Shown here in pieces: positions 1-54,386 of a stretch of 54,386 nucleotides of DNA. Position 1 is the first letter of the stretch. The number at the start of each line of letters is the position of its first letter. Source of the DNA: Acidimicrobiia bacterium (lineage in GTDB: Bacteria; Actinomycetota; Acidimicrobiia; Acidimicrobiales; Aldehydirespiratoraceae); contig JAHQYM010000006.1 of assembly GCA_024421095.1 (NCBI GenBank), positions 1-54,386 of the forward strand. The letters are read 5' to 3'. The notes below the pieces were generated by a model that saw nothing but the letters and a program-made list of their open reading frames with translations, was not told where the DNA came from and did not search any database. A program made the translations under genes and the position numbers.

Positions 1-119
1 ACGGCTTCACCCAACTCGTCGGGCGACAAACCGAGCCGCACATCAACAACATGGCCGGCGGCGCGCAGCAAGTTTAACCCCGCTTCGGCAATCGTTTCGG
101 ACACCAATACTCGCTTCAT
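1..119 (-). CDS. serA: D-3-phosphoglycerate dehydrogenase, N-terminus only
   Basis: Only the first 39 codons are inside the window, starting at an ATG at 119 on the minus strand; the gene runs off the left edge. The peptide begins MKRVLVSETIAEAGLNLL and continues with AAGHVVDVRLGLSPDEL, which is the typical beta-alpha opening of the substrate-binding domain of SerA, the enzyme that oxidises 3-phosphoglycerate in the first step of serine synthesis. Other D-2-hydroxyacid dehydrogenases begin similarly, but the phrase 'VLVSExIAEAGLxLL' is most characteristic of SerA. The catalytic and NAD-binding parts are not visible, so the call rests on the N-terminus alone. Confidence 0.75.
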   Translation of the reverse strand, partial: MKRVLVSETIAEAGLNLLRAAGHVVDVRLGLSPDELGEA

Positions 120-207
120 GGAATCACTTTCTTGTGACCAGGTCAGGCTAAAACAAAACTCTAAGCCTAGCTGAGTCATTTCTGTTGGCAGCTATCGGCG
201 AGTACTA

Positions 208-780
208 TTAGTTGCTGGATTTTTTGTCAACGCGACGAATCAGTAATCCGAACCGGACGATAGCAATCAAGTACATAAAGAAGGCTATCCAAAACAAAGT
301 GTCAGAAAGAGTTCTCCAAGAAGTTGCGATGATCGGCGCGCGATCTCCGAGTTGCACCGGGAAACCAACCTTCCCCGAAACCCAAATTAAACCCACTATT
401 TGGATCCCCCACAAGGCGGATGCCACCGGAGGCAATCTAGAACCTGTAGTGTCAATATCACTAATTTTCGAAACGAAAAAACGTGTATACGGAGGCTTCA
501 ACATATCTAGGTCTTGCAAGATTATAGCCCGTTTAATCCACATCCAATTGTGGAACTCAACCGATACAACGGAAAAGATGCAAACAAACATAAGTTGTCG
601 TAACGTAAGATTGAAATCTAGGAAATAACTGTTATGACCGGCAAGATATACAAAAAACATAATGCTTGTGGCAGCTGCCGCGAGCAGCCACTTTGTAATT
701 GTGTCATCGGTAATGTGCAGACCGCGGTCATTCGCCCAGTTTCGCCTCAAGAAAAATAGACGCTTGCGAGGGAACGTCAT
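208..780 (-). CDS. four-segment integral membrane protein of unknown function
   Basis: A 190-residue protein that I do not recognise. Four hydrophobic segments are visible at about residues 28-50, 58-76, 119-136 and 157-178, with a polar stretch of about 40 residues between the second and third. The N-terminus (MTFPRKRLFFLRRNW) is strongly basic, suggesting it stays in the cytoplasm, and the C-terminus (RRVDKKSSN) is also basic. Its ATG overlaps the TGA stop of the upstream secreted protein (ATGA, 777-780), so the two are probably translated together and may work as a pair at the cell envelope. No catalytic motif is apparent. Confidence 0.6.
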   Translation of the reverse strand: MTFPRKRLFFLRRNWANDRGLHITDDTITKWLLAAAATSIMFFVYLAGHNSYFLDFNLTLRQLMFVCIFSVVSVEFHNWMWIKRAIILQDLDMLKPPYTRFFVSKISDIDTTGSRLPPVASALWGIQIVGLIWVSGKVGFPVQLGDRAPIIATSWRTLSDTLFWIAFFMYLIAIVRFGLLIRRVDKKSSN

Positions 781-1589
781 GACGCATAAAATTGGACGCA
801 GAAATTACGATGAACACGATGCCACACTCGACAGACTCTACGTGGAGGAGGTGGCGGTTTTGGCTCAGGTTTTTGAACCTCCACATAGGTTACCACGGCA
901 ATCGCCACCGCCGACCCGCAGACCACGACGTTTACAGGTGGCGTCGAACATGCTGCCGCTGCGACGGTCGCGGTTGCAGCGATTTTCACACAGTCCTTCA
1001 AACCTTTCCACCCCCACCCGCAGGGGTCGGCAACGACCGGGTAGACAGCTCCGTTGTGGTGAACCGTTTGAAGCAGGGTCGAGCCGTCCAAGGAAAAGCT
1101 TGTTGGGATCTTCATGCCTCTCGCGTCATAGGCCCAAGGTGCAGCTATCCCCGAGACGTGGTTGCCGAAGACATCCAAAATCTGCACAGATCCGTCTGGT
1201 TGCATTTTCGCCTTGTATCCATTGGGGACGGCATTATTGAATTTATATGTTGTCGGGTCATCGGCAGAGTCAATCTGCAACAGTACCAACAAGGTACCCT
1301 CCTCGCCGATGTAGTTCGTTTTGACACCGACTCCAGGAACGTTGGAAATGCCGTCGATTCCTATGGAACCGTCAGTCCAAGTCATGTCAAGGCTCAGAAC
1401 ATCCGTATTCCCGATAGGTTCTGTAAGGCTTATCGGTGGTTCCTTGCTCGCTTCATCGGCAGGTGTCTCGGGTGCGGGGCTTTCTCCCGTGTGCGACGTT
1501 TCATCGTTTTGCTGTGGAGCGTCAGGTTGAGTTGCGTTTGTTGCACTAACTGGCAGTAAGCTAGCAAACGTCAACACAGATATCATCAC
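777..1589 (-). CDS. secreted protein of unknown function, possibly with a damaged start
   Basis: A 270-residue exported protein. A hydrophobic stretch (ISVLTFASLLPVSATNA) ends in a plausible signal peptidase site, followed by a Pro/Glu/Thr-rich linker (about 20-55) and a domain ending in the phrase YPVVADPCGWGWKG, a pattern seen in many exported actinobacterial proteins of unknown function. A second hydrophobic Ala/Val/Cys-rich stretch lies at about residues 205-235, then a proline run and a Cys-containing tail. The start is awkward: the only in-frame starts are GTG at 1589 and ATG at 1586, which give a signal peptide with no basic residues. The codons just upstream would supply arginines, but no start codon occurs before an in-frame TAA. 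The stop overlaps the ATG of the next gene. Confidence 0.55.
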   Translation of the reverse strand: MMISVLTFASLLPVSATNATQPDAPQQNDETSHTGESPAPETPADEASKEPPISLTEPIGNTDVLSLDMTWTDGSIGIDGISNVPGVGVKTNYIGEEGTLLVLLQIDSADDPTTYKFNNAVPNGYKAKMQPDGSVQILDVFGNHVSGIAAPWAYDARGMKIPTSFSLDGSTLLQTVHHNGAVYPVVADPCGWGWKGLKDCVKIAATATVAAAACSTPPVNVVVCGSAVAIAVVTYVEVQKPEPKPPPPPRRVCRVWHRVHRNFCVQFYAS

Positions 1590-1844
1590 TACACCAAGCC
1601 TGCTATATGGTCTCGTTTAGTGATGATTTTGGTGGATGATCTCGTTTTGGTAAGGATTGGGTTGGTGATGAGTCCAAGATAGCACACAATTGCGAAATAG
1701 TCAAATCTATTCGGCGCGTAAACGCACATTGGAAGGGCGATTGAATATCAGTGATTTGGGGTGACAAAGCGGACGACGCAGGCACGTGGGCAACCGTAGT
1801 GCTGGCAGGTTTCGGCAAGGCGATTGACTCAGTGGCAGAATTCA
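1590..1844. other. intergenic segment without a recognisable gene
   Basis: No supportable gene was found here. Short open frames exist on both strands but lack ribosome binding sites and family resemblance. The motif TCTCGTTT occurs twice, near 1611 and near 1640, and the segment lies directly against the end of a decayed insertion sequence. It probably holds the remains of the original upstream region of the secreted protein at 777-1589. Confidence 0.4.
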
Positions 1845-2099
1845 GGCTCTTCGGAAATTAGTGGGGAGTGATGTGTTGAGTAGTCTCCAGTTGGGTTTCC
1901 CGGCGCAGAGCAGGGCGCGGATCCGCTAGTGATTGAATCGTCGGAATCCGAAGACGACGCGTTTGATCAAGTTGGCTGCGTTGGTTACCCGGACATGCTG
2001 CCAGTTGCTGATCTGTGTACGCCAGCGGCACTGGGTGCGGCCCAGCTTGGACAACTCCGGTGGACAGTCGCCGTCGATGAGGTTGTCGTGGGTTGCGTC
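1845..2099 (-). pseudogene. remnant of an ISL3-family transposase with its terminal repeat
   Basis: Read on the minus strand, 2099-1862 encodes a degraded C-terminus of an ISL3-type transposase: ELSKLGRTQCRWRTQI, then NLIKRVVFGFRRFNH, an in-frame TAG where a Tyr is expected, then RIRALLCAGKPNW. Intact members of the family read roughly VTNGPTEA-NNLIKR-KR-GFGFR-F-HYRIRALLYAGKPNW, so this copy also appears to have short deletions before NLIKR and before GFR. Directly after the transposase end, at 1845-1859 on the plus strand, lies GGCTCTTCGGAAATT, which resembles an ISL3-type terminal inverted repeat. The N-terminal two thirds and the other end of the element are missing. It is a dead element. 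Family resemblance is from memory of the conserved C-terminal block. Confidence 0.75.
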
Positions 2100-2240
2100 T
2101 GACACGAGGCATCCTGATAACATGACCACCAACCCAGTTCCAGCAACCCAAATCCCACGTTTGCGCGCAGGGCCCACTTTGATGAGCGCATTTGTTCGCT
2201 ACTTAACCGAAATTTGCCACGTATGGGATCCCCCAAACCT

Positions 2241-2921
2241 ATGACCGACACCGGTGCTGATACACTTACCCACACTATGACCGACACCATGACCGACACT
2301 ATGACCGACACCACTCAAACTGAGGTTTTGATCGTCTCTGACGCAGCCCGTGCCACCGTGAAAGAAATCCGTTCTCAAGAAGACGATGCTGAGGCATTGG
2401 GACTTCGCGTTGAGATCACCGGTGCGAAAGGGGTTGACTACACCTACGACCTCTCCCTTGAACCATTAGCCGAAACCGCCGCAGACGACCACCTGCATGA
2501 AAAAGACGGCCTCACCGTGATCGTGCCCGCGTTGAGCGTTCCGCTTTTGGCTGGTGCCACGCTAGACCTACCAGCCAACGCCGCGCAAGGTGGTCTAGTA
2601 ATCCGTAATCCGAATCGTCCGAACCCGCTAGGCGACTTTGGTCAGCTAGAACTCTCTGGCGATGCTGCCGACAAGGTGCGCACCTTATTGGAGCAACGGA
2701 TCAACCCGGCGCTTGCTTCACATGGTGGTTTCGCGGAGTTGGTTGGTGTTGAAGGCGAACGAGCTTTCGTGACGATGGGTGGGGGTTGTCAAGGATGTGC
2801 GATGAGTGCCGCCACACTGCGCGAAGGGATTTCCAAGGCGATCCGTGATGCTATCCCTGAAATAACCGAAGTGGTCGACACAACCGACCATGAACAAGGC
2901 GCAAATCCATACTACACCTAG
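2241..2921 (+). CDS. nfuA: NfuA-like iron-sulfur cluster carrier (A-type domain plus Nfu domain)
   Basis: A 226-residue protein from ATG 2241. Residues about 30-125 resemble the HesB/IscA-like fold but lack its usual cysteines (AARATVKEI, LGLRVEITGAKGVDYTYDL). Residues about 140-210 form the Nfu domain with the cluster-binding pair CxxC (Cys183 and Cys186 in GGGCQGCAMS). NfuA proteins bind a [4Fe-4S] cluster and hand it to target enzymes; in this window Fe-S clients include MoaA and the ferredoxin. The start is uncertain: TTG 2214, ATG 2223, 2241, 2277, 2289 and 2301 are all in frame, and 2277-2312 is a 12-bp repeat encoding MTDT three times. The true core begins near TTQTEVLIVSDAA. The stop codon shares the palindrome CTAG with the stop of dxs on the other strand. 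Confidence 0.85.
   Translation: MTDTGADTLTHTMTDTMTDTMTDTTQTEVLIVSDAARATVKEIRSQEDDAEALGLRVEITGAKGVDYTYDLSLEPLAETAADDHLHEKDGLTVIVPALSVPLLAGATLDLPANAAQGGLVIRNPNRPNPLGDFGQLELSGDAADKVRTLLEQRINPALASHGGFAELVGVEGERAFVTMGGGCQGCAMSAATLREGISKAIRDAIPEITEVVDTTDHEQGANPYYT
2277..2312 (+). repeat. 12-bp tandem repeat, three copies, encoding MTDT
   Basis: The unit ATGACCGACAC(C/T) occurs back to back at 2277, 2289 and 2301, with a fourth matching unit 36 bp upstream at 2241. Every unit begins with an in-frame ATG, so gain or loss of units would change only the length of the N-terminal tail of the Nfu-type protein and the number of possible start codons. Confidence 0.85.
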
Positions 2922-4744
2922 GCCAACAGCGCCTCAACTTCAGCGCTTATGCCGGCCGCATCAAGGCCGAAGCGAGCGTGAATATCGTCTGGGTTGCCAT
3001 GATCAACATAGGTTACGGGAATCCCCATTACCCGGATACGGCAGTTGGTGTCACGTTCGCTAAGCATGTCACGCAGCGCGGCTCCGGCACCACCAATACG
3101 CAACCCGTCCTCAACCGAGACCACAACCTCGTGGCGGGCAATGTCGTCAATCATCGCCGTGTCTAAAGGCACCACCACACGAGGGTCGTAAACCGTGGCA
3201 TTGATCTGGCGTGCAGCCAACAATTCAGCCGCAGCCATCGTTGCGCCATGCATCTGCCCGAACCCAAGCAAAGCCACCGTGCCATCACCAAGGCGAGTCT
3301 TGCGGGCGTTGAGGCCCGTACCAACCTCATGATCGCTCACATGCGGCGCTTTGCCGCGAGACCAGCGAATCGCTACTGGCCCGGCGTTTAGCGACATCGC
3401 ATCTTCAAGCATTTGTTGCAGTTCTTGATAACTAGAAGGCGCAAACACGGTCATTCCTGGAACCTTCGTGAATAGCACCATGTCTAACAAACCATGATGC
3501 GAAGCTCCGTCTGGGCCAGTCACGCCAGCGCGATCCACACAGAAGATCACTGGTAGACGATGCAAACCAACATCCAGGTTGATTTGGTCAAAAGCCCTGC
3601 TCAGAAAGGTCGAATAAACCGCAACTAGGGGACGCAGGCCTCCCATAGCCATGCCCGCAGCAGCAGTAACGGCATGCTGTTCGGCGATCCCCACATCGAA
3701 ACAACGCTCGGGAAAACGCTCCCGGAAGGGCAACAAACCCGTCGAATCAGGCATCGCTGCGGTAATCGCTACCAACTCTGGGTGCTGATCGCCTAGCTTC
3801 ACCAGAGTCTCAGAAAATGCCGCGGTGTATGATCCTTCCTTGACGGAACCGATGTCGTGCATGTTTTTGATGCTGTCGTTCTCCGCTGGCGCATAACCAC
3901 GGCCCTTTTGGGTTAACACATGCACCAAAACCGGCCCGTCAAACTCAACGGCGTTATGCAAGGCTTCCTCTAGCGAAGCAATATCATGGCCGTCGAACGG
4001 GCCGATATAGCGGATACCCAAGTTCTCAAAAAAAGCTGGTGGCTCCCACATCTCCCGGATCGCGGCTTTCGACATTTTCACGCCACGTTTTATCTGTTCC
4101 CCAACCCAACCAATACGTTCAGCGATCTCTTCTATTTTGGCTTGGCGGCGCATGTATGTTGGATTGCTGCGAATCTTTACCAAACTTTCGCTCAACCGAG
4201 ATACTGTCGGGGCATAAGAACGGCCGTTGTCGTTGAGCACGATCACCACATCACGCCCACTGTGCCCCAAATTGTTGAGTCCCTCGAACGCCATCCCGCC
4301 AGTAAGCGCACCATCGCCAATCACGGCTACCACGCGGCGCCGGTCGTCATTGGTATAGAACGCGGTAGCAAGACCGTGAGCATATGACAACACCGTTGAA
4401 GCGTGACTATTCTCAATCCAATCATGTTCCGATTCGGCACGCGAAGGATAACCAGAAAGCCCACCCTCTTGGCGCAACTGTGCAAACCCGCTGAGCCGCC
4501 CAGTCAACATCTTATGGACGTATGCCTGGTGCCCAGTGTCCCAAAGGATGGCATCGTGAGGAGAACGAAAAACCCGATGCAAAGCAACGGTCAATTCCAC
4601 AGCACCCAAGTTCGACCCCAGATGACCACTGTGTTGATTAACCGCGGCAATAACCTGCGCGCGTATCTGCTCGCAAAGATCATCAAGTTCTGCAAAGCTG
4701 CGGCCTTGCAAATCAAGTGGGTTGTTTAGTGCGTCAAGGCGCAT
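2918..4744 (-). CDS. dxs: 1-deoxy-D-xylulose-5-phosphate synthase
   Basis: A 608-residue protein, close to the usual 620-640. It condenses pyruvate and glyceraldehyde 3-phosphate, with thiamine diphosphate, in the first step of the MEP isoprenoid pathway. Visible landmarks are the N-terminal HSGHLGSNLGAVELT block, the thiamine-binding GDGALTGGMAFEGLN near residue 143 with NDN about 25 residues later, the transketolase central domain with DVGIAEQHAVTAAAGMA, RAGVTGPDGASHHG, and the C-terminal domain starting near GLNARKTRLGDG. Start is ATG 4744, preceded by GAGAGGA. It would supply precursors used by the prenyl synthase at 35500-36552 and, indirectly, UppP. Its stop shares CTAG with the convergent nfu gene. 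No other MEP gene is in the window. Confidence 0.97.
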   Translation of the reverse strand: MRLDALNNPLDLQGRSFAELDDLCEQIRAQVIAAVNQHSGHLGSNLGAVELTVALHRVFRSPHDAILWDTGHQAYVHKMLTGRLSGFAQLRQEGGLSGYPSRAESEHDWIENSHASTVLSYAHGLATAFYTNDDRRRVVAVIGDGALTGGMAFEGLNNLGHSGRDVVIVLNDNGRSYAPTVSRLSESLVKIRSNPTYMRRQAKIEEIAERIGWVGEQIKRGVKMSKAAIREMWEPPAFFENLGIRYIGPFDGHDIASLEEALHNAVEFDGPVLVHVLTQKGRGYAPAENDSIKNMHDIGSVKEGSYTAAFSETLVKLGDQHPELVAITAAMPDSTGLLPFRERFPERCFDVGIAEQHAVTAAAGMAMGGLRPLVAVYSTFLSRAFDQINLDVGLHRLPVIFCVDRAGVTGPDGASHHGLLDMVLFTKVPGMTVFAPSSYQELQQMLEDAMSLNAGPVAIRWSRGKAPHVSDHEVGTGLNARKTRLGDGTVALLGFGQMHGATMAAAELLAARQINATVYDPRVVVPLDTAMIDDIARHEVVVSVEDGLRIGGAGAALRDMLSERDTNCRIRVMGIPVTYVDHGNPDDIHARFGLDAAGISAEVEALLA

Positions 4745-4810
4745 CGGAATCCTCTCGTTTTGTAAAGACCGGTCGCGAACGCTGATTCAAGAATTGTTTT
4801 GCGGTAAATC

Positions 4811-5656
4811 TTAGCCAGTTTGTGTGGCGGGGCGGAACTTTCTTGAGCCACCCGGCAAAAACGGTGTGAGTTTAGGAGCCAACCGCAAACCAATTGCCAC
4901 AATCACGATACCACCAATCGCATCAATCCAATAATGGTTAGCTGTCACAACTATTGAAAATAATGTAAATAGCGGATACATCACTGCCAATATTCGTGTT
5001 GCTCGGTGTTTCAGCAGCGGATACAAACCAATCGCGCACCACAACGCCCAAGCAATATGCAAACTCGGCATCGCCGCATACTGATTAGAGATAGCCGCCA
5101 TCGTCCCCGATTCAAAAGACCACAATCCACCAGGATCAACTAACGTGTCGACATAATTGTGGCCCGCGGCACAAGCACCATACGGAGAAACGCAATTCGG
5201 CAATAAGCGTGGCGGCATCAGTGGGTAAAAAGCGAAACCGACAAGCGCAACGGCGGTGGTGACAGCCAAAGCGGAACGCATCAGAATATACCGGCTCGGA
5301 AAACGCCAAAACAGCCATACCATCACGAAGATCGTGACAATGAAATGAAACGACCCGTAAAAGACATTCCAAAACACGATGAACCAATCCCAGCCAACGA
5401 ACAATTGTTGCAGCCATTCCTCAAAATAAAGCCCCATAGCCTTTTCAATATTGATGACATCAAGCGCATTTTCATAGGAACGGCGCCGCACCCTTCCCCC
5501 CAACGCCGAACCGAATTGGTTCCTGATTGCCGTATAAACACCGTAGAATATCAACGTCAACGCTGCTTCTTTCCACCATTTCAACACCGGCACAGCAAAC
5601 GACATCTCGGTAACCGCGGTACTTTGCCCCGTTTCAGCGCGCACACGCGCTACCAT
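4811..5656 (-). CDS. PAP2-superfamily membrane phosphatase or phosphotransferase
   Basis: A 281-residue polytopic membrane protein with about six hydrophobic segments. Two PAP2 motifs are clear in the second half: AMPSLHIAWALW (the PSGH-type motif written as PSLH) and ANHYWIDAIGG (the H-x3-D motif with catalytic His). This PSLH/NHYxxD form is characteristic of the subgroup related to the inositol-phosphotransferase AUR1/Ipt1 type rather than of classical phosphatidate phosphatases. The likely role is phosphate or phospho-alcohol transfer on a lipid at the outer membrane face, but the substrate cannot be told from sequence. It has its own short upstream gap from the divergently transcribed tldD and lies 66 bp upstream of dxs on the same strand. 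Confidence 0.8.
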   Translation of the reverse strand: MVARVRAETGQSTAVTEMSFAVPVLKWWKEAALTLIFYGVYTAIRNQFGSALGGRVRRRSYENALDVINIEKAMGLYFEEWLQQLFVGWDWFIVFWNVFYGSFHFIVTIFVMVWLFWRFPSRYILMRSALAVTTAVALVGFAFYPLMPPRLLPNCVSPYGACAAGHNYVDTLVDPGGLWSFESGTMAAISNQYAAMPSLHIAWALWCAIGLYPLLKHRATRILAVMYPLFTLFSIVVTANHYWIDAIGGIVIVAIGLRLAPKLTPFLPGGSRKFRPATQTG

Positions 5657-5694
5657 AGCGACATTACACTTAGCATTGGCCCAGGAGTAGCAAC

Positions 5695-7098
5695 GTGCTT
5701 GACCATGACCTCATTAACCGTACGCTGCAAACCGCGCTAAGCGCGGGAGCGGAATTTGCAGAAGTTTTCGTGGAAGACAAGAGATCGTCTTCGGCGCTGC
5801 TTGATGATGGTCGTGTTGAGGAGTTGACCAGCGGGCGTGATCGCGGTGCGGGCATCCGTGTGGTACACAAAGACACCACTGGTTTTGCACACACTGCCGA
5901 CCTCAGTGCCTCGGGTTTAGCAAAAGCTGCCAGCACCGCAGCGGCTGTGGCTCAAAACAACGCACAATCTAGTAGCACAGATCGGCGTAGCGTAGCTGTT
6001 GACGCAGGTGGTGCCGTAGTTGGTACCAGCGCACGAATTGCCCCATCTGACGTGGCTAAGTCTGTCAAAGTTCAACTCCTCGCCAATGCCGACGCTGCGG
6101 CGCGTGCTAGCGGTTCACAAATATCGCAAGTATCGGCGCGTTACGGCGATAGTCGGCGGCGTATTCTTGTTGCCAACAGTGATGGCTTGTTTGCCCAAGA
6201 CGATCAAGTGCGTACCTTATTTTCGGTTTCGTGTGTGGCCAGTGGCGACACTGGTCTGCAAACTGGGCGTGAATCTGTGGGGCGAACGATTGGTTTTGAA
6301 CTCTTTGATGAAACCGATGTCACCGACTTGGCTCGGCGTGCCGCGCAGCGTGCCATCACCAAACTGAATGCCCGTCCGGCACCTTCGGGCACTATGCCGG
6401 TAGTGGTCGGGCCTGGTGGTGGCGGAGTGTTGTTCCATGAAGCGTGTGGCCATGGGTTAGAAGCCGACCTGGTTGCCAAGTCAGCGAGCGTTTTCGCTGG
6501 GCGTGTGGGTGACCAAGTAGCCACGCCGCTGGTGACCTTGATTGATGACGGCACCATGGCTGGCGAATGGGGGCATTACCGGATCGACGATGAGGGCCGT
6601 GCTGCGGCTCACAACGTTTTGATTGATAAGGGCGTGCTCACCGACTATATGTGGGACCATGTTCGGGCGCGCAAAGAGGGCCGCAACAGTTCTGGCAACG
6701 GCCGCCGCCAAAGTTACCAATACTTGCCGATGGTGCGCATGACCAACACTTACATCGAAAACGGTTCCGATCACCCCAGCGACATTATTGCGGGCACCGA
6801 ATCCGGTGTCTACGTGGCTCAACTTGGCGGCGGGCAGGTCAACACCGCTACAGGTGACTATGTCTTTGGAATGACCGAAGCCTATCTGATTGAGAACGGT
6901 GAAATCAGTGAACCGATTCGCCAAGGCAACCTCATCGGTAACGGCCCAGAAACCCTGAAACTAATCGACGCAGTGGGCAACGACTTCGCCATGGGTTCAC
7001 CAGGAACGTGCGGTAAAGACGGCCAAGGGGTGCCGGTGGGCGATGGCACACCAACGCTGCGAGTCACCGCACTCACCATTGGCGGCACCGCCGCTTGA
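5695..7098 (+). CDS. tldD: TldD-family metalloprotease, catalytic subunit
   Basis: A 467-residue protein starting at GTG 5695. It carries the metal-binding HExxxH motif (His248-Glu249-x3-His253 within FHEACGHGLEADL) that defines the active TldD subunit, plus the C-terminal conserved block GxGPxTLKxIDAVGNDF. TldD works with TldE (PmbA) as a heterodimeric protease that degrades unfolded peptides and, in other bacteria, processes microcins and modified peptides. The tldE partner follows after 9 bp, in the usual order for the pair. No peptide substrate gene is evident nearby. Confidence 0.95.
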   Translation: MLDHDLINRTLQTALSAGAEFAEVFVEDKRSSSALLDDGRVEELTSGRDRGAGIRVVHKDTTGFAHTADLSASGLAKAASTAAAVAQNNAQSSSTDRRSVAVDAGGAVVGTSARIAPSDVAKSVKVQLLANADAAARASGSQISQVSARYGDSRRRILVANSDGLFAQDDQVRTLFSVSCVASGDTGLQTGRESVGRTIGFELFDETDVTDLARRAAQRAITKLNARPAPSGTMPVVVGPGGGGVLFHEACGHGLEADLVAKSASVFAGRVGDQVATPLVTLIDDGTMAGEWGHYRIDDEGRAAAHNVLIDKGVLTDYMWDHVRARKEGRNSSGNGRRQSYQYLPMVRMTNTYIENGSDHPSDIIAGTESGVYVAQLGGGQVNTATGDYVFGMTEAYLIENGEISEPIRQGNLIGNGPETLKLIDAVGNDFAMGSPGTCGKDGQGVPVGDGTPTLRVTALTIGGTAA

Positions 7099-7107
7099 GG
7101 TGCTGAA

Positions 7108-8472
7108 ATGGGTGACAACGGGTCGGTTCAACCCGAACTGCTAGACATCGCCAAGCAAGTTGCTAGCTGGGCTAATCCCGGCGAGCAGTTGGAGGTCTAC
7201 GTTGCCGATGCAACCGAAACGGAAGTACGTGCCTATCAAGGTGAGGTCGAATCTTTCACTTCCGCGCGTAGTCAAGGAATCGGTGTGCGCGCGGTGGCTA
7301 ACGGTCGGCAAGGTTACGCCTACGCGGGCACGCTTGAGCGCTCCGCCCTTACCGAAACCTTGCAAGAAGCACGAGACAACGCGGCTTTCGCAGAAGCAGA
7401 CGAGTTCAATGGGGTCGCCGTGCCTGACGGTGTGCCTGCTATCGACCTCAACCTCTGCGATGCGTCACTAGAGAGCTTTGCGACAGCAGACAAAATCTCC
7501 CTTACCATCGAACTTGAAAGAGCCACGCTTGGAGCAGACCCGCGAGTTTCAGGTATCGAATCAGCAGAATATGTAGACAGCCAACTGCAATCGGCTGTGG
7601 CCACGTCTACCGGTATCGCTATTGCTAGCCGCGAAACGGGTGCCTATCTCGCTAGCTACGCCATGGCTGAAGCTGAGGGTGAAACCCAGACTGGTTTTGG
7701 TTACTCAATCGCTAGGGGCCCAGCCGAACTTGATGTTGGCGCGGCCGCAACTCAAGCCGCCGACCGTGCTACCAGATTGCTTGGAGCTGTCAAACCGTCA
7801 ACCAGCAAACTCACTGTGGTGCTTGACCCGTGGGTCTCGGCTCAACTCCTTGGCATTATCGGCGCCACGCTCAACGGCGACGCAGTACAGCGTGGTCGCT
7901 CATTTTTTGCAGATCGCATAGGCGAACAAGTTGCTGTAGCAGAGTTATGTCTCCTCGACGATGCGACCAACCCAGAAGCCTTCACAGCTGCTGCGGTTGA
8001 CGCTGAGGGTCTTGCCACACGACCAAATACTTTGATCAACGAAGGCCGGCTGCAAGGATTTTTGCATAACTCATACACGGCCCGGCGCTCCGCCACAGCG
8101 TCAACTGGTTCAGCGGTGCGGCCCGGTTTCAAAGGCGCGCCCGGTGTGGGTGCTCAAGCGTTGGCGTTGCGCCCCGGCCAACACAGCCCTGAAGAACTGA
8201 TCGCTGGCATTGATGATGGTTTCTTGGTGCAAGGCGTGAGTGGTTTGCATTCGGGCGTAAACCCGATTTCTGGCGATTTTTCGACGGGGGCCGAAGGTTT
8301 ACGGATCCGTAATGGTGCGCTGGCCGAACCGCTGCGTGAGGTCACCATCGCTTCAACGTTGCAGAGGATACTGCTTGATATCACCGCAATCGGTAATGAT
8401 CTGGTTTGGTTGCCGATGAGCGCCGCGGGCGTTTCGTTGGTAGTTGCTGACGTGATGATGTCTGGCACCTGA
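7108..8472 (+). CDS. pmbA: TldE/PmbA, non-catalytic partner of TldD
   Basis: A 454-residue TldD/PmbA-family protein starting at ATG 7108, 9 bp after tldD. It has the family fold (SARSQGIGVRAVANGRQGYAYAGT near the N-terminus, and FLHNSYTARRSATASTGSAVR and GVNPISGDFS near the C-terminus) but lacks the HExxxH motif, having LLGIIGATLNGDAVQRGRS at the equivalent place. This is the expected division of labour: TldE closes the chamber and TldD cuts. uppP follows after only 5 bp, so the three genes are likely one transcript. Confidence 0.92.
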   Translation: MGDNGSVQPELLDIAKQVASWANPGEQLEVYVADATETEVRAYQGEVESFTSARSQGIGVRAVANGRQGYAYAGTLERSALTETLQEARDNAAFAEADEFNGVAVPDGVPAIDLNLCDASLESFATADKISLTIELERATLGADPRVSGIESAEYVDSQLQSAVATSTGIAIASRETGAYLASYAMAEAEGETQTGFGYSIARGPAELDVGAAATQAADRATRLLGAVKPSTSKLTVVLDPWVSAQLLGIIGATLNGDAVQRGRSFFADRIGEQVAVAELCLLDDATNPEAFTAAAVDAEGLATRPNTLINEGRLQGFLHNSYTARRSATASTGSAVRPGFKGAPGVGAQALALRPGQHSPEELIAGIDDGFLVQGVSGLHSGVNPISGDFSTGAEGLRIRNGALAEPLREVTIASTLQRILLDITAIGNDLVWLPMSAAGVSLVVADVMMSGT

Positions 8473-8477
8473 CCTCA

Positions 8478-9296
8478 ATGCCGATATACCATGCCATCAT
8501 TCTCGGCATTGTGCAGGGGTTGACAGAGTTCTTTCCGGTTTCTTCAAGTGCTCATCTAGAGATAACCCGAGCTGCTTTTGGTTGGCAGCAACTTGATGGC
8601 GACTTGGAAACGTTTTTTGATGTTGCGGTGCATCTTGGTACCTTGCTCGGGGCGATAATCTATTTGCGCGCCGACATTGTGCGCTATGCAAAAGCGGCGC
8701 TTGCACCGTTGAGGCACCAGCCGCTTAATCAAGAGGGGAGGATTGGTTGGTTTCTCATGCTTTCAGCGGTGCCCGCGGGTTTAGTTGGGGTATTTTTCGC
8801 TTCAAGTATCAATAATGCCGACAATCTGACCGTGATTGCTTTGGCTTTGATCGTGTTTGGGTTGTTGCTGGCGTTTGCTGATGGTCGGCAGGCATCTCGC
8901 GGGCAGGGAGATTTTCGCCTGGCTGATTCTTTGTTGATCGGTTTGGGACAGGCTTTGGCGCTGCAACCAGGAGTTTCGCGTTCAGGAGCAACGCTTAGCG
9001 TGGCGCGGTTTTTGGGTTTTGAACGTGACGCGGCGGCTCGATTAGTGTTTTTGATGAGCTTGCCGGTTATTGCTGGTGCTGGGGTTTTTGCTTTTCTTGG
9101 ATTGCTTGGTAGTGAGATTTCGCGGTCTTTTTGGGCAGTGTTTGTGAGTGGGGCGACTGCCGCTGCGATTACTGGCTTTTTTGCTGTTTGGGTGACGATG
9201 AGGCTTATCCAGGCGCGCAGTTTTATGGTGTTTGTGTGGTACCGGATTGTTTTGGGGTTCGCAATCTTGGGTCTTTTGCCTGCTGGTTGGCTCTAG
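8478..9296 (+). CDS. uppP: undecaprenyl-diphosphatase
   Basis: A 272-residue membrane protein that recycles undecaprenyl diphosphate, the lipid carrier of peptidoglycan precursors, to undecaprenyl phosphate. The two signature blocks are present: GLTEFFPVSSSAHLEI near residues 14-29 (Glu-rich motif) and LQPGVSRSGATLSVARFLG near residue 160 (the PGxSRSG motif). About eight hydrophobic segments are visible and the length is standard. It follows tldE by 5 bp. In older literature the family is called BacA for bacitracin resistance. Confidence 0.97.
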   Translation: MPIYHAIILGIVQGLTEFFPVSSSAHLEITRAAFGWQQLDGDLETFFDVAVHLGTLLGAIIYLRADIVRYAKAALAPLRHQPLNQEGRIGWFLMLSAVPAGLVGVFFASSINNADNLTVIALALIVFGLLLAFADGRQASRGQGDFRLADSLLIGLGQALALQPGVSRSGATLSVARFLGFERDAAARLVFLMSLPVIAGAGVFAFLGLLGSEISRSFWAVFVSGATAAAITGFFAVWVTMRLIQARSFMVFVWYRIVLGFAILGLLPAGWL

Positions 9297-9308
9297 TTGT
9301 GGTGAGTC

Positions 9309-9932
9309 TTAGCTAACCAGCACGGGCACCACACCTCCAGTGGTTAAAGAGATGATGACCGCACGGATCTCTGCTTCAGTGACGGCCACGGTTACGAATC
9401 CCTCTTGGACATTGATGACGGTGGCGGCGCTGGCCAAACGCCTGCCGTCTATTAGTGCGTAAAGGTCTACTAGGTCGTCGGCAATCAATGGTGCGCCGTC
9501 AGATGCGATGGTTATTGCGCCTGCGTTAGCACCGATTTGCGCCGCCAATTTGCCGCTCTTGGAGGTTAGTCGGCCGTCTCGCAGGATTTCACCGGCGGCT
9601 AGTGAGTCTGTCAGGGTGAGACCGTTGGGGTCGGTGAGCGTTGCGTCACGAGGTGTACCGCTAGCTAGCAATCGTGTTGCTGCCATGTCGCCGGCGGCGA
9701 GTGTGCTGCCAGCTTCCAGGTCTCGTGTGGCCGTCCAGCCAAATATTTCGGTTTGCCATTGTGCTTGAGCCGTTGTTGCATCGTTGTATATGCCGTTGAG
9801 CCACAACCCTATTGCTAACCCAACGACGATGGTCAGTAGCAGTCGTGGCCAACGGCTTCGACTGATGCTTACACGAACCCCGGTGATTGTGGCGCGTAAC
9901 GTGGTGAGCCGCGGCCGTTCCAACTCGAACAT
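9309..9932 (-). CDS. membrane-anchored SAF-domain protein, CpaB-like
   Basis: A 207-residue protein with one hydrophobic segment at about residues 29-48 (RLLLTIVVGLAIGLWLNGIY) and then a SAF-type domain: ATRDLEAGSTLAAGDM, TDSLAAGEILRDGRLT. This layout matches CpaB/RcpC proteins of Flp pilus assembly and the flagellar FlgA group, where the SAF domain faces outward. No pilus genes are nearby, so a pilus role is not supported by context; many actinobacteria carry solitary SAF-domain proteins of unknown function. Start ATG 9932 has no strong ribosome site. A 15-bp tandem repeat begins 28 bp upstream. It is convergent with uppP. Confidence 0.7.
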   Translation of the reverse strand: MFELERPRLTTLRATITGVRVSISRSRWPRLLLTIVVGLAIGLWLNGIYNDATTAQAQWQTEIFGWTATRDLEAGSTLAAGDMAATRLLASGTPRDATLTDPNGLTLTDSLAAGEILRDGRLTSKSGKLAAQIGANAGAITIASDGAPLIADDLVDLYALIDGRRLASAATVINVQEGFVTVAVTEAEIRAVIISLTTGGVVPVLVS

Positions 9933-9959
9933 TTGTGCCCCTTAAGGCTAGATTGTGTT

Positions 9960-10035
9960 GGGGGAAGGGTGTATGGGGGGAAGGCGTTATGGGGGAAGGC
10001 GTTATGGGGGAAGGCGTTATGGGGGAAGGCGTTTT
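9960..10035. repeat. 15-bp G-rich tandem repeat, five copies
   Basis: Between the genes for the FmdB-like and SAF-domain proteins the unit GGGGGAAGGCGTTAT is repeated: an imperfect first copy at 9960-9974 (AAGGGTGTAT), a 16-bp copy at 9975-9990, exact copies at 9991-10005 and 10006-10020, and a last copy ending TTTT at 10021-10035. Each copy has a run of five or six G, so the strand could form G-quadruplexes. The array sits in the leader of the SAF-domain gene on the minus strand. A plus-strand open frame here only reflects the repeat (GKALW pentapeptides) and is not considered a gene. Confidence 0.9.
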
Positions 10036-10056
10036 GGCTAGCTGTGTGGCGGTGCG

Positions 10057-10446
10057 TTAGGCGGCGTTTGTGGCACTGTGTTTGGACGTTTTGGAATCGC
10101 TGCCGCCTCCGCTGTTGCTTTTAGAGGAAGCTGCGTCCTTTTTGGTGCCAGTTGAGTCGGTTTTGGTGTCGCTCTTTGAACCGCTTGTGGAATCGCTGTT
10201 TGATGTGTCTTTGCTGGATTTTTCTGTAGCTCTTGCCCGAGCGTTGGCACCGTGATCGTTTTTGTAAAAGCCATCGCCTTTGAAGGATATTCCAACTTTG
10301 GAAAACACCCTTTTGACGGGTGCTTCGCAGGGTTGATTTTCATTGTCGTGAACTAAAACGCAGACGTTGAGTGGCTTGTCGCCGAACGACTGCCACTGTT
10401 CAAACATCTCGCCGGTTCTTTGGCATCGGTAATCATAGGTTGGCAC
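10057..10446 (-). CDS. FmdB-family small zinc-ribbon-like protein with altered cysteines
   Basis: A 129-residue protein starting at GTG 10446 (VPTYDYRC, matching the canonical MPTYEYRC opening of FmdB-type proteins). The body ends in the family block RVFSKVGISFKGDGFYKNDHG. The zinc ribbon is unusual: the normal RCxxCG reads RCQRTG, so the second Cys is lost, and the second knuckle is spread out as VCVLVHDNENQPC. From about residue 75 the tail is a low-complexity Ser/Lys/Asp/Thr region. FmdB proteins are often called regulatory, but their function is largely unknown. Upstream in-frame ATG 10485 would overlap the divergent plsY start, so the GTG is preferred. Confidence 0.75.
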   Translation of the reverse strand: MPTYDYRCQRTGEMFEQWQSFGDKPLNVCVLVHDNENQPCEAPVKRVFSKVGISFKGDGFYKNDHGANARARATEKSSKDTSNSDSTSGSKSDTKTDSTGTKKDAASSKSNSGGGSDSKTSKHSATNAA

Positions 10447-10476
10447 GAAAACTGAGGATACCCGCGTTGAGCGCAG

Positions 10477-11061
10477 ATGCCACACTACGATGATGAGGTG
10501 ATTGAAATTGTGGCACTAGCGGTGGCGGCATATTGCTTGGGAATGCTCCCGACAGCAACTTTGGTTGGGCGGCGTTTAGGTATCGATCCCACGAGGCAGG
10601 GTTCGGGTAACCCGGGTGCTTCCAACATGTATCGGCTTTGTAGTCGTAAAGCTGGGATCATTGTTGCTTTGATTGACATGGGCAAGGGTGCTCTGCCGAC
10701 GGCTCTGGCCTTGTCGGTGTCGGGGCGCACGGCTGCTCATGTGGTCTGGGTGGCGGCTGTGGTGGGACATGTGTGGCCGATCTTGCGGGGTTTTCGTGGT
10801 GGGAAAGGTGTTGCCACTGCGGGCGGCGCGGGTTTGGTGATCAGTCCGATTATCGGCTTGTTGTGTGGGCTCAGCTTTCTGGTGGTGGTGAAGGTTGTGC
10901 GGGTGGCGGCGTTGGGGTCGCTCTCAATTGCGTTTTCGTATCCGTTGTTGGCTTTGATTTGGGGTTATCCGGCTTCAGAAATCCTTGCTTCGATCGGGGT
11001 TGCTGCAATTATGGTGCTGCGTCACCAGTCCAACATTCGTCAACTGCTTGCCAAGCGTTAA
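10477..11061 (+). CDS. plsY: acyl-phosphate:glycerol-3-phosphate acyltransferase
   Basis: A 194-residue polytopic membrane protein that transfers an acyl group from acyl-phosphate to glycerol-3-phosphate, the first step of phospholipid synthesis. The three family motifs are visible: GSGNPGASNMYR at about residues 42-53 (motif 1), HVWPILRGFRGGKGVATAGG at about residues 97-116 (motif 2), and the C-terminal HQSNIRQLLAK block (motif 3). Length is normal. It is transcribed divergently from the FmdB-like gene with about 30 bp between the proposed starts, so the promoters must be very compact. moeA follows after 90 bp. Confidence 0.95.
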   Translation: MPHYDDEVIEIVALAVAAYCLGMLPTATLVGRRLGIDPTRQGSGNPGASNMYRLCSRKAGIIVALIDMGKGALPTALALSVSGRTAAHVVWVAAVVGHVWPILRGFRGGKGVATAGGAGLVISPIIGLLCGLSFLVVVKVVRVAALGSLSIAFSYPLLALIWGYPASEILASIGVAAIMVLRHQSNIRQLLAKR

Positions 11062-11151
11062 CCATCTTCAGGGCGCGGTTGTGGATTGCAAAGGCAGTTG
11101 ATCGCATTGTTGATGGTGGTAATCGCTCGGCAAGTGGGGCAGGATTAGGAG

Positions 11152-12366
11152 GTGATATTTCTCGAAGACGCTCATGATTATTTGCTCAACAAGATCCGGC
11201 CATTAGAAGCCTTGCCGGTTCCGCTCTCCGAAGCCGCCGGTCTGGTACTCTCAGAGACCGCGCATGCGTTGGAGTTGGTGCCGCCTTTCGCTAACACTGC
11301 GATGGATGGCTTCGCGGTGCGGGCGGCCGACACGGTCAACGCCCCGGTAACCCTCAAGGTCACTGGTGCCATCGCTGCTGGTGACTATGCAAGCAAGTCC
11401 CTAGCAACTGGGCAAGCGATGCAGATCATGACTGGCGCGCCGCTGCCACCAGGTGCCGATGCAGTGGTGATGGTGGAGCGCACAAATTTCGATCCGCTGA
11501 AGCAGGAGGTGGAAGTCCAAATCACCGTTGCTGAGGGCAACCATGTGCGCCAGGCTGGTGAGGATGTGCGACCTGGCGATCAGCTTTGTGCAGCGGGTAC
11601 CCTTTTGGGTGCCGGTCATCTCGGTGTGCTTGCCAGCGTGGGGTTCGACACGGTGCGCGCATTCCGTCGGCCTCGAGTGGGGGTCATTTCAACTGGCGAC
11701 GAACTTGTGGATGACGGCGCTCCGCTAAAACTTGGCCAGATCAGAGATTCCAACCGGCGCACTTTGTTGACTTTGGTAGCTGAATCAGGAATGGTGCCGT
11801 TGGACTTGGGCATCATTAGGGACAACGAGGCAGACCTCACCAGGGCCTTCAGCAACGCCGCAGAAAGCTGCGATGCCATCGTTTCCTCTGGTGGAGTGTC
11901 GATGGGTGAGTTTGATTTTGTGAAAGTGGTGCTTGACCGTCTCGGTGAGATGCGCTGGATGCAAATTGCCATCAAACCCGCGAAACCTTTCGCCTTCGGA
12001 CTAATTGGGCAGACACCAGTGTTTGGTTTGCCAGGCAACCCAGTGTCATCAATGGTGAGTTACGAACTTCTGGCCCGGCCGGCGTTGCTAAAGATGGCTG
12101 GCCAGCAGTGCATTCACCGTCCCCGGCGGCTTGCTGTCAGTAGAGACACTTTGGGTGGTCACGATGACGGTAAGACCCACTTTTTGCGTGTCTGCGGAAA
12201 GCCAGATGAAACTGGTCGTTGGCGCGTTGGCAAACTCGGCGGGCAAGGCTCGCATCAATTGACCGCGATGGCGCAGGCAGACGCCCTAGCAGTTGTCCCC
12301 GCTGGGCAAGAAATAACTCCCGGTGATGAGGTTGAGATCATCTTGTTGGGTACGGTGATGCAATGA
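11152..12366 (+). CDS. moeA: molybdopterin molybdenumtransferase
   Basis: A 404-residue protein that inserts molybdate into adenylylated molybdopterin, the last step of molybdenum cofactor synthesis. Landmarks are PPFANTAMDGFAVRA near residue 44, MTGAPLPPGADAVVMVE, GVISTGDELVDDG with IRDSN, SSGGVSMGEFDFVK, and PGNPVSSMVSYE. The start is odd. The only in-frame start at the right place, GTG 11152, lies inside AGGAGGTGAT (11147-11156), which is itself a perfect anti-Shine-Dalgarno complement, and a stop codon precedes it. moaA begins inside its last codon (ATGA), so moeA, moaA and moaC are one translationally coupled operon. Confidence 0.95.
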   Translation: MIFLEDAHDYLLNKIRPLEALPVPLSEAAGLVLSETAHALELVPPFANTAMDGFAVRAADTVNAPVTLKVTGAIAAGDYASKSLATGQAMQIMTGAPLPPGADAVVMVERTNFDPLKQEVEVQITVAEGNHVRQAGEDVRPGDQLCAAGTLLGAGHLGVLASVGFDTVRAFRRPRVGVISTGDELVDDGAPLKLGQIRDSNRRTLLTLVAESGMVPLDLGIIRDNEADLTRAFSNAAESCDAIVSSGGVSMGEFDFVKVVLDRLGEMRWMQIAIKPAKPFAFGLIGQTPVFGLPGNPVSSMVSYELLARPALLKMAGQQCIHRPRRLAVSRDTLGGHDDGKTHFLRVCGKPDETGRWRVGKLGGQGSHQLTAMAQADALAVVPAGQEITPGDEVEIILLGTVMQ

Positions 12367-13346
12367 CCTCGCAACTGATCGATGGTTTCGGTCGGGTTCA
12401 TCGAGACCTGCGTATTTCCGTCACCGATCGCTGCAATTTTCGCTGCACTTATTGCATGCCCCAAGAAGGCATGAAGTGGCAGCCGAGAGAAGATCTGTTG
12501 ACTTTTGAAGAAATCGAACGGGTAGCCACGATTTTGGTGCAGCGGTTTGGCATCAAAGCGATTCGTCTGACTGGCGGGGAGCCAACCGTGCGTGCCAACT
12601 TGGCTGTGCTTGTGGCGAAACTTGCCGCGCTAAATGTTGATCTGGCCATGACCACGAATGGTGTCACGTTGCCGCTTTTGGCTCCCAGCTTGCGTCAGGC
12701 GGGCCTGCGAAGGATCAATATTTCCTTAGATTCGTTGCAGCCAGACCGCTTCCACGAAATAACCCGCCGTGATGAGCTGACGCGGGTTTTGGAGGGTATC
12801 CATAGTGCTGTGCAGGCTGGATTCGCGCCGGTCAAGATCAATGTTGTCGTGATCAAGGGATTCAACGATGACGAGATTGTCGATTTCGCGCATTTCGGTC
12901 GGGAATTCGGGGTGGTGGTGCGTTTCATTGAGTTTATGCCACTTGACGCAGACGAAGATTGGAGCAACGACAAGGTGCTGACTCAAGCGGAGATACTTGC
13001 CGAACTGTCACACACGTTCGAGTTGCAACCCCTTGATCGCACGTCGGCACCGGCGAGCCGCTGGCGTTACGCAGACGGTGGCGGCGAGATCGGGGTTGTG
13101 GCAAGTGTTAGCCAGTCCTTTTGCGATAGCTGCGACCGAGTTAGGATCACTGCCGATGGGCAGTTCCGTAACTGCTTGTTTGCTACCGAGGAAACCGATG
13201 TGCGGGCTTTGTTGCGCCAGGCGGCTTCCGATGACGAGATAGCGGCTGCTTTGCAACGTTCGGTTTCGGCTAAATGGGCTGGTCATAGTATCAATAAGGT
13301 GCATTTCATTCGTCCCGTCCGTTCAATGTCGGAAATTGGTGGCTAA
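12363..13346 (+). CDS. moaA: GTP 3',8-cyclase (molybdenum cofactor biosynthesis protein A)
   Basis: A 327-residue radical-SAM enzyme that starts molybdenum cofactor synthesis by cyclising GTP. The first cluster motif CxxxCxxC is in CNFRCTYCMPQEGM at about residues 22-35, followed by LTGGEPTVR. The second C-terminal cluster is CDSCDRVRITADGQFRNCLF. The protein ends in GG (MSEIGG), the double glycine needed for activity in the family. Start ATG overlaps the moeA stop. moaC begins before the moaA stop. It needs Fe-S supply, and the nfu-like gene is 9.5 kb away. Confidence 0.97.
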   Translation: MTSQLIDGFGRVHRDLRISVTDRCNFRCTYCMPQEGMKWQPREDLLTFEEIERVATILVQRFGIKAIRLTGGEPTVRANLAVLVAKLAALNVDLAMTTNGVTLPLLAPSLRQAGLRRINISLDSLQPDRFHEITRRDELTRVLEGIHSAVQAGFAPVKINVVVIKGFNDDEIVDFAHFGREFGVVVRFIEFMPLDADEDWSNDKVLTQAEILAELSHTFELQPLDRTSAPASRWRYADGGGEIGVVASVSQSFCDSCDRVRITADGQFRNCLFATEETDVRALLRQAASDDEIAAALQRSVSAKWAGHSINKVHFIRPVRSMSEIGG

Positions 13347-13839
13347 GCGCGTTATGCCCCATGAAGGGTTCACGCATGTGGATTCTGCGGGTCGTGCGCG
13401 TATGGTCGACATCACCGAGAAGAGCGTCACGAAGCGCCAAGCCATCGCTCGCGGTCGTGTTTTGCTGAGTGCGTCAACTGCGGCGGCGGTCGCTGCGGGT
13501 GAGGTTGCTAAGGGTGACGTTTTGGCGGTTGCGCGGGTTGCTGGCATCCAAGCAGCGAAACGTTGCTGGGAGTTGGTGCCGTTGTGTCATCCGTTGTTGC
13601 TGGGTGCGGTTAGTGTCGATTTGGAGGTTCTTGACGAGAGTATTGAGATTGAGGCACGGGTTGAAACCGTTGGTCGTACTGGTGTGGAGATGGAAGCTCT
13701 GACGGCTTGTAGTGTGGCGGCGTTGACTGTATACGACATGTGTAAGGCTAAAGACCGTTCAATGGTGATCTCAGATGTTTGCCTTTGGGAGAAGACTGGT
13801 GGACGGTCCGGAAAGTATCGGCGAGAAAATCTCCATTGA
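13336..13839 (+). CDS. moaC: cyclic pyranopterin monophosphate synthase
   Basis: Up to 167 residues. It converts the MoaA product (3',8-cyclo-GTP) to cyclic pyranopterin monophosphate. Family landmarks are THVDSAGRARMVDITEKSVTKRQA, KRCWELVPLCHPLLLG and VEMEALTACSVAALTVYDMCKAKDRSM. TTG 13336, GTG 13339 and ATG 13354 are all possible starts; the first two overlap the moaA stop (13344-13346) and imply coupling, while ATG 13354 best matches the usual N-terminus. moaE is present 11 kb downstream, whereas moaB and moaD are not seen in the window. Confidence 0.95.
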   Translation: MVAKRVMPHEGFTHVDSAGRARMVDITEKSVTKRQAIARGRVLLSASTAAAVAAGEVAKGDVLAVARVAGIQAAKRCWELVPLCHPLLLGAVSVDLEVLDESIEIEARVETVGRTGVEMEALTACSVAALTVYDMCKAKDRSMVISDVCLWEKTGGRSGKYRRENLH

Positions 13840-13843
13840 CGCG

Positions 13844-13872
13844 TTGCCTTTGTGTTTCAATTGTTGTATAAC
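13844..13872 (+). promoter_or_regulatory. predicted housekeeping sigma promoter
   Basis: TTGCCT at 13844-13849, a 17-bp spacer, then TATAAC at 13867-13872. This fits the -35 and -10 consensus of the housekeeping sigma factor with ideal spacing. It would drive the membrane protein whose ATG is at 13905, giving a leader of about 25 nt. Confidence 0.55.
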
Positions 13873-13904
13873 TGTAACCTAACGTTTTGGGAGAAAACCA
13901 CGGA

Positions 13905-14381
13905 ATGTCGGAATCGATAATCATTGTGGCCTTAGCAGTTAGCTGGCTTTGGTACCTAGGTTGGTATTGGAGGCAAAGGTTACAGGCTGCGGGTGATCAA
14001 AAAGACCAAGTAAACGCATTCTCCAATGGGCTTGGCAGGCTTGGCTCCACACGGCACACGCACGACCTTGGGCCGCGGCCCCAGAATCGTCAATCGCTTT
14101 TGGTACCTCGTGGTGCTATTCAAGCAGCCCAGCGTCGCCGTGATATTGGTATCGCTTTAGCAATGTTTTGTGTCACAACTCTTTTCACGGCGTTAGCTTT
14201 TGGTGGGGTCTTTTGGTTCGGCCACTTGGCGGTCGACTTGGCGGCTGGCTCGTTCGCCTTTTTCGTTTCGCAACGGCGCAGCCGCGCGGCAGAACGCGAA
14301 ATGAAGGTGCATTTGCTCTACCCCAACTACGGTTCCGAAGAAGCAGCACTTTTGCCGTTCAAGGAAGTGGTTAACGGTTGA
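13905..14381 (+). CDS. small membrane protein of unknown function
   Basis: A 158-residue protein from ATG 13905; a TTG at 13887 would add six residues. GGGAGA lies 11 bp before the ATG. One hydrophobic segment is at the very N-terminus (IIIVALAVSWLWYLGWYW), followed by a polar, Arg/His-rich loop, then a pair of segments at about residues 88-128. The C-terminal 30 residues are charged and cytosolic-like. I do not recognise the family. The predicted promoter at 13844 and the tRNA gene 46 bp downstream suggest it is a single-gene unit. Confidence 0.6.
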   Translation: MSESIIIVALAVSWLWYLGWYWRQRLQAAGDQKDQVNAFSNGLGRLGSTRHTHDLGPRPQNRQSLLVPRGAIQAAQRRRDIGIALAMFCVTTLFTALAFGGVFWFGHLAVDLAAGSFAFFVSQRRSRAAEREMKVHLLYPNYGSEEAALLPFKEVVNG

Positions 14382-14427
14382 TCGTTATCACCGGTCGCCC
14401 GCGAACCCGCTAGGATTGCAGGCCGCA

Positions 14428-14500
14428 GGGGGTGTAGCTCAGTTGGTAGAGCGCCTCGGTCGCATCGAGGAGGCCAGGGGTTCAAATCCCCTCACCTCCA
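14428..14500 (+). tRNA. tRNA-Ala (anticodon CGC)
   Basis: A 73-nt cloverleaf folds cleanly: acceptor GGGGGTG/CACCTCC, D arm GCTC/GAGC, anticodon stem CCTCG/CGAGG with loop GTCGCAT (anticodon CGC, reading GCG codons), variable loop AGGCC, T arm AGGGG/CCCCT with TTCAAAT, and discriminator A. The acceptor contains the G3:U70 pair that identifies alanine tRNAs. No CCA is encoded. Confidence 0.97.
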
Positions 14501-14536
14501 CTCTGTGTGTATTCCTTTGATGTGCCCTGTTGTTGC

Positions 14537-16192
14537 TTAGCGGGGAGCGGGACGGAAATCGTTTCTGCCAGTGACGCAAATCGGGTCACCATCGCGTCGC
14601 TCGAACGGCAGTGTTTGGGTGCATGGGAAAGAGAAGTCGAGCGTTTGGATCGCGTCAGCCATCTGGGTTTTGTCGGGTCGTATAGACGCTGGGGTCATGG
14701 CGTTGTTGTCGACTGGCCCCAAGTTGGTTATCGCCTCACGCACATCGTCGAGCGTGGGGTTGTTGCCGGCATCGTATAGAGCGCGAGCCATCACCCGCAC
14801 GATGGCGCAAACCATCCCGACCATTCCGTAAGCCGAGTCGCCTGGTGTGTCCCAAGCGTGGCTCGCTCCTGATGGGCTGTGTTGGCTGTAGATTTCGTTG
14901 CAAGTTTCGAGAATCGGGTTGGGTTGGTAGTTCGGGTCGCGGTATATGCCGGTTGTGCGGTAATCAAAGATTGTTGCGCCGTTGTAGAGTTCCCCTGCGG
15001 CGACGTTGTTGGCTATCTGGCTGGCAACAATTTCAGATGTTTGCGAATTGAAATCCGAAGCGAAAAAACGCACGCTGCCTGGTTCGTAGCCTTGGTTGGC
15101 CATTTCAGCGATGTAGCCGGGCGCTGAAATAATGTTGAGCACGTTGAAAAAGCCGTTGACCCCCGCTTCAACCATGTTGGCGACTGATGCAGGCACTCCA
15201 CCGGTGCAAAATTCGGTTCCGGCGCAATCAATAACATCAAAGACGACTTCAAAACCTTCTTCTCGCAATGGTTCGACTAGCGCTTGTTCAACGGCTTCGA
15301 CTTGGCCTGGTGTGTTTGGTGCGGCCACACCTAAGGTGAGGTCTGCTAGTGCTCCGCTTGCTAGTAGGTCTGTCACCATAAACCTGAGGCTTTCTTCTAA
15401 TGTCGGCGACAGAGAAACTAAGCGTCCGTTGGAACGGTCCATGAATTCTTCGGTTTGGCCTTGCGTGGAGATGAAGATGGTTTGTTGTTCCTCAACCAAA
15501 CAGAGGTTGGCGGTGCCTTGAAACCCGCTGCTGTTCATGACGATGACCGATTTGTGATCTTCGGTCATTGCTAAGCAGGCGGCGTTGCGACTGGCTTCCA
15601 CATCATCACCAATGAGCGCTGCTTGTGCGTATCCTAGGTCCAGCATGCGCCCCCGTATCCCACCGCAGGTGTCGTTTATGTAGTCGATGAAGACTTCAAA
15701 CATTTCTTTGGGATTGCCGACAGGTACGCCGAAACCCAAGTTGATTCCATCCTCGAGGCGGCTCCGAATATGCCCCACACGGATTGCCTCGGCGCTGATG
15801 CCTTCATCGGTTGCGGTTCGGTTCACGGCTGGTTCGTGGGGTAAACAGAGGTGGTCGGTTTGCGTGAATGGGTGGTCGGAACGGTCGAAACTTTGTTGAA
15901 ACTCAGCGAAGATACCGCCGCGGGGGTCTTGGTAGATGTTTGGTTGTGGGTCTCCGCCGTCGTTGCTTGCGGTTGGTGGGTCGGTTGGCGTAGCTGTTTC
16001 GGGGTCGGCTGTTGTCTCGGAGGAAGGGTCTGCGGCGCTGTTCGTTTCGTTTGTGCTGACCTCGTTTGGTGCCGACGTTTGCGTGTTGCCGTTGTCGGTG
16101 TTGGTGTTGTCTGTGCTTTCTCCCGCACACGCGGTTGCGAAGAAGGCAAGTGCGAGCATCATTGTTACACACTTGATCAATAGTTTATGCAT
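14537..16192 (-). CDS. substrate-binding lipoprotein of a Liv-type ABC transporter
   Basis: A 551-residue lipoprotein starting at ATG 16192. The signal peptide MHKLLIKCVTMMLALAFFATAC ends at lipidated Cys22. A long Thr/Ser/Asn/Pro-rich linker (about 25-80) would span the cell wall. The rest is a type I periplasmic-binding fold like LivJ/LivK: IRVGHIRS, GNPKEMFEVFIDYINDTCGGIRGR, DDVEASRNAACLAMTEDHKSV, then the second lobe starting near LTLGVAAPNTPGQVEAVEQAL. It binds a small ligand, by family an amino acid, amide or similar. It is divergent from the two fusion genes for the membrane and ATPase parts and surely serves the same transporter. An open frame continues upstream to 16528 but has no signal features. 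Confidence 0.88.
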   Translation of the reverse strand: MHKLLIKCVTMMLALAFFATACAGESTDNTNTDNGNTQTSAPNEVSTNETNSAADPSSETTADPETATPTDPPTASNDGGDPQPNIYQDPRGGIFAEFQQSFDRSDHPFTQTDHLCLPHEPAVNRTATDEGISAEAIRVGHIRSRLEDGINLGFGVPVGNPKEMFEVFIDYINDTCGGIRGRMLDLGYAQAALIGDDVEASRNAACLAMTEDHKSVIVMNSSGFQGTANLCLVEEQQTIFISTQGQTEEFMDRSNGRLVSLSPTLEESLRFMVTDLLASGALADLTLGVAAPNTPGQVEAVEQALVEPLREEGFEVVFDVIDCAGTEFCTGGVPASVANMVEAGVNGFFNVLNIISAPGYIAEMANQGYEPGSVRFFASDFNSQTSEIVASQIANNVAAGELYNGATIFDYRTTGIYRDPNYQPNPILETCNEIYSQHSPSGASHAWDTPGDSAYGMVGMVCAIVRVMARALYDAGNNPTLDDVREAITNLGPVDNNAMTPASIRPDKTQMADAIQTLDFSFPCTQTLPFERRDGDPICVTGRNDFRPAPR

Positions 16193-16385
16193 AGGCTGAC
16201 CCCCAAGTCTGCGCGTTCCAAAGGTTAATCGTTGCGGAGCCATCTTGTCGACTGTTGTGACGTGCGACACATCTGCTTGCATCTGCAGATACACTCCGCA
16301 ACATTGATGACGGTCACGGCGCGGGCAAGCACAGACGTGCGGGTAATGCTGTTGATGCGCGTGCAAAGGGTGGCATGCTGTTTGG
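16193..16385. promoter_or_regulatory. divergent promoter region with a 10-bp palindrome
   Basis: This 193-bp gap must hold the promoters for the binding lipoprotein (leftward) and the fusion genes (rightward). It contains the perfect palindrome ATCTGCAGAT at 16281-16290, with the half motif CATCTGC repeated 10 bp upstream. A shared operator is plausible, but nothing in the window encodes an obvious regulator for it. Confidence 0.35.
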
Positions 16386-18446
16386 GTGGGTGCGGTGCAG
16401 CTAACTTTGCGTAAAGTCGTCGGTGCTGGTGGCAAAACAACCTTAGTACTGCTTTGCTTTTTGAACTTCATTGATGACTTGCCTCGTGCGGTGCGGGTGC
16501 TGGCCCCAGATATTGGCAACTCGCTCAACGTGTCGGATGCAGTGTTGGCTGGCGTGCTCGGTGTTGGCGGGGTTGCGCTGGCGGTTGGAGCGCTGCCGCT
16601 AGCGGCGCTCGCGGATCGCTATTCACGGCGCAAGATTATCGCGTTGGCATCTTCGTTTTGGGCGGCGGCCATGGTCGTAGCGGCATTCGTTGTGAACATT
16701 TTCCAGCTTTTCTGGACAAGCACGGTGATTGGTTTTGGGCAGGCGTACCGAATTCCGCTGGCTGGTTCGCTGATTAGCGATACCTATCCCGTTGAAGGTC
16801 GAGCCAGAGTGTTTGCGGTTGAGGCGCTGGGGAGACCTCTGGGTCTGCTTTGCGGGCCGGTGATTGTTGGTTTGATTGCGGCTATTGCTGGGGGTGATGA
16901 AGGTTGGCGTTGGGCAATCTTGTTTCTGGCCTGCCCACCGTTGCTGGCGGCGGTAGTTGCGTTTTCCTCTACGCATGTCGAAGAACCTGCGAGGGGTCAG
17001 TTTGAACAAGCGGCTGGCGTGGAAGTAACGGAACTTGAGGTCTCAATGAGAATAGCTTTCGCGCGCTTGCGACAAATCCCAACGTTTCGTTTTCTCGCCG
17101 CAGGCCTTAGCGTGCTTGGCTTCGCGCTGCTTAGCGTGCCCTTGCAGTTCAACCTTTTGTTGGAAGACAAATACGCTCTTGGTGCGTTAGCTCGTGGTGT
17201 TGTCGAGTCGCTAATTTGGCTGCCGTCTTTACTGGCTATTCCTATAGCTGGGCGCAAGATTGAGAAAGCTGTTGAAGCTAGCCCGCATTTGCTTGGCAGG
17301 TTTATGGGTGTGTTGCTAGCTGCAGCGGGCTGCTTGTATTTGTTGGCTTTTCCGATTAAAACGATTGGGCTGTTGGTGTTGTTGACCGGGTTTGCCCAAG
17401 CATTGATTTCGGCTGCGTTTGTGGCTGCCCCAGTGATCATTGCGTTGGTGGCGCCTTATCGCATACGTGCTCAAGCGTTCGCGGTGATACCAGTGTCTGT
17501 GTTTCTATTTGGTGGTTTTGCTGGCGGGGTCATTGCTGGTCAGCTTTCTGAGGTTTACAACAATCGTACGGCATTGATTTTGTTGGCACCGGGTTTGGCG
17601 CTCTTGGGTGGTTGGTTGCTATGGCGTGGCGCGTCACATATCGGCGATGATGCCTCTGCGGCAATTGCTGAGTTGCGTGAGGAGCAAACTGAGGTCCACA
17701 AGGCGCTCTCGGGCGAAGATGTGCCGCTACTGCAGTTACGCAACCTTGACGTTTGCTACGGGTCGGTGCAGGTTTTATTTGACGTTGAACTTGAGTTAGC
17801 GAAGGGTGAAGTTGTTGCTCTGTTGGGTGCTAACGGAGCTGGCAAAACAACCCTATTGCGCACCATTTCGGGTTTGGGTGTGCCACACGGGGGTTCGATA
17901 AAGCTCAACGGACGCACCATCACCTACACCGAAGCTGAGACACGATTTCGACTCGGCATCGTTCAAGTACGGGGCGGTGAAGGGATCTTTCCAGGGTTGA
18001 GTGTCAAAGATAACCTTCGCGCGGCGGTGCTCAAGAGCAATATGGAAACAGAGGAATATGAGCTAAAGACAGCCGAGTTAATTGAAACATTTCCAGTTCT
18101 AGGCAAACGCTTCAATGATCTAGCAGATGATTTGTCTGGGGGTCAGCAACAAATGTTGGCGCTGGCGATGGCGCTCATTCACGATCCAGAGATCTTGCTG
18201 ATAGATGAATTGAGTTTGGGTTTAGCTCCGGCGGTAGTGGCAGAACTGTTGGCAGTTATTGCCGAATTGAAAGCCGGGGGACAGACTATGTTGATTGTGG
18301 AACAGTCGCTCAATGTGGCTTTAGAATTTGCCGACCGTGCCGTGTTTTTAGAAAAGGGACTCATTCGTTACAGTGGCTCAGCAAAAAATCTTGCTGAACA
18401 TACTGATCTGGCACGGACGGTCTTTTTCGGAGGAAGCAACTCGTGA
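16386..18446 (+). CDS. MFS transporter fused to a LivF-type ABC ATPase
   Basis: A 686-residue fusion. Residues about 18-420 form a 12-segment major facilitator carrier, with the loop 2-3 signature ALADRYSRRK at about 74-83. Residues about 450-686 form a complete LivF-type ATPase: Walker A GANGAGKTT at 481-489, the QVRGGEGIFPGLSVKDNLR block typical of LivF (usually VPEGRxxFPxLTVxENL), signature LSGGQQQ at about 582, Walker B ILLIDEL at about 603, and the His-loop region ending IVEQSLN, where LivF normally has VEQN. Both halves look intact. GTG 16386 or GTG 16395 could be the start. Its stop overlaps the GTG of the next gene (GTGA), so the two giant proteins are co-translated. A carrier joined to an ABC ATPase is a very unusual design; the carrier may move the same ligand or work as a separate exporter. 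Confidence 0.9.
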   Translation: MGAVQLTLRKVVGAGGKTTLVLLCFLNFIDDLPRAVRVLAPDIGNSLNVSDAVLAGVLGVGGVALAVGALPLAALADRYSRRKIIALASSFWAAAMVVAAFVVNIFQLFWTSTVIGFGQAYRIPLAGSLISDTYPVEGRARVFAVEALGRPLGLLCGPVIVGLIAAIAGGDEGWRWAILFLACPPLLAAVVAFSSTHVEEPARGQFEQAAGVEVTELEVSMRIAFARLRQIPTFRFLAAGLSVLGFALLSVPLQFNLLLEDKYALGALARGVVESLIWLPSLLAIPIAGRKIEKAVEASPHLLGRFMGVLLAAAGCLYLLAFPIKTIGLLVLLTGFAQALISAAFVAAPVIIALVAPYRIRAQAFAVIPVSVFLFGGFAGGVIAGQLSEVYNNRTALILLAPGLALLGGWLLWRGASHIGDDASAAIAELREEQTEVHKALSGEDVPLLQLRNLDVCYGSVQVLFDVELELAKGEVVALLGANGAGKTTLLRTISGLGVPHGGSIKLNGRTITYTEAETRFRLGIVQVRGGEGIFPGLSVKDNLRAAVLKSNMETEEYELKTAELIETFPVLGKRFNDLADDLSGGQQQMLALAMALIHDPEILLIDELSLGLAPAVVAELLAVIAELKAGGQTMLIVEQSLNVALEFADRAVFLEKGLIRYSGSAKNLAEHTDLARTVFFGGSNS

Positions 18447-21301
18447 TTGAACTTCTGGGTCTTGAGGTCGCGCAGCAAGCCATCATCATTGGGTTGGTTG
18501 TTGGTTTGACTTATGCGGCTTTGGCGGCGGGTTTTGTGCTGATTTATCGGGCTACCGGGGTGCTCAATTTTGCTCATGGCGAGATGGGGTTTTTTGGTTT
18601 GGCGCTGTTCGTCTTGATGGTGGTGAATTACGAAGTGAATTGGTGGTTGGCGTTCGTTTTGGCAATCGCCGCAACCGCTTTCGTGGGCATGTCTGTGGAA
18701 CTGATTGTGGTGAGACGCTTGTTCCAGTCGCCACGCCTGGTTTTGTTGATTGCCACGATTGGTGTTGGGCAGATACTTACTTTGGCGCGTGTTGGTTGGA
18801 TTCCAGATATCACCACGGGGGGGAACATTCCGACTGCGTTTGAGGTTACCTGGGAACCAACGACGCATATTCGAGTTTCTGCCCGCGAGGTCAGCGTTTT
18901 GGTGGTGGTGCCAGTACTGATTGGGCTACTTGGTTTGTTTCTGGCCAAAACGCGCTTTGGTCTGGCGGTGCGGGCATGTGCCGCGAACCCTGAAACAGCA
19001 AGGGTTTATGGCATCTCCCCTCGGCAAGTTTCTACCATTGTGTGGACCATAGCCGGGGGGTTTTCCGCAGCAACAGCCGTGCTTGTCGCTCCGCTGCAGG
19101 GCTTGCAGTCGGCTACTGTGGATGACACCGGCAATCTCTTGGTTGAGGAATTGTTGCTCAAAGTTCTGGTTGTGTCGTTGTTAGCAAAAATGTCTTCTTT
19201 GCCGGGGGTCGTTTGGGCTGGGGCGGCGGTCGGGGTGGTGGAATCCATCGCCCGCGACAACGTCCACTCAAGTAACTATTCGATTGTGAATGTTTGGTTC
19301 TTTATCACAGTGTTGTTGTTGGTGTTGTGGTTTGTGCGTGCAGGTAAAAAGGAATTGGGTTGGTCGCTTGCGCCAACATTGCGCCCGATCCCGCCGCGGC
19401 TCCGAAATATTTGGTGGGTGCGAAACCTCAACAAACTTGGCTTTGTTTTCTTGTTTGGACTTTTGGCTTTGGTTCCTTTAGCGGTTACTGATTCGGCACC
19501 GATACTGACTTGGACCAACATTTTGATATTTGCCATGGTGGCTTTGTCTTTGACTGTGTTGACCGGTTGGGCGGGGCAACTATCGCTTGGTCAATTCGCG
19601 CTTGTGGGGGTTGGAGGGTTGGCAACGCTGGCTTTTACCGAAGGCCACGATGTGCCTATTCCTTTAGATTTGTTTGATCTGCATATTGATGTGCCTTGGG
19701 GTGTGGCGGTGGTGATGGCTACTGCTTTGGGTGTGGTCGTTGCGGTTTTGGTGGGTTTGCCGGCTTTGCGGGTACAAGGATTGTTTTTGGCTGTCACTAC
19801 CTTGGCTTTCGCGGTGATGGCGGGCACGTGGGCTTTCCGTCAAGGTTTCTTTAGCGGTGGTACGAGCGCACCACGGCCGGTAGACCGGCCGGAGTTGTTT
19901 GGTGTGGACTTAGGCGAATCACGACGCACGATGTATTTGTTTTGTTTGGTTGTGTTGATGGTGTTGGTGTTGATGCTGGCGCGGCTGCGTGCTAGCGGTG
20001 TGGGTCGTTGCTTGATCGCGGTGCGTGACAACGAAAATGCTGCGGCATCTTGCGCTGTGCCCGGCGGTCAGATGAAGTTGACCGCGTTTGCGTTGGCTGG
20101 GGGGATGGCTGCTTTGGCGGGGGCGTTGTTTGTGATCGCTGCGCCGTCACTTAGCCCAACGACTCAGTTCGCTCCGGCCGCTTCGATCAGGGTTTTGGTG
20201 ATTGCTGTTGTGGGTGGGCTAGGGACGGTCGCTGGGCCGCTGCTTGGTTCGTTGTGGATTTTGGGTATTGAAAGGCTAATTCCCGACCAACTTCAAGGTT
20301 TGCAGCAACTGCTTACCTCGAATATTGGCTTGTTGGTGTTGCTGATGTATATCCCGGGCGGGCTCATTCAGATCGTTTACTCGCTGCGCGATGCGTTGTT
20401 GGGGTGGGTCGACCGCCGTCTCGCTAAGACACGCAGTCAACCCACTCCACCCGTGGCTAACGCAGCAGTGTTGTCTTCGTCTCGTGCTCGCCAACCGCGC
20501 ACTGCTGGCCCGGCACTCGTCGCTAAAGCAATCACCGTCCGCTTCGGCGGTAATGTGGCTTTAAACCAAGTGGACTTTGAGGTAGGCCAAACCGAACTAG
20601 TCGGGTTGATTGGCGCTAACGGTGCCGGTAAGTCCACCTTGTTGAACGCTATTGGGGGTTTTGTGCCGGCCCAGGGAACCGTCGAACTATTGGGGGTGAA
20701 TGTTTCTGCGTATCGCGCCGCGGCTCGTCACAGGGTCGGTTTGGGCAGAGGCTTTCAAGCCGCGCGACTTTATCCGGGTTTGACTGTTTGTGAAGCGATA
20801 ATGGTGGGGCTGGAAGCTCGTTCGCGTTCTCGTCTAGTGCCCTCGGTATTGGCGTTTGCAACAGCGGCCACCCAAGAAAGCGCCAAAAGAAAGTCCGCTG
20901 CTGATATTATCGATTTTCTGGGTTTGGGTGACTACGCCGAGCGTTTCATCGGAACTCTTTCAACGGGGACTCGGCGTGTTGTGGAACTCGGTTGCCTGCT
21001 CGCTGTTGATGCCCGTGTTTTGCTTTTGGACGAACCAACTGCGGGGTTGACGCAACAAGAAGCGGAGGCGTTCGGCTCGCTAATCAAAACGATCCAATCG
21101 GAACTGAACGCAGCAGCCGTTGTGATTGAGCATGACATGGCTTTGGTGATGAACATCAGCGATCGCGTGTATTGCCTCGAATCGGGCATCGTGATCGCGA
21201 ATGGTTCGCCCGAGGCGGTCCGCAACGACAGTTTGGTGATAGCTAGTTATCTTGGTACCAACAAGACCGTGCTGGGTGCCTCGGAGCGCACTCCCAGTTA
21301 G
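18443..21301 (+). CDS. LivH-LivM-LivG fusion: two permeases and an ATPase of a branched-chain-amino-acid-type ABC transporter
   Basis: A 952-residue three-domain fusion. Residues 1 to about 300 are a LivH permease (GLTYAALAAGFVLIYRATGVLNFAHGEMG, then LRACAANPETARVYGIS-like text as VRACAANPETARVYGIS). Residues about 335-660 are a LivM permease (LTGWAGQLSLGQFALVGVGG, VRDNENAAASCAVPGGQMKL, VGGLGTVAGPLLGS). Residues about 690-952 are a LivG ATPase with Walker A GANGAGKST near 724, signature LSTGTRR near 838, Walker B VLLLDEPTAGL and H-loop VIEHDM. With the MFS-LivF protein just upstream and the lipoprotein at 14537-16192 it gives every part of a Liv system in three polypeptides. Its stop overlaps the convergent kinase gene by TTAG. 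Confidence 0.93.
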   Translation: MIELLGLEVAQQAIIIGLVVGLTYAALAAGFVLIYRATGVLNFAHGEMGFFGLALFVLMVVNYEVNWWLAFVLAIAATAFVGMSVELIVVRRLFQSPRLVLLIATIGVGQILTLARVGWIPDITTGGNIPTAFEVTWEPTTHIRVSAREVSVLVVVPVLIGLLGLFLAKTRFGLAVRACAANPETARVYGISPRQVSTIVWTIAGGFSAATAVLVAPLQGLQSATVDDTGNLLVEELLLKVLVVSLLAKMSSLPGVVWAGAAVGVVESIARDNVHSSNYSIVNVWFFITVLLLVLWFVRAGKKELGWSLAPTLRPIPPRLRNIWWVRNLNKLGFVFLFGLLALVPLAVTDSAPILTWTNILIFAMVALSLTVLTGWAGQLSLGQFALVGVGGLATLAFTEGHDVPIPLDLFDLHIDVPWGVAVVMATALGVVVAVLVGLPALRVQGLFLAVTTLAFAVMAGTWAFRQGFFSGGTSAPRPVDRPELFGVDLGESRRTMYLFCLVVLMVLVLMLARLRASGVGRCLIAVRDNENAAASCAVPGGQMKLTAFALAGGMAALAGALFVIAAPSLSPTTQFAPAASIRVLVIAVVGGLGTVAGPLLGSLWILGIERLIPDQLQGLQQLLTSNIGLLVLLMYIPGGLIQIVYSLRDALLGWVDRRLAKTRSQPTPPVANAAVLSSSRARQPRTAGPALVAKAITVRFGGNVALNQVDFEVGQTELVGLIGANGAGKSTLLNAIGGFVPAQGTVELLGVNVSAYRAAARHRVGLGRGFQAARLYPGLTVCEAIMVGLEARSRSRLVPSVLAFATAATQESAKRKSAADIIDFLGLGDYAERFIGTLSTGTRRVVELGCLLAVDARVLLLDEPTAGLTQQEAEAFGSLIKTIQSELNAAAVVIEHDMALVMNISDRVYCLESGIVIANGSPEAVRNDSLVIASYLGTNKTVLGASERTPS

Positions 21302-22242
21302 TTGCCAACAGCATCGGCGGCAAACCAGGCCGCACCCAAAGCAGCGGATTCTGCTCCGAATTTAGCCAACACAACTTCCACTTGCGGACGATGTTGCGAA
21401 CCTAAAAGTAGCCGCGTAAGCCACGTATCGATACCTGCTCTAAGCGCTTCACCCACCTCAGCAAGCCCGCCTCCGAGCACCACCCGGCTGGGATCCAAGA
21501 TTAACACCAGATTGGCGATGCCACGCGCGACTTGGGCGCAGAAACTGTCGAATATTACCTGGGCTTGTGCGTCGCCTTGGGCTAGCGCTTGCACCACATG
21601 TTCGCTACGAATGTCCTTGAGGTTAGTTACTAGACCTGCGACTTCGGGAAATCTGCCTGCCTCGGCAGCCTCGCGTCCAAGCCGGCCAAGTGCATGGCCT
21701 GAAGCGAAATATTCCCACGGTCCAGGTTCCCCGGTGATATGTGTTGGTCCGTCGATGTCAACGGTCATATGCCCTGATTCTCCAGCGAAACCGTTGGCAC
21801 CTAGAAGCAATTGCCCGCCGGCTACGAAACCAGTGCCGATACCGCTTCCCAAAGCAACGTATGCAAAGTTGTCAAGGCCACGCCCAGCTCCGTGTTTTGC
21901 TTCCGCCCAAGTACCAGCGGTGGCATCATTTATTGCGAAGATGTCTCGCTGCGTGGCTTTGCTGAGTCGCCGGCCCAGTGGAAACTGAAACAAATTAGGC
22001 AGATTAGGCGAATAATGCACTAATCCGTAGCGGTCTGTTAAGCCAGCGATGCCAAGCCCCACGGCGGTTACCAGCGGGTGAGCCGCAGCCGTGAGTTCGT
22101 CGATGATCTCAACTAAGCGCCGTAGGAGTTCTTGGCCACTACCTTGAGAAGATTTTTTGCTCCGTGCAATGATGGCACCGTTTGCTGGATCGACGAGCAA
22201 ACCGAGCGCTTTCGTACCGCCGATGTCAATACCGATTAGCAC
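21298..22242 (-). CDS. ROK-family sugar kinase, glucokinase-like, without the zinc cysteines
   Basis: A 314-residue ROK protein. It has the ATP-binding opening IGIDIGGTKALGLLVD, the catalytic Asp in INDATAGTWAEAKHGAG and the glycine-rich ALGSGIGTGFV, then GESGHMTVD. The usual zinc site CxCGxxGCxE is replaced by HITGEPGPWEYFASG, so all cysteines are gone while the following Glu-x4-Gly pattern remains. Catalysis does not strictly require zinc, but it shapes the fold. Likely phosphorylates glucose or a related sugar in the cytosol. Start GTG 22242 overlaps the last codons of valS by 7 bp, so it is translationally coupled to valS. Confidence 0.85.
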   Translation of the reverse strand: MLIGIDIGGTKALGLLVDPANGAIIARSKKSSQGSGQELLRRLVEIIDELTAAAHPLVTAVGLGIAGLTDRYGLVHYSPNLPNLFQFPLGRRLSKATQRDIFAINDATAGTWAEAKHGAGRGLDNFAYVALGSGIGTGFVAGGQLLLGANGFAGESGHMTVDIDGPTHITGEPGPWEYFASGHALGRLGREAAEAGRFPEVAGLVTNLKDIRSEHVVQALAQGDAQAQVIFDSFCAQVARGIANLVLILDPSRVVLGGGLAEVGEALRAGIDTWLTRLLLGSQHRPQVEVVLAKFGAESAALGAAWFAADAVGN

Positions 22243-24878
22243 GTAGCTTGCGCGTTCTGTTCAGGTTCGAGTGTGGCCTGGACGCTGATTTCGTTGCTGT
22301 CGATGATTTCGCCTGGTTCCACTGCCAAGATCACGCCAGCGGCTTTCACATCATCGATGACTTGGTCGAGTATTGCCAAGGTCGCCGCGGTAGCGCAAAA
22401 CCTGGCTGTTAGCAGCGGTGTGCGCAGTTTTCGTTTGTTCTCCGATTTGCTGCGCCGAACCACGCTCAATGCATCAGCGGCCACACTACACGCAGTCGCG
22501 CCGGTACCTTTAGCAGCCTTGTGCAGGTGCGCAGACTGCGGCCATGGCGCCCGGTGTATCGAACTTTCATGCCACCAACTCCAGGCTTCCTCGGCCACGA
22601 ACGGCAGAAAAGGCGCAAACATGCGCTGCATCACCGACAACCCGAACCGCAAAGAATTGCGGGCCGAAGCGGCGCGTTCGTCACCGAATTCGCCGTATGC
22701 CCGTGCTTTGACCAGCTCCAAATAATTGTCTGTGAACCACCAAAAAAAGGCTTCGCTGCGTTCAAGGGCTCGGGCGTAATCAAAATGCTCAAAAGCATCG
22801 GTGGCATCATCAACAAGGTCGGCGAGTCGAGCCAGCATTGAGCGGTCGAGGGGATCGCTGATCTTCCCAGGATCATATTCAACTGGTTTTCGGTCCACAT
22901 CGGTTTGTGCGTCAAAGGTTTGCACATCAAAACTGAGGGTGAACTTGGAAGCGTTGAGCAGTTTGATAGCTAAACGGCGCCCAATCTTCATTTGTTGAGG
23001 GTCGAAGCTCGTGTCGGTGCCGGGGCGTCCCGAAGCCGCCCAATAACGCACCGCATCGGCACCGTATTGCTCCAATAAGTCGTTGGGCACCACTGCGTTA
23101 CCTTTAGTTTTGCCCATTTTTTTGCGGTCGGGGTCGAGTATCCAGCCCGATAATGCGGCGCTACGCCAAGGCGCGGTTTGTGCATCTAAATGGGCGCGCA
23201 ACAGCGAAGAAAAGAGCCAAGTCCGAATGATGTCATGGGCTTGGGGCCGCACATCCATCGGGAATGTTGCGGCGTAGAGTTCGGCATCTGTTTGCCATCC
23301 GCAAGCGATTTGCGGTGTCAAAGAGGATGTCGCCCAGGTATCCATCACGTCAACCTCGCCAATGAAACCGTTTGGCTGCCCTCGCGCAGCTTCAGTGAAT
23401 CCTCGGGGTGCATCGGTGGATGGGTCAATGGGTAGTTGGTCGCGGTTTGGAATTAGTGGCTCACCCCGCAACGGTTGAGCTTGCGCGTCTAGGCGGTACC
23501 AAAGCGGGATCGGCACCCCGAAGAAACGCTGGCGGCTGATTAGCCAATCACCATTTAATCCCTCAACCCAGTTGCTGTAGCGGGCCTGCATATAACTTGG
23601 CACCCAGTTGATTTCGTTGCCTCGAGTTAGCAGCGCTTGGCGCAGGTCGTTATCCTTACCTCCGTTGCGGATATACCACTGGCGGCTCGACACTATCTCT
23701 AATGGCTTATAGCCCTTTTCATAGAACTTGACGGGATGCGTGATGGGTCTCGGCGCGCCCTTCAAGTCAGCAGATTCTTGCAGCAGAGCAACGATTGTTT
23801 GTTGGGCTTGCGCCACCGATTTTCCGGCTAATTGCTGGTAGGCGGCCGCTGCCGTTGCCGTAGTGAGCCATTCTGGAGTGTCGGCATCAAATCGACCGTC
23901 ACGACCGATCACCGTGCGTACGGGCAGGTCGAGTTCTCGCCACCAGGTAACATCGGTAGTGTCGCCGAAGGTGCAGATCATGGCTATGCCGGTGCCTTTG
24001 GCTGGGTCAGCGAGACGATGCGGATAAACCGGCAGTTCCACTCCGAATAGTGGGCTGAGAACCTTCGTTTTGTTGAATAGTGGCTGGTAGCGTGCGTCTT
24101 CTGGGTGAGCAACTAGCGCCACGCATGCTGCTAGCAATTCAGGGCGGGTAGTGTCTATCCAGACTGCTTCGCCGCTGTCGGTGCGGGAGAAGCGGATCTT
24201 ATGGTAGGCCCCGGCGACTTCCTTGTCTTCTAGTTCGGCTTGGGCCACAGCAGTTTGAAATGTCACATCCCAAAGTGATGGCGCTTCAACTTGGTAGGCC
24301 TCGCCTCGATCCAAGTTTTCGAGGAAGGCGATTTGGCTGATGCGGCGGCAATGGTCGTTAATTGTGGTGTAGGTGCGGGTCCAATCAACTGAGAGTCCAA
24401 GCTGACGAAACAATTGTTCAAAAACTATTTCGTCTTTCTCAGTGAGTTCCAAACACAGGTTTATGAAGTTGGGCCGACTGATTGGGAGCGGTTTGCGTTT
24501 GGTTGCTGCGGGGGTGCCGGCATCGTCAGGAGCCTTGAAATCTGTGTCGAAGGGTAATGTTGGGTCACATGTCACACCGTAATAGTTCTGCACGCGGCGT
24601 TCGGTGGGGAGGCCGTTGTCGTCCCAACCCATGGGATAAAACACCTCGCGGCCGGCCATACGCTGATAGCGGGCAATCGTGTCGGTGTGGGTGTAACTGA
24701 ATACGTGGCCAACATGCAGCGACCCGCTAACGGTCGGCGGTGGCGTGTCAATCGAAAATACCCTTTCACGAGGTGTTTTAGGGTTGAAGTGATAGATACC
24801 GCTGCGCTCCCAGCGCGTATCCCATTTCTGCTCAAGGCCGGCTAGATTCGGCTTTTCGGGTATTCGTAAGGCAGTCAT
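22236..24878 (-). CDS. valS: valyl-tRNA synthetase
   Basis: An 880-residue class I synthetase, normal size. It charges tRNA-Val in the cytosol. The HIGH motif is HVGH at residues 55-58 (PPPTVSGSLHVGHVFSY), and the KMSKS motif is written KMGKT in LDPDRKKMGKTKGN near residue 586. The editing domain lies between them with TRPELLAACVALVAHPEDARY. The anticodon-binding domain begins near LDRSMLARLADLVDDATDAFEHFDYARAL. The start at ATG 24878 gives MTALRIPEKPNLAGLEQKWD, the expected N-terminus; a longer open frame upstream is not coding. The C-terminal coiled coil of many ValS proteins is short here. It overlaps the ROK gene. Confidence 0.97.
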   Translation of the reverse strand: MTALRIPEKPNLAGLEQKWDTRWERSGIYHFNPKTPRERVFSIDTPPPTVSGSLHVGHVFSYTHTDTIARYQRMAGREVFYPMGWDDNGLPTERRVQNYYGVTCDPTLPFDTDFKAPDDAGTPAATKRKPLPISRPNFINLCLELTEKDEIVFEQLFRQLGLSVDWTRTYTTINDHCRRISQIAFLENLDRGEAYQVEAPSLWDVTFQTAVAQAELEDKEVAGAYHKIRFSRTDSGEAVWIDTTRPELLAACVALVAHPEDARYQPLFNKTKVLSPLFGVELPVYPHRLADPAKGTGIAMICTFGDTTDVTWWRELDLPVRTVIGRDGRFDADTPEWLTTATAAAAYQQLAGKSVAQAQQTIVALLQESADLKGAPRPITHPVKFYEKGYKPLEIVSSRQWYIRNGGKDNDLRQALLTRGNEINWVPSYMQARYSNWVEGLNGDWLISRQRFFGVPIPLWYRLDAQAQPLRGEPLIPNRDQLPIDPSTDAPRGFTEAARGQPNGFIGEVDVMDTWATSSLTPQIACGWQTDAELYAATFPMDVRPQAHDIIRTWLFSSLLRAHLDAQTAPWRSAALSGWILDPDRKKMGKTKGNAVVPNDLLEQYGADAVRYWAASGRPGTDTSFDPQQMKIGRRLAIKLLNASKFTLSFDVQTFDAQTDVDRKPVEYDPGKISDPLDRSMLARLADLVDDATDAFEHFDYARALERSEAFFWWFTDNYLELVKARAYGEFGDERAASARNSLRFGLSVMQRMFAPFLPFVAEEAWSWWHESSIHRAPWPQSAHLHKAAKGTGATACSVAADALSVVRRSKSENKRKLRTPLLTARFCATAATLAILDQVIDDVKAAGVILAVEPGEIIDSNEISVQATLEPEQNAQATC

Positions 24879-24953
24879 ATGGCATTTGAGGTTACCGCCT
24901 AAGTTCCTCGCCCACCGCGCCACAGTCGCGGATTTGAGACCTACGCTTAGCGT

Positions 24954-25460
24954 ATGTTGTCTCCACCTGCGGATTCTGATACTTGGTTGGGTTTGACGTC
25001 GCAAACCTTGCCGTATGGGGCTGCCCTTGATTGGGCTGTGTTGCCGCGGTGCGGTGCGGTGGTTTTGTTTTCGGGAACGGCACGAGATCATGCTGAGGGT
25101 CGTGAGGGTGTTGAGCGTCTTGAATATGAGGCGTATGATCGTTATGTAGTGCCGAGATTGGAAGAAATCGCCGAGAAAATTCGACAGCGTTGGCCAGTGG
25201 TTGGGCGTATTGTGCTTTTGCATAGGGTTGGAGAGGTGGCGTTGGGCGAGTCGGCGGTAGTGGTAGTGGTGTCGTCACCGCATCGTCCTGAGGCGTTTGC
25301 GGCGGCGCGTTTTGGGATTGATGCGTTGAAGGCGACGGTGCCGATTTGGAAGAAAGAATCTTGGATTAACGGTGAGTCTTGGGGGCTTGAAACGCAGCCG
25401 CTGAGCGATCTTCGTACACAATCAATTATGTCAATATCGGAAAACGTGCCTGATGAGTAG
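24954..25460 (+). CDS. moaE: molybdopterin synthase catalytic subunit
   Basis: A 168-residue protein that, with MoaD thiocarboxylate, adds sulfur to cyclic pyranopterin monophosphate. Family landmarks are CGAVVLFSGTARDHAEG, LEYEAYDRY, HRVGEVALGESAVVVVVSSPHR and the catalytic PIWKKE. It is 11 kb from moeA-moaA-moaC and no moaD lies beside it, so the MoaD partner must be elsewhere. The last codons (VPDE, stop) lie in the first copy of a 14-bp tandem duplication whose second copy supplies the start of the next gene. It is divergent from valS with 75 bp between starts. Confidence 0.93.
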   Translation: MLSPPADSDTWLGLTSQTLPYGAALDWAVLPRCGAVVLFSGTARDHAEGREGVERLEYEAYDRYVVPRLEEIAEKIRQRWPVVGRIVLLHRVGEVALGESAVVVVVSSPHRPEAFAAARFGIDALKATVPIWKKESWINGESWGLETQPLSDLRTQSIMSISENVPDE

Positions 25461-25474
25461 TGCCTGATGAGTAG
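25447..25474 (+). repeat. 14-bp tandem duplication at a stop/start junction
   Basis: TGCCTGATGAGTAG occurs at 25447-25460 and again at 25461-25474. The first copy carries the moaE stop, and the second carries the ATG used by the small membrane protein. Before duplication the ATG would have overlapped the moaE stop. Confidence 0.9.
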
Positions 25475-25688
25475 TGCGGTGATTTTTTTGTTGGCGGCTG
25501 TGGCTTTAGCGATTCTTGGTTCGCTGATTTTGTGGTTGTGGCATCGGGCGAGGAGCGCCCCGTTGCCTTCGTTTAGCGAACATCTCAAGGCGATTGCGCC
25601 CCGAAAGGGTTCAGCGGTGGTGCAGCAACCACCAGGGGTTGTTACTTTGGATCGCGAATTTGACGAGGAGTTGCGTCCTGGCCCGTGA
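25467..25688 (+). CDS. single-pass small membrane protein upstream of mreB
   Basis: A 73-residue protein with one N-terminal hydrophobic segment (AVIFLLAAVALAILGSLILWLW, residues about 4-25), then a basic stretch and a short acidic tail ending DREFDEELRPGP. I do not recognise the family. It lies between moaE and mreB and overlaps the likely mreB start region, with its stop at 25686-25688. This suggests translational coupling to mreB and a possible role as a membrane partner of the MreB cytoskeleton, where mreC and mreD would normally be found. The role is inferred from position only. Confidence 0.6.
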   Translation: MSSAVIFLLAAVALAILGSLILWLWHRARSAPLPSFSEHLKAIAPRKGSAVVQQPPGVVTLDREFDEELRPGP

Positions 25689-26703
25689 CTTAGCTATCGA
25701 TTTGGGCACGGCCAACACTTTGGTTTATGCTCGTGGGGAGGGCATTGTTTTGAATGAGCCTTCCGTGATCGCGGTCAACAGCCGTACTCAGAAGGTGCTT
25801 GCCACGGGGCGTGAAGCTTGGCAGATGATTGGGCGTACACCGAGTCATATTGTTGCGGTGCGTCCGTTGCGCCAGGGGGCTATTACCGATTTTGATGTCA
25901 CTCAACGGATGATCCGCCTGCTTTTGCAGCGGGTGGGGGTAAGCAGGTTGAACCGTCCGAGGGTAGTTATTTGTGTGCCTTCGGCGATTACTGCTGTGGA
26001 ACGGCGTGCGGTGACCGATGCTGCTAGGGGGGCGGGTGCTGCTGATGCACAACTTATTGAGCAGCCGGTGGCAGCGGCGATTGGTGCTGATCTGCCGATT
26101 AATGAACCGATCGGAAACATGGTTATCGATATTGGTGGTGGCACTACCGAAACCGCTTTGCTGTCGCTCGGTGGCGTGGTTGCGCTTGAGGCGGTGCGGG
26201 TTGGTTCTTTTGATATTGATAGCGCGGTGCAGGCTTATGTGCGCCGTCAGTATGGTATAGCCGTTGGGGAGCGCACTGCTGAGGACATCAAGATTGTGTT
26301 GGGTTCGGCTGCGGTTACCGAGGGTGAGGTGAATGCTGAGGTTCGAGGTCGGGAGATGATGAGTGGTTTGCCGAAAACGATTGTGTTGACCCCGGTGGAG
26401 GTTCGTGGGGCGATTGAGGAGCCAGTTTCGGCGATGGTTGATTCGGTGCTTTCGTGTCTTTCGCAAGCGCCTCCGGAGTTGGCTCAAGACCTGATTGTGC
26501 AAGGCATTCATTTGGTTGGTGGGGGCGGTATGTTGCGGGGCATGGACCAACGGTTGGCGGACGCAACTAATGTTCAGGTTAATCTTGTGGATTCGCCGTT
26601 GGAAGCCGTGGCCTATGGTGCCGGCCGTGTGATCGAAAACTACGAGTCGGTGCGGGTCATGTTTATGACCACTTCTAATCCGCATAGCCGCGATCGTCAA
26701 TAA
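25660..26703 (+). CDS. mreB: rod-shape-determining actin homologue MreB
   Basis: A bacterial actin of about 340 residues that guides cell-wall synthesis at the membrane. Phosphate 1 loop is AIDLGTANTLVYARGEGIVLNEPSV, phosphate 2 is VIDIGGGTTETALLSLGG, and the adenosine loop is LVGGGGMLRGMDQRL. The start is uncertain: the matching N-terminus MARDLAIDLGTANT corresponds to a CTG at 25678, which has GAGGAG seven bases upstream (25665-25670). The nearest ordinary start in frame is TTG 25660, which has no ribosome site. I give the TTG coordinate as the conservative choice. No mreC, mreD, rodA or pbp2 lies beside it. The next gene overlaps by one base (TAATG). Confidence 0.93.
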   Translation: MTRSCVLARDLAIDLGTANTLVYARGEGIVLNEPSVIAVNSRTQKVLATGREAWQMIGRTPSHIVAVRPLRQGAITDFDVTQRMIRLLLQRVGVSRLNRPRVVICVPSAITAVERRAVTDAARGAGAADAQLIEQPVAAAIGADLPINEPIGNMVIDIGGGTTETALLSLGGVVALEAVRVGSFDIDSAVQAYVRRQYGIAVGERTAEDIKIVLGSAAVTEGEVNAEVRGREMMSGLPKTIVLTPVEVRGAIEEPVSAMVDSVLSCLSQAPPELAQDLIVQGIHLVGGGGMLRGMDQRLADATNVQVNLVDSPLEAVAYGAGRVIENYESVRVMFMTTSNPHSRDRQ

Positions 26704-27014
26704 TGGATGTGCCGAACATGACTAGTAGATCCAGCACCCATATCGAACGGCGTCTGAAGCGTGTTGCACACCAACTGAGCGTGTTGCGTGCCGACTTGCA
26801 AGTCACTGATGAACAACTGCAGCAGTTGCGTGATGAAGCGTATCAGGCGCGCCTGCGTGCGCTAGTTGCAGAGACTCCGCTTGCTGACCGGGAGTATCGC
26901 CTTAGTGCTCGACATCTTGATCAGCTTAGTCGTCATCGTGAGCGGGTAATTAGGCGGATCGCGCAAACCGAAGAAACCCAAGACATGCTTCTTGATCGTT
27001 TGAGTGCCTCGTGA
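26703..27014 (+). CDS. short coiled-coil protein of unknown function
   Basis: A 103-residue, strongly charged and almost entirely helical protein (HIERRLKRVAHQLSVLRADL, then TDEQLQQLRDEAYQARLRA and HLDQLSRHRERVIRRIAQ). There is no signal peptide or hydrophobic segment. The ATG at 26703 shares an A with the mreB stop, so it is coupled to mreB; ATG 26718 is an alternative. I do not recognise the family. A helical MreB-associated or nucleic-acid-binding role is possible but not shown. polA starts 28 bp later. Confidence 0.7.
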   Translation: MDVPNMTSRSSTHIERRLKRVAHQLSVLRADLQVTDEQLQQLRDEAYQARLRALVAETPLADREYRLSARHLDQLSRHRERVIRRIAQTEETQDMLLDRLSAS

Positions 27015-27041
27015 ACAGCCGAGCCAAGTAGGGTTTGCCCA

Positions 27042-29714
27042 GTGACAGAGACTAAGCTGATGCTGATCGACGGCAACTCTCTCGTTTACCGTGCCTTTTT
27101 TGCTCTACCCGAGGATATGTCAACGGCATCTGGGCAAGTAACCAACGCCGTGTATGGGTTCACTTCGATGCTAATCAATCTGCTCAAAGACCATTCACCT
27201 GAACTCATCGTGGTGGCTTTTGACCGCGCCGAACCCACGTTTCGCCATAAGCGGACACCGACCTACAAAGCACAGCGCGACGAAACCCCTAACCGCTTGC
27301 TTGAACAATTGGGAATTGTGCGTGAAATGCTTGATCTGTTGGCGATTCCGGTGCTCGACAAGGCCGGGTTTGAAGCTGACGACATCATCGCCACGTTGGC
27401 AACCCGAGGCCGTGACGCAAGCTGCGATGTGGTGATCGTCAGCGGCGATCGAGACAGCTACCAACTCGTTGAAGACCCGCATATCAAAGTTCTTTACAAC
27501 AAGCGGGGAGTGTCGGACTATGCCATATATGACAACGCCGGAATCAAGGCCAAAACTGGTGTGTCCCCAGAAGACTATGTGCAATACGCGGCGCTGCGCG
27601 GCGACCCCTCCGACAACCTGCCGGGCGTGCCTGGGGTTGGCGAGAAAACCGCCGCGAAGCTCATCAACGAACACGGCAGCATTGACGGCATCTATGGGGC
27701 GCTCGACAAACTCACTCCGAGGCTGAGGGCGAACCTCGCAGACCACGAAACCAATGTTCGCAACAATATTGAAATGATGACCTTGCTGCGCGATATGCAG
27801 CTTCCTGTGGAAATCCACGATCTGGTCATCGGTGAGATTGATCAGGTCAAACTTGCACGGCTTCTTGAGTTTTTGGAGTTCCGCAGGCTTGCTGAACGTT
27901 TGGACGAAGTGCTTGGCACCGAGTTGGCCAAATCAAAGCAAAGCAGTGTTGATGTGCTTGAAGCCGAGGTCTGTGTCTTGGAGACGCCAACTGCTGCGCT
28001 CGCGTCGCTCACTACGGCAAGCCAACAAGAAGAAGTTCTGGCATTGGCTGTGCCTGAGTACGGCCTAGACGATGGTTTGGCGTTCGTGATCGACAGTTCC
28101 GCTAATCGGGTCGGCTTTTTGCCGGGCGCGCTGCTAAAAGACCCAGAGCTGACGACTGGACTTAGTACACTGTTGGGTGCACACGGCAAACCTGTTGCCA
28201 TGCATGGTGCCAAAGCCACCGCGAGGCGCTTGCTGGATCGTGGAATAGATCTGCGGCAATTGGTGTTTGACACCAGCCTGGCTGCTTACTTGCTGAACCC
28301 CAACGAAACCACCTACGAACTTGGTTTGCTGCTAAAACGCCATACCGGCATGGAGTTGCCAAGCAGCGCGGCGCTCCCTGGGCAACTCAATCTTGATGCT
28401 ACTGACGCCGACTCACAAACCGAAACTGCACGCAACGCCTTAGCAGTCAATCGTTTGTTGGAACCGATGAGGGAGGCTTTGCAGGTTCACGCGCTCAGCG
28501 ATCTCAATGCTGAACTTGAAGTGCCGCTAGTGCGGGTGCTGGCCCGTATGGAACAACGCGGCATCGCCGTAGACCGTGATGCGCTCATTGCGATTCGTGA
28601 TGAACTCACCGCCGAAACGGAACAATATCGTGCTGCGGTGGTAGCGGCAGCAGGGCACGATTTCAACGTCAACAGCACCAAACAACTTCGCCAGGTGCTG
28701 TTTGACGAACTTGGTTTAACTCCGCAAAAGAAGACCAAAACGGGCTACAGCACTGATGCTCAGACGTTGGAGAAAATCCGTGACCAGCACGAGATTGTGG
28801 ACAATCTGCTGCGTTTTCGTGAGGTTGAGAAACTGCGCTCCACCTACGGCGAAGGTTTAGTTGCCGAGGTTGGGCCAAATGACCGCATCAGAGCTACTTT
28901 CAACCAAACCGTGGCTCGCACTGGGCGGTTGAGTTCGGATGCACCTAACCTGCACAATATTCCCTTGCGTTCGGGGCGGGGTCGCGTGTTCCGAACCGCT
29001 TTTGTGGCCCCGCCCAAGCACAAACTGCTAGTGGCAGACTACGACCAGATAGAATTGCGTTGTATCGCTCACCTTGCCGAAGACCCGGGATTGATTAGCG
29101 CTTTTGAGGCTGGAGACGATATTCACACCGCAACCGCCGCAAAGATTTTCCATATCGACGCTGCTGAGGTGGGTATTGAGCAGCGCTCAAAAGCCAAGAT
29201 GGTTTCCTACGGGCTGGCGTACGGTATGGAGGCATACGGTTTGTCGCAGAGGCTCAATATTGCGGTGCCGGAAGCGGCTGAAATACTAGATGCTTATTTC
29301 GAAGCGTTTCCAGCGGTTCAACACTATATGGACCAGACTGTGAGTTTGGCGCGGCAGCGTGGCTACACCGAAACATTGTTCGGGAGGCGGAGGCAGATCC
29401 CAGAACTCAACTCAACGAATCGGCAGGTGCGTCAGGCGGGGGAACGTCAAGCCATGAACGCCGCTATTCAAGGTTTGGCCGCCGACATTTTCAAAGTTGC
29501 TCTAGTGCGCCTAGACGGAGCTTTTGAGTCGGCGGATTTGAAGAGCCGTATTGTGCTTCAAGTTCATGACGAAATTATTGTGGAATCACCCGACCAAGAA
29601 GTTGCAGAGGCTAAAGACTTGATTACCGCGATCATGCGAGACGCATTTGAGTTGCGTGTCCCGCTTGAGATCGACTTGCATGTTGGGACGACTTGGGCTG
29701 AAGCGAAAAGTTGA
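27042..29714 (+). CDS. polA: DNA polymerase I
   Basis: An 890-residue repair and Okazaki-fragment polymerase starting at GTG 27042. The 5' nuclease domain occupies residues 1 to about 300 (LMLIDGNSLVYRAFFAL, FEADDIIATLA, GDPSDNLPGVPGVGEKTA). The middle exonuclease-like domain (about 310-490) lacks the DxE and other acidic residues for proofreading, as in other actinobacteria. In the polymerase domain motif A is DYDQIELR starting near Asp666 (commonly DYSQIELR). Motif B is KMVSYGLAYG, with Tyr723 at the position of Escherichia coli Phe762, and motif C is VHDE near 842. It is upstream of rpsA. Confidence 0.97.
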   Translation: MTETKLMLIDGNSLVYRAFFALPEDMSTASGQVTNAVYGFTSMLINLLKDHSPELIVVAFDRAEPTFRHKRTPTYKAQRDETPNRLLEQLGIVREMLDLLAIPVLDKAGFEADDIIATLATRGRDASCDVVIVSGDRDSYQLVEDPHIKVLYNKRGVSDYAIYDNAGIKAKTGVSPEDYVQYAALRGDPSDNLPGVPGVGEKTAAKLINEHGSIDGIYGALDKLTPRLRANLADHETNVRNNIEMMTLLRDMQLPVEIHDLVIGEIDQVKLARLLEFLEFRRLAERLDEVLGTELAKSKQSSVDVLEAEVCVLETPTAALASLTTASQQEEVLALAVPEYGLDDGLAFVIDSSANRVGFLPGALLKDPELTTGLSTLLGAHGKPVAMHGAKATARRLLDRGIDLRQLVFDTSLAAYLLNPNETTYELGLLLKRHTGMELPSSAALPGQLNLDATDADSQTETARNALAVNRLLEPMREALQVHALSDLNAELEVPLVRVLARMEQRGIAVDRDALIAIRDELTAETEQYRAAVVAAAGHDFNVNSTKQLRQVLFDELGLTPQKKTKTGYSTDAQTLEKIRDQHEIVDNLLRFREVEKLRSTYGEGLVAEVGPNDRIRATFNQTVARTGRLSSDAPNLHNIPLRSGRGRVFRTAFVAPPKHKLLVADYDQIELRCIAHLAEDPGLISAFEAGDDIHTATAAKIFHIDAAEVGIEQRSKAKMVSYGLAYGMEAYGLSQRLNIAVPEAAEILDAYFEAFPAVQHYMDQTVSLARQRGYTETLFGRRRQIPELNSTNRQVRQAGERQAMNAAIQGLAADIFKVALVRLDGAFESADLKSRIVLQVHDEIIVESPDQEVAEAKDLITAIMRDAFELRVPLEIDLHVGTTWAEAKS

Positions 29715-29858
29715 GCATTACGGACACAACTAGACGTTTCGCAAACCCCGTGCGGGTGAGTCGTTTGCGGTAGTTCTTGGTAGTGTTTGGTGGCTGTCTA
29801 ACTGACAGGGTTCCGTAGTCGGATGCTGCGGAGTCACCTCAACCCGACAAGAAAATAT
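29715..29858 (+). promoter_or_regulatory. rpsA leader with two inverted repeats
   Basis: The gap between polA and rpsA contains CGCAAAC (29740-29746) facing GTTTGCG (29763-29769), with a smaller CCCG/CGGG hairpin inside, and CTGTC (29794-29798) facing GACAG (29804-29808) across five bases. S1 mRNAs are self-regulated through leader structure in other bacteria, so these hairpins are candidates, or the first may end polA transcription. It has no clear T-run. Confidence 0.35.
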
Positions 29859-31331
29859 ATGCAAAACGAAACAACAACAATCAATGCAGAAACCCGCTTC
29901 GGCACCTTCGATGCAGATGGCAATTACACCCCTCGTCAAATTGTTGACGCCGATGTCAAGGGGTTGGATATCGAAGAGGCGTACACCTCGGCAATGGTTG
30001 TTGTGGAAGACGGTCAATTAGTTGAAGGCACAGTCGTTCGAGTCGATCAAGACGAAGTGCTGCTCGACATTGGTTACAAATCTGAAGGCGTGATACCGAG
30101 CCGTGAGTTGTCGATACGCAACGACGTTGACCCTAGTGAAATTGTTGCGATGGGAGAGAAACTCGAAGCCTTGGTGCTCACCAAAGAAGACAAAGACGGG
30201 CAACTGATACTGTCCAAAAAGCGAGCCCAATATGAACGGGCTTGGGGCGAGATTGAAGCCGTCAAACAAGCTGGGGGGATGGTGCAGGGTGCAGTCATTG
30301 AAGTGGTGAAAGGCGGCTTGATTATGGATATTGGTTTGCGTGGATTCGTGCCTGCTTCTCTCGTTGAATTGCGCCGCGTGCGAGACCTGCATCCTTATAT
30401 TGGCCAAAATTTTGAGGCCAAGATCATTGAACTTGATAAGAACCGCAACAATGTGGTGTTGTCCCGTCGGGCTTGGTTGGAAGAAGCCCAGAAAGAGCAG
30501 CGCGAGGCCTTCTTGGATAATCTCAAACCGGGGGAGCAACGCAAAGGTGTGGTGTCTTCGGTGGTGAACTTTGGGGTTTTCGTGGATCTTGGCGGGATGG
30601 ACGGATTGGTCCACGTGTCGGAACTTTCTTGGAAGCATGTTGATCACCCCAATTCGGTCGTTGCTGTTGGTGACGAAATTGATGTGGAGGTTCTTGAAGT
30701 GGATCTCAGCCGCGAGCGGATTAGTCTTTCGCTGAAAGCCACTCAGCAAGATCCGTGGCAGGATTTCGCTTCAAGTCATCGTGTTGGTGAGTTGGTTTAT
30801 GGTCGTATCACCAAACTCGTTCAGTTCGGTTCGTTCGTGCAGGTGGGCGATGGCATTGAGGGGTTGGTGCATATTTCTGAAATGTCTGCACACCATATTG
30901 ACGCACCGGCGCAGGTGGTCACGCCAGGCGAAGAATTATGGGTGAAGATCATTGATCTCGACTTGCAACGCCGCCGTATTAGCTTATCGATTAAACAAGC
31001 GGCGGAAGGTGGTCAGGTGGCTGCCGAATATCAAGAACATTTCGGTGACCATGCATATGATGCCGAAGGGAACTATATCGGTGGTGACGGGAGTTCTGAA
31101 GGTCAACAAGCTTGGGAAGAGTATTACGCCGAAACTGGTTTAGATACGGCTCTTACTGGCGTTATCGAGACCGATGAAGACGGCACTTCTTACGAATATG
31201 TGGAAGTGACCGAAGAAGTTGAGAACGATGAAGTCGCCAGTCACGATGCAACCGCAACTGTTGCGGATTCTGCAGTGGTTTCTGATGTGGCGGAGCAAGA
31301 CCTCAAAGCAAATCCAGCGCCTGTAGCGTAG
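29859..31331 (+). CDS. rpsA: 30S ribosomal protein S1
   Basis: A 490-residue protein from ATG 29859 (MQNETTTINAETRFGTFDADG); an upstream ATG at 29823 would add an atypical 12-residue tail. Four S1 RNA-binding domains follow: about 40-110 (VEGTVVRVDQDEVLLDIGYKSEG), 127-195 (VQGAVIEVVKGGLIMDIGLRG), 210-282 (RKGVVSSVVNFGVFVDLGG) and 297-370 (VYGRITKLVQFGSFVQVGD). The C-terminal 120 residues are acidic and irregular. Four domains are normal for actinobacterial S1, against six in Gram-negatives. The order polA, rpsA, coaE, uvrB is a common actinobacterial arrangement. Confidence 0.97.
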   Translation: MQNETTTINAETRFGTFDADGNYTPRQIVDADVKGLDIEEAYTSAMVVVEDGQLVEGTVVRVDQDEVLLDIGYKSEGVIPSRELSIRNDVDPSEIVAMGEKLEALVLTKEDKDGQLILSKKRAQYERAWGEIEAVKQAGGMVQGAVIEVVKGGLIMDIGLRGFVPASLVELRRVRDLHPYIGQNFEAKIIELDKNRNNVVLSRRAWLEEAQKEQREAFLDNLKPGEQRKGVVSSVVNFGVFVDLGGMDGLVHVSELSWKHVDHPNSVVAVGDEIDVEVLEVDLSRERISLSLKATQQDPWQDFASSHRVGELVYGRITKLVQFGSFVQVGDGIEGLVHISEMSAHHIDAPAQVVTPGEELWVKIIDLDLQRRRISLSIKQAAEGGQVAAEYQEHFGDHAYDAEGNYIGGDGSSEGQQAWEEYYAETGLDTALTGVIETDEDGTSYEYVEVTEEVENDEVASHDATATVADSAVVSDVAEQDLKANPAPVA

Positions 31332-31333
31332 CA

Positions 31334-31963
31334 GTGAAAGCTGTCGCGCTAACTGGCGTGATCGGCTCAGGTAAATCTAGCGTCGCGGCCGCTTTGGTGG
31401 CGCGTGGAGCAAACTTGATTGACGCTGATTCGATTGTGCGCCGATTGCAGCAACCCGGTTCCGTTGTGTTTGAGGCGATGCTGCAACGTTGGGGCGCTGC
31501 GGTGGTTGCCGATGACGGCACTTTGAATCGTCGAGCGGTTGCACAGATCGTGTTTAGTGATGCCGCCGAACTCGCGGCTCTTGAGGCAATCGTGCATCCG
31601 CCGCTTTATCTTGAGATTGAAAACCAACGGCAGAACTATGCGCGGTCGGTGGCTTGTGATGCGCTGGTGATTTTCGATTTGCCGCTCCTTGTGGGGGCTG
31701 ACGGTGCGTCTATTGCTGACCGCTTCGGGAAATTCTCGGGGATTATCGTGGTTGATGTTCCTTGCGAACTTGCTGTGCAGCGTTTGGTGGAGAGCCGTGG
31801 TTTTCGCGAAGCCGAAGCGTGGGCACGTATCACTAGTCAAGCAAGCCGAGAAGCCCGCCTAGCTGTTGCTGATTGGGTAATCGACAACTCTGCCGATTTG
31901 GAAACGCTCACCCGCAACATCAACCGAACTTGGGAGTGGATAAAATCTCTTCCAAACGTCTAG
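31334..31963 (+). CDS. coaE: dephospho-CoA kinase
   Basis: A 209-residue P-loop kinase catalysing the last step of coenzyme A synthesis. The P-loop is GVIGSGKS (residues 8-15), followed by the CoaE phrase [21 protein letters not shown], and later [27 protein letters not shown] and [30 protein letters not shown] 31334 begins 2 bp after the rpsA stop, so rpsA and coaE are likely one transcript. Some actinobacteria carry an additional C-terminal UPF0157 domain on CoaE; this one is the short form. Confidence 0.95.
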
Positions 31964-31973
31964 GTTGTTGAGG

Positions 31974-34022
31974 ATGCCTCCAGCAACAGTTCCGAGCGAC
32001 CGCACGGCCTTGAAGGTCGTGTCGGGTTTTCAACCGAGTGGTGACCAACCAACGGCAATCGCAGCGCTGGCTGATGGTATTGCACGAGGCGACCGTTTCC
32101 AAACTTTGTTGGGAATCACTGGTTCAGGCAAAAGCGCTACTATCGCTTGGACTATTGAAAGAGTTCAGCGCCCAACGCTGGTGTTGGCACCAAACAAGTC
32201 GTTAGCCGCGCAGTTGGCAAACGAGTTGAAAGAGTTTTTTCCGCACAACCGAGTTGAGTATTTCGTCAGTTACTACGACTATTACCAACCGGAGGCGTAT
32301 ATGCCTTCAAGCGATACTTATATTGAGAAAGACTCGTCTGTAAACGATGAAATAGATCGCTTGCGTCATTCTGCCACTTCGGCTTTGTTGACTAGGCGAG
32401 ACACGATAGTGGTTGCGTCTGTGTCGGCTATCTATGGTTTGGGATCACCTGAGGAATACGAAAAACAATTGCTGGTTTTGCATGCCGGTCAGGAATATGC
32501 TCAACGTTCAATTTTGCGGCGTCTCGTTGATCTGCAATATGAGCGTAACGACATGAACTTGGTTCGCGGCAAGTTCAGAGTTCGTGGAGACACCATAGAA
32601 ATCCATCCGGCATATGACGAAACGGCGGTAAGGGTGGAACTATTTGGAGATGAGGTAACACAGATTACGGTGGTAGACCCGCTTACGGGAGAAAAGCTGG
32701 AGACGTTAGAAGATCTTGTGGTGTTTCCTGCGACCCATTACGCCACCAGCGAAGCCACCATGATCGCGGCGATGCAACGGATTGAACAGGAGTTGGTCGA
32801 GCGTTTGGCCTGGTTTGATAAAGAGGGGAAACTTCTTGAGGCTCAACGTTTGCGGATGCGTACAGAATACGACTTGGAGATGATGCAAGAAGTTGGCTAC
32901 TGCAACGGGATTGAGAACTATTCAGCACCGATAGATGGGCGTAATCCGGGCGAAGCTCCATATACGTTGCTTGATTACTTCCCGGAAGACTTTTTGATGG
33001 TGATTGACGAGTCGCATGTGGCGGTACCGCAACTTCACGGCCAATACGAAGGTGACCGCAGTCGTAAAGCCACATTGATTGATCACGGCTTCCGGCTGCC
33101 TTCGGCGGCAGATAACCGTCCTTTGCGCTTTAGCGAAGTGATGGAACGAATCAACCAAGTGGTTTTCTTGTCTGCTACGCCCGGTGCGTACGAACTGGAG
33201 GTTTCCTCGCAGGTGGTTGAACAGATTGTAAGACCTACTGGCTTGGTTGACCCGGCGGTGCTCGTCAAACCCACCAAAGGACAGATTGACGACCTGCAAG
33301 AACTAATCGCCGGCCGGGTAGGGCGAGGAGAACGAGTGTTGGTCACCACGCTCACTAAGAAAATGGCGGAAGACCTTACCGACTACCTCCTCGAACTTGG
33401 TGTGCGGGTTCGTTATTTGCACAGCGAAGTGGACACCATTGCCCGCATCGAGATTTTGCGGGACCTGCGTATGGGTTCTTTTGATGTGCTGGTTGGGATC
33501 AACTTGTTGCGTGAAGGTCTTGACCTTCCTGAGGTGTCTTTGGTGGCGATCCTTGATGCCGACAAGGAAGGATTTTTGCGCAGCGAAACCTCGCTTATTC
33601 AGATGATCGGCAGGGCGGCTCGCAACGTTGCTGGCGAGGTGGTGATGTACGCAGACCGGGTTACCGATTCGATGCGAAGGGCAATTAACGAGACTATGCG
33701 CCGCCGTCAACTGCAGCAAGAATTCAACGCGCAACACGGCATAGACCCGCAGTCGGTCCGTAAAGAAATCACCGATATTTTGTCGATGATACGGCCCCGA
33801 GAACAAACCGCGCCAGTGCCGCATGCCTTAGCGGAACTAGGACGTAAGCGCCGCGCAACCGATGAACTGAGTGACCTGCCCGAAGTTGAACTTACTAAGT
33901 TGATTGCCTCACTTGAACAAGAAATGCACGATGCGGCGGTTGATCTGCGTTTCGAGTACGCGGCTCGCTTACGTGACGAAGTCAAAGAATTGCGCCGCGA
34001 ATTGCGTGACATGCGTGGTTAA
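31974..34022 (+). CDS. uvrB: excinuclease ABC subunit B
   Basis: A 682-residue nucleotide-excision-repair helicase-like protein that loads damaged DNA for UvrC. It has the N-terminal [11 protein letters not shown], Walker [14 protein letters not shown], the beta-hairpin that grips DNA ([20 protein letters not shown]), [21 protein letters not shown], helicase motif V/VI text ([38 protein letters not shown]) and the C-terminal UVR domain ([27 protein letters not shown]). Start ATG 31974 fits the family better than TTG 31965. uvrA and uvrC are not nearby. Confidence 0.97.
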
Positions 34023-34039
34023 AAAAGCTTACGGTATTG

Positions 34040-34113
34040 TGGAGCTGGCGGGATTCGAACCCGCGACCCCCTGCTTGCAAAGCAGGTACTCTAACCAACT
34101 GAGCTACAGCCCC
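34040..34113 (-). tRNA. tRNA-Ala (anticodon TGC)
   Basis: A 74-nt cloverleaf on the minus strand: acceptor GGGGCTG/CAGCTCC with the alanine identity pair G3:U70, D arm GCTC/GAGT-like, anticodon stem CCTGC/GCAGG with loop TTTGCAA (anticodon TGC), T arm with TTCGAAT and discriminator A. No CCA is encoded. It is convergent with uvrB. Confidence 0.97.
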
Positions 34114-34173
34114 GAGAACCCATTACCATAGCGGATTACCGCCAAAACGCGACTTTGCTAGCACTGCGTTGGG

Positions 34174-35235
34174 CTATGGGGCAAGCGGTCGTCCGAAAGG
34201 CAGGTGTTCTTGCCAGGTGTGCAGAAAAGATTCAGCCGAATAGCAGGCGGACATGAACGGCCCTTCGTCATGGGATGCAAACTCGTGGCTCACAGTGCGT
34301 ACGGTTTCGGTGACCTCTGCAAGGATTTCGGCTTCGGTGCGGGTCGGGCTTCCCCATAATGCGATAGTTGAGCCTGCTAAAGCCACGAAATCTGCGGGCG
34401 CGGCCACGCCAGCACCTCGCAACACCGCCAAAGCTCTAGCCGTTAGCGGGATACGTCCACAGGCAACCACCGCCTTCACGTCAAGCATGGACGCGGCAAC
34501 TTGATGGTTGACCACACCCATCTTTGAGCCAACAAACACCACCTCAGTTCCTGATGCGAACACTTTCTCGTGAGGTTCAACTACACCAAGTTCGTGAACC
34601 AACTCGGCACCTTGTGCGTCCCATGCATCGCTAAGAGCTTGCACCTCAAGCCCAGACTTTGAACTCACGCAACCTACTGATGTGGCTATTGCACGAACCA
34701 CTGCGCCACGCTCAACTACCGCTGCGGCCAACGCCGGCCCGTTCGCAGCGAAACCCTCAATCGCCACATTTCGGCCGCTCAGGCCGTCCACACCCCCAAC
34801 ACATTGATCTGCGCAAACGGCAGCACTTAGCCCCTCGCAACCGTCGGCAAAAGATGAAGCGCCTCGGTTGGTGGCTCCACCGAGCCTCGCCGTGTCACGC
34901 GGGTCATCAGCACGCAAAGGAGCCAACTCAGCTTCACTCACACCCTTGGCCGCATCAGGCAAATATGTGCCTTGTTTGACTAACTCCGCCGCCTCGGCCA
35001 CGAACTTGGCGATAGCTTCTTGGCGTGTCGGCACAGGTGCGCTAATCCCTGCTGAGGCACCGCCATAGCGCATGTTGAGTGCAGCATAGGTGTAGGTTTG
35101 CGACCGTGCCAATTCTTTGGCACCGCCTTGAAGCACTCTGCGAGCCCAGCGAAGCGGGCCCGAAGAAGCAGCCACATCAGGCAAATCAATAGCAACGAAA
35201 GCGTCTGTAGACGCAAACTTGTGTATCCGCACCAT
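34174..35235 (-). CDS. Glu/Leu/Phe/Val dehydrogenase-like protein lacking the catalytic residues
   Basis: A 353-residue protein whose order of blocks follows glutamate dehydrogenases. LNMRYGGASAGISAPVPT (residues 53-70) sits where GDHs have PxGGxKGG, YLPDAAKGV (91-99) where they have Y-x-x-x-x-D-x-G-T, the Rossmann segment is NVAIEGFAANGPALAAAVVERGA (core 161-166), and MGVVNHQVAASMLDVKAVVACGRIPLTARA corresponds to the 'enqIt...ak-v-EGAN-P-T' block. The catalytic Lys (position of Ser61) and catalytic Asp (position of Ala96) both appear replaced, so normal amino-acid oxidation is unlikely. It is 17 bp downstream of a ferredoxin gene on the same strand. It could be a redox or binding protein built on the GDH fold. 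Family call moderate; function unknown. Confidence 0.65.
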   Translation of the reverse strand: MVRIHKFASTDAFVAIDLPDVAASSGPLRWARRVLQGGAKELARSQTYTYAALNMRYGGASAGISAPVPTRQEAIAKFVAEAAELVKQGTYLPDAAKGVSEAELAPLRADDPRDTARLGGATNRGASSFADGCEGLSAAVCADQCVGGVDGLSGRNVAIEGFAANGPALAAAVVERGAVVRAIATSVGCVSSKSGLEVQALSDAWDAQGAELVHELGVVEPHEKVFASGTEVVFVGSKMGVVNHQVAASMLDVKAVVACGRIPLTARALAVLRGAGVAAPADFVALAGSTIALWGSPTRTEAEILAEVTETVRTVSHEFASHDEGPFMSACYSAESFLHTWQEHLPFGRPLAP

Positions 35236-35252
35236 TGCAGGTTAGGCAGCAA

Positions 35253-35450
35253 TCAGCCTTCAAGCACCTCAATCGCGTATTCAGGGCAGTTATCAACCGC
35301 GAGCCTTGCCTTGTTATGCAAACTCGCTGGTACATCGCCGTTATGCAGCAACATTGAGTAGCCGTCTTCGTCAGCGTCAAACAATTCTGGAGCCACCATG
35401 ACGCAACGGCTATGACCTTGGCAAAGTTCGGTGTCTAGGTGAAGTTTCAT
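35253..35450 (-). CDS. small ferredoxin of the [3Fe-4S] type
   Basis: A 65-residue ferredoxin (MKLHLDTELCQGHSRC, later DNCPEYAI). Three cysteines, Cys10, Cys16 and Cys55, fit C-x2-H-x2-C ... C-P, the pattern of [3Fe-4S] ferredoxins that feed electrons to cytochrome P450s and some oxygenases; the second cluster Cys is replaced by His13. No P450 is in the window. The neighbour 17 bp downstream is a degenerate dehydrogenase-like protein, so the two may form an electron-transfer or sensing pair. Confidence 0.9.
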   Translation of the reverse strand: MKLHLDTELCQGHSRCVMVAPELFDADEDGYSMLLHNGDVPASLHNKARLAVDNCPEYAIEVLEG

Positions 35451-35499
35451 AACAACACTTTAGGCCAAATCGCGCTGATTTGCCGATTGGGCGCGACGT

Positions 35500-36552
35500 T
35501 CAAGTTTCGCGGTTGACCACATAGTGCGCCAGCGCGCTTAACGCGTCGCGGTTGCCGTGAACATTCGGTAAAGAGTCGAGGGCCGTTAATGCGCTCGCTA
35601 GAAACCGGTTAATCTCGGTTTCGGTGGAAGCCGCCGCGCCGGTCTCCACAAGCACCTGCTGCATCGCTGCAACTTCGCTATCGGTTACATCAGTTCCAGC
35701 CTTTGCTAGTACGCCCTTTTGCGACTGCGAAGCTTCCTCACGAGCCAACGCCAGCAAAACCGTCGGTTTGCCTTCCCGTAAATCCTCGCCTACCGGCTTA
35801 CCAGTCTGCTGCGGGTCGCCAAACGCGCCAAGCAAATCGTCACGTAACTGGAAAGCCATACCCAGCGGCAACCCGTGGGCAGCCAACGCTGCGGCCAGAT
35901 CAGCGTTGCCAGCCAGAGCCGCGCCAAGCTGCAGCGGGCGCACAATCGTGTATAGCGCAGTCTTGTAGCGGGTGATAGCCCGAGCATCTTCAACAGCAAC
36001 CGCACCTTGCGCCGTGCCAATCACATCAAGGTACTGGCCCATGTTCAACTCGGTGCGCAAAGCGTCCCAAACACGGCGCGCAACCGCAGGAACATCACCG
36101 AGTGTACGGTCGGCGATCACTAAGGCAATGTCACCTATCAACACCGCAGCCGCTTCCCCGAAACGCCGAGGTTCACCACGCCAACTAGCATGCTGGTGAC
36201 GTTCAATGTAACTAGCCCACACCGCCGGAGCGGAACGCCGTGTGGCTGAACCGTCCATAACATCGTCATGGATCAGCGCGAAAGCGTGCAGCAACTCCAG
36301 AGCGCAACCCCCCGCCAACGGTTCAGGCGCGTTCAAGTCGGGGTCGCCGTTAGCCGTTACCCAACCCCAATGACAATAAGCTGGACGAATCCGCTTACCG
36401 CCACGCATCACAAAATCGTTCAGTTCGGCGAGAGGCACGTCCAATGCAGGGTTCACTGCAGACCAAGTGTTGCGCTCTTGAGCTAGCAAATCTTGCACTG
36501 CAACATCTATTAGTGTTGCAATATTTTTTAGTTGTTTAGGTGCCGAAAACAT
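35500..36552 (-). CDS. polyprenyl diphosphate synthase
   Basis: A 350-residue trans-prenyltransferase from ATG 36552 (a TTG nine bases upstream is possible). It has GGKRIRP, the first Asp-rich motif in LIHDDVMDGSATRR, GDIALVIADR, the second motif in QLRDDLLGAFGDPQQTGKPVGEDLREGK, and the standard length. It chains isopentenyl diphosphate, made downstream of Dxs, into a C20 or longer diphosphate used for menaquinone side chains or carotenoids. The residues before the first Asp-rich motif (ALELLHAFALIHDD) do not settle chain length. menB in this window makes a menaquinone role attractive. It is the upstream-most of a leftward set with the ferredoxin. Confidence 0.9.
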   Translation of the reverse strand: MFSAPKQLKNIATLIDVAVQDLLAQERNTWSAVNPALDVPLAELNDFVMRGGKRIRPAYCHWGWVTANGDPDLNAPEPLAGGCALELLHAFALIHDDVMDGSATRRSAPAVWASYIERHQHASWRGEPRRFGEAAAVLIGDIALVIADRTLGDVPAVARRVWDALRTELNMGQYLDVIGTAQGAVAVEDARAITRYKTALYTIVRPLQLGAALAGNADLAAALAAHGLPLGMAFQLRDDLLGAFGDPQQTGKPVGEDLREGKPTVLLALAREEASQSQKGVLAKAGTDVTDSEVAAMQQVLVETGAAASTETEINRFLASALTALDSLPNVHGNRDALSALAHYVVNRET

Positions 36553-36670
36553 CAAAGTCAATTAGATTAGAAGATATCGCGATTATAGCGTTGTTTGATG
36601 AATTTCATGTATAGTAGTCCTCACGTTGACGATTTTGAAAACACTGAACCCAAAGGAAAGGGGCAATTCA

Positions 36671-37273
36671 ATGACCATAACCGAAGAAAATCGCCTTGCA
36701 ATCTTCGCTAGTATGATTAACGTACATGGTGAGGAGGTAGCCAGACTCATTATGGAGCGAACACCGCCAGTAGCTTGGGATCAAATTGCAACCAAAGATG
36801 ATGTGGTAAAGGCGCTTGCCGACTACGCCACAAAACAAGATCTTGACGAACTTTCTAACACCCTTATGGCGGCCCTTACCGAACTTCGCGTTGAGGTCCA
36901 CGAGGAATTCGGTAAGTTGCGCGGCGAGATGGGCGAGAAATTGGGCGAGTTGCGCGGCGAGATGGGCGAGGAATTCGGTAAGTTGCGTGGCGAGATGGGC
37001 GAGTTGCGTGGCGAGATGGGCGAGTTGCGCGGCGAGATGGGCGAGAAATTGGGCGAGTTGCGTGGCGAGATGGGCGAGAAATTTGGCGAGTTGCGTGGTG
37101 AGATGACGTTGTTGTTGGCTAGCCATTATTCAAAAGTTCTTGAGTCTTTGAACAATCAAACAACCTTTATTGCAGAGCAAATGACAACGCACACGCGGAC
37201 GATGTACCGATCGTTGATTCTTGTAGTCATGTCGATGGTCGCTCTGTTGGTAGGCAGCAACATATTTTTCTGA
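36671..37273 (+). CDS. tail-anchored coiled-coil protein with heptad/hendecad repeats
   Basis: A 200-residue protein from ATG 36671, with a purine-rich ribosome site (GGAAAGGGG) before it. The N-terminal part (about 1-75) resembles the small coiled-coil proteins of the DUF1640/CCDC90 kind (TKDDVVKALADYATKQDLDEL). Residues about 80-140 are built from repeats of the unit GELRGEM, alone (7 residues) or preceded by GEKL/GEEF (11 residues), giving a mixed heptad-hendecad coil. A C-terminal hydrophobic segment (LILVVMSMVALLVGSNIFF) anchors it in the membrane, leaving the rod in the cytoplasm. The repeats are nearly identical at DNA level, so length variation between strains is expected. Function unknown. 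Confidence 0.75.
   Translation: MTITEENRLAIFASMINVHGEEVARLIMERTPPVAWDQIATKDDVVKALADYATKQDLDELSNTLMAALTELRVEVHEEFGKLRGEMGEKLGELRGEMGEEFGKLRGEMGELRGEMGELRGEMGEKLGELRGEMGEKFGELRGEMTLLLASHYSKVLESLNNQTTFIAEQMTTHTRTMYRSLILVVMSMVALLVGSNIFF
36900..37104 (+). repeat. in-frame 21/33-bp tandem repeats
   Basis: Seven copies of a G-rich unit (core GAGTTGCG(T/C)GGCGAGATGGGC) follow one another, spaced 21 or 33 bp because some copies carry a 12-bp insert encoding GEKL, GEKF or GEEF. All spacings are multiples of three, so the reading frame of the coiled-coil protein is kept. Confidence 0.88.
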
Positions 37274-37281
37274 GAGACGCA

Positions 37282-39147
37282 CTAGGTGTGGTCGGCTCGC
37301 ACCAACACCTCATACAATTCTTCGTATAGACCACCACGCTTGCGCAACTCATCGTGTGTTCCAGTCTCCACAATGCGTCCATTGTCAAGCACCACGATGA
37401 GATCGGCATCAGTGATGGTCGATAAACGATGCGCGATAACCAACGAAGTACGACCTGCCAGAGCATTAATCAACGCTTCCTGCACATAGGCTTCGTTCTC
37501 GGTGTCTAGGTGGCTAGTTGCCTCATCAAGCACAACGATGGCGGGGTTTTTCAGCAGCATTCGAGCAATCGCTAAACGTTGTTTCTCGCCGCCAGAAAGT
37601 CGATAACCACGTTCACCGACGATGGTGTCGTAGCCATCTGGCAATGCCGCGACCACTTCATGGATGCGTGCTGCACGACACGCTGCTTCGATCTCTTTGC
37701 GGTTTGCCGTAGCACGTGCATAACGTAGGTTCATCTCGACCGTATCGTGAAACAGATGCGGGTCTTGGCTGACGACTCCGATACTGCGGCGCAAAGAATC
37801 TTGAGTGAGCGTTCGCACATCGTGGCCATCTACACTGATCGCCCCGCTAGTCACATCATATAGACGGGGAACGAGTGAGGTGAGCGTGGTTTTGCCAGAA
37901 CCAGAAGGCCCCACGATGGCTATCATTTGCCCAGCTCGCACAGTCAGGTTTATGTCCTGCAAGACCGCAGTGGGTGATGCCGTAGTTTCATCGCCGCCTA
38001 AAGATGGAGGTGTACCGGTCGGCGGATCGGGATACCGAAAAGTCACATTATCGAACCTCAGGTCGCCCCGCGGGTTTTCCAACTCGGCGGCATCCGCAGC
38101 GTCAACAATGGCGTTGGGCGCGTCAAGCACCTCAAACACCCGCTCAAAACTCACAAAAGCGGTCAGCACATCAACCCGTGCATTAGACAGACTAGTCAAC
38201 GGCAAGTAAATTCTCACGGTGTAAAGACCTAGCGCGGTGAGAGTGCCAATCGTGATCGAAGTGTTGATGACTAGATACCCGCCGAGCCAATAAACAACGG
38301 CGGTGCCAAGCGCGCCCACGAAACTCAAAGCCACAAAAAACACGCGGCTGTACATCGCGCTGCGCACCCCAATATCGCGAACCCGACCCGCCCGCGCCGA
38401 AAACTCATTAGCTTCGACGCTATGTCGCCCAAACAATTTCACCAGCAGCGCCCCAGCCACATTGAAGCGCTCGGTCATGGTGTTGTTCATCGAAGCATTC
38501 AGGTTCATCGACTCACGAGTAATGGCTTGCAAATTAGTGCCAACACGACGCGCCGGCAGCAAAAAAACTGGCAAAATCACGATTGCCAACAATGTCAGTC
38601 GCCATTCAAGGATCAGCATTGCAACCAACGTGCCGGTGAGCGTGATCACATTGCCCACGACCGTGCCTAAAGTGCCAGTGAAAGCCCGTTGCGCGCCTAT
38701 CACATCGTTATTCAGTCGGCTAATCAGCGTGCCTGTCTGGGTACGGGTAAAAAAAGCAACCGGCATTCGCTGCACATGATCAAATAAGCACACCCGCAAA
38801 TCGAAAATCAAGCCTTCTCCGATCCGTGAACCAAGCCAACGTTCCACTAAAGACAGCAGTGCTTCTGCGCTGGCCGCCACCACCATCACCGCAAACAATA
38901 TGTTCAGAAAGCCGCGGTTTCTGTCTTCGATAGCCACGTCGAAAATCTGCCTAATCAGCAGCGGCGGCAACAAACCGAGGAACGTCGACAACACGATTAT
39001 CGATAGATAGACAGCGATTGCACTGCGATACGGGCGAGCAAAAGCCAACACCCGCTGCCGCGTCTGCTCGTGAAGTTCAATGTCGCTTAGTTCAGAACGA
39101 TCAGCGGTCAGTGAATGCATTACTTGGAAGGGGCTTGGGCCGGTCAT
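37282..39147 (-). CDS. ABC exporter half-transporter (MsbA/LmrA type)
   Basis: A 621-residue half-transporter. Residues about 35-330 are the six-helix exporter domain (YRSAIAVYLSIIVLSTFLGLLPPLLIR, TGTLISRLNNDVIGAQRAF). Residues about 370-621 are the ATPase: Walker A GPSGSGKTT, Q-loop VVSQDPHLFHDTVEMNLRYA, signature LSGGEKQRLAIARMLLKNP, Walker B IVVLDEATSHLD and H-loop IAHRLSTI. It should dimerise and pump a lipid, drug or peptide outward; the substrate cannot be told. It is convergent with the coiled-coil gene (8 bp apart) and divergent from pncB with 37 bp between starts. Confidence 0.93.
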   Translation of the reverse strand: MTGPSPFQVMHSLTADRSELSDIELHEQTRQRVLAFARPYRSAIAVYLSIIVLSTFLGLLPPLLIRQIFDVAIEDRNRGFLNILFAVMVVAASAEALLSLVERWLGSRIGEGLIFDLRVCLFDHVQRMPVAFFTRTQTGTLISRLNNDVIGAQRAFTGTLGTVVGNVITLTGTLVAMLILEWRLTLLAIVILPVFLLPARRVGTNLQAITRESMNLNASMNNTMTERFNVAGALLVKLFGRHSVEANEFSARAGRVRDIGVRSAMYSRVFFVALSFVGALGTAVVYWLGGYLVINTSITIGTLTALGLYTVRIYLPLTSLSNARVDVLTAFVSFERVFEVLDAPNAIVDAADAAELENPRGDLRFDNVTFRYPDPPTGTPPSLGGDETTASPTAVLQDINLTVRAGQMIAIVGPSGSGKTTLTSLVPRLYDVTSGAISVDGHDVRTLTQDSLRRSIGVVSQDPHLFHDTVEMNLRYARATANRKEIEAACRAARIHEVVAALPDGYDTIVGERGYRLSGGEKQRLAIARMLLKNPAIVVLDEATSHLDTENEAYVQEALINALAGRTSLVIAHRLSTITDADLIVVLDNGRIVETGTHDELRKRGGLYEELYEVLVRADHT

Positions 39148-39184
39148 ACCTTGAGGCTACGCGGTGCCGCTAACGTAAAGTGAG

Positions 39185-40546
39185 ATGAAACGCCAATCTA
39201 GCGCACTTTTTACCGACCATTATGAGCTAACGATGGTGGAGTCGGCTCTCCAATCAAGGATCGCGGGGCAGCAATGCGTGTTTGAAGTTTTTGCTCGGGG
39301 TTTGCCGCCAGGTCGAGCTTATGGAGTGGTTGCTGGTATCGACCGTGTGCTGGATGCTGTGACCCGCTTCCGTTTCGATAGTGAGACGGTGAGGCATCTT
39401 CAAGCCAGCGGCGTGATCCAAAGCGATTTGATGGCCGATTGGTTGCGTGACTATAGCTTCCGGGGAGATATCACCGGCTACGCCGAAGGTGAACTGTTTT
39501 TTCCTTACAGCCCAGTTCTGACGGTGTCTGGCAGCTTTGCAGATTGTTTAGTTCTCGAAACAGTTTTGTTGTCGATATTGAACCACGACTGCGCGGTGGC
39601 TTCGGCTGCTGCCCGAGTTGCCGATTCTGCTCCTGAGCGGCTCCTCATTGAAGGTGGCTCTAGGCGCACCGACCCAGAATCGGCTGTGGCTGCCGCCCGA
39701 GCCGCCCATATTGCTGGTTTCGACATGACTTCCAATCTTGAAGCTGGTCGTCGGCATGGTATTCCTACCTCTGGTACCACCGGGCACGCTTTCGTGTTGG
39801 CGCACAGCAGCGAAAGCGAAGCATTTCGAGTGCAACGTGATACTCTCGGCGTGAATTCAACCTACCTAGTCGATACTTTTGAGGTGCTTGAAGGTATTCG
39901 TCGTGCGGTGGATGTGGTGGGGGTGGATATTGCGGCGATACGGATTGATAGTGGCGAACTACTCGCTGATAGTCGTTCCGCTCGATGTTTGTTAGATGAA
40001 CTTGGGGCATACAAATGTCGGATTGTGGTGTCGAGTGATCTTGATGAGTTCTTGATTGCCGAACTCGAAGCGGCGGGTGCGCCTATTGACGCATACTTGG
40101 TCGGCACGAGGTTGGTGACCGGTTCGGGCCATCCAACAGCATCGTTGGTATACAAACTTGTGGCGATTGCTTCAGGTGATGGCGCTGCCGGGTTGCGGGC
40201 TGTGGGTAAACTTTCGCCCAAGAAACGCACCATCGGTGGCCAGAAAACGGTTCATCGGACCCTTGATGCCAATGGGTATTTTAGCGCCGAAGTGTTGTCT
40301 GTGTTGCCAGTGGAGGTGCCAGAGCGTTCGCTGTGCCCGCAGGTGCCATTGTTGCGAAACGGATCTGTCGTTGCAGTTGATGGAGGGGTGAGTTCCTCGC
40401 GCTCGCGTTGTGTGGACCGGCGTGAGTATTTGCAGGCGAGGGACCGCACGCCGTGGCCGCGGACCACGCCGGCGGTGTCGACTATCTGGCAGGGTATTGA
40501 GGAACCGGTGTCGAAAGCGGTTCGGAATGGTGAGTATCGCAGTTGA
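39185..40546 (+). CDS. pncB: nicotinate phosphoribosyltransferase
   Basis: A 453-residue enzyme that turns nicotinate and PRPP into nicotinate mononucleotide. Landmarks are ALFTDHYELTMVESAL at the N-terminus, EGGSRRTDPESAVAAARAAHIAGF, TSNLEAGRRHGIPTSGTTGHAF, the phosphate-binding region IRIDSGEL, and LVGTRLVTGSGHPTASLVYKLVAI. Together with pncA, 300 bp downstream, it forms the Preiss-Handler salvage route from nicotinamide to NAD. The start ATG 39185 is 37 bp from the divergent exporter start. Confidence 0.95.
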   Translation: MKRQSSALFTDHYELTMVESALQSRIAGQQCVFEVFARGLPPGRAYGVVAGIDRVLDAVTRFRFDSETVRHLQASGVIQSDLMADWLRDYSFRGDITGYAEGELFFPYSPVLTVSGSFADCLVLETVLLSILNHDCAVASAAARVADSAPERLLIEGGSRRTDPESAVAAARAAHIAGFDMTSNLEAGRRHGIPTSGTTGHAFVLAHSSESEAFRVQRDTLGVNSTYLVDTFEVLEGIRRAVDVVGVDIAAIRIDSGELLADSRSARCLLDELGAYKCRIVVSSDLDEFLIAELEAAGAPIDAYLVGTRLVTGSGHPTASLVYKLVAIASGDGAAGLRAVGKLSPKKRTIGGQKTVHRTLDANGYFSAEVLSVLPVEVPERSLCPQVPLLRNGSVVAVDGGVSSSRSRCVDRREYLQARDRTPWPRTTPAVSTIWQGIEEPVSKAVRNGEYRS

Positions 40547-40839
40547 GGAAGTGGGTGCGGTTGTGTCGGGGATGGGGGTTGGGGACTGTTGTTTGGTAGG
40601 TTAGTGACAGTTTGAGGTTGGGGTCTTGTTGTCAGAACGGGGGTTGGGGACTGTTGTTTGAGCTGGTTCGTGACGTTGGTTTGGTAGTTGAGGTAACAGG
40701 CGCGGTTGTGTCGGGGGCGGGGGTTGGGGACTGTTGTTTGGCTGGTTCGTAGCGGTGGGTGTCGTTGTTGAGGTATTGGGTGTGGTTGTGTCGTTGGACT
40801 GAATAGTTAACTGAGCGAAAGTTGGGTAGGGTTGACAGC
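40547..40839 (+). repeat. intergenic array of imperfect G-rich repeats, about 75-80 bp each
   Basis: Three copies of a 22-bp core beginning GGGGGTTGGGGACTG start at 40574, 40639 and 40719. Around them lie longer similar blocks: TTGAGG at the front, GGTTGTGTCGGGG (at copies 1 and 3) and GCTGGTTCGT (copies 2 and 3). A fourth, partial unit without the core ends near 40800 (GGTTGTGTCG). The G-runs could form quadruplexes on the plus strand. No coding pattern is convincing on either strand. The array sits between pncB and pncA and would be part of the transcript if the two are co-transcribed. Confidence 0.75.
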
Positions 40840-41412
40840 ATGAAGGCTTTAATCGTTGTTGATGTGCAAAACGACTTTTGTGAAGGTGGTTCGCTAGCGG
40901 TTGCTGGTGGCACGGAGGTAGCCCGCTCGATCAGCGAGTATGCCGGTTTTGGTCGGGCTGGTGGTGCCTACGACTTTGTGGTTGCTACCAAAGATTGGCA
41001 TGTCGACCCGGGTGAACATTTTGCAGATCCAGCAGTTGGCCCTAACTTTGTCGACACTTGGCCGGTGCATTGCGTTGCGGATAGCGACGGCGCGGCTTTT
41101 CATCCGGCTCTAGACATTGCCATTGACGAGGTTTTTCTCAAAGGGCGAACGACCGCTAGCTACACTGGATTTGATGGTGGTGCCACCGCTGACGAGTCGG
41201 TGTTGTTAGGCGACTGGCTTTGCTCCCGTGGGGTCACTAGCGTTGATGTGGTTGGTTTGGCAACTGATCATTGTGTGAAAGCAACTGCGCTTGATGCTGC
41301 CCGCGCCGGTTTCACCACCACTGTGTTGCTGAAGCACTGCGCTGGTGTCTCCCCTGAAACAACTCAAGCCGCCCTATCAAGCCTGACCAAAAGCGGTGTC
41401 AAAATAATTTGA
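40840..41412 (+). CDS. pncA: nicotinamidase
   Basis: A 190-residue isochorismatase-fold amidase that hydrolyses nicotinamide to nicotinate, the substrate of PncB. The catalytic triad is Asp8, Lys101 and Cys145 (VDVQNDF, FLKGR, ATDHCVKATA) and the metal site is Asp52, His54, His60 and probably His77 (KDWHVDPGEHF, WPVHC). The same layout occurs in the mycobacterial enzyme that activates pyrazinamide. Start ATG 40840 gives the standard N-terminus MKALIVVDVQ. The repeat array separates it from pncB. Confidence 0.95.
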   Translation: MKALIVVDVQNDFCEGGSLAVAGGTEVARSISEYAGFGRAGGAYDFVVATKDWHVDPGEHFADPAVGPNFVDTWPVHCVADSDGAAFHPALDIAIDEVFLKGRTTASYTGFDGGATADESVLLGDWLCSRGVTSVDVVGLATDHCVKATALDAARAGFTTTVLLKHCAGVSPETTQAALSSLTKSGVKII

Positions 41413-41439
41413 ATTATCCGACCGTCTGCAAGACGCGGC

Positions 41440-41544
41440 TAGGTGGCTGGTGTTTTTCTACCAAAATCGCCAAATTGGTGAAGTAAAACCTCAGTTCAGA
41501 AGGTTGCGTGTCGCGCGAAATCGGCATTTTACACCAGCCACCTA
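41440..41544. repeat. 14-bp perfect inverted repeat 77 bp apart
   Basis: TAGGTGGCTGGTGT at 41440-41453 is the exact reverse complement of ACACCAGCCACCTA at 41531-41544. The 77-bp interior contains a shorter hairpin (ACCAA ... TTGGT). The segment lies in the 202-bp gap between two convergent genes (pncA and a lipoprotein gene). It could be a structured 3' end, a terminator without T-run, or a miniature mobile element. Confidence 0.8.
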
Positions 41545-41614
41545 AGCACAGCGAGTTGCTTCGCTTCCACCAAGTCACGCAATACTTCTCGGGAGTTTTT
41601 GCAGCGTGAACTTG

Positions 41615-43207
41615 CTACTGAAACGACACGAACAGCGGTGACGGAGAGAGTGCCAATACTTCTGCGGGGGTGGCTACCGGCGAATCTTCGTCATAGAAGT
41701 TTTTCCATCCCCAATAAAACTTGTCGACATCGGATTGGCGGGTCAGAGCATGCCAAGTGTTGTATTTGCTAGGCAATGACCCTTGGCCGTCCATATGCAC
41801 CAAAACTGCTAGTTCTAAGGGGGTTTTCACGACCGGTCGATTGGTGATCATCGAAAACCGGAACTGATGCAGTATCAGCAACTTCTGAGGCAACGCTTCT
41901 TCTCGCACGATTGCGGCTAGCCAATCAACAACTTCGTTGATCTCAACAGCATCGACCGTGCCAATCTGTTGCAAATGGCGTTGGTGGGGTTTGAGTCTCC
42001 ACTCGGGATCAATCGCAAGCCCAACATTCGGTAAACGCAGAAACTCTTCGTAAATCATTGCTTGCGACAAAAACGTAGACCGTCCCGGTTGCAAATCCAG
42101 CACCACGTAGATGTCGTTAGCGCTCGCGGTTTCGATCCATGGGCGGATTGTTTCCCGCGAAGTTTCGTTTGAATAGTTTCCGTCAAACCCGGCTTGGGCT
42201 GCTGCAACTGTTGCAATGATCTCAAATGTAGGCAACACGGTTGAGCCGTCCGCTTCGTAACCGTTGGCAATGGTCGCCAAACGTTCCACAGATTCAGCTG
42301 CGCTTTGTTCGCCGAGCACGCCGAGGCTTCTGGTGCTCGGATGGCCGTACATGGCAACTAACCGGCGGGGGTTGTCGGCATCAAACATCAATACACCACC
42401 GCCAGGAAGTTCATTCCCGCTGCGCAGCACATTGAGTTGCCAGGATGCGTCTTCGCCAAATTCGGTTATCAGGTCAACCTGTGCGGCAGCCATGATCATT
42501 TGACGCTGCGCTTTGGGCAACCCACGCAGGTCACCACTTGCGGTGATGACTCCAACACCGATTTGGTCGGCGAGCACTGTTAATGGCTGGGCTAAGGCTT
42601 GGTTGTTGGTTAACCACACTCGTTGAGCGAGAGCATCTGTACTTGAAAAAGTTGCTAGCGGGTCAACCGCCATTTTCTCCACATTGTGATCGCTGAGTGC
42701 GCCGCGAAGAGTTTGCTCGCTGAACCCAACTGCGACAATACGCTCTGGCGTGAGGCGTGCGAGTTCGTCTACTAACGCTGGGTCGGTCAACGAACTAGGC
42801 AGGAGTATTGGCCCGTCTATCCCAACGGTGGCTAGCGTGGCTAATGCGGCAGCGTTATTGGGTGGCGCGAGCCCAACCTCGTCAGCGCAGTCAAATGCGG
42901 CTTGAGCTATCTCGAAACTGGCCAATGTTGCGGTATTTTCAGTTGAGCGAAATGTGTCTGCAACTTGTGGTGAACAGTCTTTTTTGGTGGGTGCGGTGAG
43001 AATTGTGGTGGTGGGTGGGTCACCTTTCGAGCCCTTGTCGGGGTTGACAGTGGTGGTGGAAGCAGTTGGTGCGCTGATGGGTTTTACGTGGTTGCAAGCA
43101 CTACTTGCTAAGGCCAACAACAGCAACGACCAGAAAACGCTACGGCGAATCAGAACGGACCCATAGTTGCGCTTCGGTTTTGGGGAAAACGGTTTCAAAT
43201 CGCCCAA
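41615..43207 (-). CDS. large exported lipoprotein, possibly with a cell-wall-binding repeat domain
   Basis: A 530-residue lipoprotein. TTG 43207 is chosen because GGAGG lies six bases before it (43214-43218). The signal peptide has a basic head (SPKPKRNYGSVLIRRS), the core VFWSLLLLALASSAC and a lipobox Cys. A Thr/Pro-rich linker follows. About residues 110-250 contain ILLPSSLTDPALVDELARLTPERIVAVG, which resembles a cell-wall-binding type 2 repeat (LLxxxxxLxxxxxxxLxxL-xxxxxxxG). The rest has patterns of a barrel-like domain (IYVVLDLQPGRSTFLSQA, GLAIDPEWRL, VDAVEINEVVDWLAAIVRE) whose family I cannot name. It likely acts at the outer face of the membrane or cell wall. Confidence 0.6.
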   Translation of the reverse strand: MGDLKPFSPKPKRNYGSVLIRRSVFWSLLLLALASSACNHVKPISAPTASTTTVNPDKGSKGDPPTTTILTAPTKKDCSPQVADTFRSTENTATLASFEIAQAAFDCADEVGLAPPNNAAALATLATVGIDGPILLPSSLTDPALVDELARLTPERIVAVGFSEQTLRGALSDHNVEKMAVDPLATFSSTDALAQRVWLTNNQALAQPLTVLADQIGVGVITASGDLRGLPKAQRQMIMAAAQVDLITEFGEDASWQLNVLRSGNELPGGGVLMFDADNPRRLVAMYGHPSTRSLGVLGEQSAAESVERLATIANGYEADGSTVLPTFEIIATVAAAQAGFDGNYSNETSRETIRPWIETASANDIYVVLDLQPGRSTFLSQAMIYEEFLRLPNVGLAIDPEWRLKPHQRHLQQIGTVDAVEINEVVDWLAAIVREEALPQKLLILHQFRFSMITNRPVVKTPLELAVLVHMDGQGSLPSKYNTWHALTRQSDVDKFYWGWKNFYDEDSPVATPAEVLALSPSPLFVSFQ

Positions 43208-43316
43208 AGGGCACCTCCAAAAGCGATACAAACTGCACGCTAACCCTAAACTCCCGAATTTTGTGCCACGGGCCGAACAAACCCAAACAAAATCCCCCGA
43301 CCTAGCGACCCGTAAG

Positions 43317-44270
43317 TCAGAAATACCAAGGAAAACTGGACCAATCGGGATCACGCTTCTCGAGAAACGCATCACGCCCTTCGGTGGCTTCTTCCGTCAT
43401 ATAGGCGAGGCGAGTAGCTTCACCAGCGAACACTTGCTGACCCGTGAGGCCATCGTCAATAAGGTTCATAGCGAACTTCGCCATGCGTTGTGCAGTTGGG
43501 CTCTTGCTGTTGACCTCCGCTGCCCATTCAAGTGCTACTGCTTCAAGACGATGGTGCGGTACAACGGCGTTGACCATCCCCATATCCAAGGCTTCTTGTG
43601 CTGTGTAGTTTCGCCCTAGAAAGAAAATTTCTCGCGCTCGCTTCTGCCCGACTTGGCGTGTCAAGTAGGCCGATCCGAACCCACCATCAAAACTCGCTAC
43701 GGCTGTGTCTGTCTGTTTAAACACAGCATGTTCTTCGCTGGCGAGGCTCAGATCGGCTGTGACGTGCAGACTATGTCCACCACCAACAGCCCACCCCGGC
43801 ACCACCGCGATGACTACTTTCGGCATAGTACGGATGAGGCGTTGAACCTCCAGAATATGCAGTCTCCCGGTGCGGTTAGTGTCCACCGAATCGCTTGCTT
43901 CACCGCCAGCATACTGATAACCGGTTTTCCCTCTAATGCGTTGGTCGCCGCCGGAACAAAATGCCCAGCCACCATCTTTAGGTGAGGGGCCGTTACCAGT
44001 AAGCAAAACGCAACCAACATCAACAGACATGCGAGCATGGTCTAAGCAGCGAAACAGTTCGTCGACAGTTCTGGGCCGAAAGGCGTTGCGCACCTCGGGG
44101 CGGTCAAAAGCGACCCGCACCGTGCCCTGCGCCTTTGCCCGATGGTAAGTGACATCTACAAGGTCGTCAAACCCCGGCACACCGCGCCATACAATCGGGT
44201 CAAAAATCTCCGACACCGCCCCAGTCGTCGGCGCTTCAGGCAAAAACCCATCCTCGCTCATATGCCCCAT
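43317..44270 (-). CDS. menB: 1,4-dihydroxy-2-naphthoyl-CoA synthase
   Basis: A 317-residue crotonase-fold enzyme of menaquinone synthesis that closes the naphthoquinone ring. Landmarks are FDRPEVRNAFRPRTVDEL, CSGGDQRIRGKTGYQYAGG, VVPGWAVGGGHSLHVTADLSLAS, KQTDTAVASFDGGFGSAYL (with the conserved Asp/Gly), and the C-terminal GRDAFLEKRDPDWSSFPWYF. Start ATG 44270 or 44261. Either way its first 26-35 bases are also the last codons of the methyltransferase gene upstream on the same strand. It is an expected enzyme of actinobacterial respiration. No other men genes are here. Confidence 0.95.
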   Translation of the reverse strand: MGHMSEDGFLPEAPTTGAVSEIFDPIVWRGVPGFDDLVDVTYHRAKAQGTVRVAFDRPEVRNAFRPRTVDELFRCLDHARMSVDVGCVLLTGNGPSPKDGGWAFCSGGDQRIRGKTGYQYAGGEASDSVDTNRTGRLHILEVQRLIRTMPKVVIAVVPGWAVGGGHSLHVTADLSLASEEHAVFKQTDTAVASFDGGFGSAYLTRQVGQKRAREIFFLGRNYTAQEALDMGMVNAVVPHHRLEAVALEWAAEVNSKSPTAQRMAKFAMNLIDDGLTGQQVFAGEATRLAYMTEEATEGRDAFLEKRDPDWSSFPWYF

Positions 44271-45069
44271 TGTGCCCAATCCAACCACCAACCGGGTTGA
44301 GTTCGATGCCTACCGGAATGCGGCCCAACCTTGCTGCTACGCGATACGTCGTGCCCGACCCGAGAAACGGATCAAGCACGACATCACCATCATCGGTAAA
44401 CAGTTTAATAAAAAACTCGGGCAGCCATTCCGGGAACGCCGCGCTGTGGCCAGTGTTGTGTGCCACTGGAGACTTATGCAAAACATTGGTTGGATAAACC
44501 ATCGCTTTACCTTGCCAGTTCGCAATGCGCCTACCCACACCAGAGCGGGTAGAGGATTCTTGGCGGCTCAAGTCATTACTGCTCATGTTGTTGAGACGCT
44601 TATCCGTCCAACCACCAATCGGAACCTTCACAGCATCTTGGCGCATCTTCATGTTGGGAGTTTTAGCGAAATGCGGCAAACGTTCCCAAGAGTCTCGAAA
44701 ACGGTACTTCCACTTTCCTGGCATAGCCGTAGTCTTGTGCCAGATGTACTCCTCCACCCAACGAAAACCAACCTCGCGCTTAAGCGCCAAGAACAACTCA
44801 AGTACATAGGTATGACGTTCGCCATCAATTGCCTTTTCCTTGATGTTCAAAACGAACGATCCAGTTGGCGCAAGAATGCGATACATCTCAACGGCACGCT
44901 CACAGAACCAATCAACATACTTATCCGCACTTATCCCTCCGTAAGTATGCTTGCGGGCATCCGCATACGGTGGCGAAGTGACAATTAGGTCAACCGAATT
45001 ATCAGGAATCTCACGCATAACCTCAAGGCAATCCCCAAAATGCACCTGATGCTGCCATTGGCTCGTCAT
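44236..45069 (-). CDS. beta-type DNA methyltransferase (amino group specific), apparently without a restriction partner
   Basis: A 277-residue methyltransferase. The catalytic motif TSPPY is at residues 31-35 (VDLIVTSPPYADARKHTYGG) and the AdoMet-binding motif DPFLGSGTT at 233-241, the motif order of the beta class. The rest (VLNIKEKAIDGERHTYVLEL, YRFRDSWERLPHFAK, VYPTNVLHKS) fits a type II family making N4-methylcytosine or N6-methyladenine. Its last 10 or so codons are read out of frame from the 5' end of menB, so the natural C-terminus has probably been lost and replaced. No intact restriction endonuclease is adjacent. It may be an orphan regulatory methyltransferase or the remnant of a restriction system. 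Confidence 0.88.
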   Translation of the reverse strand: MTSQWQHQVHFGDCLEVMREIPDNSVDLIVTSPPYADARKHTYGGISADKYVDWFCERAVEMYRILAPTGSFVLNIKEKAIDGERHTYVLELFLALKREVGFRWVEEYIWHKTTAMPGKWKYRFRDSWERLPHFAKTPNMKMRQDAVKVPIGGWTDKRLNNMSSNDLSRQESSTRSGVGRRIANWQGKAMVYPTNVLHKSPVAHNTGHSAAFPEWLPEFFIKLFTDDGDVVLDPFLGSGTTYRVAARLGRIPVGIELNPVGGWIGHNGAYERGWVFA

Positions 45070-45328
45070 CGGCTGGTTTCCTTTACGCTCATTGCATCTT
45101 CCCTTTCAAGTGTCCACGATAATAGACATCCGACTGAGATCAACATTAGCCGTAGGGTACGACATTGCCCCTTCACGAAATGGTTTTGGTGGATAACGAT
45201 TGACGAGTTGGAGTTCCAACATTTTGGTGAGAAGGGAAGGTTAGCGGCTATTGAACTTGTACAGAGAGCACTGCCTTAAACGGTGAGGATCCGCCCTAAG
45301 TGACAGAACGAGACGCTAACGTTACGGG
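45070..45328. other. gap between methyltransferase and amidase with a short orphan coding fragment
   Basis: The plus-strand frame ending TAA at 45279 encodes about 30 residues that look protein-like (TKWFWWITIDELEFQHFGEK, then GRLAAIELVQRAL) without a plausible start. It could be the C-terminal stub of a gene whose front was lost, perhaps the endonuclease partner of the adjacent methyltransferase. I cannot identify the family. The rest of the gap has no visible gene. Confidence 0.35.
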
Positions 45329-45331
45329 TTG

Positions 45332-46540
45332 GTGCAAAACCCCAACCATTTCCTGATCCAGTTTATTGCGGTGACCTGCTTGCTTGCGTCTTGCGCTTCG
45401 TCTAACAACAACATTGACTTCACCAGCGACACCTTGCCGCCAAGCAGCACCAGCGTGCCAATTGCTAGCACAACTTCGGTTGCGACAACCACAAACATCA
45501 CCCCAAAGTTGACCACCACGCCAACTTCCGCACCAGTTACCGAACCCACCACGCTAACCACCGGACCGGCTTCCGCACCCACCGCACCGACACCCACCAC
45601 GCCAACTACCACAACCCAGTTAGCCTACGCCCCACCCACAACCGTCACCACGACCACGACAACCGCGCCGCCCACAACCACCGCACCGATTGCAACTGTT
45701 CCGTGCCCCCAAGGTGCCAATCCGCCTGGTTTGGTGACGCTCACGGGGATCACGGTTGCGGTTCTTGGCTGTGTCGATTCGGGTTACGTTGTGCGCACAC
45801 CTTGCGGGAACACCGCAACGGTCTCGACCGGTTCACCAATTCACGGGGCACGGGTTGTTATCGACCCAGGGCATGGGGGTCCGATTTACACCGGCGCGGT
45901 AGGCCCCAATGGTTTAGTGGAACGAGATTTGAACTTCACGCTCGGTCAAGCCGTGATTGACGAACTAAACCGGCGAGGTATCCCAACGATCAGCACCCGC
46001 ACCGGCAACTATCCAACGTTGATTTCGGTTCGCACGCTCTTCGCAGATGCAATTAACCCTGAAGCGTTGGTTTCGATACACCACAACGCCCCAACACCGG
46101 CTGGGAGCAACACCCCAGGCACCGAGGTATATGTCCAATCCACTGCATCTGGGGGAGTTAGCGCCGATTCCGCTCGACTTGGTGGATTGCTTTACGAAGC
46201 AGTCACCACTGCGCTTGCCAAGTTCGACGGGATCACTTGGGGCAGAGCAAGCACTGCTGGTGTGTTGCGTGTGCTCTCTTCAGAAGGGAGAGATGCGTAC
46301 GGTATGGTCCGCCGCCCTGCTATCCCCGCTGTTTTGGTCGAGTACGGTTACCTTTCCAACCCTGCTGAAGCCGCACTTTTCACAACTGATGCCTACATTA
46401 GCGCAACCGCGCTCGCGACCGCCGACGCTATTGATGCATACCTTAATACCGAACGCTCAGGTACCGGTTTCGTTGAACAACCCCGTTTCTTTAACCCACA
46501 GCCATCGCGCATCGAATGTGCAGAACCCACGCTGGAATAA
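45332..46540 (+). CDS. lipoprotein N-acetylmuramoyl-L-alanine amidase
   Basis: A 402-residue exported cell-wall hydrolase from GTG 45332 (TTG 45329 possible). The short signal ends in a lipobox Cys (VTCLLASC). A Thr/Pro/Ala linker of about 90 residues spans the wall. The amidase_3 domain begins near residue 168 with ARVVIDPGHGG (zinc His), continues with a conserved Glu in NGLVERDLNFTLGQAV, SIHHNAPTP (second zinc His) and ends with the catalytic Glu in VLVEYGYLSNPAEA. It cuts the bond between muramic acid and the stem peptide, for example during cell separation. The final codons form the first unit of a short tandem repeat that continues after the stop. Confidence 0.93.
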   Translation: MQNPNHFLIQFIAVTCLLASCASSNNNIDFTSDTLPPSSTSVPIASTTSVATTTNITPKLTTTPTSAPVTEPTTLTTGPASAPTAPTPTTPTTTTQLAYAPPTTVTTTTTTAPPTTTAPIATVPCPQGANPPGLVTLTGITVAVLGCVDSGYVVRTPCGNTATVSTGSPIHGARVVIDPGHGGPIYTGAVGPNGLVERDLNFTLGQAVIDELNRRGIPTISTRTGNYPTLISVRTLFADAINPEALVSIHHNAPTPAGSNTPGTEVYVQSTASGGVSADSARLGGLLYEAVTTALAKFDGITWGRASTAGVLRVLSSEGRDAYGMVRRPAIPAVLVEYGYLSNPAEAALFTTDAYISATALATADAIDAYLNTERSGTGFVEQPRFFNPQPSRIECAEPTLE

Positions 46541-46615
46541 GTGCGGAACCCGCCCTGGGATTAGTGGGCGGAACCCGCCCTGGAACGGGCCTTCGGAACA
46601 CGCGCTGAAATCAGA
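46521..46615 (+). repeat. degenerate 23-25-bp tandem repeat over the amidase stop, with hairpins
   Basis: Four units follow one another: CAGAACCCACGCTGGAATAA (ending the amidase gene), then GCGGAACCCGCCCTGG at 46543-46558 and again at 46568-46583, and a weaker CGGAACACGCGCTG near 46594. CCGCCC (46550-46555) pairs with GGGCGG (46566-46571) over a ten-base loop. The array lies between convergent genes and may double as a terminator for both. Confidence 0.75.
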
Positions 46616-46627
46616 CGGCGAGTTTGT

Positions 46628-47380
46628 TTAGCCGGCGAACGCGGCAAGCCATTGTTCGCGGGTCTTGGGCCGGTACACAGCGTTGTTTTGCCTCGTTGCC
46701 CCCATTGTCGCTGAAAAATCTTGCGAATAGCGGTGCCCTGGAAACAAGACCACATTATCGGGAACTTTTGCTAGCCGCTTCGTGAGGCTCTCATACATTT
46801 GGGTGGGATCAGAACCAGGCAAATCCATACGTCCGCAGCCATCAAGAAACAAAGTGTCACCAGCAACTAGACAGTTTTCTACCAGAAAACACTGACTACC
46901 TGGGGTATGGCCAGGCGTGCATATTAGTTCCACATCTATGGCACCAATCGTCACCACATCGCTGCTGCTGTGCTTAGTCAGGTACGCGTCACCCACCCCA
47001 GTAACCGCTCGCACATAATCGGCTTCGGGGGCTTGCACATGAATAGGTACATCCACCCGTTCAAGCAGTTCGGCAATTCCTTCTAGTTGCAAACCCAGCA
47101 TTGAACCGCCCACATGATCGGGATGGTAATGAGTCGCGAGCACACCTTTACAAGCCATGCTGTCGTCAGCAAGGATGGCTAACAAGGCGGCGATGTCATA
47201 GGCTGGATCAACAAGCAACGCTTCATTGGTTTGGCGGTCACCAATCGCATAAACACAGTTCACCATCTGGGTCGCAACTGGATCGGAAGTCGCAAAATCA
47301 CGCCCCGAGAGCAGTTGACGAAAATAAAACCGCTCGTTTGCTTGCTTAGTAAGAGTTTGAGTCACGATGAACACGACCAT
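46628..47380 (-). CDS. metallo-beta-lactamase-fold hydrolase (glyoxalase II/persulfide dioxygenase-like)
   Basis: A 250-residue cytosolic hydrolase. The metal motif HxHxDH is His84, His86, Asp88, His89 (ATHYHPDHVGG), with further ligands in CTPGHTPGSQCF (His), VAGDTLFLDGCGRMDLPG (Asp) and FPGHRYS (His). The phrase LFLDGCGRMDLPGSD is typical of the group that includes persulfide dioxygenases and hydroxyacylglutathione hydrolase relatives. The end GATRQNNAVYRPKTREQWLAAFAG fits the same group. The substrate is unproven; mycothiol- or bacillithiol-linked thioesters or persulfides are plausible in actinobacteria. It is divergent from the DUF354-like gene (42 bp). Confidence 0.88.
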   Translation of the reverse strand: MVVFIVTQTLTKQANERFYFRQLLSGRDFATSDPVATQMVNCVYAIGDRQTNEALLVDPAYDIAALLAILADDSMACKGVLATHYHPDHVGGSMLGLQLEGIAELLERVDVPIHVQAPEADYVRAVTGVGDAYLTKHSSSDVVTIGAIDVELICTPGHTPGSQCFLVENCLVAGDTLFLDGCGRMDLPGSDPTQMYESLTKRLAKVPDNVVLFPGHRYSQDFSATMGATRQNNAVYRPKTREQWLAAFAG

Positions 47381-47422
47381 ACAGGACTGTTACGACATTG
47401 ACTGACGCTACGGTCAACGTCA

Positions 47423-48022
47423 ATGAAGGTATTGATTGACGCTGCACATCCGGCCGATGTTTGGGTTTTGGGTGCTGTTGAAAAACGTCTGTTGGATGCT
47501 GGCGCGGAAACCCTTTGGATATCTCGCCCTGGCAAAGACAATGTGGTGGAACTGATCGAAACTCGGGTTAGACCCCACGTTCGAGGCCCCCAAACTGGAA
47601 GCAACCGGCTTTCGCTGGCTCGCGAGTTGCTAATCCGAGACCAAGTAACCCTCCGCACGGTGCGGAAGTTTCGCCCTGACGTGATCTTGACCCGTTCCCC
47701 TGCCGGTGTTCATGCTGGCTGGCTGACACGTACACCGGTTCTTTACGATACCGACGACGGCCATGCAGTAGGATTGTTGTTCTACTGCGACACTTGGGTT
47801 GGAAGGCTCCCATACCGAGAGGAGTTGCAACATCGTTGGGGGTTAACTAAGACTTTCAACCCGAACCACGACCGAGCGTTCTTCGCAGAGTTAGAGCGTG
47901 TTCTCCACAACCGTGATGCGGAACGGGCGGCACAACAGCAGCGGCGACAAAAGATGCTTGAGTGGTGTGCAGACCCGGTGGACTATGTGGCATCGTGGGT
48001 GTATGAGCTAGCAGCAATTTGA
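47423..48022 (+). CDS. short DUF354-like glycosyltransferase-fold protein
   Basis: A 199-residue protein whose opening MKVLIDAAHPADVWVLGAV and RPGKDNVVELIE closely follow the start of DUF354 proteins, which have the GT-B/UDP-GlcNAc-epimerase-like fold and are usually about 330-350 residues. Later blocks read KFRPDVILTRSPAGVHAGW and TPVLYDTDDGHAVG, after which the second lobe is nearly absent (ending CADPVDYVASWVYELAAI). It may be a shortened or internally deleted relative, possibly inactive, or a specialised half-fold protein. The next gene is wecB on the other strand, so a role in surface polysaccharide is possible. Confidence 0.6.
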   Translation: MKVLIDAAHPADVWVLGAVEKRLLDAGAETLWISRPGKDNVVELIETRVRPHVRGPQTGSNRLSLARELLIRDQVTLRTVRKFRPDVILTRSPAGVHAGWLTRTPVLYDTDDGHAVGLLFYCDTWVGRLPYREELQHRWGLTKTFNPNHDRAFFAELERVLHNRDAERAAQQQRRQKMLEWCADPVDYVASWVYELAAI

Positions 48023-48078
48023 CGAGCCTGCGCGTTGGCGTGAGGGTCTGCTCGGAGGTTGACGCAGGTAAACGGAGG

Positions 48079-49194
48079 TTAACGTGGCGTGTTTAGCAGA
48101 ACTTTTGCGATTCGAGCCGATGCCAGTCCGTCACCGAACGGGCTTGAAGTTGACGCCATCGCTTCGTGTGCATCCCTGTCATCAAGCAACATGTAACTTT
48201 GGCGCAAAATCTCCGCAGTGTCGGTGCCGACCAAACGAGCTGCACCAACCGCAACCGCTTCGGGACGTTCCGTTTTCTCGCGGGTGACGAGAACCGGCAC
48301 GCCGAGATACGGTGCCTCCTCTTGCACACCACCAGAATCCGTAACGATCAGATGCGCCTCGTTCATTGTTGCGACAAATTCAAAATAGTCAAGCGGCTCA
48401 ACAAGATGCACTCGCGGGGTTGAACCCAAAATCTCCTCTACCACAGGTTTGATGGCGGGATTCGGATGAACCGGCAACAGCACATTGATGTCTTCACGGC
48501 GGGCAAGTGTTCTTAGTGCGGCGCATACTCGTGCGGCGCCGCCACGCTGGTTCTCGCGACGGTGCACGGTAGCCAGGAGCAATTTCTTGTCGTCAGCCAA
48601 AAAAGGGAACCGATTACGAATATTTTCGCGGAGTTGATCACCCATAGATGACAGAATCCATTCGAGGGCATCGATCACGGTGTTGCCCGTTACGAAAATG
48701 CGGTTCGGTGCGATGGATTCGGCGAGGAGGTTGGATCGGGCAGTTTCGGTCGGGGCGAAATGCCAGTGTGCGACTTGAGCGGTGAGGCGTCTGTTCAGTT
48801 CTTCGGGCCAGGGCGCGAGGGGGTCACCGGTTCGTAATCCTGCTTCCACGTGACCGACTCGGACACCTGCGTAAAAGGCAGCTAACGAAGCCGCAAAGGT
48901 GGAACTCGTGTCACCTTGTACCAAAACGATGTCGGGCCTAATTTCATCTAAGATCCCTTGCAATCCGCGCAAGACAGCAGCAGTGAGGTCGGCTAGAGGT
49001 TGTGCTTCGCGCATCAAATCCAAGTTGAAATCAGTCTCAATTTCGAATGGTTCAAGGGCGGTTGCGAACATCTCTCTGTGTTGCCCGGTGGCACATAGAT
49101 TCACTCGTACCGAAGATTCGCCACGGAGACGGCGGATCAGCGGTGCCATTTTGATCGCTTCGGGCCGTGTACCGATTACGACCAGGATATCCAA
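48079..49194 (-). CDS. wecB: UDP-N-acetylglucosamine 2-epimerase (non-hydrolysing)
   Basis: A 371-residue enzyme that makes UDP-ManNAc for surface polysaccharide or teichoic-acid linkage units. It has the family opening LDILVVIGTRPEAIKMAPLI, VQGDTSSTFAASLAAFYAG, HVEAGLRTGDPLAPWPEELNRRL, VTGNTVIDAL, TVHRRENQ, and VTDSGGVQEEAPYLGVPVLVTREKTERPEA. TTG 49194 is preferred as the start because GGAG lies eight bases upstream and the length then matches; the open frame continues to 49299 without family similarity. It is convergent with the DUF354-like gene. Confidence 0.95.
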   Translation of the reverse strand: MDILVVIGTRPEAIKMAPLIRRLRGESSVRVNLCATGQHREMFATALEPFEIETDFNLDLMREAQPLADLTAAVLRGLQGILDEIRPDIVLVQGDTSSTFAASLAAFYAGVRVGHVEAGLRTGDPLAPWPEELNRRLTAQVAHWHFAPTETARSNLLAESIAPNRIFVTGNTVIDALEWILSSMGDQLRENIRNRFPFLADDKKLLLATVHRRENQRGGAARVCAALRTLARREDINVLLPVHPNPAIKPVVEEILGSTPRVHLVEPLDYFEFVATMNEAHLIVTDSGGVQEEAPYLGVPVLVTREKTERPEAVAVGAARLVGTDTAEILRQSYMLLDDRDAHEAMASTSSPFGDGLASARIAKVLLNTPR

Positions 49195-49606
49195 TTGCGT
49201 TGCTCCGATTTCTGCGTCTCTAGTTCGCGGTGCTGCGTTGAACAGTGACGAGTTGCTACCAATGCCAAAGGTTACCCATCCGCCACCGAAACAAGACAAC
49301 TAGGTGCTACCGCAAGCTCGATGTTTGTTGTGAGCTCCTGAGTTTGGCGTGTTGAGATAGTGTTTTGTAGGGGTCTTGATGCGTCCGAGCTATGCACACG
49401 GCTCGGATCTCTTGCCCGAGGTTTCGTAAGGGTGCGGAACCGCAATAGATTCGGCTACGGACTAGGCCGAGGATCATAGACATTTGGGTTTTGCTCGGTA
49501 GATTCGCTTGTTGGTGTACTATGAGTTGGTGTGTCAAAGCGGATGCAACTGATTCGGTGGGCAAGCAAGATATTGTCGGCGGAACCTAGACCTTAGGAGG
49601 TAGAAG
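49195..49606. other. 412-bp gap before the nuclease cassette
   Basis: No supportable gene. A minus-strand open frame (49307-49564) has no ribosome site or recognisable family. The right end holds the leader of the next gene, with a strong ribosome site AGGAGG at 49595-49600. The gap marks the left border of an accessory segment. Confidence 0.45.
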
Positions 49607-50944
49607 ATGAGTCACGGTGAGACTGCCAGGCTGATCCCAGTCTCAGGGATTAAAGGCAGGAAGGAGGCGGAGGATCGAGCCACTTCTGCGCTGCTCGCAG
49701 TGATGACTGTTGTGAGACCGTTCGCGTCTGTGATTTTGGGTATGTTTGGCGTGAGAATCGGTAAGCGAGCACAAATTGAGGCATTCGTTCAACCGGAATG
49801 CGAAACCTCCGATGGAACTTCTTTGCGTCCCGATGGATTGATACGCGTGTCGCAAGGCAAAAAAGTTGCTTTCGAAGCGTACGTCGAAGTGAAGACTGGC
49901 GCGGCACCTCTCCGTCTTGATCAATTGACCGCTTACATTGAGGCCGCGAAAGCCAACTATGTGCCTGCTGTGATTTCTATTTCTAACGAAATAGCACCGT
50001 CACCAGGAGTTCATCCGACTGAAGGCATTCGAGTGCGGGGTCGAACTGGCCCAGACCTGCATCATGTTTCTTGGGCGAAAATTGTTTCCAAAGCAATCAA
50101 GGAGCACCATCATCGAGGTATTGAAGATCCAGAACAGGCGTGGATTCTCGGAGAGTTGATCCGTTATTTGACCCACCCGAACTCCGGCGTGGTGGATTTT
50201 TCCGACATGGGAACAGGTTGGGTTTCGGTCCGGGATGGGGCTTTTGAAGACCGGCTATCGAAGCGTGATCCCGCCGTTGCTGATGTGTGTCAACGTTGGG
50301 ATCAACTACTAAGCGTAACTGCGATGCGTTTGAGTGTCGACACTGGATCGGACACTATCGAAGTCATCCCCAAGACGCATCAGCAAGACTCACGGCTGCG
50401 CAGCAAAGGTTTTATTGATTCGCTTTGCGAAACGGGCATTTTGAGCGGTGAGTTACGTGTCCCGGACACTGTGGGCGATATCGAACTTGAGGTCAACTTG
50501 CGAGCCCGAAGAATTACGTTGAGTACCCGACTGAGAGCTCCCGACGACCGCACTGCGCGTGCTCGCGTGGTCTGGCTTGTCAGACAACTAAGAAACGCGC
50601 CGGAGAGTTTGTTGGTTGATGCGTTTCCGAAAGCAACCAAGAGTCCTGTGACCGCTTCTCTGGCCGAACTTCGAGAAGACCCACTGGCCTGCTTAAGCCT
50701 AGACAAGAAACCTCCAGCGCGTTTTATTTTGCGACTCCATTCGCAGATGGGCACAAGTCGAGCAACCAAACGTACGCCCGGGTTCATCGATTCGGTGATT
50801 GACGCTACGGTTACCTATTACGCCGAGGTGCTGCAGGGCCTCCAAACATTCGTGCCCAAAGCACCACCGATCTCCCCTCCCGCATCATCAAAATCAGATG
50901 ACGAATCAACCGATGCAATAGACGGCGACGAATCCTGCAACTAA
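49607..50944 (+). CDS. PD-(D/E)XK nuclease-like protein, first gene of a two-gene cassette
   Basis: A 445-residue protein with a strong ribosome site (AGGAGG, six bases before ATG 49607). Residues about 20-130 carry a complete-looking PD-(D/E)XK core: an early Glu in AEDRATSALL (Glu22), Asp76 in LRPDGLI, Glu94-x-Lys96 in AYVEVKTG, and the QxxxY motif Gln106/Tyr110 in LRLDQLTAYIEAAKANY, as in RecB-like nucleases. The remaining 300 residues form an unknown region ending in a Pro/Ser/Asp-rich tail, with a beta-rich stretch (IELEVNLRARRITLSTRLRA). There is no signal peptide. It is followed after 48 bp by an exonuclease/BRCT gene. The pair looks like a DNA repair or anti-phage module, but the specific system is not one I can name. 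Confidence 0.7.
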   Translation: MSHGETARLIPVSGIKGRKEAEDRATSALLAVMTVVRPFASVILGMFGVRIGKRAQIEAFVQPECETSDGTSLRPDGLIRVSQGKKVAFEAYVEVKTGAAPLRLDQLTAYIEAAKANYVPAVISISNEIAPSPGVHPTEGIRVRGRTGPDLHHVSWAKIVSKAIKEHHHRGIEDPEQAWILGELIRYLTHPNSGVVDFSDMGTGWVSVRDGAFEDRLSKRDPAVADVCQRWDQLLSVTAMRLSVDTGSDTIEVIPKTHQQDSRLRSKGFIDSLCETGILSGELRVPDTVGDIELEVNLRARRITLSTRLRAPDDRTARARVVWLVRQLRNAPESLLVDAFPKATKSPVTASLAELREDPLACLSLDKKPPARFILRLHSQMGTSRATKRTPGFIDSVIDATVTYYAEVLQGLQTFVPKAPPISPPASSKSDDESTDAIDGDESCN

Positions 50945-50992
50945 TGTTTGCTTAGTCGACAGGCTCACCGACATTCAAAAGACAAGGAAATT

Positions 50993-52186
50993 ATGAACAC
51001 TAATCGAGACGCAGCACCCAGATACGCGGTGATCGATGTTGAGACGACTGGTTTTTCGCGCAATGACCGCATCGTCGAGGTCGCATGCGTCACCGTGACT
51101 GGCGGCGAGATCGTTGATGAGTACGACACGCTGGTCCAGCCAGAACGAGACCCCGGTCCGGTAAGGATCCACGGCATAACGCCGACGATGTTGCAATCCG
51201 CCCCTCCATTCGCAGCGGTTGCCGCTGACATTGCGATGCGACTTGATGGTGCAATTCTGGTCGCGCATAACATCAGCTTCGATGTCAGATTCCTCTCGCA
51301 GGAAATCGAGAGGTTGGACCAAGCGGCGTTCGACCCGGGTGTTGGCGTGTGTACCTACAGACTCACCGGTTTGAAATTGGCAATCGCGGCCGAGCGCTTC
51401 GGAACGCACCGCCCTTCGCACGGCGCGCTCGACGATGCCCGTGCAGCTCTGGGCGTGTTTAGCCATCAGAGTCCTTATCAGGTCCTCAACAGCGTGCGAA
51501 ACGCGTCGTTCAGTTGCTCGGACGCACCCTCGGGTCTCACCATCCGCCGCCCAGAAGCTTCGGCGCGCCGGGGGTCACTTGGACAAGTTGTCAGTCGAAC
51601 TGACTGGCCTCAGACCTCGGTAGCTAACGAGTCGGTTTATCTCGATGTTTTGGACCGGTGCCTAGACGACGGGATACTCGAACCCGCTGAACAGAAGTGG
51701 CTCGATGACACGGCATTCCACCTTGGTCTCAGTGACCAACGAAGACTGATCTTGCATACTCGGTATTATGACCTTCTAACGCAACGAATCGTTGCTGACG
51801 GAATCGTGACCGAGAGTGAGCAGGCGCTCTCCGAGAATATTGCTCGGATACTTCGACTCGATCCCAAGAGTTTCTCAGGCACCTACGTCCAGGGCGTTAA
51901 CTACGACTCCGCTGCTGGAACGGTCACTATGAGGGTCGGAGATGTTGTCTGCTTCACAGGCGCGTCTTCGCAACTCGGAATCGACCGCGAACAACTAGTT
52001 CAGGCCGCTCAAGATGTCGGACTCACCGTTGCGTCCAACCTGACAAAGAAATGCTCGCTGCTCGTCGCTGCTGATCCGTTGTCGCAGTCAGGCAAGGCAA
52101 AAACCGCGCGGAAGAGAGGAATACCGATGATCGACATCGCGCATTTCCTCAACGCTGTCGATCAGCTGTCTAACACCGACCAATAG
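50993..52186 (+). CDS. DEDDh 3'-5' exonuclease with TerB-like and BRCT domains
   Basis: A 397-residue protein. Residues 10-155 are a DnaQ-type exonuclease with Asp15, Glu17 (DVETTG), Asp97 (NISFDVRF), His143 and Asp148 (HGALDDAR). Residues about 218-298 are a helical domain resembling TerB (YLDVLDRCLDDGILEPAEQKWLDDTA, VADGIVTESEQALSENIARIL). Residues about 317-388 are a BRCT domain (GDVVCFTGASSQLGIDREQL, KKCSLLVAADPLSQSGKAKTARKRGIPMI), which recognises DNA ends or phosphoproteins. ATG 50993 has AAGGA close upstream; the open frame from 50948 is not needed. Similar exonuclease-BRCT proteins occur in actinobacteria; the pairing with a PD-(D/E)XK protein is notable. Confidence 0.85.
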   Translation: MNTNRDAAPRYAVIDVETTGFSRNDRIVEVACVTVTGGEIVDEYDTLVQPERDPGPVRIHGITPTMLQSAPPFAAVAADIAMRLDGAILVAHNISFDVRFLSQEIERLDQAAFDPGVGVCTYRLTGLKLAIAAERFGTHRPSHGALDDARAALGVFSHQSPYQVLNSVRNASFSCSDAPSGLTIRRPEASARRGSLGQVVSRTDWPQTSVANESVYLDVLDRCLDDGILEPAEQKWLDDTAFHLGLSDQRRLILHTRYYDLLTQRIVADGIVTESEQALSENIARILRLDPKSFSGTYVQGVNYDSAAGTVTMRVGDVVCFTGASSQLGIDREQLVQAAQDVGLTVASNLTKKCSLLVAADPLSQSGKAKTARKRGIPMIDIAHFLNAVDQLSNTDQ

Positions 52187-52677
52187 CGGCGGCCGTCAGT
52201 TTGGGTTCGGCGGTCGTCATGGGTTTCTGCCGTTCAGATTACGGCGGTTTCGGTGAAGGGTTTTTGGCGGTTTATCCGGTTGTAACCTAGTGGCGTTAGA
52301 TCTAGCGTGCGGTATTCGTTTTCAATTACGAGCACCTAAGGGCCCCTGCCGCTAGAACGGTTGAGGTCGCTCAAGGACCATGCGATTGAGGAGCCGATCA
52401 TCGCTCCGCCGAATATGACAACGTCGTAACTGGATCGGCGGGGTTGGCTTGTGATAGGCGACAGTCTTGACTTTGGGGTAGTGGCGACCAGGTGAGCCGT
52501 AATCTTCGACAGTGTATTATTTCCAGAGACTGCGGTCGCTAATGGTGGGTCATTCTCGGCGCGTGCTGCCTGAAGCTACGATATCGCAGCTTGTTTAGCC
52601 GTGAGATGTTCGGCGGCATCGAAGCATGCAATTGCTTTGTTGTCTACCATCACAGAATTGTTGGTTGTGTTGTGTTT
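52187..52677. other. 491-bp gap holding pseudogene debris
   Basis: No intact gene. On the minus strand one frame runs from an ATG at 52650 through a TAG into the FAD-oxidoreductase remnant listed separately. The plus strand has nothing supportable. This marks the right border of the accessory segment. Confidence 0.5.
52262..52430 (-). pseudogene. remnant of a DAO-family FAD-dependent oxidoreductase
   Basis: On the minus strand 52430-52338 encodes SSYDVVIFGGAMIGSSIAWSL, the FAD-binding beta-alpha-beta opening of the glycine/D-amino-acid oxidase family (typically DVVIIGGGIxGSSxAYxL). After a TAG stop near 52335 the same frame continues with VLVIENEYRTLDLTPLG, equivalent to the next strand (VLVVEKDPTY). 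No start codon of its own is evident, and the remaining 300 or more residues are gone. It is a decayed fragment. Confidence 0.65.
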
Positions 52678-54386
52678 CTAGGATTGTGTGGGTGTTGACA
52701 GTTTGAGGGCTCTGGTTAGGAATGTGGCCATTTGGGCTCGGGTTACTGGTTGGTTGGGGCAGTAGCTCAGCGGGTTTTGGCTGCAGCCGGTGGTGATACC
52801 GGCAGCGAACACGGCGTTGATGCTGGCTGTGTGATTGTTGCTGGGGTCAACGTCGGTGAACCCTGCTTCTGTGGTGTCGTCGAGTTTGAGGGCTCTGGTT
52901 AGGAATGTGGCCATTTGGGCTCGGGTTACTGGTTGGTTGGGGCAGTAACTCAGCGGGTTTTGGCTGCAGCCGGTGGTGATACCGGCAGCGAACACGGCGT
53001 TGATGCTGGCTCCGTGACTGTTGCTTGGGTCAACGTCGGTGAACCCTGCTTCTGTAGTGTCGTCGAGTTTGAGGGCTCTGGTTAGGAATGTGGCCATTTG
53101 GGCTCGGGTTACTGGTTGGTTGGGGCAGTAACTCAACGGGTTTTGGCTGCAGCCGGTGGTGATACCGGCACCGAACACGGCGTTGATGCTGGCTGCGTGA
53201 CTGTTGCTTGGGTCAACGTCAACGAACCCTGCTTCTTCAACGTCGGTGCCGGTGATCGTGGCGGTGACTGTGCCGACCGTGGGGAGGGTGTAGTTTGTGT
53301 CGTTGCTGGTTGCGGTGTGGGTGATCTCTGAGGTGCCTGTGTTGGTGCCGGTCACGGTGAACGTTTGGGCGGTGCCCCAGTTGTCGGTGGTGAACGTGAC
53401 CGCCTCAGACACTGTCGCTGCGTCTGGTGTGCCGCTGGTGGCGGTGACTGTGACACTCGCAGACGGTTGCGTGTCCAACACCGCCGTGTAAACCGCGGTC
53501 GTGCCTTCTTGCAGCGACACGGCGCTGGTCGACAACGACACACCGGGCGCGTCGGTGATCGTCAAGGTCACTGGCGTGACTGTCAGGCCGGTGTCGGTGG
53601 CGGTGAGGATGACCGTTTCTGGGTCTTCGGCGGTTTCGTCGTCGGTGATTTGAATTGTGCCCGCCGCGGTGGTTTGGCCGGCGGCGATCGTGAACGCTGG
53701 CGGCAGCGTGTAGTCTTCGTCGGCTGTGGCAGTGCCCGTGGCGGTCAACGTCACCGACACCGCCGACGTGGCCGCCTCATCAAGCGTTGCGGTGACAGCC
53801 ACCGACCCGCCCTCGATGACGGTGTCGTCGTCTGCGTCGGTGGTCAACACCAGCATCGACGGCTCCGGTGCCGGCGGCGGACCCGGGTTGAACACCGGCG
53901 GGACAAAAACGGACACGCGTGCCTCCACTGAGTTGACAGCCATGGTGGTCGGGTATTTCGGGTCTGTACCTGAGACTGCGTGGGTGACTGTGGAGGTGCC
54001 GGTTTCTACCCCGGTCAACGTGAACGTCTGCCGCGTGTCCCAATCAGCGGTGGTGAACGTCAGCGCTGTAGGCGCGACGGTCGCGTACTCGGGGTTGCCG
54101 CTAGAGGCGGTGACCGTCACGTCAGCCGACGGTCTGGTGTTCAACTCGACCGAATACGTCGCCTTTTGGCCAACAAACACGCCCCTGACCGTGGGCCCGC
54201 TGACGAACACCCCGTGATCGTCGTTGGCGGTGATCGTAAAGGTCGCACCTGTCACGGTCAGACTGGCAGCCGAAGCGGACAACACAACAGTCTCGTCGTT
54301 TTCGGTGTCGCGATCGTCGGTGATCTGTATTGTGGCGGTCGCTGAAAACTGACCTGTCGGGATCGTGAACGCCGACGGCAGCGTGT
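52678..54386 (-). CDS. large exported Calx-beta/SLH surface protein, C-terminal part
   Basis: The frame is open from 52678 to the right edge and continues beyond (TLPSAFTIPTGQFSATATIQ at the edge), so this is the C-terminal 568 codons of a bigger protein. It consists of alternating Calx-beta-like repeats (VILTATDTGLTVTPVTLTITD, ATADEDYTLPPAFTIAAGQ) and Ig-like repeats (VTFTTDNWGTAQTFTVTG), a Pro-rich linker, then three SLH repeats of 61 residues. Each SLH repeat has two Cys (TTGCSQNPLSYCPNQPVTRAQ) and ends in the TRAQMATFLTRALKL block. SLH domains hold proteins to the cell wall. It is likely a surface adhesin or S-layer-associated protein. Confidence 0.88.
   Translation of the reverse strand, partial: TLPSAFTIPTGQFSATATIQITDDRDTENDETVVLSASAASLTVTGATFTITANDDHGVFVSGPTVRGVFVGQKATYSVELNTRPSADVTVTASSGNPEYATVAPTALTFTTADWDTRQTFTLTGVETGTSTVTHAVSGTDPKYPTTMAVNSVEARVSVFVPPVFNPGPPPAPEPSMLVLTTDADDDTVIEGGSVAVTATLDEAATSAVSVTLTATGTATADEDYTLPPAFTIAAGQTTAAGTIQITDDETAEDPETVILTATDTGLTVTPVTLTITDAPGVSLSTSAVSLQEGTTAVYTAVLDTQPSASVTVTATSGTPDAATVSEAVTFTTDNWGTAQTFTVTGTNTGTSEITHTATSNDTNYTLPTVGTVTATITGTDVEEAGFVDVDPSNSHAASINAVFGAGITTGCSQNPLSYCPNQPVTRAQMATFLTRALKLDDTTEAGFTDVDPSNSHGASINAVFAAGITTGCSQNPLSYCPNQPVTRAQMATFLTRALKLDDTTEAGFTDVDPSNNHTASINAVFAAGITTGCSQNPLSYCPNQPVTRAQMATFLTRALKLSTPTQS
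52701..53240 (-). repeat. three near-identical 183-bp repeats encoding SLH domains
   Basis: The block starting GTTTGAGGGCTCTGG occurs at 52701, 52884 and 53067, exactly 183 bp apart, with only a few substitutions between copies. The repeats encode the three SLH domains. Their similarity at synonymous sites points to recent duplication or gene conversion. Confidence 0.92.

What the first reader, a model, noticed from the sequence alone, without database searches (positions are those of the whole stretch)
49607..52186. Two-gene nuclease cassette: PD-(D/E)XK protein plus DEDDh exonuclease with TerB-like and BRCT domains
Both catalytic cores look intact (Asp76, Glu94, Lys96, Gln106 and Tyr110 in the first; Asp15, Glu17, Asp97, His143 and Asp148 in the second). 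The genes are adjacent, on the same strand, in a segment bordered by non-coding debris and a pseudogene. Known defence and repair modules often pair an endonuclease with an exonuclease or a DNA-end sensor. The large unassigned C-terminal region of the first protein has no obvious family. I cannot match the pair to a named system, so it is a candidate undescribed defence or repair module.
Basis: partly seen in the sequence, partly recalled or inferred. Interest (0 to 1): 0.75.

Follow-up and report, generated by a model that had tools for sequence, protein, structure and literature searches.

The report
Nuclease pair from a channel-linked defence module
Two adjacent bacterial genes encode DNA-cutting enzymes, and in related bacteria one of them is normally joined to a gene for an unusual ion channel, which suggests a membrane-linked guard against viruses or foreign DNA whose parts are swapped in and out; nobody has tested it.

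Summary
Window 49607-50944 encodes a PD-(D/E)XK protein (P1) and 50993-52186 a DEDDh exonuclease with TerB-like and BRCT regions (P2). All named catalytic residues are invariant in relatives. P2 is already catalogued as candidate anti-phage gene PDC-S48 (PADLOC, E 1e-92). P1 matches no Pfam, PADLOC, NCBIfam or PHROG family, but belongs to a large, sporadic, mainly actinobacterial family, fused to TerD in Rhodococcus and Streptomyces. The P1-P2 pair is not generally conserved: most relatives of each stand alone. It overlaps or abuts P2 in a two-gene operon across four genera, joined by P1 (order P2-channel-P1) in one genus. All six family genomes with this P2 clade also have the channel, including the window's own genome, where it lies intact on another contig beside a type ISP restriction enzyme. 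Best reading: a modular, membrane-linked nuclease module against phage or foreign DNA; function is inferred, not shown. The P2-channel operon is, as far as I could search, undescribed.

The parts
49607..50944 (+). P1, 445 aa: PD-(D/E)XK nuclease protein
   Evidence: no Pfam/PADLOC/NCBIfam/PHROG family
49607..50176 (+). P1 N-terminal PD-(D/E)XK domain, residues 1-190 (E20/E22, D76, E94-x-K96, Q106, Y110)
   Evidence: AlphaFold2 model, mean pLDDT 89.9; AF1548 Z 9.5, Can2 7.4, FokI 7.0
50198..50866 (+). P1 C-terminal domain, residues 198-420, fold resembling YbjN / type III secretion chaperones
   Evidence: Domain model pLDDT 92.2; YbjN Z 7.1, Spa15 6.8-6.9, AmyR 6.8; tentative at this Z
50984..50988 (+). 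Shine-Dalgarno-like AAGGA before P2's ATG
50993..52186 (+). P2, 397 aa from ATG 50993 (ORF open from TTG 50948): DEDDh exonuclease - TerB-like - BRCT; PADLOC PDC-S48
51029..51460 (+). P2 DEDDh (RNase_T, PF00929) domain
   Evidence: E 1.6e-25, residues 13-156
51638..51874 (+). P2 TerB-like helical region (approximate limits)
   Evidence: PF05099 residues 267-294, E 0.017, below cut-off; seen in 10 of 11 relatives, best 0.0014; limits from alignment A3
51944..52138 (+). P2 BRCT domain
   Evidence: PF12738 E 2.6e-6, residues 318-381; PF00533 above cut-off

Best explanation
P1 and P2 are two parts of a modular, membrane-linked nuclease module aimed at phage or other foreign DNA. SHOWN by sequence: P2 is a DEDDh exonuclease with TerB-like and BRCT regions. 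In its close relatives it is translationally coupled to a six-TM voltage-gated-type channel with a non-potassium filter (T[MA]GAEG). P1 is a PD-(D/E)XK protein that can sit third in that operon or beside P2. The window's genome keeps all three, with the channel on another contig. INFERRED: the channel tetramer senses or answers membrane perturbation during DNA entry. The TerB-like region (and TerD, where it is fused to P1 homologues) couples that signal to the enzymes. P1 cuts DNA, P2 resects the ends with BRCT helping to hold them, and P1's YbjN/chaperone-like domain binds a partner that keeps the nuclease off. This logic resembles Zorya, Kiwa and SNIPE, built from different parts.
For: P2 to PDC-S48, E 1.4e-92. 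P2-channel operon in G075, G198, G129, G404, G406, G400 and G407, overlapping by 4-11 nt or abutting where both gene ends could be read, and in G369 with the channel upstream. Channels match Ion_trans above cut-off and all carry GAEG where other channels have GYGD/GFGD. Channel present in 6 of 6 family genomes with this P2 clade and in 1 of 45 others, Fisher p 4e-7; P2 and channel distances correlate, r 0.94, Mantel p 6e-4. Own-genome channel is intact, 72% identical to G075's, beside a type ISP R-M gene. Window P2 is sister to G075's channel-linked P2, support 99/95. P1 joins the operon in G400/G406/G407. P1 fused to TerD in Rhodococcus and Streptomyces. At one chromosomal site the flanks are 84-94% identical but P2 only 73-77%. 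P1's 82% relative sits beside ABC-3C genes. Ion channels and NERD nucleases are P1's commonest neighbour families. PADLOC hits: 9 family rows among 130 neighbours, 0 among 88 distal genes.
Against: No activity has been measured. Most P1 relatives stand alone with no shared neighbour, and P1 is not required for the P2-channel operon (G075, G404). Defence-gene enrichment around P1 is weak (about p 0.03, taking 9 family rows as about 7 proteins). Three of the four P1-P2 adjacencies are in one genus, hence possibly one event. The own-genome channel rests on a metagenome bin. The sensing role and all coupling steps are inference.
Confidence: 0.45

Rival explanations
1. Two or three independent accessory genes: P1 and P2 are separate solitary defence-type genes that drift together in variable regions; only P2 and the channel interact.
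For: P1 and P2 rarely co-occur in the class; P1 neighbourhoods are not conserved; G404 has P2-channel at the same site without P1.
Against: Within the family all four co-occurrences are adjacent, in two gene orders; other ion channels also recur next to P1; TerB/TerD link on both sides.
Confidence: 0.3
2. Stress-response or DNA-repair module of the Ter kind: the nucleases process chemically or oxidatively damaged DNA and the channel restores ion balance; phage is not the target.
For: TerB-like region in P2 and TerD fused to P1 homologues; BRCT and DnaQ-type exonucleases are common repair parts; Ter pathways are tied to xenobiotic stress and DNA processing (review text in PMC7824862).
Against: Patchy presence (P1 in 20 of 268 good class genomes), fast divergence of the cassette against its flanks, neighbours of R-M, ABC-3C and Ymh type. 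No TerD in 19 genomes with P1. TerB itself occurs in the tested anti-phage system Shango (PMC10250203).
Confidence: 0.2
3. Housekeeping function: P2 is a DnaQ-like proofreading exonuclease and P1 a repair endonuclease.
For: P2 passes the broad dnaq domain model TIGR00573.
Against: All full-length equivalog cut-offs are missed by wide margins; P1 and P2 are absent from most relatives.
Confidence: 0.04

Closest known systems
PADLOC PDC-S48 (candidate single-gene phage defence)
   Same: P2 matches both PDC-S48 models over most of their length (E 1.4e-92 and 4.4e-56).
   Different: Catalogued as a single gene (my reading of the 'S' label); here its close relatives come with a channel, and in some genomes with P1. 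No paper naming PDC-S48 was found in the library.
Zorya
   Same: Membrane ion-conducting part plus nuclease effectors acting near the membrane (PMC11890865, PMC12904381).
   Different: [quoted passage not shown] here a six-TM voltage-gated-type channel and a DEDDh exonuclease, with no sequence match to Zorya models.
Kiwa
   Same: Tetrameric membrane sensor plus DNA-acting partner (PMC12904381).
   Different: KwaB binds but does not cut DNA; neither protein here matches Kiwa models.
Shango and Ter-dependent stress systems
   Same: TerB-type domains; Shango is a tested anti-phage system (PMC10250203).
   Different: Shango has TerB, helicase and ATPase genes; classic Ter loci have TerC/TerD/TelA. 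No TerD in this genome.
PD-(D/E)XK effector nucleases such as Can2/Card1
   Same: Fold of P1's N-domain (Z 7.4).
   Different: P1 has a YbjN/chaperone-like C-domain and no CARF domain was found by profile search.

Membership tests
PD-(D/E)XK nuclease superfamily (P1) | Catalytic D...E-x-K, with helix Glu | tested here: met
   E22, D76, E94, K96, Q106, Y110 invariant in 66 sequences
PD-(D/E)XK nuclease superfamily (P1) | Core fold | tested here: met
   Model pLDDT 89.9; structural matches to residues 1-190 are dominated by nucleases of this fold, top Z 9.5
YbjN / type III chaperone-like fold (P1 C-domain) | Fold match covering most of the domain | tested here: inconclusive
   Z about 7 to YbjN, AmyR, Spa15 and other chaperones, under the Z 8 caution line
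DEDDh exonucleases (P2) | D-E-D-H-D residues and RNase_T profile | tested here: met
   Invariant in 11 relatives; PF00929 E 1.6e-25
DNA polymerase III epsilon (housekeeping) | Equivalog model cut-off | tested here: not met
   dnaQ_proteo 74.9 bits against 222.7; PRK06063 166 against 389
PADLOC PDC-S48 | Full-length match to its model | tested here: met
   E 1.4e-92, profile 4-408 of 411
PADLOC PDC-S48 | Anti-phage activity | not testable with these tools
   Candidate by computation only
TerB family (P2 middle region) | Pfam gathering score | tested here: not met
   15.8 bits against 24.4, though the match recurs in 10 of 11 relatives; called TerB-like only
Ter stress-response locus | TerD present in the genome | tested here: not met
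   No PF02342 match in G000 or 18 other P1 genomes; the control genomes ring
Voltage-gated cation channel superfamily (partner gene) | Ion_trans profile | tested here: met
   PF00520 E 1e-22 to 2e-25; profile matches Kv channels of the PDB
Potassium channels (partner gene) | T-x-G-Y/F-G-D filter | tested here: not met
   T[MA]GAEG in all 9 sequences
Zorya / Kiwa | Sequence match of components to PADLOC models | tested here: not met
   P1 and the channel match no PADLOC family; P2 matches PDC-S48, generic DEDDh and a marginal Specificity_I only

The most novel reading that the evidence does not exclude
A membrane-linked anti-phage system in which a voltage-gated-type channel with a glutamate-bearing, non-potassium filter controls a DEDDh-TerB-BRCT exonuclease and, in some genomes, a PD-(D/E)XK endonuclease: ion flux or depolarisation at the site of DNA injection would license cutting.
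Probability: 0.25. Interest if true: 0.85.

Novelty: new variant of a known kind. Interest (0 to 1): 0.58.

Why it matters
It gives PDC-S48, a catalogued but unexplained candidate, a conserved partner: a channel with an altered pore. That turns it into a testable two- or three-gene system. A classical voltage-gated-type channel tied to DNA nucleases would be a new way of linking membrane events to DNA destruction. It also points out an unannotated nuclease family (P1) spread over hundreds of mainly actinobacterial genomes.

Tried and rejected
(1) Conserved P1-P2 pair: rejected as a general rule. (2) Channel remnant in the 490-base gap after P2: none by tblastn. (3) TerD near P1 in this class: none; only the plasmid-borne actinomycete homologues were seen to carry it. 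(4) Insertion-site mapping: the 2-epimerase next to P1 was not found in 7 relatives, and that search had no positive control. The metallo-hydrolase at 46628 is conserved, but its surroundings are not syntenic with the window. (5) Phage carriage: no P1 or channel relative in viral contigs, no P1 or P2 match in phage records; only DEDDh-domain relatives of P2 in viral contigs. (6) PDB sequence search for P1 gave nothing credible. (7) Papers joining DEDDh, TerB, BRCT and defence or channels: none found describing this. The primary Ter paper (PMC4104200) is not held. (8) Other Ion_trans channels of the phylum lack the GAEG filter and have no P2 beside them.

Full report
WHAT IS THERE. The window is a contig (G000:C216) of a 2.7 Mb draft genome; its nearest named relatives are Acidimicrobiia MAGs. 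P1 (49607-50944, 445 aa) and P2 (ATG 50993-52186, 397 aa) lie on one strand, 48 bases apart, with AAGGA before P2's ATG. P1 matches nothing credible in Pfam, PADLOC, NCBIfam or PHROGs. Sixty-six aligned relatives keep E22, D76, E94, K96, Q106 and Y110 without exception. AlphaFold2 (pLDDT 89.9) gives a PD-(D/E)XK domain over residues 1-190 (AF1548 Z 9.5, Can2 7.4, FokI 7.0) and a separate C-domain. Folded alone (pLDDT 92), the C-domain's best matches are mostly YbjN-type and type III secretion-chaperone folds at Z 5-7. That is suggestive, not proof. P2 has RNase_T (E 1.6e-25) and BRCT (above cut-off), and a sub-threshold TerB match that recurs in 10 of 11 relatives. P2 matches PADLOC candidate PDC-S48 end to end.

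IS THE PAIR CONSERVED? Not in general. In 395 genomes of the class P1 occurs in 25 and long P2 relatives in about 20. Only the window's genome has them together at one place; G258 has both on different contigs. In 20 P1 loci with wide flanks no P2 lies nearby. In the family (51 genomes) P1 is in 10 and this P2 clade in 6. All four with both (G000, G400, G406, G407) carry them side by side. The order is P1-P2 in the window and P2-channel-P1 in the other three, which share a genus. Co-occurrence p is 0.010 without correction for kinship.

THE HIDDEN PARTNER. In P2's close relatives the next gene is an Ion_trans channel of 220-260 aa. It overlaps P2 by 4 nt (G075, G198, G129) or 11 nt (G400), or abuts it (G404, G406); G407 has it too; in G369 it lies upstream; in G253 it is truncated. 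Pfam gives PF00520 and PF07885 above cut-off. In all nine sequences the potassium signature TxGYGD is replaced by T[MA]GAEG, while nearly all more distant channels of the phylum keep GYGD or GFGD, and none has P2 beside it. All six family genomes with this P2 clade have the channel, and one of 45 others does (Fisher p 4e-7). P2 and channel distances agree (r 0.94, Mantel p 6e-4). The window's genome has an intact channel on another contig (C15:3955-4626), 72% identical to G075's, next to a type ISP restriction-modification enzyme. Window P2 and G075 P2 are sisters (99/95). A split of an ancestral operon, with both halves kept, is the simplest reading. Misbinning of C15 cannot be excluded.

MODULARITY. 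At one chromosomal site of genus g3, beside the gene at L190:8469-10796 (aconitase-like by its sequence start, not profiled), G404 has P2-channel followed by other genes, while G400, G406 and G407 have P1 after the channel. Flanking proteins are mostly 83-94% identical between these genomes but P2 only 73-77% between G404 and G406/G400: the cassette changes faster than its surroundings. P1's 82% relative (G434) sits beside ABC-three-component genes. Across 80 P1 loci no neighbour is fixed, but Ion_trans and NERD are the commonest neighbour families (4 each of 130) and are not among the 25 families shown for the distal set. PADLOC gives nine family rows in 130 neighbours and none in 88 distal genes; taken as about seven proteins, p is about 0.03. 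In Rhodococcus and Streptomyces plasmids P1 is fused to an N-terminal TerD. So P1 touches TerD and P2 carries a TerB-like region; a review describes TerB and TerD as ligand-binding components that might sense the signal in a phage and xenobiotic response (PMC7824862), and TerB is part of the tested anti-phage system Shango (PMC10250203).

MECHANISM. Shown: domain make-up, intact active sites, operon coupling of P2 to the channel, altered filter. Inferred: the channel forms a tetramer that senses or alters ion flow when DNA enters; P2's TerB-like region relays this; P1 cuts and P2 resects; P1's C-domain restrains or targets it. Zorya, Kiwa and SNIPE show that membrane sensors tied to DNA-acting proteins are a working principle (PMC12904381). 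Rivals are a Ter-type stress or repair role and mere co-drift of accessory genes; I give them real weight.

VERDICT. The defence reading is plausible but the unit is different: the conserved core is P2 plus an unusual channel, with P1 as an optional third part. P2 is a new member of a catalogued candidate family; the channel link and the P1 family appear undescribed within what could be searched.

Noticed in passing
G000:C15:3955-7914 (L203): Intact GAEG-filter channel directly upstream of a 1073-aa type ISP restriction-modification enzyme in the window's own genome.
   Followed up: partly
L206 (G322): The same channel type without P2, beside a Hypoth_Ymh (PF09509) gene.
   Followed up: no
L186:6997-10782 (G258): A P2 relative fused behind a DEAD/Helicase_C helicase in one 1262-aa protein.
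   Followed up: no
G248, G223, G146, G022: P1 homologues broken into two frames or with an inner stop, so P1 seems to be lost repeatedly.
   Followed up: no
window 16386-21301: Two overlapping large ORFs (686 and 952 aa) with partial PADLOC matches (mad3, AriA), possibly a paired ATPase system.
   Followed up: no
window 48079-49299: UDP-GlcNAc 2-epimerase next to P1, not found in 7 relatives (no positive control); may be part of an accessory stretch.
   Followed up: partly
window 52678-54285: Surface-type protein with three SLH repeats immediately downstream on the other strand.
   Followed up: no
L031:6644-8979: Two hypothetical genes directly upstream of the TerD-P1 fusion on Rhodococcus plasmid pR8L1, possibly its partners.
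   Followed up: partly
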